Shown here: in pieces, positions 1 to 23,472 of the stretch
Layout of the letters: each line of letters starts with the position of its first letter
How positions within the stretch are numbered: the first letter of the stretch is position 1
Origin: a virus
DNA length: 23,472 bases
Virus record (IMG/VR): IMGVR_UViG_3300027972_000053
Span: 1-23,472 of that record
Direction: 5' to 3' (one strand)
The notes under the pieces: model-generated
Databases searched by the model: none
The model's input: the letters and a program-made list of their open reading frames with translations, nothing else
What the model was told of the DNA's origin: nothing
Position numbers and translations under genes: made by a program

Positions 1-73
1 AGGCAATACCAACGCCTCCCGCATCAGTGTGAATGTCCACAAACTCCATTTTATCTAATCCGACAACAACCAT
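1..73 (-). CDS. Hypothetical protein, N-terminal fragment cut by the window edge
   Basis: Only the first 24 codons are present (reading MVVVGLDKMEFVDIHTDAGG...). The ATG is preceded by GAGGAAATAAA, the same ribosome binding site style as most genes here, so the start is credible. It follows the holin-like gene by 9 bases and is probably co-transcribed with it. The fragment is too short to assign a family. Confidence 0.6.
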   Translation of the reverse strand, partial: MVVVGLDKMEFVDIHTDAGGVGIA

Positions 74-82
74 TTTATTTCC

Positions 83-325
83 TCAAATTCTTGAAAGCAG
101 CAACCAAAGTATAATAGCCAAGGCATCGGCTGCCAAGTCAAGCCAAGTATCTAACCGCTTGAACCATAACCACCACATACTATGCAATGGGTGCATCCAC
201 GTCCGCGCCTGGTCAAGCTCAATCAGTATCGCAGCGATAGAGAAAAACAACCAGCCTGGTAAATACTGAAAGGCAAAACCCGCGCAAAAGAATAAAATAA
301 AATGTTCAAGCTGCGACTTGTTCAT
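83..325 (-). CDS. Small membrane protein, holin candidate
   Basis: This 80-residue protein has one long hydrophobic stretch at about residues 8-36 (FILFFCAGFAFQYLPGW, then an IELDQ turn) and a second at about 62-78 (LAADALAIILWLLLS). A charged, Trp-rich loop lies between them. Size, two hydrophobic segments and the position two genes after an M15-type endolysin suggest a holin or other lysis-associated membrane protein. The acidic and Gln residues in the ELDQ...LDTWLD pattern also resemble small VanZ-like proteins. The start is supported by GAGGAAGAAA just upstream. It overlaps the end of the preceding 44-residue gene by 20 bases, which suggests translational coupling. The function is inferred from context. 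Confidence 0.6.
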   Translation of the reverse strand: MNKSQLEHFILFFCAGFAFQYLPGWLFFSIAAILIELDQARTWMHPLHSMWWLWFKRLDTWLDLAADALAIILWLLLSRI

Positions 326-440
326 TTTCTTCCTCGGTTTTTTCGCTTTCGTCCATCATCCCATAAATAAGCGCAACCATATATTTATTTTCCTTGTCGT
401 AAACATCGGCCGAAAGTTTTGAAAATTCATCTTTAGTCAT
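306..440 (-). CDS. Small acidic hypothetical protein (44 aa)
   Basis: This short open frame runs ATG to TGA and encodes a soluble, strongly acidic protein whose tail reads ESEKTEEENEQVAA. The ATG is preceded by GGGGTGAAATA and overlaps the stop of the endolysin gene by one base (TAATG arrangement). Its own end overlaps the start of the holin-like gene. The tight packing on both sides, and the gap that would otherwise be left, support it as real. No family is recognised. Its place in the lysis cluster allows an accessory lysis role, but nothing in the sequence shows one. Confidence 0.55.
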   Translation of the reverse strand: MTKDEFSKLSADVYDKENKYMVALIYGMMDESEKTEEENEQVAA

Positions 441-808
441 TATTTCACCCCTTTATATTCAAATGAAAAGTGGTATATATCATCATATTTTGCGTTTTTA
501 AAGTCTCCGCCCCAGCGCGCCGCACAATTTAATGATTTCCAAAATAAACCAGCTTTTTCGTAAACATTTCGCTCACAATCAATTATATCCTCGGACACTT
601 CTATTCTACAGAATATAAAATCAACTGCCAAACGATTAGTATGTGCGCTTATTCTTGCTCCAACGCCTTTTTTATAAAGTCGTTCCGCCTCTTCTGGTGA
701 ACGGTATGTTTCACCATACCTGGCATATATCTCATTCATTTTGCACCATGCCAACAAATCACCAACGGCATCGCTGAAATCAATTTGTAGTCTCTTTAAT
801 TCACTCAC
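440..808 (-). CDS. M15-family peptidoglycan peptidase (endolysin)
   Basis: This 122-residue protein has the zinc-ligand pattern of peptidase M15 (L-alanyl-D-glutamate or D-Ala-D-Ala type). SAHTNRLAVD at residues 54-63 gives His56 and Asp63. DIYHF at 110-114 gives His113 after the RWGGDF turn. The upstream YRSPEEAERLYKKG segment also matches the usual family lead-in. The familiar Gly after the first His (SxHxxG) is Arg here. Length is close to single-domain phage endolysins of this type (about 130 aa). The GTG start is chosen because AAGGAAATAAA lies just before it and it overlaps the preceding stop (GTGA). A longer frame exists upstream but has no binding site. Expected role: cutting the stem peptide of host peptidoglycan at lysis. 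The gene lies next to a holin-like gene. Confidence 0.8.
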   Translation of the reverse strand: MSELKRLQIDFSDAVGDLLAWCKMNEIYARYGETYRSPEEAERLYKKGVGARISAHTNRLAVDFIFCRIEVSEDIIDCERNVYEKAGLFWKSLNCAARWGGDFKNAKYDDIYHFSFEYKGVK

Positions 809-951
809 TTTATTTCCTTCCCGCAGAACGTGCATTTGTCCGGTTTCCCGCCTCTATTCAAAGGCATAAATAAAGTATTGCCGCACTCGGTATGATAAGT
901 ATTCCCGTTTTTATTGCAGACCATTAATTTCCAAGTGCATTTCTTTTTCAT
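805..951 (-). CDS. Small zinc-ribbon protein (48 aa)
   Basis: This short gene has cysteines at residues 5, 12 and 23 and a terminal CTFCGKEIK knuckle (Cys40, Cys43). That is the layout of the small phage zinc-ribbon proteins ending in CPxCGKxI. The ATG follows GAGGTAGAAA, and the stop overlaps the GTG start of the endolysin gene by four bases. The function is unknown. Such proteins may bind nucleic acid or a host protein, but the sequence alone cannot show this. Confidence 0.65.
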   Translation of the reverse strand: MKKKCTWKLMVCNKNGNTYHTECGNTLFMPLNRGGKPDKCTFCGKEIK

Positions 952-954
952 TTT

Positions 955-1263
955 CTACCTCGTTGAATCCGGCAATAACTCACCTTGAACCGCTTTCTTA
1001 TGAAGTTCTGTATTCTGCGTTGAAAACAGCACCCCGCACGAAAGCGCCAACAATATAAAGAAAACACCAATAAAAAACAAATAATGAATTTTCTTACGAA
1101 GCAAAATAGCAACAGAAATTAATGCCAGAAAGCCGATATCAATCAACGAAACAGCGCAAGCCGTATATAGACCGCTTTCTCGTCCGCTTCCAGTATCATG
1201 CCCGCCCCATCCGCAGGACATCAAAACAAGCGAAATAAACAGTAAAGTCATTAATGTTTTCAT
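955..1263 (-). CDS. Putative lipoprotein with membrane segments
   Basis: The 102-residue product starts with a lysine-containing N-terminus and a hydrophobic core ending in LVLMSC, a good lipobox with Cys17 as the lipidated residue. The mature part has two further hydrophobic segments, about residues 41-55 (IDIGFLALISVAILL) and 61-80 (YLFFIGVFFILLALSCGVLF), separated by a basic RKK turn. Signal plus two spans is unusual for a simple lipoprotein. It may instead be a three-span membrane protein. A GAGG site precedes the ATG, which overlaps the stop of the upstream gene. Closeness to the endolysin suggests a lysis or envelope role, unproven. Confidence 0.6.
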   Translation of the reverse strand: MKTLMTLLFISLVLMSCGWGGHDTGSGRESGLYTACAVSLIDIGFLALISVAILLRKKIHYLFFIGVFFILLALSCGVLFSTQNTELHKKAVQGELLPDSTR

Positions 1264-1460
1264 TTTGTTTTATCCTCAAATTTATTGCATCCGAAATCTT
1301 CACCAAAAACTAATTGATGCCCCCTAAAATCAGAATCATAAGCAATATGATAAATACTGTCTCTTATTTCTTTGGTAGGATAAAATAAAACCATATCACA
1401 TTCCGCGTAAACAATATCACCGGCATGAATCCAGTGCTTACAGTTTTTGCATAAATTCAT
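1260..1460 (-). CDS. Small Cys-rich protein, probable metal binding
   Basis: This 66-residue protein opens with MNLCKNCKHW and ends with GCNKFEDKTK. There is a further Cys near residue 21 (AECDM). This CxNCxHW...C...GCxxFE order is common in small phage proteins predicted to bind zinc. The ATG has GGAG about 11 bases upstream. It overlaps the resolvase gene before it by four bases and the lipoprotein gene after it by four bases. The specific role is unknown. Confidence 0.6.
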   Translation of the reverse strand: MNLCKNCKHWIHAGDIVYAECDMVLFYPTKEIRDSIYHIAYDSDFRGHQLVFGEDFGCNKFEDKTK

Positions 1461-1918
1461 TGTTTGTGTTTCTCCGCCTTTACAACATTATTTTTTCCAT
1501 ATCTCCAAACCAGACACGCGGCATCCCTGCTGTCTTGGTTTGTCTTTTTAGCCCATCCGGTTGTTTGATTAAATATTTCAGACGTGACAAACTTTGTGCC
1601 AAGCGGCTTGACAAATTCAACTAGAATAGTCATTCTTGCACAGTATTCAGCAATCAACTTCCCGACCATCTGGTTCATTCCGACCTTTAATGATATTTTG
1701 TCGGAAATACGGCCAAGCCCGAAATGCCAGTTGCTTCTCTTATTCAGCCAGCCCGCCTCTATCCTTACAAGTTTTATAAGATACACAGAACTTTTTAAAT
1801 AATCAATTATATCAAAAAAGCTCAAGGACTTTATTTCCTGAAATCTTTGATCTTCATAATTCCAGACTGCGAACCCGCTTTTGCCGGCGTCTGGATCAAT
1901 GCCTATTATAATACTCAA
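1457..1918 (-). CDS. RuvC-like Holliday junction resolvase
   Basis: This 153-residue RNase H-fold nuclease has the expected acidic residues in order: Asp8 in IGIDPDAGKSG, Glu54 in VRIEAGW, and Asp129/Asp132 in DSRDAACLVW near the C-terminus. The central GMNQMVGKLIAEY segment (about 80-92) corresponds to the Gxx...G...helix found in RuvC-type resolvases. Expected role: metal-dependent cutting of four-way junctions produced during replication and recombination, or debranching before packaging. The start is a TTG with GGAGTGAAGA upstream, because no ATG precedes the catalytic Asp. It sits downstream of NinG and the RNA ligase in the same transcription direction. Confidence 0.8.
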   Translation of the reverse strand: MSIIIGIDPDAGKSGFAVWNYEDQRFQEIKSLSFFDIIDYLKSSVYLIKLVRIEAGWLNKRSNWHFGLGRISDKISLKVGMNQMVGKLIAEYCARMTILVEFVKPLGTKFVTSEIFNQTTGWAKKTNQDSRDAACLVWRYGKNNVVKAEKHKQ

Positions 1919-2136
1919 TCTTCACTCCATAATGGGCAATCTTTTCCTGGCTTGATATCCTTTGAATCTTCATATCTAGTAAGTGCCTCATGCGAGTAAC
2001 TACATTCATGTATAGAATTAAAATAATGAACTAAATCACAACTAAAATATTTATGTGAGCTTGATGATACACAGCATTTTTGACCGTCATCGTTTTTGTA
2101 CCGATCAAGTACTATCGCTTTTTGTGTAACTTCCAT
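1915..2136 (-). CDS. Hypothetical small Cys/His-containing protein
   Basis: This 73-residue protein has scattered cysteines (KCCV near residue 20, SCD at 32-34, ECS, and DCPLWSED at the end) and several histidines. The C-terminal CPLW is reminiscent of small metal-binding phage proteins but no classic knuckle is formed. The ATG follows GTGAGGGAAT. The end overlaps the TTG start of the resolvase by four bases, implying coupled translation. No family is recognised. Confidence 0.5.
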   Translation of the reverse strand: MEVTQKAIVLDRYKNDDGQKCCVSSSSHKYFSCDLVHYFNSIHECSYSHEALTRYEDSKDIKPGKDCPLWSED

Positions 2137-2167
2137 ATTCCCTCACTTATTTCCAAAATGGAAATAA

Positions 2168-3049
2168 CTAAAATAACTCCGGCATCGTTTTCTTGATCTT
2201 CAAAATAGTAAACTGATAAAGTGCGCCGAAATCTATTTTCGGATGCTTAAAATCTTTGATGATCTGCCAGATTTCTTCAGTGACAAAGTCGTGATAAACA
2301 GTATTAAGAAGCTGCGGAATCTTTCGGCTTGACCATTCTGGTATCTTGGCAAATGTCTTTTTTATCATTTCCTCGGTCAGATACTTTTCGACAATATCTT
2401 CCTCCAGCATTCGCATCTTTACAATCGGCGCACCCATTTCTTTATTGTGCTTTTCCTTGAACTCATTCCGCACCATTTTTGCCCAAGTTTGACGTCCAAA
2501 TTTATTTCTGAAATCATAATTCTTTATGACTATTCCCTCACCCGAACCATTGCCATCCTCAATCAAGTAGTGATTTGATTCCAGAAATTCAAGCAACTTT
2601 TCAATTGACGGATTTTCAATTATCGCAAGCGGTCTAATGTATTCAAGATCATATTTGTCAAGCAGTTTTGAATAATCATCGTAATGAAGATAAATTCCGT
2701 CGTAATCCATAACATCAAAAATATAATACTTTCTCCACGCATCTTTTCTATATGTTTTTAGGCTATGAGGAACCAGCCATTCGCAAAATAAAGTCAAGTG
2801 TTCATTAATTGAATCACAAAAAAAATTTGAAATATTGCTATCTTCATAAAATACCGCATTAAAAAATCCTAGATTGTCTTTATTTAAAAACAATTGCCTA
2901 TTTCTATTCCCTGCACATAAACCATCTTCCCACCACAGGCTGCTATTTGAACCATCTATCTTTGGGAAAATATAACACCTTCCGACAGTTATCCCGTCAA
3001 CCTTGTCAGTGCCGATTCTTTCGATATGCTGATATTTCACAAAAGCCAT
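2168..3049 (-). CDS. Rnl2-type RNA ligase
   Basis: This 293-residue protein carries the nucleotidyltransferase motifs of the T4 Rnl2/RNA-ligase family. Motif I is KIDGSN at 30-35 (Lys30 takes AMP). A motif III-like LFCEWLVPH lies at 87-95, YIFDVM (IIIa) at 109-114, EGIVIK (motif IV) at 171-176, and WAKMV (motif V lysine) at 189-193. A helical C-terminal domain follows. These enzymes join 3'-OH and 5'-phosphate ends in RNA, usually nicks in duplex RNA, using ATP. A phage can use this to repair tRNA or other RNA broken by host nucleases. No kinase/phosphatase of the Pnkp type is visible in the window. A metallophosphoesterase lies about 3 kb upstream in the same direction. Confidence 0.8.
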   Translation of the reverse strand: MAFVKYQHIERIGTDKVDGITVGRCYIFPKIDGSNSSLWWEDGLCAGNRNRQLFLNKDNLGFFNAVFYEDSNISNFFCDSINEHLTLFCEWLVPHSLKTYRKDAWRKYYIFDVMDYDGIYLHYDDYSKLLDKYDLEYIRPLAIIENPSIEKLLEFLESNHYLIEDGNGSGEGIVIKNYDFRNKFGRQTWAKMVRNEFKEKHNKEMGAPIVKMRMLEEDIVEKYLTEEMIKKTFAKIPEWSSRKIPQLLNTVYHDFVTEEIWQIIKDFKHPKIDFGALYQFTILKIKKTMPELF

Positions 3050-3059
3050 TTTAAGCCTC

Positions 3060-3401
3060 TTAAAATAAACTCATTTGCCTTAATGCTTCTTTATCATCTT
3101 CTTTGATTGATTTGTCAAGTAATTCTATCACCTCGACCATCTCGGTCAATGAACCTTTGCGGATAAATACCAAGTCGCTAAATGCAGCAAGAACCGAATG
3201 AACTCTTTCTCCTATCTTTGTCAAGTTGTACTGTCTCTCGCTTTCATCTTCCTGCGCGTGTAGTATGCCGGAAATATAATATTCTTTTCCGTTACTGTCA
3301 AGTAAATTCTTTATTGACGGAAGCCCAGCAAGAAGGTTAAGCTCATACTTTCGCCTGTCTGATAAATTGACTCTTACAACATCATAAATTTCGAGCGGCA
3401 T
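3060..3401 (-). CDS. Hypothetical protein (113 aa)
   Basis: This is a mixed-charge soluble protein with a beta-like N-terminal half (LEIYDVVRVNLSDRRKYELN) and an amphipathic helical C-terminal half (LTEMVEVIELLDKSIKEDDKEALRQMSLF). The ATG is preceded by AAAGGGG. It overlaps the end of the previous small gene by 28 bases and is followed 10 bases later by the RNA ligase, so the two are likely co-translated. The family is not recognised. Confidence 0.55.
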   Translation of the reverse strand: MPLEIYDVVRVNLSDRRKYELNLLAGLPSIKNLLDSNGKEYYISGILHAQEDESERQYNLTKIGERVHSVLAAFSDLVFIRKGSLTEMVEVIELLDKSIKEDDKEALRQMSLF

Positions 3402-3598
3402 TTTCCGAACCCCTTTCCTTTTTTACCGAATGACTTACGCGGTTCCGGCTTTACACTCAAAGACTCCATACTGTTTTTAATGCTGTACTTTCCAACGTGT
3501 ACAAACGGATCAACTATCCTGCGAAAATTATCTTTATCAAGCACGGCGAAATAACGAAGATACTCCACTGCTTCGCCTATAAATTTAGCTGTTTCCAC
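3374..3598 (-). CDS. Hypothetical protein with basic Gly/Lys tail
   Basis: This 74-residue open frame starts at a GTG inside the last codons of the NinG gene, with AAGGA eight bases upstream. It fills the space between NinG and the next gene. The N-terminal half is mixed (EAVEYLRYFAVLDKDNFRR). The tail is strongly basic and glycine-rich (RKSFGKKGKGFGK), suggesting nucleic-acid contact. Overlaps at both ends make it less certain than its neighbours, but without it about 175 bases would be non-coding in a region with no other such gap. Confidence 0.5.
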   Translation of the reverse strand: METAKFIGEAVEYLRYFAVLDKDNFRRIVDPFVHVGKYSIKNSMESLSVKPEPRKSFGKKGKGFGKCRSKFMML

Positions 3599-3999
3599 CC
3601 GCGTAATCCTTTTGTTTTTTCTTTTATCTTTGTCTCAATTTCGCATAAATCAAGGTAATTAAAATGCGCTATTGTTTCTTTCAAGTCCTCAAGAATCTTT
3701 ACTCTATCGCTGCCTATTTTAGCGCACAAGTTTGATCTATACGCCTCTTTCATTTCCTTGCTTTCTCGTAAAAATCTATTGCATGTTCGGCATTGTGCAT
3801 GTGCATTGTATTCATCCCACCTTAATATCATAACGTCTCGATCTATAAAGTGCCCGCAGTCGCAAGTCGGAAATGAAATCATTTCGCCGCATGAAATGCA
3901 CTGCATTGATCCGCCAAGACCATACGTTGCATCTCGAAGGCGAATGTATTCACTGAACAGCTTGTCAAGTTCTTTTATTTTTTTGCTTTTTAATGTCAT
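3577..3999 (-). CDS. ninG: NinG-like recombination protein
   Basis: This 140-residue protein matches the lambda NinG (Rap) pattern. CISCG at 34-38 is followed by CDCGHFI at 46-52. Then come the HNH-like core WDEYNAHAQCRTCNRF at 61-76 and an IGSDRVKILEDLKE segment after it. NinG family members bind recombination intermediates and help cut or resolve branched DNA. The zinc knuckles and the N-H...C..CN core are the diagnostic features. The gene lies between Lar-like genes and the RNA ligase. A separate RuvC-like resolvase also lies downstream, so the phage appears to carry two structure-specific nucleases. Length is somewhat below lambda NinG (204 aa) but within the range of phage homologues. 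Confidence 0.82.
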   Translation of the reverse strand: MTLKSKKIKELDKLFSEYIRLRDATYGLGGSMQCISCGEMISFPTCDCGHFIDRDVMILRWDEYNAHAQCRTCNRFLRESKEMKEAYRSNLCAKIGSDRVKILEDLKETIAHFNYLDLCEIETKIKEKTKGLRGWKQLNL

Positions 4000-4050
4000 T
4001 TCAAATTTCCGGCAATATTTGTCACAATTGCCAATAAATAGATTTACTGG

Positions 4051-4275
4051 TTAATGTTGCATGTCGGTTTTATGCGCTTTCAACGGTTTCGTTTTTATCT
4101 CCGCTCTGCGGTTCCATCCCTCAACGCCTCCGTGTGTCCGGCTGTGATCGCTTGAATATACCGACGGCATCCATGCACCACAACCGCGACAGTGAACGCC
4201 TTCGTCTCTCAAGTGAACATCAAGATCATCACTACCGCAAAAAGGACAAGGTTTTAGTTTAATGTTTTTCATCAT
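4051..4275 (-). CDS. Lar-like zinc-ribbon protein (restriction alleviation family)
   Basis: This 74-residue protein has the Lar-family layout: LKPCPFCGSDDL at about 7-18, then VHCRGCGAW near 27-35, then a GGVEGWNRR segment near 49-57 corresponding to the A(V/I)xxWNxR signature. Lar-family proteins of the Rac prophage reduce type I restriction and boost modification. Many phages carry relatives whose function is untested. The ATG follows AAGGATAG, and the gene overlaps the preceding Lar-like gene by 17 bases, making a tandem pair. The basic tail (KTKPLKAHKTDMQH) is not part of the family core. Confidence 0.7.
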   Translation of the reverse strand: MMKNIKLKPCPFCGSDDLDVHLRDEGVHCRGCGAWMPSVYSSDHSRTHGGVEGWNRRAEIKTKPLKAHKTDMQH

Positions 4276-4456
4276 CTATCCTTGTATTCCATTTTTCAAT
4301 TGCCGCCTGCTTATCATAATAACTATAAGTCTTTAGCAAGCATCCGTAACATTGAATGTAATATTCAGTGTAACATCCGCTCAGTTTTTCAACTAATTTA
4401 GTAGTTAATTCAGCCTTACCACCACAGAGCGGGCATTTTTTCAGTTCATTCTCCAT
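4259..4456 (-). CDS. Lar-like zinc-ribbon protein, second copy of the family
   Basis: This 65-residue protein has KKCPLCGGKAEL at 6-17, IQCYGCLLKT at 34-43 and AAIEKWNTR near 51-59. That is the same two-knuckle plus WNxR plan as the next gene, but with quite different sequence between. The two are therefore diverged members of one family, not a recent duplication. The expected role is modulation of host restriction, by family. AAGGTCAAGC precedes the ATG. It is the first gene after a 100-base spacer that contains one copy of the 34-bp repeat. Confidence 0.7.
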   Translation of the reverse strand: MENELKKCPLCGGKAELTTKLVEKLSGCYTEYYIQCYGCLLKTYSYYDKQAAIEKWNTRIDDEKH

Positions 4457-4528
4457 TTTCAGCTTGACCTTGTTTCGATGTTATATGACCTCTTTTCACC
4501 GTTTGGTGAAAGTGCGCAAATATTAACA

Positions 4529-4562
4529 CATTGTGTATATAAGTGCAAGTCATTACACATTA
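4529..4562 (-). repeat. 34-bp direct repeat, copy 1
   Basis: Reads CATTGTGTATATAAGTGCAA then GTCATTACACATTA on the plus strand. It matches copy 2 (4770-4803) at 33 of 34 positions, in direct orientation, 241 bases apart. Each copy also has short inverted arms, TGTGTA and TACACA. It overlaps the stop codon of the small membrane gene and lies about 73 bases upstream of the Lar-like gene start. Confidence 0.85.
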
Positions 4563-4745
4563 CAATAAATGAAGAGCATAACCAATTATTAACATCACAA
4601 GAATAAAAATAATCAATATCCAAATCGGACTTAATACCCAAATCCATGACCAAGATATGGTCCCCGTTAGTTTAAGCACTATAAATACTATGGTTAATAA
4701 ACCAGTGAAGCCAACCCCTCCGCTGTTAGATGTAGATGAACTCAT
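4560..4745 (-). CDS. Small membrane protein, transmembrane Fragile-X-F (TMEM185)-like phage type
   Basis: This 61-residue protein has a Ser/Gly-rich head and two hydrophobic spans, about 15-33 (GLLTIVFIVLKLTGTISWS) and 35-58 (WVLSPIWILIIFILVMLIIGYA). The GFTGLLTIVFIVLKLTG...SWSW..VLSPIWI pattern is typical of small phage membrane proteins usually labelled transmembrane Fragile-X-F. The function is unknown. It is too small and too hydrophobic to be an enzyme. GGAGGAAATA precedes the ATG. The gene is bracketed by two nearly identical 34-bp direct repeats, suggesting it can be gained or lost as a unit. Confidence 0.75.
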   Translation of the reverse strand: MSSSTSNSGGVGFTGLLTIVFIVLKLTGTISWSWIWVLSPIWILIIFILVMLIIGYALHLL

Positions 4746-4769
4746 TATTTCCTCCGTTTATAAAATAAT

Positions 4770-4803
4770 CATTGTGTATATAAATGCAAGTCATTACACA
4801 TTA
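4770..4803 (-). repeat. 34-bp direct repeat, copy 2
   Basis: Second copy of the repeat at 4529-4562, with a single A/G difference. It covers the last codons and stop of the zinc gene at 4794-4994 and ends about 25 bases upstream of the membrane gene start. Both copies therefore lie at gene junctions, but in different reading frames. This points to a DNA- or RNA-level role, or a recombination scar, not conserved coding. Confidence 0.85.
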
Positions 4804-4994
4804 TCCTCTGCCTCATGGTATGTCAAATATGCTTTATCTGAATACTTCATAATTCCGGGTTCGGTCTTTTCTTTGCCGCAAATTTCACAAGTATAAATAT
4901 AATTATAGCTTTTTTGAAATAGGCCGGCAAGGTTAAGCGATATTTCAGCATATTGCGCTTGACTAAATATCCATTTATGCTTATGAAATATCAT
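4794..4994 (-). CDS. Small zinc-binding protein (HxH plus CxxC)
   Basis: This 66-residue protein starts FHKHKWIFSQAQYAE and carries YTCEICGKEKTEPG near 34-47. His5/His7 plus the CEIC knuckle give a plausible treble-clef zinc site. I chose the inner ATG because AAGGAG lies 12 bases upstream and the longer frame would overlap the previous gene by 47 bases. It sits between a 69-residue unknown gene and the repeat-flanked membrane gene. No specific function can be given. Confidence 0.6.
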   Translation of the reverse strand: MIFHKHKWIFSQAQYAEISLNLAGLFQKSYNYIYTCEICGKEKTEPGIMKYSDKAYLTYHEAEDNV

Positions 4995-5001
4995 TCTGTT
5001 T

Positions 5002-5211
5002 TTATACTCCTTGCCCGCAAGCCGTACCAGTAGAACCAATACTGGCAATCCCAGATTGATTTTTTAAAGCAAAATATTCACGCCCAATTTTTTCAACTAA
5101 ATACTCTTTGCCGTTTGCATCTTCAACTGAAAACATCTGTTTTTCAAATTGATAGCCCATGTTTTCAGTTATTTTGCCAACCACCTTTTCACCGTTTAAA
5201 TAAAATTTCAT
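5002..5211 (-). CDS. Hypothetical beta-rich protein (69 aa)
   Basis: Reads MKFYLNGEKVVGKITENMG... with alternating hydrophobic residues suggesting a small beta barrel or sheet (FSVEDANGKEYLVEKIGREYFALKN). The ATG is chosen for the strong GAGGAG site seven bases before it; a frame seven codons longer has none. No signal peptide, membrane segment or metal knuckle is present. The family is not recognised. Confidence 0.6.
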   Translation of the reverse strand: MKFYLNGEKVVGKITENMGYQFEKQMFSVEDANGKEYLVEKIGREYFALKNQSGIASIGSTGTACGQGV

Positions 5212-5241
5212 TTTTGCTCCTCTATGCAATATGTTTATATA

Positions 5242-5511
5242 TTATATTGTTTTCCAGCCGTAAGATAGCATAAAATAAGTAACGGCCAACCTATAATATT
5301 GATCGGTAAAACCTCGGTGCTGTTTCTTCATTAACTTGACCATCCATTCTATAAAGTCCTTCTCTTCCGCCTCGCTCCAAGTACGTTTCCAATACCAGTT
5401 TTTGCCTTTTCTCTTTGCCCACTTAATACATTGATCGTAATCAAACTCAAGCCCAACACGTCGAAACAATTCAATGATTGCCTCTTTATATGTGGAGTCC
5501 CAGTCTCTCAA
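5242..5511 (-). CDS. Hypothetical Trp-rich basic protein (89 aa)
   Basis: This helical, basic protein has many aromatic residues (CIKWAKRKGKNWYWKRTWSEAEEKDFIEWM, broken by charged turns) and a C-terminal YYRLAVTYFMLSYGW helix. The start appears to be a TTG overlapping the methyltransferase stop (TTGA), since the next Met is far inside. It follows an adenine methyltransferase directly and could be translated by coupling. A family of similar short phage proteins seems likely, but no function can be named. Confidence 0.5.
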   Translation of the reverse strand: MRDWDSTYKEAIIELFRRVGLEFDYDQCIKWAKRKGKNWYWKRTWSEAEEKDFIEWMVKLMKKQHRGFTDQYYRLAVTYFMLSYGWKTI

Positions 5512-6272
5512 AATAATCTCGGTTGATAGTCTTTAATCCGCTTCTCTATAATATCGCAATATTTAGGTTCTTTTTCAATTAAAATATAGTTTCTGTTTGT
5601 GTTTAAGCATGCAATAGCTGTTGTTCCACTACCCGCGCAATTATCTAAAACTGTTTCACCTTCATTAGTGTAAGTTCTTATAAGATATTCAAAAAGTGCA
5701 ACGGGCTTTTGAGTCGGGTGCAAACCAAACTTATCAAGCGTTAAATTATTTATAACAGGAATTTGATTTATTATGCTTCTTGGATATCCGTATTCGCAAT
5801 CATTCATTTTTGTATTATGATTTTTAATTTCCCCATATATTTCAGATTTTTTTATAGTTCTTATGCCCGTAAAACTTTTAATAACATTTTTTTTATATTG
5901 TTGCGGAATATAGGTTGATTGTTTATCATAAAATATACATATTATTTCATGCTGTTTCAATGGTTGTTTGTTCACATTCGGAAATCCGATAGCCCTTTTT
6001 TTATCCCATATCCATTCATATTTAAACCATTCAAAATTTGACATTATCAATAAAGTTGTAAACGGCTGACTTCCAAATAAAACGATTGCACCATTGTCTT
6101 TGATGATTCTTTTATACTGTGCCCAAAGCGGTTCAAACGGTATAACGGAATCCCAACTACAAGCAGTAGTCCCATACGGCAAGTCACATAATATCATATC
6201 TATTGACTTGTCGGCTATCGTCGGCATGATGTCAAGGCAATCACCTTGATATAATTTATTAATCTCGAGCAT
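5508..6272 (-). CDS. Adenine-specific DNA methyltransferase (beta class)
   Basis: This 254-residue protein has the catalytic motif IV as DLPYG (residues 30-34, a form of DPPY) near the N-terminus and the AdoMet-binding motif I as LDNCAGSGTT (209-218) near the C-terminus. HPTQKP lies at 185-190 between them. This order defines the beta class (D21 or N6/N4 methylase family). It should transfer a methyl group from S-adenosylmethionine to adenine N6 in a short DNA site. No cognate nuclease is adjacent, so it is an orphan phage enzyme, probably protecting phage DNA or marking it. The ATG overlaps the phosphoesterase stop (TAATG). The central 110-180 region is the likely target-recognition part. 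Confidence 0.88.
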   Translation of the reverse strand: MLEINKLYQGDCLDIMPTIADKSIDMILCDLPYGTTACSWDSVIPFEPLWAQYKRIIKDNGAIVLFGSQPFTTLLIMSNFEWFKYEWIWDKKRAIGFPNVNKQPLKQHEIICIFYDKQSTYIPQQYKKNVIKSFTGIRTIKKSEIYGEIKNHNTKMNDCEYGYPRSIINQIPVINNLTLDKFGLHPTQKPVALFEYLIRTYTNEGETVLDNCAGSGTTAIACLNTNRNYILIEKEPKYCDIIEKRIKDYQPRLF

Positions 6273-7252
6273 TATCTTAATTTTCCGTTCGGCAATATCC
6301 GCTTGTTTTCAACTTCAAAGTCGCCGTTCTTGTCAACGTTAATCAGACCAACCCCCCAACACCAGTCGTTCCCATACGGGTTATAGTCCGGATTCAAGTC
6401 GCACAGTGCGCCGAACGACCAAGTTGTGATCAAGAGTCCGTTGATGTCTCTAGTTGTCCATTCGCTCGTTTGATGACAGTGTGAACAAGCTGAATAGGTC
6501 TTTGTCTTTCGATACAGTCCCCGCGCCGGCGATACGCTTCGATCTAAAAACCTAACCTCATGGCCGTGAATGATTGGCAACTCTCCAGCCTTAACAATCT
6601 GGTAGTAATCTAAAAACTCAATCTTCCGCTCTTCAAATCCGATAACGGTTTCCATCGCTGCCAGCGGCGTCTCGCACAATTCCGGCATCTTGTTGACAAA
6701 TATCCTCGGTAGTCTGTATTCGTGATTCCCCGGCTTGAAAACTATCTCCTGCGTCGGAAATTCTTGTCGGAGAAAATCAAGAAAATCTATACACGCCTCA
6801 AGCTCTTTGTTAAAATCTTTTTTCGCAGTCGGCCAAAAGCCAACAGCGGCATCATCGAATAAATCTCCATTGATGAATACTCCAGTTACCTTTTGCGCTT
6901 GCCCGTATGAAACAGCAGTTTCAATCGGTAACTCTCTGTGATACGGTATGTGTACATCGCTCAAAACCAGCCATGAACCGGCATTTAATTTGTACGGTTC
7001 TCTTGTTTTCGCCCAAGTCTGCGGAATTTTAACTTTATCTTTGTCAGTCAAATATAAAGACTTGTCTACAACCTCATCACGCATTTTGTCGCCTTTGCGA
7101 CCGCGAACGGTTCTAACGGCCGTCCGCGCAGTGTCAAGGTTATTATCGAACAAGTCCCCGTATTCGTTTATCAGATATCTTGCAATGGTCAAGTTCGGCA
7201 AATGAATAAACCGCCGAACCGTCTCCCGCACTATTTTTGATCTGTTATTCAT
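6272..7252 (-). CDS. Calcineurin-like metallophosphoesterase
   Basis: This 326-residue protein has the five blocks of the superfamily: SDVH (98-101), GDLFD (129-133), GNHE (175-178), HGHE (229-232) and SHCH (257-260), which supply the two-metal site. The first 90 residues hold a helix-turn-helix-like segment (ARYLINEYGDLF...ARTAVRTVRGRKGDK) often seen in phage members of this group. Substrates of these phage proteins are unknown. Phosphomonoesters, phosphodiesters or nucleic-acid ends are possible. The start follows GAGGGAATAATAA. The gene is translationally linked to the adenine methyltransferase, with a one-base overlap. Confidence 0.85.
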   Translation of the reverse strand: MNNRSKIVRETVRRFIHLPNLTIARYLINEYGDLFDNNLDTARTAVRTVRGRKGDKMRDEVVDKSLYLTDKDKVKIPQTWAKTREPYKLNAGSWLVLSDVHIPYHRELPIETAVSYGQAQKVTGVFINGDLFDDAAVGFWPTAKKDFNKELEACIDFLDFLRQEFPTQEIVFKPGNHEYRLPRIFVNKMPELCETPLAAMETVIGFEERKIEFLDYYQIVKAGELPIIHGHEVRFLDRSVSPARGLYRKTKTYSACSHCHQTSEWTTRDINGLLITTWSFGALCDLNPDYNPYGNDWCWGVGLINVDKNGDFEVENKRILPNGKLR

Positions 7253-7255
7253 TTA

Positions 7256-7438
7256 TTATTCCCTCAATACCCATTCAAGCGCCCCGATCAATGTAGATGT
7301 TTGACGCATTTCATCAAGCTCGGATATCATTTCATCAACATCGCCAACCTGGTCGCTTATTTTATAACTCTTTTCCTGAGCATTATATAAATTTCTGAGA
7401 CGATCAATTTCTTCTTGTATTTTCTCCTTACTTTTCAT
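7256..7438 (-). CDS. Small coiled-coil protein
   Basis: This 60-residue, nearly all-helical protein (KSKEKIQEEIDRLRNLYNAQEK...) has heptad-like hydrophobic spacing. It ends SELDEMRQTSTLIGALEWVLRE, a tail resembling small phage proteins of unknown role. AAAGG lies six bases before the ATG, and it ends four bases before the phosphoesterase start. No catalytic or metal residues are seen. Confidence 0.6.
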   Translation of the reverse strand: MKSKEKIQEEIDRLRNLYNAQEKSYKISDQVGDVDEMISELDEMRQTSTLIGALEWVLRE

Positions 7439-7486
7439 CTTGTACCTTTTTAGTACATCTTTTTCTTTTTGTACTGTTTCGGTTCA

Positions 7487-7750
7487 TTATCTTGGAAGTT
7501 TAATTTTATAACCAAGCCGAAACGCAACCTTGCACAGCATTGGAGTCAAGATAAGCAATAACCAGTTAGGCCACAACATCAAATATAGAAGGGTCCATAT
7601 CGGATAAACGGACCCCCACTTTACCATATGCCAGCTCCACCAACTGCTTTTCCTTCCTACGTTGTGAATGCCGTCCCTGATCCCGTCCGTAAAGTTTGAA
7701 AAAACTAGCAGGAAGGACACTAAATAAATGAACCACGTCCGGTATATCAT
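7487..7750 (-). CDS. Small multi-span membrane protein
   Basis: This 87-residue protein has a hydrophobic N-terminal segment (FIYLVSFLLVFSNF), a conserved-looking WWSWHMVKW block near 36-46, and further spans at about 48-75 (VYPIWTLLYLMLWPNWLLLILTPML). The tryptophan-rich HxVKW...YP motif resembles a family of small phage membrane proteins. The GAGAGAGAAAAGA site supports this ATG. It overlaps a different open frame (7566-7853) by 185 bases. I consider this one the real gene across the overlap. Confidence 0.65.
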   Translation of the reverse strand: MIYRTWFIYLVSFLLVFSNFTDGIRDGIHNVGRKSSWWSWHMVKWGSVYPIWTLLYLMLWPNWLLLILTPMLCKVAFRLGYKIKLPR

Positions 7751-7853
7751 TTCTTTTCTCTCTCTTAAAACAACGCATCAATTTAACAAAATAAAACGTG
7801 AAATAAAACAAAGAAATTAATACAGTTACAATATAAATTTTAAGCAGTATCAT
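7566..7853 (-). CDS. Possible short membrane-anchored protein overlapping the next gene
   Basis: This 95-residue open frame starts with a convincing hydrophobic anchor (ILLKIYIVTVLISLFYFTFYFVKL) and overlaps the previous stop by an ATGA junction, so translation coupling is possible. It continues 185 bases into the next gene in another frame, where the composition looks like out-of-frame translation. Either a short anchor protein is made with a long overlapping tail, or the frame is broken, or only the first 100 bases matter. Without it, 7751-7849 would be non-coding. Confidence 0.3.
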   Translation of the reverse strand: MILLKIYIVTVLISLFYFTFYFVKLMRCFKREKRNDIPDVVHLFSVLPASFFKLYGRDQGRHSQRRKEKQLVELAYGKVGVRLSDMDPSIFDVVA

Positions 7854-8215
7854 AAATATTTCTCAATCCTTCTAAAGTAAGGCATCGGCGGTTCTTTGCA
7901 GTCTAAACATCTGTACCTGAAAAACAGCCGCTCACCCTTAGTTTTTATTTCCTCGACCTTGAACATCCTTGTGTAATGCTTTTTTTGCCCGCAAAGATCA
8001 CATTTACGAACGTGAGACTTTGGTATGGATGTGTCAAGTACCGGCTCTATTTTTGGAGCAAGATACTCCACAATGCCGTCTATAACGGACTTGTATTTTT
8101 CGATGTTTTTGCTCAAAGTCAATATCATCCTCAAGTCCACAATGAACGGCCTTATAATTTCATCATTGTTTTCTATTTTTAAAAGCCGCCCGACTATTAT
8201 AAACAGATCGTCCAT
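7850..8215 (-). CDS. Hypothetical protein with C-terminal zinc ribbon
   Basis: The 121-residue product has a helical N-terminal 70 residues and then KCDLCGQKKHY near 71-81 and YRCLDCKEPP near 101-110, which make a four-cysteine zinc ribbon. The end is basic (YFRRIEKYL). It could contact nucleic acid, but no family is recognised. The gene begins right after an 81-base spacer containing a strong 13-bp inverted repeat and has only a weak binding site (AAGAG), so its expression may depend on that spacer. Confidence 0.6.
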   Translation of the reverse strand: MDDLFIIVGRLLKIENNDEIIRPFIVDLRMILTLSKNIEKYKSVIDGIVEYLAPKIEPVLDTSIPKSHVRKCDLCGQKKHYTRMFKVEEIKTKGERLFFRYRCLDCKEPPMPYFRRIEKYL

Positions 8216-8254
8216 TATAAAGCTCTTTGTTCTGAAAGCATTGCTAACCTTTCA

Positions 8255-8289
8255 AATGCACACTAACATACATACAGTTAATGTGCATT
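8255..8289 (-). repeat. 13-bp inverted repeat, possible operator or RNA hairpin
   Basis: Arms AATGCACACTAAC and GTTAATGTGCATT surround a 9-base loop (ATACATACA). On minus-strand RNA all 13 pairs can form, one being G-U. No run of T follows, so it is not a standard terminator. It lies in the spacer between the genes at 8297-8536 and 7850-8215, a place for a regulatory site or RNA-processing hairpin. Confidence 0.65.
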
Positions 8290-8296
8290 GTTTCTG

Positions 8297-8536
8297 TTAT
8301 TTTATGCGCTTCTTTAAACGCTTGACTTCATTTTTGAGACTTTTAATTTCATAAAACAAATCAGTTAAGTCGCCGCCAACTTTTTCTTTGATATCATCTA
8401 CCAATACCAAAAGAGTAGAAACAATATCCTTCGGCTGCATTTCCTTTGTTTCTGTTATTTCCTCAATTTCTTCACCGTCTATTTCGTATAAAGCGAGAAA
8501 GTCAATGTCTTTTATAGTGCTTTCTATCTTTTCCAT
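8297..8536 (-). CDS. Acidic coiled-coil protein
   Basis: This 79-residue protein has a very acidic first half (EIDGEEIEEITETKEM) and a C-terminal coiled coil ending in a lysine/arginine-rich helix (IKSLKNEVKRLKKRIK). GAGGCG lies five bases before the ATG. It follows the secreted FN3-like gene by 11 bases and precedes the inverted-repeat spacer. Oligomerisation through the helix is likely. The role is unknown. Confidence 0.6.
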   Translation of the reverse strand: MEKIESTIKDIDFLALYEIDGEEIEEITETKEMQPKDIVSTLLVLVDDIKEKVGGDLTDLFYEIKSLKNEVKRLKKRIK

Positions 8537-8547
8537 TTTTCGCCTCT

Positions 8548-9240
8548 TTACTTTCTGTCTCTGAAAATATTTACGAAAAGCAGAATGACAGCCAAGCCGC
8601 CCAATGCAATGCCCGCATATTTCAGCCAGTCCGTTTTAGGCTTTTCCGGTTCCGGACAAGGCAAATTTTTCAGCTTGATATCTATCCTCCTCAAGAAATC
8701 CTCTTTCGAATCCAAGTATTGAAGCCGCAAAAGATCATTCCGCTCTATTTTGATAGAATCTTGTGTAATTACTCCAACAAGTTTTCCGTCTGTGAACTGT
8801 ACCCTAGGATGTTCGGGAAGTGTGATAGTATCATGCACGGTCACTGTAACTGTTATCGTGTCCAGTTTGACAATTTCAATAGTATCGTGCACCGTTATAA
8901 CCATCGGCGGAAGTTCGATAACAAGCGTATCACAGTAAGTCACGTTAGGATCACCAGGAATCGGAACACTTGCCTTTTTTATACATACCGTCTCACTCGG
9001 TTCTGATATGTTGCCCGCTAAATCATAAGCCCGCAGCCAGGCACAAACAGAATCGCCCGCAGTGAAGCGATACTCGGTAACCTTGCCAAGCGTCTCGGTC
9101 TTGCCAATTTCGCCTTCGTCAATCCAGTAAAATTGATAGCCCGCCAAATCCGCCTCTGTGTTCGGGTTCCATGTCGCAACCCATTCACCACCGAAAACTG
9201 TTGATGCCAAAACCAATGTTGCCAAAAATAAAGTTCTCAT
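8548..9240 (-). CDS. Exported FN3-like protein with C-terminal membrane anchor
   Basis: The 230-residue product starts with a signal peptide (MRTLFLATLVLASTVFGG). A fibronectin-III-like domain follows at about 20-92, with WNPNTEADLAGYQFYW, an AWLRAYDLAGNISEPSE strand pair and Cys residues. Residues 100-145 are a threonine/valine-rich stalk with repeated VHDTI units. Then comes a helical segment with acidic and basic residues and a final span (about 208-226, YAGIALGGLAVILLFVNIF) ending in RDRK. This predicts a protein facing the periplasm or cell surface, anchored by its C-terminus. Superinfection exclusion or envelope remodelling is possible but not shown. The start follows AAGGTGATTT. It is coupled to the zinc gene upstream by a four-base overlap. 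Confidence 0.7.
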   Translation of the reverse strand: MRTLFLATLVLASTVFGGEWVATWNPNTEADLAGYQFYWIDEGEIGKTETLGKVTEYRFTAGDSVCAWLRAYDLAGNISEPSETVCIKKASVPIPGDPNVTYCDTLVIELPPMVITVHDTIEIVKLDTITVTVTVHDTITLPEHPRVQFTDGKLVGVITQDSIKIERNDLLRLQYLDSKEDFLRRIDIKLKNLPCPEPEKPKTDWLKYAGIALGGLAVILLFVNIFRDRK

Positions 9241-9449
9241 AAATCACCTTCTTTTTTTAAATTAAAAAGTTTATCAATATCAAATTTATATCCGCAATTA
9301 TAGCACTCTCCATATATTGTAACCTTGAAATTAAAATCTTCAACAAAGGATAATTCGTGATAATATACTCTTAATGGATATTCTTCACTGTCTTCATTAA
9401 TATTATTATTTTTACATTTCGGGCAAATTTCGTAAGCATCAGCACTCAT
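9237..9449 (-). CDS. Small zinc-ribbon protein
   Basis: This 70-residue protein has ICPKCKNNN at 8-16 and ECYNCGYKF at about 48-56, a four-cysteine ribbon with an acidic beta-rich middle (EEYPLRVYYHELSF). GAGGAAATAAA precedes the ATG. The end overlaps the start of the exported FN3-like gene, so the two are probably co-translated. The target is unknown. Confidence 0.65.
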   Translation of the reverse strand: MSADAYEICPKCKNNNINEDSEEYPLRVYYHELSFVEDFNFKVTIYGECYNCGYKFDIDKLFNLKKEGDL

Positions 9450-9510
9450 TTTATTTCCTCTGATTCTTTTTTACTGTCAATAGTTTTCATTGACCGTTAA
9501 TTAGATTCAC

Positions 9511-9708
9511 TTAAATTTCAAAATCTCCGCACCACCAATCAACAAGTACAACGGGAAATATTGAATCTTTCGGCATCGCCTCAACAAATTGATCACTGAA
9601 ATAAATTCTATTTACATAGACGGGAGAATGACGCCTGCATTCGCCCAACGAAAAGTTTTCTTCTATAGCACAATATTTGCAGTTTTTGCAACAATTCGAT
9701 CTGTCCAT
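9511..9708 (-). CDS. Small Cys-rich metal-binding protein
   Basis: Reads MDRSNCCKNCKYC, then LGECRRHSPVY and the C-terminal FPVVLVDWWCGDFEI. The order CxxCxxC...GECRR.pPv...FPvV...WCGdF is a recurrent phage pattern of unknown role with four or more metal ligands. I chose the ATG with GGAG eight bases upstream. Another ATG 13 codons earlier (9747) overlaps the previous stop as ATGA but lacks a binding site, and may be used by coupling. It encodes 65 residues. Confidence 0.65.
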   Translation of the reverse strand: MDRSNCCKNCKYCAIEENFSLGECRRHSPVYVNRIYFSDQFVEAMPKDSIFPVVLVDWWCGDFEI

Positions 9709-9743
9709 TTTAATTTCTCCGTCGTTAGTCACAGTACGGACTT

Positions 9744-9908
9744 TCATTTCAACGCCGCTGATAAAATAATAACCATTACAACACATCCAAGAAAAAAGCC
9801 TATCAAGCCCCACATCAACGCGCCAACGCCTTCGTCTGCTTTTGACCCGTCAAGATCAATAGGCGGACCATCATCGTCTTTACATGTTTTAACCATTAAA
9901 ATTCCCAT
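9744..9908 (-). CDS. Short single-span membrane protein (54 aa)
   Basis: This short frame has an acidic, soluble head (KTCKDDDGPPIDLDGSKADEG) and one C-terminal span, ALMWGLIGFFLGCVVMVIIL, followed by SAALK. A strong GGAGG site precedes the ATG, and the gene overlaps the preceding stop by one base (TAATG). Head-out or head-in topology cannot be decided. It is a typical small phage membrane protein; the role is unknown. Confidence 0.6.
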   Translation of the reverse strand: MGILMVKTCKDDDGPPIDLDGSKADEGVGALMWGLIGFFLGCVVMVIILSAALK

Positions 9909-10132
9909 TACTTTATATCCTCCTCATTTAATGACTTTAACCAATCTACCAACATCTGCAAACTTTTTGCGCTCCAAGTACTTTGATCATCAGTACTAAA
10001 AAGCCATTCTCCGCCACAACTTTTATAAAAACAACCTATCCATAATGATATTTTTTCAACTTCGTTTTTCGGTTCATGCCAATAAATATCGTAATGCGTA
10101 TCTGATATTTTATCGAAAAACATTTTATTCAC
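9908..10132 (-). CDS. Hypothetical protein, first gene after a strong promoter
   Basis: The 74-residue protein is acidic and tryptophan-rich (YDIYWHEPKNEVEKISLW...SCGGEWLFSTDDQSTW). The GTG at 10132 has GAGGTG five bases upstream. An ATG three codons later is also possible. It sits about 25 bases from the -10 box of the promoter at 10157-10185, so it should be the first gene of that transcript. No family is recognised. Confidence 0.55.
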   Translation of the reverse strand: MNKMFFDKISDTHYDIYWHEPKNEVEKISLWIGCFYKSCGGEWLFSTDDQSTWSAKSLQMLVDWLKSLNEEDIK

Positions 10133-10156
10133 TTCATCACCTCATTTGTTATAGAT

Positions 10157-10185
10157 ATTATAATTACAATATTTGAAAAAAGCAA
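10157..10185 (-). promoter_or_regulatory. Sigma70-type promoter (TTGCTT-17-TATAAT)
   Basis: Read on the minus strand, TTGCTT at 10185-10180 and a perfect TATAAT at 10162-10157 are separated by exactly 17 bases. It lies in a 90-base spacer after the DnaB-type helicase gene, a rare gap in this packed region. Transcription would start at about 10150 and enter the gene at 10132. It shares its TTGCTTTTTT core with the promoter at 22846-22874. Confidence 0.75.
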
Positions 10186-10204
10186 GTGTTTTCTATTGAG
10201 CGTA

Positions 10205-10219
10205 GGTACAATTTGTACC
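10205..10219 (-). promoter_or_regulatory. Perfect 15-bp palindrome, operator candidate
   Basis: GGTACAATTTGTACC has 7-bp perfect arms around one base. It lies 4-18 bases past the helicase stop and about 20 bases upstream of the -35 box of the promoter at 10157-10185. No T-run follows, so it is not a classic terminator. Size and position fit a dimeric regulator binding site. Confidence 0.55.
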
Positions 10220-10222
10220 CCG

Positions 10223-11602
10223 TTAGAATTGATCCTGCCATTCTTTGATAGGTTCCGGTTCGTGAATATCAAGTTCCTGAAATTCAGTAGTCTGCGGAAT
10301 GAATTTAAGCGGAATTTTTTCGTCCCGCTTACCAGCTCTGTGTTTAGCCTGGTGCGCTATCACTATATTTTCTACAGAGTCAATTCTAACGCCGTTCAGT
10401 TTAATGCCTTTTTCTTTCGCGTCCTCGAAGCGTTCCGGCCGGATGAGAAAGTAAACGATATCCGCGTCCTGCTCTATATTCCCGCTGCCCCTTAAATCTG
10501 AAAGTTTATTATATTGAAATTTTGTTTCTTTTTCTATTTCGCGGTTAAGTTGTGAAATAAGAATAATCGGAATATTCAGTTCTTTTGCCAGTGCCTTAAA
10601 ACCTTGTGTCACTATTCCAAATTCAATATTCTGCGAAAAATATTTGCTTTTTGAATCAACAAGCTGCAAATAGTCAACAACCAAAAACTGAATATCATGC
10701 CGCATTTTTAGCCGCTTCGCCTTGGCTTTGATCTCGGTCATTGTCTGCATTCCGCCGTGATCTATGTAGACCGGATATTCCGACACTTTCCCAAATGCTT
10801 TTGAAACGTTTTGATATTGCGCTTGTTCAAGATCGCCGTTACGAAGTTTCATCCCGTCAACGCCCGCCTCCATTGAAAGCATCCGCGTGACTAGTTCTAT
10901 GTCTCTCATTTCCAAACTTACAAACCCGCAAGGTATATTGTTCTTGCCGTTGCGTCTGCAAATTTCAACAGCCAGCGCCGTCTTTCCGTCGGATGGTCTT
11001 GCTGCAATGATGATAAGCTCCCCGCCTCGAAACCGTCCGGTCGCTCTGTCAATACTCGGAAAATATGTTGATACTCCAACAGACGCGGTTTTGTTGAATG
11101 CCTTGTCAATATCCGCCATGACAGCCGGCATGATCTCAATTAAACGCTTATAGTCGCCACGAACGTTTAAAAGCGTATGAAGCAAGTCGGTTTCTATCTT
11201 GTCTATAATTTCAGATGAATCTTGTGCAGTCAATGCCGCTTGCTGTGCGTAACTCGCAACCTCTATAATTTTTCGCAGCGCCTTTTTTTCTTTAACCGCA
11301 TATATCGCACTGTCAATTATCGCCGGCGCCACCACGGATGATGCCAGATCAACGATATAAAGATTCCCGCCGGCTTTCTCAAGTCGCCCCATTGTTTCAA
11401 GCTGTGAACATACGGACATTAAATCAATAGTCTTTCCCGACGCGTTTACGTATTGTATCGCTTCAAATATCAGCTTGTTGCGAGGTGAATAAAAGCATTC
11501 AATGTCCAGCTTCTCAATCACTAAACAAGCCGCCTCTTTGTCTATCAGCGCACAGCCTAACGCGGTTTTTTCAGCGTCTGAATTTTCCGGCATTTTCTTC
11601 AT
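10223..11602 (-). CDS. dnaB: DnaB-type replicative DNA helicase
   Basis: This 459-residue protein has the full DnaB plan. The N-terminal helical domain (about 1-105) has the typical E.ALGCALID and DLMSVCSQLE helices. The RecA-like core has Walker A ARPSDGKTAL (201-210), Walker B FLVVDYLQL (306-314), ISQLNR (349-354) and LSDLRGSGNIEQDAD (367-381). It should unwind DNA 5'-3' at the fork as a hexamer. The gene directly follows the initiator gene with a four-base ATGA overlap, the standard initiator-helicase pair of lambdoid and related phages. No separate helicase loader or primase is seen. Host primase may be used. A Walker A variation (ASP for the usual MET in GRPSMGKT) is minor. Confidence 0.9.
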   Translation of the reverse strand: MKKMPENSDAEKTALGCALIDKEAACLVIEKLDIECFYSPRNKLIFEAIQYVNASGKTIDLMSVCSQLETMGRLEKAGGNLYIVDLASSVVAPAIIDSAIYAVKEKKALRKIIEVASYAQQAALTAQDSSEIIDKIETDLLHTLLNVRGDYKRLIEIMPAVMADIDKAFNKTASVGVSTYFPSIDRATGRFRGGELIIIAARPSDGKTALAVEICRRNGKNNIPCGFVSLEMRDIELVTRMLSMEAGVDGMKLRNGDLEQAQYQNVSKAFGKVSEYPVYIDHGGMQTMTEIKAKAKRLKMRHDIQFLVVDYLQLVDSKSKYFSQNIEFGIVTQGFKALAKELNIPIILISQLNREIEKETKFQYNKLSDLRGSGNIEQDADIVYFLIRPERFEDAKEKGIKLNGVRIDSVENIVIAHQAKHRAGKRDEKIPLKFIPQTTEFQELDIHEPEPIKEWQDQF

Positions 11603-12360
11603 GCTAATAATTCTATCGGTCCATCTTTTTCATCCTTGCCAAACCGCTTAAATTCAAGATAATCACGCCATGAATCAGTAATGAATTTATCGGCAGCCAT
11701 TATAAAACCTCGTTGAACGCTATCTGATTTACAATAGTTTTCAAGTGCAGTGAATACCTCGGTAGCATGACCGTTAACGCTTTTACTCCACACCTTTTGC
11801 GCCCGCGTCATGCCAGGTTGTACGTTCTGCTTATCTCTCGGATATTTATCTTTAAACTGTAGGTAAGAATGATCTAAATTTGTTGGTTGGGAAAGCAAGT
11901 CACCCTCTTTGTTTTCGCTTTCGCTTTCTCTTTTACTTTCTCTTTCTTCTTTCTCTTTAATAGGATAGTGTTCGTCTAACGTTCCGATATCATTCTGCGA
12001 ATGTTCGTCGAATGTGCAAAGATCATTCTCTGTCGGATTAGGAATTTGTGATTCCTGCGGTTTGTCAATTTTTTGATGTTTGAGAAAGTTTTTTATTAAA
12101 ATGTATGATTGATCGTTTACTCTGTAGGTTACTATGATTCCGGCGGATGATAATTCGTCAAGTGCTGTTTTTATAATTTCAGATGATTCATCCGAATATG
12201 GAAATACGCTACTTCGTAAATAGCTCGGATGTCCTCTTATCTTTCCCTCATCGTCCGCAAAGTTCCACATTCCAATAAATAACAATTTAGCCTTGTCGCT
12301 TAATAGTCCGGTCTTTTCATCGCTCCAGAATTGCGGCTTGATCATTCGATTTCGTGCCAT
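11599..12360 (-). CDS. Phage replication initiator (lambda O/DnaD-like)
   Basis: This 253-residue protein has an N-terminal winged-helix DNA-binding region (about 1-110: IKPQFWSDEKTGLLSDKAKLL, then strands and KNFLKHQKIDKPQESQIPN). A low-complexity linker follows at about 118-165, rich in Glu, Lys, Ser and Arg. A compact helical C-terminal domain (about 165-250, HSYLQFKDKYPRD...AQKVWSKSV...FITDSWRDYLEF) probably contacts the helicase. This matches initiators that bind an origin and recruit DnaB. The linker DNA contains two 33-bp imperfect repeats beside a polypurine tract, resembling the origin inside lambda O. GGAG before the ATG supports the start. Confidence 0.75.
   Translation of the reverse strand: MARNRMIKPQFWSDEKTGLLSDKAKLLFIGMWNFADDEGKIRGHPSYLRSSVFPYSDESSEIIKTALDELSSAGIIVTYRVNDQSYILIKNFLKHQKIDKPQESQIPNPTENDLCTFDEHSQNDIGTLDEHYPIKEKEERESKRESESENKEGDLLSQPTNLDHSYLQFKDKYPRDKQNVQPGMTRAQKVWSKSVNGHATEVFTALENYCKSDSVQRGFIMAADKFITDSWRDYLEFKRFGKDEKDGPIELLA
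11903..12033 (-). other. Candidate replication origin inside the initiator gene
   Basis: Two tandem 33-bp imperfect repeats lie at 11968-12000 and 12001-12033 (shared cores TGTTCGTC and ATCATTCT). They encode an 11-residue repeat, NDLCTFDEHSQ/NDIGTLDEHYP. Immediately next to them, 11903-11958 is almost pure pyrimidine on the plus strand (purine on the coding strand). Iterons plus a melting-prone tract in the initiator linker mirror lambda ori. Only two units and moderate identity keep this tentative. Confidence 0.4.
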
Positions 12361-12380
12361 GTTATTATCTCTCCACCCTA

Positions 12381-12914
12381 TTATAGATCAAGCGCAGCTT
12401 GACAGTTATTTATATTTTCAAATTCTAAAAAATTAGTTAATGCAAATTCACCAAAATATTGACGCGCCGCTTTATCATATGCTTGCGCGGCATGTTTTTC
12501 GTTTGTAAATGCACCCAAATAATATCTTTTGTTATCAAATCCAATATGAGAACACCATTTATTTTTCGACTTGTTCCAATAAACCCCTTTATAAATACTC
12601 GTCTTGTTTATTGTTTGTATTTTATTGTTTCTTAAATTTTCGGCATGAGTGCATATTCTTAAATTGTTTTTAGTACAATTTAATCCAATATGGTCAATAT
12701 GATCAACAACCATTTTATTTTTTACATTTAAAACAAATCTATGTAAATATATAGATTTCCATTTTTTATTAATTTTTACTCTTGCAACAGCATAATTTGT
12801 ATCGTTTTTATAATTAAGGTGCCAATTATAAATTGAAGCTTTTTTATAATCTTCATCATCAACAACAGCAAACAATCCGCACCCTCTTTTCCCTGCAAGT
12901 GGTATTTGTTTCAT
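12381..12914 (-). CDS. HNH homing endonuclease with AP2 DNA-binding domain
   Basis: The 177-residue protein has an HNH core (IYLHRFVL at 55-62, VVDHIDHIGLNC at 69-80, then KNNLRICTHAENLRNN with the Asn) followed by an AP2 domain at about 107-161 (YKGVYWNKSKNKW...YYLGAFTNEKHAAQAYDKAARQYFGEFALTNF). This is a standard free-standing homing endonuclease that nicks or cuts one DNA site and spreads itself by repair. The gene is more AT-rich than its neighbours. It sits immediately upstream of the replication initiator, a favoured place for such elements. Its ATG overlaps the stop of a 30-codon open frame. It is not expected to serve the phage life cycle. Confidence 0.88.
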   Translation of the reverse strand: MKQIPLAGKRGCGLFAVVDDEDYKKASIYNWHLNYKNDTNYAVARVKINKKWKSIYLHRFVLNVKNKMVVDHIDHIGLNCTKNNLRICTHAENLRNNKIQTINKTSIYKGVYWNKSKNKWCSHIGFDNKRYYLGAFTNEKHAAQAYDKAARQYFGEFALTNFLEFENINNCQAALDL

Positions 12915-13003
12915 AAGTCACCCGAATAAAAAATGCACGCCATAGCGCCAATAATCCCAAAAAGGCAAGGAAGATTTTCTACGACGTGCATTTTAATTTT
13001 CAT
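12911..13003 (-). CDS. Tiny hydrophobic open frame (30 aa)
   Basis: Reads MKIKMHVVENLPCLFGIIGA followed by a hydrophobic MACIFYSGDL end, with AAGGA seven bases before the ATG and an ATGA overlap with the HNH-AP2 gene. One hydrophobic span is plausible. The same stretch holds perfect 10-bp inverted arms (AAAATGCACG at 12930-12939 and CGTGCATTTT at 12985-12994), so it could instead be an RNA structure or a leader that couples translation of the endonuclease. Confidence 0.4.
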   Translation of the reverse strand: MKIKMHVVENLPCLFGIIGAMACIFYSGDL

Positions 13004-13024
13004 GGTTTAATCCTTTTTGAGTTA

Positions 13025-13051
13025 TTGGCATATATTAGAACATTATGCCAA
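13025..13051 (-). promoter_or_regulatory. 8-bp perfect inverted repeat in spacer, operator candidate
   Basis: TTGGCATA and TATGCCAA surround an 11-base centre (TATTAGAACAT). It lies in the 62-base spacer between the gene ending at 13066 and the tiny frame starting at 13003. The centre contains TAATAT-like -10 sequence on the minus strand, but no matching -35 box at the right distance is clear. Confidence 0.5.
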
Positions 13052-13065
13052 GAAAATTAATTTCA

Positions 13066-13245
13066 CTATTCTGCATTTTTCTTGTTTAGATATTCCTCAA
13101 GTTCCCGCACTGTTAATAAGTAGCTACCCTCGGTGCAGTCTACTGTCATTTCTTTGATATTCTTTAAATAAATAACGTTTCCAATGTTCAATATCTCATG
13201 AACGTCCGACGCGTGTTTAAGTGCTATTTGTATTCCGGCTATCAT
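13066..13245 (-). CDS. Hypothetical protein (59 aa)
   Basis: Reads MIAGIQIALKHASDVHEILN then a beta-rich middle (VIYLKNIKEMTVDCTEGSYLL) and a helical tail (VRELEEYLNKKNAE). The strong GGAGGAAGTGAT site before the inner ATG decides the start over a version five codons longer. It overlaps the previous zinc-protein gene by four bases. No family is recognised. Confidence 0.6.
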   Translation of the reverse strand: MIAGIQIALKHASDVHEILNIGNVIYLKNIKEMTVDCTEGSYLLTVRELEEYLNKKNAE

Positions 13246-13475
13246 ATCACTTCCTCCCACTTTTCAAATATCTCTTTGCTAACAATTCCGGCGCCATGGC
13301 ATGTTTCACATATTCCCTTCATTTTATGTTCTGGATCATTCCCGCAACAAGGACATCCGTTTGCATGACCATCAAGCAACACGCCGCCAACACCATGGCG
13401 GAAACCATGATCCGGACTGTGGCAAGTCTCTCTCCCGTCTCCGCCGCAGTCCGGACATTCATAAAGCATTGTCAT
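13242..13475 (-). CDS. DnaJ-type zinc-finger protein
   Basis: The 77-residue protein is built of CxxCxGxG-like repeats: YECPDCGGDGRETCHSP at the start, GCPCCGNDPEHK in the middle and GICETCHGAGIV near the end. These resemble the cysteine-rich zinc domain of DnaJ without the J domain. Such stand-alone domains occur in phages and may bind unfolded proteins or nucleic acids. Several in-frame ATGs lie close together after GAGGA (13478, 13475, 13469). 13475 has the best spacing. Confidence 0.65.
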   Translation of the reverse strand: MTMLYECPDCGGDGRETCHSPDHGFRHGVGGVLLDGHANGCPCCGNDPEHKMKGICETCHGAGIVSKEIFEKWEEVI

Positions 13476-13490
13476 CATATTCCTCAAAAG

Positions 13491-13877
13491 TTAAATATCT
13501 TTCTTGATAGCTGCAATTATGCGTTTCCACCAAGATAATTGATTAAAGTTGTTTATTCTGATTTTTATTTCTTCGATTTGTTTACTTGCTTGTTCCTTGA
13601 ATGGTGCCTCAAGTATCTCAGCCAACGCCGGTTCAAGCGCAATAAAATAGTCATTTATATAAAATGGCGCATCAAGCGATTCAAACGGTCTGTTGCTTGT
13701 TCGGAATGCACGTCTAACAGGATGTATCGGAATATCTATCTTGTCTACTGTTGCAGAAAGATAATTTTCATCATTATCAATTCTTATCGGATTAATGATT
13801 CCGCATTTAACGACATCATCTGCGGTCGAGTATGCCATTTTTTCAGCTTTCAATGTATAAAGTATCACCGGTTTCAT
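13491..13877 (-). CDS. Hypothetical protein (128 aa)
   Basis: This soluble protein has a beta-rich first half (KPVILYTLKAEKMAYSTAD...IRIDNDENYLSATVDKIDIPIH) and a basic, amphipathic C-terminal helix (KQIEEIKIRINNFNQLSWWKRIIAAIKKDI). AAAGGACAG lies about nine bases before the ATG. It is the first gene after the methyltransferase and a putative promoter at 13896-13923. No catalytic motif or family is recognised. The basic tail could contact membrane or nucleic acid. Confidence 0.6.
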   Translation of the reverse strand: MKPVILYTLKAEKMAYSTADDVVKCGIINPIRIDNDENYLSATVDKIDIPIHPVRRAFRTSNRPFESLDAPFYINDYFIALEPALAEILEAPFKEQASKQIEEIKIRINNFNQLSWWKRIIAAIKKDI

Positions 13878-13895
13878 TCGTTTGTCTGTCCTTTT

Positions 13896-13923
13896 AATTT
13901 ATAAAATTATTTGAAATTGTCAA
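13896..13923 (-). promoter_or_regulatory. Possible sigma70 promoter (TTGACA-16-TAAATT)
   Basis: A perfect TTGACA (minus strand, 13923-13918) sits in the last codons of the methyltransferase gene. A TAAATT at 13901-13896 follows after 16 bases. A better -10 (TATAAA) lies only 14 bases away. The site is in the 42-base gap before the gene starting at 13877. Confidence 0.4.
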
Positions 13924-14939
13924 GCGGTTTCGTCGTCCTCATCCATGCAAACCAACTCGCAATCCTTACTTGTTTCCTCATCACCGAAATCAAGCGAATA
14001 TTGATTTGTCTCTTCCTGGTCAAAAAGAACCTGCTGAATATTTTTCAATGCCTGATTATAGTAGGTTGTCTTTAGTTCAATCCCAATAGCTTTTCGCCCA
14101 AGACTCAAAGCCTCGTAAACCTCCGAACCAACACCCATAAAAGGACTTAAAACAATATCGCCTGGATTTGACCAAAGAACTAAACACCTGTCTATTATAT
14201 CAAGCTGCAAAGGGCAAACGTGTTTTTCTTCCTCACTTTCTCTTGCTTCTCTGTAAGGTAAAAGTCTACCAGTTCTAATGTCGCTCCAAACCGGCGAAGC
14301 GTACCTCCGCCAAATCTGATGACTTAAAAAGTTCTTTTTCTGGTCGCCCGTATAATTTTTAAACTCATTCGCCAATATCTCGGAAATAGGCTCTTCGCCA
14401 TAGTATTTTTTGAATCCGTGCTTGTGAGAAATAAACTCTAAGTTTTCTCCGCTTTTTCTAAAAACAAGAATATAATCCGGTCCGGCAATCCGCGCCTTGC
14501 TTGAATCGTTTACGATTGTTTTGTGCATCAATGATTTCATTCGTGTGCGCCGCGCAATCAGCCAAGGGTCTTTCCAAATAGTTATCCGGCAAAAGAAATT
14601 AAAGCCCGCATCTTCATGGAGTCTTATAATATCACCTGGAAAATCCTTTTGATATAAAGAACCTTTTTTCAAATCCATGCAATGAACCGCAGTCAATCGC
14701 CCTGGCTTTATAATTCTATGGATCTCGTTTACGATAAATTTATATTGATCTATTCCCTCTTCATATGTCTTACAGTTCGACATATCCCGCGGATCGTTTG
14801 AGTATTGATAAAGCTCTGGGAAAGGAGGAGAGTAAACCGAAAACCCGATTGATTCCTTTTTAATTTCCGGCAAAACCTCCATACAATCCGCGTTGTAAAC
14901 CGCATAATTTTCTGTAATTTCCTGCAATGCTACACCCAT
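13920..14939 (-). CDS. DNA methyltransferase, N4-cytosine/N6-adenine type (SPPF), helicase-linked
   Basis: This 339-residue beta-class methyltransferase has motif IV as SPPF (37-40) and motif I as SPFMGVGSE (265-273) followed by ALSLGRKAIGIEL. HVCPLQLDI at 240-248 corresponds to the HPxQKP block. SPPF/SPPY is more typical of N4-cytosine enzymes, but adenine cannot be excluded. A large middle region (85-240) would recognise the target. The ATG overlaps the helicase stop by 10 bases with GAGGTG upstream, so the two proteins are made together and may form a complex. No restriction nuclease is present. It is the second, unrelated methyltransferase in this window, the first being the DLPYG enzyme at 5508-6272. 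Confidence 0.85.
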   Translation of the reverse strand: MGVALQEITENYAVYNADCMEVLPEIKKESIGFSVYSPPFPELYQYSNDPRDMSNCKTYEEGIDQYKFIVNEIHRIIKPGRLTAVHCMDLKKGSLYQKDFPGDIIRLHEDAGFNFFCRITIWKDPWLIARRTRMKSLMHKTIVNDSSKARIAGPDYILVFRKSGENLEFISHKHGFKKYYGEEPISEILANEFKNYTGDQKKNFLSHQIWRRYASPVWSDIRTGRLLPYREARESEEEKHVCPLQLDIIDRCLVLWSNPGDIVLSPFMGVGSEVYEALSLGRKAIGIELKTTYYNQALKNIQQVLFDQEETNQYSLDFGDEETSKDCELVCMDEDDETA

Positions 14940-16303
14940 GACGGCACCTCTATTTCTTTTGTAAAGTTGTTTATCATCTCTATCTTTTCAGCGTTTCGCA
15001 TTTCGGCGACCAAAAACTCAAACATATTGTCCGCCTGCTTTTGTTTTTTCTGCAAATTTGCCGTTACCCCGATCTCTCCCTCAGTTGTTATGATATCAAT
15101 TTTAACCGGTTCTTTTCGACCGAACCTCCAAGACCTTCTAACCGCCTGATAGTATTGCTCAAACGAATGACTTGGAAAAAATGTTTGATGCCCGCAATGT
15201 TGCCAGTTCAATCCCCATGCTCCAATTTTAGGCTTTGTTACCAGCACTCTTATTTTGCCATAAGTGAAATCAAGTAACCGTTGCTCTTTATCTTCATCTG
15301 TATCTTTTCCCGCAATCTGCACACTTTGAGGAATTATCTTTTCCAGATAATCACCTTCGTCATTATATTGGCACCATACAACAGCCGGCCTATCATGGTC
15401 TACAAGTTCAGCAACTTTCTGACATCTTTCTTTTAATGTCATTCTTCGTTCCTGCCTTTGCTCGTTTAGAGTTACCGCCACCTTTTGAAATAATTCACCA
15501 GGCAATAAATTATCATGATCAACTGTGTGCTGTTTTATAATTAATTCCGGCAAAATAAAACCATCATCCTCAAAATCATAATCGTGCGGATTTCTTATTG
15601 CTCTTGCCCACGAACAAACCCAACGCCAAAAAGGTATTTCAGAATGTGCTTTGAAAAAATACTTTGCCCTGTTCCAGAAATCCCCGTCTTTAAAAAGTGA
15701 ATGCCTTGCATTATCATCGTTTTTAAAGTAAAGTCCGATCATCTCACTTTGTGTCATTTCGCCTAAAGCCTCGGATGCTGTTCCAAGCTCGATATAATCA
15801 TTCGGCGCAGCCGTCGCAGTGCATAAAAGCCTATACTGCATTTTAGACAAAAACCGCGTGACTTCTTTTCGACGTTTTCCATCGAATGCTTTTATTGCGC
15901 TGCTTTCATCGCAGACAACACCAACAAAATCGTATTGATCAAACTTGTGCAACTGTTCATAATTCGTGACAGTTATTCCCTTGTGCGCCGTACCGTCATG
16001 CGACCTCTTGACCTCGATTCCAAACTTTTCCCCTTCCCTTATGGTCTGATAACTAACGGCTAACGGAGTCAAAATCAAAACATTCTTATTCGTTTTCTGT
16101 ACAATGTTCTCGGCCCACACAAGCTGCATCGGAGTTTTCCCCATTCCGCAATCCGCAAATATTCCGCAGCGTCCTTTTTTAATCGCCCACTCTGTTAAAT
16201 ACTTTTGAAAATCAAACAGGAAATCCGGCATCCACACAGGATCGAACCCATAGCCGTCATTTCCAAGCTGTGATTTTCTGGCTATAAATTCATTGTATTC
16301 CAT
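14930..16303 (-). CDS. SNF2/DEAD-type ATPase (helicase or translocase) paired with the methyltransferase
   Basis: The 457-residue protein is a superfamily 2 ATPase. A Q-motif-like FQKYLTEWA (32-40) precedes Walker A ADCGMGKT (50-57). CDESS (131-135) stands in for DEAD/DEAH, TATAAPND (162-169) is motif III, and QAVRRSWRFGR (386-396) is motif VI with its arginine finger. A Phe/Trp-rich insertion (about 185-260) sits between the lobes. The architecture matches compact SNF2-like phage helicases often encoded beside a DNA methylase. It probably moves along double-stranded DNA. Coupling to the methyltransferase suggests modification during translocation, or remodelling of the target. It overlaps the upstream deoxyribosyltransferase-like gene by 22 bases and has GGAGAATTGTTAAA before the ATG. 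Confidence 0.82.
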   Translation of the reverse strand: MEYNEFIARKSQLGNDGYGFDPVWMPDFLFDFQKYLTEWAIKKGRCGIFADCGMGKTPMQLVWAENIVQKTNKNVLILTPLAVSYQTIREGEKFGIEVKRSHDGTAHKGITVTNYEQLHKFDQYDFVGVVCDESSAIKAFDGKRRKEVTRFLSKMQYRLLCTATAAPNDYIELGTASEALGEMTQSEMIGLYFKNDDNARHSLFKDGDFWNRAKYFFKAHSEIPFWRWVCSWARAIRNPHDYDFEDDGFILPELIIKQHTVDHDNLLPGELFQKVAVTLNEQRQERRMTLKERCQKVAELVDHDRPAVVWCQYNDEGDYLEKIIPQSVQIAGKDTDEDKEQRLLDFTYGKIRVLVTKPKIGAWGLNWQHCGHQTFFPSHSFEQYYQAVRRSWRFGRKEPVKIDIITTEGEIGVTANLQKKQKQADNMFEFLVAEMRNAEKIEMINNFTKEIEVPSWV

Positions 16304-16611
16304 TTTAACAATTCTCCAAATGAATAAAAAACCGGAATGTCGTTTGCAAGTGCAATTTCAACCTCTTTGTCCGCCCCGATACTTTCACCGTCAAGACGTA
16401 AAACATAGTCGCAGGATTTTAACCAGACGATATCCTGTTCAAGCCATTCACTGTGCAGGTGCGGATAAACAAAGTGCCAGAAATGAGATAATAGCGGAAC
16501 ATGCGGAGCAAAACCGTATTTCATTAAAGTGTCCGCGGCGTCTATCTGCCTTCGCACATTTTGAGCTACATCGCCTAAAGTATACGGCGATGCAATATAA
16601 ACCTTTTTCAT
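16282..16611 (-). CDS. Nucleoside 2-deoxyribosyltransferase-like protein (DUF4406/DUF1937 type)
   Basis: The 109-residue protein has the small Rossmann-like plan of this group. KVYIASPYT (3-11) opens it, followed by a helix with RRQIDAADTL and a G-F-x-P-HVPLLSHF block. Then come WLEQDIVWLKSCDYVLRLDG (56-75, with the DxxxLxxCD core) and ESIGADKEVEIALANDIPVFY, with the Ser/Gly/Glu helix start. Members either transfer deoxyribose between bases or have lost that activity and act as nucleotide-handling proteins. It is first in a promoter-led operon with the helicase and methyltransferase, so a role linked to nucleotide or base modification is possible but inferred. GGAGGAAAT precedes the ATG. Confidence 0.7.
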   Translation of the reverse strand: MKKVYIASPYTLGDVAQNVRRQIDAADTLMKYGFAPHVPLLSHFWHFVYPHLHSEWLEQDIVWLKSCDYVLRLDGESIGADKEVEIALANDIPVFYSFGELLKWNTMNL

Positions 16612-16632
16612 ATTTCCTCCGATTGTTTTTAA

Positions 16633-16661
16633 AATATATAAAATTATTCTGTACTTGTCAA
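16633..16661 (-). promoter_or_regulatory. Strong sigma70-type promoter (TTGACA-17-TATATT)
   Basis: On the minus strand a perfect TTGACA (16661-16656) is followed after exactly 17 bases by TATATT (16638-16633). It overlaps the last codons of the gene at 16644-16862 and lies about 22 bases before the ATG of the deoxyribosyltransferase-like gene. It should drive that gene, the helicase and the methyltransferase as a unit. Confidence 0.75.
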
Positions 16662-16862
16662 GGCATTATTCAACTTGACTGAAAACTCCCAATCATCGCC
16701 CCGCTTTATAATTATCGGTTCAACAAACTTAATTCCAGATATCAGCAAAGTATCATCGTTTATTAAATAGCCTTGAATGGCAGCTTGACCGCTTGAACCC
16801 AACTTTTCAAATTCTGTTATTTTAATAAATGATTCGCATGAATCAATGGTTTTCGTTTTCAT
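16644..16862 (-). CDS. Hypothetical protein (72 aa)
   Basis: Reads MKTKTIDSCESFIKITEFEK..., then alternating hydrophobic residues (AAIQGYLINDDTLLISGIKF, IIIKRGDDWEFSVKLNN), suggesting a small beta-sandwich. AGGTGG lies five bases before the chosen ATG. A GTG three codons earlier overlaps that site and is less likely. Its end carries the -35 box of the next promoter. No family is recognised. Confidence 0.55.
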   Translation of the reverse strand: MKTKTIDSCESFIKITEFEKLGSSGQAAIQGYLINDDTLLISGIKFVEPIIIKRGDDWEFSVKLNNALTSTE

Positions 16863-16878
16863 CGCTTCCACCTATCAA

Positions 16879-17085
16879 TCAATATTTAAGTTCAAATTCT
16901 TTTATCGTTTTAATTCTTCTTATCAGTCGCAATTTTAATTTGTTGCTTTGTTTTTGTTGACGAATATAATATAATGCACTTTCTTTTTCATCGAACGGAA
17001 TGTTATCATACCATTCATTTTTTAATTCATTAAAACACTGTACAAAATATTCGCTTTTTTGTTTTGAATATATACAATCCGTCAT
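16879..17085 (-). CDS. Hypothetical basic protein (68 aa)
   Basis: This short, Lys/Arg/Gln-rich protein (YYIRQQKQSNKLKLRLIRRIKTIKEFE near the end) has several Tyr/Phe residues in its first half. The start is placed at the ATG with GAGG nine bases upstream. The ATG three codons earlier is too close to that site. It overlaps the previous gene by four bases. The basic helix suggests nucleic-acid or membrane contact; the role is unknown. Confidence 0.5.
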   Translation of the reverse strand: MTDCIYSKQKSEYFVQCFNELKNEWYDNIPFDEKESALYYIRQQKQSNKLKLRLIRRIKTIKEFELKY

Positions 17086-17360
17086 CGTTTCCATCCTCTT
17101 TTAAGCGGTTCAAAACAAGCCTTTTTATCGCTTTCAATTATCCGCAAAATGTCGCCAATGTGCTTTTTATAAAGTTCCTGCACAGCCGGCCAGTCTACGT
17201 TTCCGCAGTACCATGCGTTATCGTCATCAAGCTCCGCCGGCCTGAATGTCACTGTTCGCAGTTTTTTGATATCTTTTAGAAAGCCTTTCCAGTCACCTTT
17301 GAAGTCGTTAGTTTCAAGGATGAAGTACTTTCCAATATTTTTGTTATTCATTGTTTTCAT
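17082..17360 (-). CDS. Hypothetical protein (92 aa)
   Basis: This soluble, mixed-charge protein has LETNDFKGDWKGFLKDIKKL near the start and a central YCGNVDWPAVQELYKKHIGDI block. The end is basic (CFEPLKRGWKR). The start follows the previous stop as TAATG, with GAGG ten bases upstream. No known domain is evident. It belongs to a run of four small uncharacterised genes between the GC-rich island and the helicase operon. Confidence 0.55.
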   Translation of the reverse strand: MKTMNNKNIGKYFILETNDFKGDWKGFLKDIKKLRTVTFRPAELDDDNAWYCGNVDWPAVQELYKKHIGDILRIIESDKKACFEPLKRGWKR

Positions 17361-17545
17361 TACTTTAAAGCCTCTTTATATATTTCATAAACGCCCGGGC
17401 CGACTTTATCTGCTTTTAATTTTCTTACGTTTCCTCTAAAAATAATATGATCTTCATCATTCAAAAGCATTTCGTGCCAAGTTTTAGTCGTAACCCTTTG
17501 TCGAAATTCTTCAAAAACCCACATGCTGTTACGTATTTTTTCCAT
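17360..17545 (-). CDS. Hypothetical protein (61 aa), first gene after the GC-rich island
   Basis: Reads MEKIRNSMWVFEEFRQRVTT, then WHEMLLNDEDHIIFRGNVRK and VGPGVYEIYKEALK. It has a helical start and beta-like end, with no metal ligands or membrane segments. GGAG lies seven bases before the ATG. The stretch just upstream (17567-17657) can fold strongly, so this gene could be controlled by that leader. The family is not recognised. Confidence 0.55.
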   Translation of the reverse strand: MEKIRNSMWVFEEFRQRVTTKTWHEMLLNDEDHIIFRGNVRKLKADKVGPGVYEIYKEALK

Positions 17546-17566
17546 TTTAATTCTCCAGTTTTAAAA

Positions 17567-17657
17567 GTTCCGGCGGGGTGTTTGCATTTTCACCGGCACA
17601 CACGTGTCTAACGTGTCGCTCTCCTTATGCCGCGGCTATTTACCGCCACGCCGGAAC
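17567..17657 (-). ncRNA. GC-rich, highly foldable 91-base island (candidate structured RNA)
   Basis: In an AT-rich genome this spacer is strikingly GC-rich. Perfect 9-bp outer arms (GTTCCGGCG at the 5' end and CGCCGGAAC at the 3' end of the minus-strand copy) enclose three smaller hairpins. These are GCGG/CCGC with a 7-base loop, ACACG/CGTGT with loop TTAGACA, and GGTG/CACC with a 10-base loop. A TTTT run follows the last arm. This is cloverleaf-like but has no T-loop GTTCRA and a 15-base linker, so it is not a normal tRNA. One reading frame also ends in a peptide, NANTPPELLKLEN, resembling the NPNTPPEVL repeat motif, so a decayed gene end is an alternative. Confidence 0.4.
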
Positions 17658-17661
17658 CAGT

Positions 17662-17892
17662 TTATTCGTCCTCATGTAAAGTAGGATAAATTTCTTTATC
17701 GTACTCTTTCTTGTTCTTTTTTGCCTGCTTTTCGGTACTGCCATAAATCACTGTATCGTCTTTATCGGACTCGGTTGTATATCCATACTTTTCACCGTCG
17801 CCGCCAACTTCTTTGACATCGTCTCCGCCACAGTCACCCGCAAAGTTAAGAGCAAAAAGCAACAAAGTCAAGAGAATTAATTTCAGTTTCAT
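17662..17892 (-). CDS. Small exported acidic protein
   Basis: The 76-residue product has a clear signal peptide (MKLKLILLTLLLFALNFAG). The mature part is charged and hydrophilic (DCGGDDVKEVGGDGEKYG, then KDDTVIYGSTEKQAKKNKKEYDKEIYPTLHEDE). A Cys lies just after the hydrophobic core, but AGDC is not a proper lipobox, so ordinary signal peptidase cleavage is more likely. GCGAGG precedes the ATG. It ends only five bases before the GC-rich island. A periplasmic role is likely; none is known. Confidence 0.6.
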   Translation of the reverse strand: MKLKLILLTLLLFALNFAGDCGGDDVKEVGGDGEKYGYTTESDKDDTVIYGSTEKQAKKNKKEYDKEIYPTLHEDE

Positions 17893-17942
17893 TGTTTACC
17901 TCGCTAAATATTCAAAAACATGAAACACTAATACTCCGTTCA

Positions 17943-18167
17943 TTAATTGAAATGTACCGATATAATACCATCAAAATCATCTTGAATGATATGCCCTGTG
18001 CCATAAATACGAAAAGTTCTTTTTTCTTTTTCTGCGTCCGGATCAACAAGAACCCATAATTGCGGTTCATTGTTTTGAACTTGAACTGACAAAACCACTG
18101 CGTCTTTTGGCATTTCAAATTCTGAATCATCCGGCGATAAAGTATATTTCCATATTGTTTTCATCAT
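17943..18167 (-). CDS. DUF7352-like phage protein
   Basis: This 74-residue protein matches a common phage family of unknown role: KTIWKYTLSPDD at the start, MPKDAVVLSVQVQNNEPQLW in the middle, VLVDPDAEKEKRTFRIYGTG near 39-58 and a final IISVHF strand. It is a compact all-beta protein. The binding site GGGGTGA overlaps the end of the upstream membrane gene (ATGA junction). Two adjacent ATG codons at 18167 and 18164 could serve as start. The function of the family is not established. Confidence 0.75.
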   Translation of the reverse strand: MMKTIWKYTLSPDDSEFEMPKDAVVLSVQVQNNEPQLWVLVDPDAEKEKRTFRIYGTGHIIQDDFDGIISVHFN

Positions 18168-18271
18168 TCACCCCAATTCATTTTATTAGGTTCTTTTTTG
18201 TTCAAGTTAGATATAACCCAGGCGGCTAGAAAGCCCACAAGATATGCTATTATTGCTACAATCCAAATCAT
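18164..18271 (-). CDS. Tiny single-span membrane protein (35 aa)
   Basis: Reads MIWIVAIIAYLVGFLAAWVI, then a charged tail SNLNKKEPNKMNWGE. One clear transmembrane helix starts at the first residue. GGAGG lies six bases before the ATG, and the gene overlaps both neighbours by four bases (ATGA style), which strongly suggests it is translated. Such small phage membrane proteins often affect host membrane proteins, but none can be named here. Confidence 0.6.
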   Translation of the reverse strand: MIWIVAIIAYLVGFLAAWVISNLNKKEPNKMNWGE

Positions 18272-18495
18272 TCGTCGCCTCCGCTTTCCCGTGAAAATTC
18301 GTCAAAGATCAATTCTTTGCCTCCACAAATAGGAAGTAAATTATTATTGATTTCAATTTCACCGAACAGCGGGCACCATTCACCGCAATTCGCCTGAATA
18401 TTTATGTTATTTGCAAACGGGCAATATTGATCAAGGTATCGGCCGCCCTCTCTTTGAATTTTAAGCCAACCCCTTACGTCTATTTTACCGTTCAT
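18268..18495 (-). CDS. Small Cys-rich protein (CPF...CGEWCPLFGE...CGG)
   Basis: This 75-residue protein has cysteines in the order YCPFANN near 24-30, NCGEWCPLFGE near 36-46 and ICGGKEL near 56-62. Four Cys residues would suit a zinc or structural site. The CGxWCPxF...CGG pattern resembles short phage proteins of unknown function. GCGGTGAAGCA precedes the ATG, which overlaps the previous gene by four bases. Confidence 0.6.
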   Translation of the reverse strand: MNGKIDVRGWLKIQREGGRYLDQYCPFANNINIQANCGEWCPLFGEIEINNNLLPICGGKELIFDEFSRESGGDE

Positions 18496-18761
18496 TGCTT
18501 CACCGCAGCTTTCAATTTTGCAATCGCCAAGAACCGCATTGTCCGCGGAATAGAATTAAACATCTTTTTTAACTTCCTATAAATTCTTCGGCTTGAGTCT
18601 TTGGTATATTTCCGCGTGTAAAGATCAACCAGTTTAAATTGATTTTTTGTTTCTAAATCTTCAACTTTGATTTTGCCGGTTACTGTGTCCGTAACGGTAG
18701 ATTTCCCTTTAGATATTTTAGCCGCAAGTTTACGCAGCCTTATAGATTGCTTTTTGTTCAT
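18492..18761 (-). CDS. Hypothetical strongly basic protein (89 aa)
   Basis: This Lys/Arg-rich protein (MNKKQSIRLRKLAAKISKGK...) has a threonine-rich middle (STVTDTVTGKIKVEDLE) and a long basic C-terminal helix (RRIYRKLKKMFNSIPRTMRFLAIAKLKAAVKQ, in sequence with few acidic residues). The charge and its place directly after ssb suggest DNA binding, but no motif proves it. CGGAGC lies nine bases before the ATG. Confidence 0.55.
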   Translation of the reverse strand: MNKKQSIRLRKLAAKISKGKSTVTDTVTGKIKVEDLETKNQFKLVDLYTRKYTKDSSRRIYRKLKKMFNSIPRTMRFLAIAKLKAAVKQ

Positions 18762-18783
18762 TGCTTTGCTCCGTTAAATTATT

Positions 18784-19203
18784 TTAGAAAGGCAGCCCGT
18801 CTAATTCTTCGTCGCTGTTCGGGTTTTCCGTTGGCGGTTCCGGCTGTGCAGCCGCCTCACTTTTGCCGTCCATCATTTGAAAAGAATCAGCCACGACCTC
18901 GGTAGCATAGTGCTTAACGCCGTCCTTTTCCCAAGTCCGCGTCTTTAACTTTCCCTCGATCAATACCCGTGAACCCTTCGCCAAAAACTTTGCAGCGTTT
19001 TCGGCTTGCTTGCCCCAAAGTACTACACGACTCCATTCTGTTTCATCTACATACTTTCCATCCGCGCCTTTGTAGCTGGTGTTCGTGGCGATGCTTAAAG
19101 TGCAAACGGCTGTTCCGTTCTGTAGAAATTTTTGCTCAGGTGCTTGGCCAAGTCGGCCAATTAATTGCACCTTGTTCAAAGTTCCATGACTATCATATCC
19201 CAT
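18784..19203 (-). CDS. ssb: Single-stranded DNA-binding protein
   Basis: This 139-residue protein has the OB-fold of bacterial SSB: KVQLIGRLGQAPEQKFLQNG at 8-27, CTLSIATNTSYKG, ETEWSRVVLWGKQAENAAKFLAKGSRVLIEGKL, then RTWEKDGVKHYATEVVADSFQMM. An acidic/proline linker follows and the end is DGLPF. That tail corresponds to the DDDIPF peptide that docks partner proteins. It protects single-stranded DNA at forks and during ERF-mediated annealing. Its binding site (AAGGAATGCT) and start lie inside the last codons of the upstream HNH gene, an 11-base overlap. Confidence 0.93.
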   Translation of the reverse strand: MGYDSHGTLNKVQLIGRLGQAPEQKFLQNGTAVCTLSIATNTSYKGADGKYVDETEWSRVVLWGKQAENAAKFLAKGSRVLIEGKLKTRTWEKDGVKHYATEVVADSFQMMDGKSEAAAQPEPPTENPNSDEELDGLPF

Positions 19204-19789
19204 AGCATTCCTTCCTTTCTTCTTTCCACGTTATATTTTTAATAATTGGATATATTGTTCCGACATGAACACCAAACATATTCGCAAGCATTTTATATGA
19301 TAAATTATATCTTTTTTTTAAAAATCTGATCTCATCAACATCATTCCATGTTAGTTTATGTCCGTAATGCTTTTCGCACGTTAACGCTGTTCCATGTTTA
19401 AGTTTATCTTTGAAGTTTCCGCTCCTTGTATCCCAGCGTAAATTATCAAGTCTATTATCTGTTTTAACGCCATTATTATGACAAGCGTCAAGGCGCGACA
19501 TAGGCATGCCGACAAAAGCCGTCAATACTAAACGATGAACCTTAAATTTTTTGTTTGGCAAACCTACCACATAATATCCATCGCCATTTTTTATTTTTTT
19601 TAGTTCTTTTTCTTTATATTTTCTAGTTCTTTTTACTGTCACTCCATTTTTAAAATTCATAAAATCATTTATTGAACAGTTAATTTTTTTTACATTCCCA
19701 TAATTACTTACTTGATAATTTTCATATCCCGGGACATTTTTCCAAATCTCTTGATTCTCCGTTTCTGATTTTGTCTCTAAAGTATTCAT
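19193..19789 (-). CDS. HNH homing endonuclease with NUMOD4 domain
   Basis: The 198-residue protein begins with a NUMOD4 motif (EIWKNVPGYENYQVSNYGNVK, about 14-34). The HNH core follows: VHRLVLTAFVG around 84-94, DACHNNGVKTDNRLDNLRWDT at 101-121. It ends with a helix-turn-helix-like region (KLTWNDVDEIRFLKKRYNLSYKMLANMFGVHVGTIYPIIKN) for DNA binding. It is a selfish mobile gene that cuts a specific site and is copied into it. It overlaps the RHH gene upstream by 68 bases and ssb downstream by 11 bases, so insertion has reshaped both junctions. AAAGGATT supports this ATG. Confidence 0.88.
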   Translation of the reverse strand: MNTLETKSETENQEIWKNVPGYENYQVSNYGNVKKINCSINDFMNFKNGVTVKRTRKYKEKELKKIKNGDGYYVVGLPNKKFKVHRLVLTAFVGMPMSRLDACHNNGVKTDNRLDNLRWDTRSGNFKDKLKHGTALTCEKHYGHKLTWNDVDEIRFLKKRYNLSYKMLANMFGVHVGTIYPIIKNITWKEERKECYGI

Positions 19790-19907
19790 CTGTGAATCCT
19801 TTCTCGATGCACCAATTTATAAAATCGCTTCTGTATGACTTGATTTTATTCCAAACAGCCATATTTTTATTGCGAATATAAATTGTAGTTTGATTCTCGT
19901 TTGACAT
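19722..19907 (-). CDS. Ribbon-helix-helix-like small regulator
   Basis: This 61-residue protein has a short N-terminal strand (TTIYIRN) followed by two helices (NMAVWNKIKSYRSDFINWCIEKG), the usual RHH plan. GGTGA precedes the ATG. A perfect 16-bp palindrome lies 12 bases upstream of the start, just where an autorepressor would bind. The last 22 codons overlap the homing endonuclease in another frame, so the original C-terminus may have been replaced on insertion. RHH identity is by pattern only. Confidence 0.55.
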   Translation of the reverse strand: MSNENQTTIYIRNKNMAVWNKIKSYRSDFINWCIEKGFTDEYFRDKIRNGESRDLEKCPGI

Positions 19908-19918
19908 AATTTCACCTA

Positions 19919-19934
19919 TATTGTTATAACAATA
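19919..19934 (-). promoter_or_regulatory. Perfect 16-bp palindrome, operator candidate for the RHH gene
   Basis: TATTGTTATAACAATA is identical to its own reverse complement. It lies in the 65-base spacer upstream of the RHH-like gene, next to its binding site. AT-rich sequence containing TATAAA- and TTGACA-like boxes surrounds it, but no clean 16-18-base-spaced promoter is seen. Confidence 0.65.
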
Positions 19935-19972
19935 CTTTATATTATTTATTCCAAGTTGTTCTATTTATTCTG

Positions 19973-20182
19973 TCAAATCCCATTGTTTTCCTCGCTTTCT
20001 TTTAAATACTTTTCCATTTCAGGGTGCTTTACTACCGTATCATTGCTGTCAATTTTCCCGCACAAAGCGCATGGAACGCCGCGCATAAACGGTGTATTGT
20101 TCGCGCCCCAAATTTCAACAAGCGGTTTAATTTCTCCGCTGTTTACTTTTTTCGCCACACATTCATAACAGAAATAGCTCAT
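19973..20182 (-). CDS. Small zinc-binding protein (CxxC ... CxLC)
   Basis: This 69-residue protein has YFCYECVAKKV at 3-13 and VPCALCGKID at 36-45, a four-Cys ribbon like the one in the next gene upstream. Both share an EIWGANN/PIWGTNS stretch, so the two are likely related members of one family. The start is placed at the ATG after AAGGGAAAGCGAG. A TTG ten codons earlier is also possible. The function is unknown. Confidence 0.6.
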   Translation of the reverse strand: MSYFCYECVAKKVNSGEIKPLVEIWGANNTPFMRGVPCALCGKIDSNDTVVKHPEMEKYLKESEENNGI

Positions 20183-20201
20183 TTTGATTTCTCGCTTTCC
20201 C

Positions 20202-20504
20202 TTAATTTTCAATACTGTTTAGCAGCTTTTCGGTTTTTTCGGTCAATTTGTTTATTTTGTTTAACAAGATGCTTTCTTCGCTTAACCACGAACAACTTAC
20301 AACTTGATTGATCAATAATTTCCCGTTGATATTATATTCGCATAAGTCTATGCAATCAACGTGGTATTGATTAGCTTGAAACGTTAGTTTGCTTTCCTCG
20401 CTGTTCGTCCCCCAAATTGGAATCAAGCAAACCGGTTTATCATCGCTTTTCCCGCAAATAGGACAAACGAAATTAACCATGTTGGGATGATCAAATATTC
20501 TCAT
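20202..20504 (-). CDS. Small zinc-binding protein related to the next gene
   Basis: The 100-residue protein has FVCPICGKSDDKPVC near 12-26, then IPIWGTNSEESKLTFQAN and YHVDCIDLCEYN near 48-59. A predicted coiled coil ends it (INKLTEKTEKLLNSIEN). CGGAGGAAAAC precedes the ATG, which overlaps the previous gene by four bases. The CPxCG and C...C knuckles plus the IWGxNx block link it to the gene at 19973-20182. Metal binding is likely; the target is unknown. Confidence 0.6.
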   Translation of the reverse strand: MRIFDHPNMVNFVCPICGKSDDKPVCLIPIWGTNSEESKLTFQANQYHVDCIDLCEYNINGKLLINQVVSCSWLSEESILLNKINKLTEKTEKLLNSIEN

Positions 20505-20956
20505 TGTTTTCCTCCGTTGAACTTACGAGGATTACTCGTAAGTTCGTTTTTACCGCTCCATTCAATCGGCACGTATTCGCCGTATTCTTCATTGATTTTG
20601 TTTTGAAAAAAGTCTCTCATGCGAGGAATGAACTCGCTTGTTTCCTTTTTACTCAAACCGCTCAAGGTGCGGAATATCTGCTTTCCACGTTTTTCTATCA
20701 GCCAAACATCTGCAAATAATTCAGACTTCAAAAGCCAGTAGTAGCAAGTCTCTTTCGTTGTATGAAGATATCCGGCTGCAATGGTCAAGTCTCTGAAAAT
20801 CAAACCAAGCTGTTTAAGCGATTTTGATCTTGGCAAATCAACCAGTATTCCACCGCCGAACCGATCCGGCGAACCGAACTCATCAAGAAACGCTTCACGA
20901 TCTTCACCGTTACCGATTGACTCAAAAAATAGTTTTGCATCACAAAGCAAGCGCAT
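20501..20956 (-). CDS. NinB-like recombination protein (tentative)
   Basis: This 151-residue protein has the order seen in phage NinB-type proteins. RSKSLKQLGLIFRDLTIAAGY (43-63) stands for the RSLxQNxxxW opening. CYYWLLKSELF is the central helix, and FRTLSGLSKKETSEFIPRMRDFF (95-117) stands for the T..LS.KEFSEF....IRxF block. EYGEYVPIEW is the final GI.lP motif. NinB-type proteins bind single-stranded DNA and help recombination. The first Asn of the RSLxQN motif is replaced by Leu-Gly here, so this is by pattern and may be wrong. Its place between the exonuclease/annealing genes and other recombination genes agrees. Confidence 0.45.
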   Translation of the reverse strand: MRLLCDAKLFFESIGNGEDREAFLDEFGSPDRFGGGILVDLPRSKSLKQLGLIFRDLTIAAGYLHTTKETCYYWLLKSELFADVWLIEKRGKQIFRTLSGLSKKETSEFIPRMRDFFQNKINEEYGEYVPIEWSGKNELTSNPRKFNGGKQ

Positions 20957-21185
20957 TTTGAAGCTTTCTATTTAAATCTGCGTTCTCTCTAATCAAGTCC
21001 GCGTTTTCTTCTTTTAGCACTTCAACCTCAAGACGAAGCCGTTCATTTTGACCATTAATGTCTTGATTCTCGAATTGCAAGTCTTTGATTTTATCACCAA
21101 GTCGATCATAACAAACTTCGCAATAAATATTAAAATTTTTGTAAGTGTCTCTCCCGCATTCGTCACATTCTATGCAAACACTCAT
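20940..21185 (-). CDS. Zinc-knuckle and coiled-coil protein (81 aa)
   Basis: It starts MSVCIECDECGRDTYKNFNI with a four-Cys site that also includes IYCEVCYDRLG. A long uninterrupted coiled coil follows (KIKDLQFENQDINGQNERLRLEVEVLKEENADLIRENADL in sequence) to the end. A dimer with paired zinc knobs is likely. AAAGGAGG lies just before the ATG, so the longer version reaching 21224 is rejected. Overlap with the next gene is 17 bases. A 20-bp copy of its coiled-coil codons lies in its own leader. Confidence 0.65.
   Translation of the reverse strand: MSVCIECDECGRDTYKNFNIYCEVCYDRLGDKIKDLQFENQDINGQNERLRLEVEVLKEENADLIRENADLNRKLQNALAL
21061..21080 (-). repeat. 20-bp direct repeat, copy inside the coiled-coil gene
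   Basis: TCTTGATTCTCGAATTGCAA matches the leader copy at 21205-21224 in 19 of 20 positions, same orientation, 144 bases apart. Here it encodes LQFENQ. See the leader copy. Confidence 0.6.
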
Positions 21186-21204
21186 TTTCAATCCTCCTTT
21201 AGAT

Positions 21205-21224
21205 TCTTGATTCGCGAATTGCAA
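21205..21224 (-). repeat. 20-bp direct repeat, copy in the untranslated leader
   Basis: TCTTGATTCGCGAATTGCAA matches 21061-21080. It ends about 20 bases upstream of the ATG at 21185 and contains the overlapping palindromes ATTCGCGAAT (21210-21219) and AATTGCAATT (21217-21226). Confidence 0.6.
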
Positions 21225-21264
21225 TTAACCGGCGCAAGATTCCGAGAAATCCCGCACCGATTGG

Positions 21265-21891
21265 TTATTTCTCCTGAATTTTATCAACGACCTGGATTTC
21301 CAGTGCCATCAACATTTTATTAAATTCATTCACCGCACTTTCAAGCATGCGAATATAAACATCATCGCGTTCAATCTGTATTTTGAAATGCTTAAATTTC
21401 GGATGATATCCGAGCAAGTCCCACCATTGGCGTCCAGTCACCCAAAGGGAACCCTGCACCTGGGGAATAAACTTTGTCGGAATAATACCATCAAGCAACA
21501 TCTCAAAATGATTTGTTGCTTTCAGGCATTTTATCTCAAGTCCGCCGTCATCGCCGATTAATCCGTCCGGCGAACATCCGACAGCTTTTGATTCGTCAAG
21601 GTACACAAAACCGACTTGCTTCACAGTTAAGTCATAAACAAGTTCGTAAAACATCCGCGCCTCTGTTTCGACTACGTGGCCGCGCTCGGTCCATTGATTA
21701 CCTTGAAATTTGTCAACATCTTCACCGCCGTACTTTTCGGCAATCAATTCAAGTGCGTACATCCGCGCCTGCGTTGACTGCTTTCCTGTCGGTGTTAAAA
21801 TTCTATCAAAGTTTGATGCTGTTGGAATCCCAACCCGCAAGGCAAACCATTCCGGCGTATTCTGTTCTACATTATCAATTATGATAGCCAT
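21265..21891 (-). CDS. YqaJ/lambda-type exonuclease
   Basis: This 208-residue protein has the YqaJ viral recombinase/lambda-exo blocks in order: TPEWFALRVGIPTASNF at 12-28, ERGHVVETEARMFYEL at 69-84, CSPDGLIG (Asp109) and LEIKC (Glu119/Lys121), then PQVQGSLWVTGRQWWDL with the Gln pair. These make the metal site that digests one strand of a DNA duplex, giving 3' tails. With the adjacent ERF annealing protein it forms a Red/RecET-type pair. The ATG overlaps the ERF stop codon. Length is near the 200-230 residues of the family. Confidence 0.85.
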   Translation of the reverse strand: MAIIIDNVEQNTPEWFALRVGIPTASNFDRILTPTGKQSTQARMYALELIAEKYGGEDVDKFQGNQWTERGHVVETEARMFYELVYDLTVKQVGFVYLDESKAVGCSPDGLIGDDGGLEIKCLKATNHFEMLLDGIIPTKFIPQVQGSLWVTGRQWWDLLGYHPKFKHFKIQIERDDVYIRMLESAVNEFNKMLMALEIQVVDKIQEK

Positions 21892-22643
21892 TACTTTTTA
21901 CCCTTGTTTTCCTTGCGTTCTTTCAATAGGCGGATTGCTTTCGCATAGTCAGTATAAGGCATCTTCTCAAGTGATTCAACTTTCATGTATTTGAGAAATT
22001 CAACCTTGTTAGCACCGGATTCATCAATCCATTCCTGCACTGACTTAATTTCGTCATCCGATAAATAAATAATGTAGGCACCTTTTCCGTCATCATCTTT
22101 TTCAAGCGGTGCAAGTCCTGTAATGGAAAAAAGTGTATAGCGTTGTAAATAAGTGTTCGCGCTTCCTATCGCCTGAATTGCATTCTTGCCGCCTGAAGTA
22201 TCGGCTCCGCTTGTCAGTGACGTTTCCTCGGAATGACCGTCTTTGTGGGTGACGATACAAGTGACCGTCACTTTCCCTTCCGGCGTTTGAGACTGTTTCC
22301 AGTTCGCAAATAATCCAAAGTTCGACAAAGCCTTCGTTATTTCGCTTACCGCATTTCCAAGAGAAGCATGAGTATATTCAATCGTATTGCTGCCTGACTG
22401 ATAGCTCACAAGCATGTCCTTGTAAACCTGCGGCGGATTCTCTTTGAACTTTGACATCGCCGAAACCCATGCCTTTTTCGCCTCATTCGCCTGCCACCGT
22501 TCCTGCAATTCCATCAACTTGGTTAACTTCTCAATGTCCAAGTCTTTTTGAATTGCCAATGCAAGTAAACCGTTCGGCGTTGTGTCTCTCGCAAGAACGA
22601 TTTGATCGTTTTTTATTTCTTGCACTTCAATCACGTTTTCCAC
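21891..22643 (-). CDS. erf: ERF-family single-strand annealing protein
   Basis: The 250-residue protein has the ERF signature region: MELQERWQANEAKKAWVSAMSKFKENPPQV, then EYTHASLGNAVSEITKALSNFGLFANW, VTCIVTHKDGHSEETSL, and SGKNAIQAIGSANTYLQRYTLFSITGLAP with the conserved RY. ERF proteins coat single strands and promote annealing, circularisation and phage recombination. I start at the GTG with GGAGG four bases upstream. An ATG 14 codons earlier overlaps the preceding gene and has no good site. It pairs with the exonuclease immediately after it. A C-terminal helical region (about 200-250) with acidic residues is likely the partner-binding part. Confidence 0.9.
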   Translation of the reverse strand: MENVIEVQEIKNDQIVLARDTTPNGLLALAIQKDLDIEKLTKLMELQERWQANEAKKAWVSAMSKFKENPPQVYKDMLVSYQSGSNTIEYTHASLGNAVSEITKALSNFGLFANWKQSQTPEGKVTVTCIVTHKDGHSEETSLTSGADTSGGKNAIQAIGSANTYLQRYTLFSITGLAPLEKDDDGKGAYIIYLSDDEIKSVQEWIDESGANKVEFLKYMKVESLEKMPYTDYAKAIRLLKERKENKGKK

Positions 22644-22659
22644 GTTTCCTCCGTTTTCT

Positions 22660-22818
22660 TTATTTCTCGACCGCGTCTGGTACATTACCGGCGTTCACCT
22701 GGTCAACCGCCCAAGACAGCAATTCACTCGCCCACTGGTTGATCTTCTTCTGTCGCCTCTTGGCAGCCTCCACCAGCTTTTGATGAACACTTTCAGAAAT
22801 TTGAAGTCCTTTACTCAT
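22660..22818 (-). CDS. Ribbon-helix-helix protein (HicB/Arc-type fold), first gene of the recombination operon
   Basis: This 52-residue protein reads MSKGLQISESVHQKLVEAAK, then RRQKKINQWASELLSWAVDQ. That is the RHH pattern of an N-terminal strand and two helices with a WASELL dimer helix, as in HicB C-terminal and Arc-type domains. ACGGAGGCACAAA gives the start. It lies just after the promoter at 22846-22874 and before ERF, with a 16-base gap to the ERF GTG. An autoregulator of the recombination operon is the simplest idea. No palindrome is obvious in its leader. Confidence 0.65.
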   Translation of the reverse strand: MSKGLQISESVHQKLVEAAKRRQKKINQWASELLSWAVDQVNAGNVPDAVEK

Positions 22819-22845
22819 TTTGTGCCTCCGTTAAATTGTTTTAAA

Positions 22846-22874
22846 AAGATAACTAATAAAATTTAAAAAAGCAA
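22846..22874 (-). promoter_or_regulatory. Sigma70-type promoter (TTGCTT-17-TATCTT) for the recombination operon
   Basis: On the minus strand TTGCTT (22874-22869) and TATCTT (22851-22846) are 17 bases apart, in a 62-base AT-rich spacer. The TTGCTTTTTT core equals that at 10157-10185. Transcription would start near 22840 and enter the RHH gene at 22818. Confidence 0.65.
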
Positions 22875-22880
22875 TAGAAA

Positions 22881-23075
22881 TTATTCCAGCTCAAAAGCTG
22901 ACTCGAATGAGATGGTAGTATTCGGCATTGTGGAAAATACATTTATCGCCTCGACAATGCCAACCGGCGCGTAAATGTTAAAACGCTCATTGACAACGTA
23001 AAAATTACCAATGATATTACGTTTTAAAAACAGCTCTCCATCATAAGCGACCGGATAAAGTTTTCCGTTTTTCAT
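22881..23075 (-). CDS. Hypothetical beta-rich protein (64 aa)
   Basis: Reads MKNGKLYPVAYDGELFLKRN, then IIGNFYVVNERFNIYAPVGI and an acidic tail (ISFESAFELE). GAGG lies six bases before the ATG, and the gene follows the previous stop by one base. Alternating hydrophobics suggest a small beta fold. No family is recognised. It ends about 7 bases before the -35 box of the recombination promoter. Confidence 0.55.
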   Translation of the reverse strand: MKNGKLYPVAYDGELFLKRNIIGNFYVVNERFNIYAPVGIVEAINVFSTMPNTTISFESAFELE

Positions 23076-23076
23076 T

Positions 23077-23274
23077 TCATTCCTCACTTTCAAAATATCC
23101 TTCAAAGCCAAGTTGATTAAACAGCGGAGTTAATTCCATTTCAAGCGCGTCGATGTTTTCTTCCTGAAAATAAAAATCCAATCCTTCGCGTTCGGCGTAA
23201 AATTCAGAACAAGTCAGCCAGCGGTCAAGCCTTTCGGCTTCGCTGAATTTGTTTATTCTATAAATCAAGTACAT
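23077..23274 (-). CDS. Hypothetical acidic protein (65 aa)
   Basis: The protein begins MYLIYRINKFSEAERLDRWL and continues TCSEFYAEREGLDFYFQEEN, with an acidic end (GFEGYFESEE). GAGGAAAAAA precedes the ATG and decides it over a GTG four codons upstream. It is rich in Glu, Phe and Tyr with no motif. It forms a run with the two other small unknown genes at this edge. Confidence 0.55.
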   Translation of the reverse strand: MYLIYRINKFSEAERLDRWLTCSEFYAEREGLDFYFQEENIDALEMELTPLFNQLGFEGYFESEE

Positions 23275-23294
23275 TTTTTTCCTCACTTTGTTTG

Positions 23295-23468
23295 TTATTC
23301 GCCAAGATAAGATACAAATTCATCGTTTTCGTCATAAGCGGCAACTTTAGCAAGGCCATTTTCAAGGTCGATAACTTCGTAAGTCCAATCGTCATCGGCC
23401 TCATCATTCATCTTTTCGGCAAGTTTAATCGCCGCTTCGAGTTCGTAAAAAGTAGTTCCAATAACCAT
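23295..23468 (-). CDS. Hypothetical acidic protein (57 aa), near the window edge
   Basis: Reads MVIGTTFYELEAAIKLAEKM, then NDEADDDWTYEVIDLENGLA and ends DENDEFVSYLGE. It is strongly acidic, with a helix then beta strands. The frame stays open to the window edge (23472), so a start further upstream cannot be excluded, and no binding site is visible. Its stop lies 20 bases before the next ATG. Confidence 0.5.
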   Translation of the reverse strand: MVIGTTFYELEAAIKLAEKMNDEADDDWTYEVIDLENGLAKVAAYDENDEFVSYLGE

Positions 23469-23472
23469 CGGC

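Follow-up and report, generated by a model that had tools for sequence, protein, structure and literature searches.

The window analyzed here, i.e., the whole stretch of 23,472 bases, is a single linear virus record with a G+C content of 38.6%. Its genes lie almost wholly on the minus strand and include those for a replicative helicase, an ERF annealing protein, a methylase and an SNF2-type helicase, together with many small unknown ORFs. A G+C-rich island lies in a gap of 116 nt, which separates the stop codon of a 76-aa ORF (17662-17892) from the ATG of a 61-aa ORF (17545), both encoded on the minus strand. The features of this locus, read from the upstream to the downstream gene, are the following:

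17662..17892, minus strand: upstream ORF of 76 aa with a lipoprotein-like N-terminus and no family match
17657..17663, no strand: right direct repeat CCAGTTT, overlapping both the final base of the outer arm and the stop codon of the upstream ORF
17649..17657, minus strand: 5' outer arm GTTCCGGCG, from sequence and fold, extending to about 10 pairs
17631..17646 (approximate limits), minus strand: first inner hairpin, GGCGG TAAAT AGCCGC, in the MFE and centroid structures
17594..17630 (approximate limits), minus strand: second inner hairpin with a 6-bp ACACGT-type stem, in the MFE structure
17576..17593 (approximate limits), minus strand: third inner hairpin, GGTG-AAAATGCAAA-CACC, in the MFE structure
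17567..17575, minus strand: 3' outer arm CGCCGGAAC, from sequence and fold, pairing with 17649-17657
17562..17656, no strand: candidate inserted element, 95 bp between the direct repeats, 56% G+C
17555..17561, no strand: left direct repeat CCAGTTT (AAACTGG on the minus strand), overlapping the Shine-Dalgarno region of the 17545 gene
17360..17545, minus strand: downstream ORF of 61 aa, unknown, with its ATG just past the left CCAGTTT repeat

The 91-nt core of the island (17567-17657) has a G+C content of 59.3% vs. 38.6% for the window, in agreement with its preliminary description as a GC-rich island in an AT-rich genome. At least 59% G+C over 91 nt is reached at five places in the window, the other four being in or at predicted genes, and the G+C excess of the island ranks second among 62 non-coding gaps of at least 70 nt in 82 loci (the helicase-sharing phages and the window itself). 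We found no minus-strand ORF with a start codon that would cover half of the island gap; each remaining gap with a length of at least 100 nt does contain one. It is the combination of two properties that is distinctive: among the gaps of that length in the window, this one alone lacks a plausible small gene, and its 91-nt core has a rare 59% G+C. In the other long gaps, at 306-440, 805-951 and 18164-18271 (minus strand), small ORFs of 35-48 aa are found with Shine-Dalgarno-like sequences. The island itself is non-coding. Of the open stretches that cross it, five have 20 or more residues, and none of these gave a match in Pfam; tblastn of three of them against phages stayed at chance level, and NANTPPELLKLEN forms the end of an open stretch of 25 residues that has no start codon in a suitable position.

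The outer arms GTTCCGGCG and CGCCGGAAC are perfectly complementary 9-mers, as had been noticed before, and the window has no further 9-bp inverted repeat within 130 nt that contains 7 or more G/C. Such GC-rich arm pairs are expected 0.07 times per window, and 7 of 100 resamples (order-1 Markov) contained any. The predicted fold is a four-way junction built from the outer stem and three hairpins on both strands, which bears out the earlier cloverleaf-like picture. Its energy amounts to -40.3 kcal/mol on the minus strand and -37.0 kcal/mol on the plus strand, with z-scores of -2.77 and -2.75, respectively, vs. 1500 dinucleotide shuffles (mean -31 kcal/mol), 9 and 13 of which were as stable as the island. 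The predicted excess of structure is thus moderate and the fold energy alone unremarkable, given the search over many gaps; other stretches of the window, mostly coding, match or exceed this fold once G+C is adjusted for. In a 320 nt context, the pair probabilities of the outer arms are 0.98-1.0 (0.67 for the innermost pair), and the downstream Shine-Dalgarno sequence and ATG have an unpaired probability of about 0.7-0.85. The second inner hairpin has a long unpaired purine-rich side, ATAAGGAGAGC, with an AAGGAG stretch that is predicted to be unpaired and has no start codon behind it at usable spacing. The outer stem is followed by TTTT and then AAAA on the minus strand, and by TTT on the plus strand. 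Of the T-run in the preliminary description, the four T are indeed present; as a terminator signal they are weak, with AAAA next and a terminator scan that found nothing at the island. No promoter-like site was predicted there either.

Other structures and repeats were observed in the window. Its strongest G+C-adjusted RNA fold lies at 21215-21330 (minus strand) and is strand-specific (-39.2 kcal/mol minus, -19.7 kcal/mol plus). It comprises a 16-bp hairpin with G-U pairs (AATCGGTGCGGGATTTCTCGGAATCTTGCGCCGGTT), located between a YqaJ-like nuclease ORF, which it directly follows, and the next ORF, and gave no credible match in Rfam; in our view it makes a stronger case for an RNA-level element than the island does. 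At 12911-13003 (minus strand), an unlisted ORF of 30 aa, resembling a membrane peptide (MKIKMHVVENLPCLFGIIGAMACIFYSGDL), adjoins an AP2/HNH-like ORF, and the ends of this ORF form a long inverted repeat (AAAATGCACG.../...CGTGCATTTT). Two adjacent gaps, at about 4510-4560 and 4750-4795 (minus strand), share a nearly identical word of about 24 nt (TGACTTGCA-C/T-TTATATACACAATG).

Searches for known relatives of the island gave none. In Rfam, at gathering and relaxed thresholds, the best match scored 13.5 bits vs. the 49.9 needed (E 9.2), and ARAGORN, in default and relaxed, intron-free settings, detected no tRNA or tmRNA cloverleaf with a T-arm and an anticodon arm in the island; both outcomes agree with the initial impression that this is neither a normal tRNA nor a known riboswitch. 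A single ARAGORN match in intron mode was an AT-rich wrap-around artefact outside the island. BLASTN against 50,697 phage (GenBank) and 72,556 plasmid (PLSDB) records returned no convincing match, and the island-adjacent proteins recovered no syntenic or usable relative from IMG/VR; one candidate locus, L002, was dismissed as its match was a 30-residue patch within an unrelated 477-aa ORF. A profile of the helicase retrieved 80 IMG/VR loci, none of which has the genes adjoining the island, and the block conserved in these loci stops at the helicase-methylase pair. This pair of DNA methylase and SNF2-type helicase (13920-16303, minus strand) is kept as a two-gene unit in most of the 80 IMG/VR loci and is also found in Synechococcus phage S-H1, with flanking genes that differ between loci. 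A covariance model of the island, being built on one sequence and so a weak probe run without a positive control, found only itself in the approximately 80 helicase loci and nothing in 22 whole records. Pattern scans led to rejected candidates as well: the 40 hits of the arm pattern in viral contigs were all in stretches of at least 50% G+C with unrelated interiors, the loop pattern gave one hit, about the chance number by a rough estimate of collection size, in sequence that lacks the fold, and the 24 hits of a half-element pattern in genomes were GC-rich chance matches lacking the second arm. Most of the chance hits from these patterns fell within GC-rich genes. The searched sets may omit the records closest to the window, and these negatives mean that no relative was found rather than that none exists. 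No homolog, and hence no covariation, turned up in anything searched.

The one DNA match worth mentioning spans 36 nt at 83% identity in an unannotated contig from an E. coli phage preparation (OR845951.1, L005), with an E value of 0.9. Its reverse strand reads like the GGVSNVSFSFRG stretch of methionine synthase; a PDB search with the island frame resembling this stretch gave nothing. We rejected the match as chance based on the E value and the absence of support at the protein level (Pfam, tblastn, PDB). The entry itself, labelled as an Escherichia phage, is 1,427 bp long and looks like host chromosomal sequence, presumably a metH fragment, which suggests that some INPHARED entries may be host contamination.

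The island is bordered on both sides by the 7-bp direct repeat CCAGTTT. A shared word of at least 7 bp would arise by chance in comparable flanks in about 4% of cases, and for this reason the insertion proposed here is tentative. Deleting one repeat together with the insert leaves GAATAAACTGGAGAATTAAAATGG, i.e., a normal spacing of stop codon, GGAG (Shine-Dalgarno) and ATG; such an empty junction (GAATAAACTGGAGAATTAAAATG) was found in no relative, so that the empty site is an imagined one. The inverted arms sit unequally from the two repeats, at 0 and 5 bp, which is a point against an insertion. A model of one island strand recognizes the opposite strand at 17.6 bits, which, along with the alike folding of both strands, is expected of a palindrome at the DNA level and not of an RNA shaped on a single strand. 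No second copy was detected in the window, in phages or plasmids, in the approximately 80 helicase loci and 22 whole records, or by pattern scans. Within that scope, the single copy counts against an insertion, as a mobile family should be repeated. Translational bypassing between the repeats was also considered and rejected, given that a stop codon is met ahead of the take-off repeat and that translation in the landing frame would end immediately.

Of the explanations weighed, we tentatively favor, at somewhat less than even odds, a short palindromic insertion that is co-transcribed as a stable intercistronic structure. According to this proposal, a non-coding GC-rich palindromic element of about 95 bp would have entered the short space separating two phage genes of the minus strand, probably through transposition of some kind or illegitimate recombination, with the 7-bp direct repeat as its trace. 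Besides this repeat, the normal junction left on its removal and the palindromic folding, the gap lacking a small gene, the G+C contrast and the largely open RBS are in line with it. As the flanking genes share one strand, the element is probably transcribed within their polycistronic message, where a stable four-way junction may form immediately 5' of the exposed ribosome-binding site of the downstream gene. Its role would at most be passive, either separating the translation of the two genes or slowing message decay. A functional structured RNA of the phage lineage, acting between the genes either in cis, with a bound protein or ligand, or as a separate small RNA, is possible but rather unlikely. 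The stable and well-defined junction with outer-arm pairing near certainty, its location precisely in the interval from a stop codon to an RBS within a compact operon and the unpaired purine-rich strand AAGGAGAG are points in favor of such an RNA, whereas the equal folding of both strands, the RBS and start left free by the fold, the lack of any Rfam match, of homologs and hence of covariation, and of a promoter-like site at the island all speak against it. The version in which the island is the founding member of an undescribed class of four-way-junction phage RNAs, expressed from the operon and acting via a bound protein or ligand, appears very improbable. As for the earlier suggestion of a leader controlling the gene at 17545, only its position speaks for it, and the near-equal folding of both strands and the mostly unpaired Shine-Dalgarno sequence and start codon argue against a leader of the riboswitch type that sequesters or occludes the RBS.

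The island might instead be what is left of a coding sequence, whether the decayed end of a gene or a GC-rich piece acquired horizontally, or else a coincidence driven by composition, with an incidental cloverleaf; we regard this as unlikely. A GC-rich 91-mer folds readily, as the shuffled sequences indicate, and the 36-nt match is a further point in favor of this reading. On the other hand, Pfam has no match in any frame, tblastn and PDB give no better, so that the decayed gene end of the preliminary description is not borne out, and perfect GC-rich arms of this length are rarely expected in such a window. Still less probable is a structure at the transcript end of the upstream gene, in which the outer stem and UUUU would serve as a weak terminator or as a barrier to decay or site of nuclease processing. 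The position directly after the stop codon and the stable stem followed by TTTT are in line with it. An intrinsic terminator, though, has a GC-rich hairpin directly before a U-rich tract, and here the terminator scan is empty, the tract counts only four U before AAAA, and the stem, whose longest helix is about 10 bp, encloses 73 nt of structured RNA; moreover, the next same-strand gene, about 20 nt further on, would depend on a promoter of its own, but no such promoter is predicted. Taken together, the island is real yet orphan. Most likely it is a small palindrome that was inserted and has, at best, a passive role, and its reading as a functional RNA is unproven. At present it stands as a single unsupported example; should relatives show covariation, it would represent a new phage RNA.

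Compared with known systems, the island resembles a tRNA cloverleaf in its outer stem and three hairpins, yet it differs from a tRNA in having no T-loop or CCA-type end and in its long asymmetric second arm. The T4 gene 43 operator, the e leader and mobE are phage mRNA structures at translation starts (PMC3014915) and, like them, the structure of the island lies just 5' of a phage gene and would be on the same message. There, the RBS is covered by the structure itself or by a bound protein, whereas the predicted fold of the island leaves it open. Small bacterial palindromic insertions and MITEs are flanked by a short direct repeat, for which the CCAGTTT copies bordering the island are a candidate counterpart, i.e., a putative target-site duplication; the perfect 9-bp arms are likewise candidate terminal inverted repeats. 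Most MITEs, however, have a high A+T content, terminal inverted repeats and TA ends, whereas the island is G+C-rich, its arms are not exactly at both ends and, unlike MITE families, it is present as a single copy with no linked transposase or sister copy found. YPAL/RU-2 are short bacterial elements that are not A+T-rich, contain internal inverted repeats and have duplications of 3-26 bp (PMC2229807), and the transcripts of small palindromic elements can affect the decay of host messages (PMC10969869). Like Correia/NEMIS, RUP, RPE and YPAL/RU-2, the island is shorter than 200 bp, non-coding and intergenic, with stem-loop inverted repeats (PMC2229807, PMC10969869); if the insertion is true, the modest point would follow that short palindromic elements known from bacterial chromosomes also enter compact phage operons and leave the genes unbroken.
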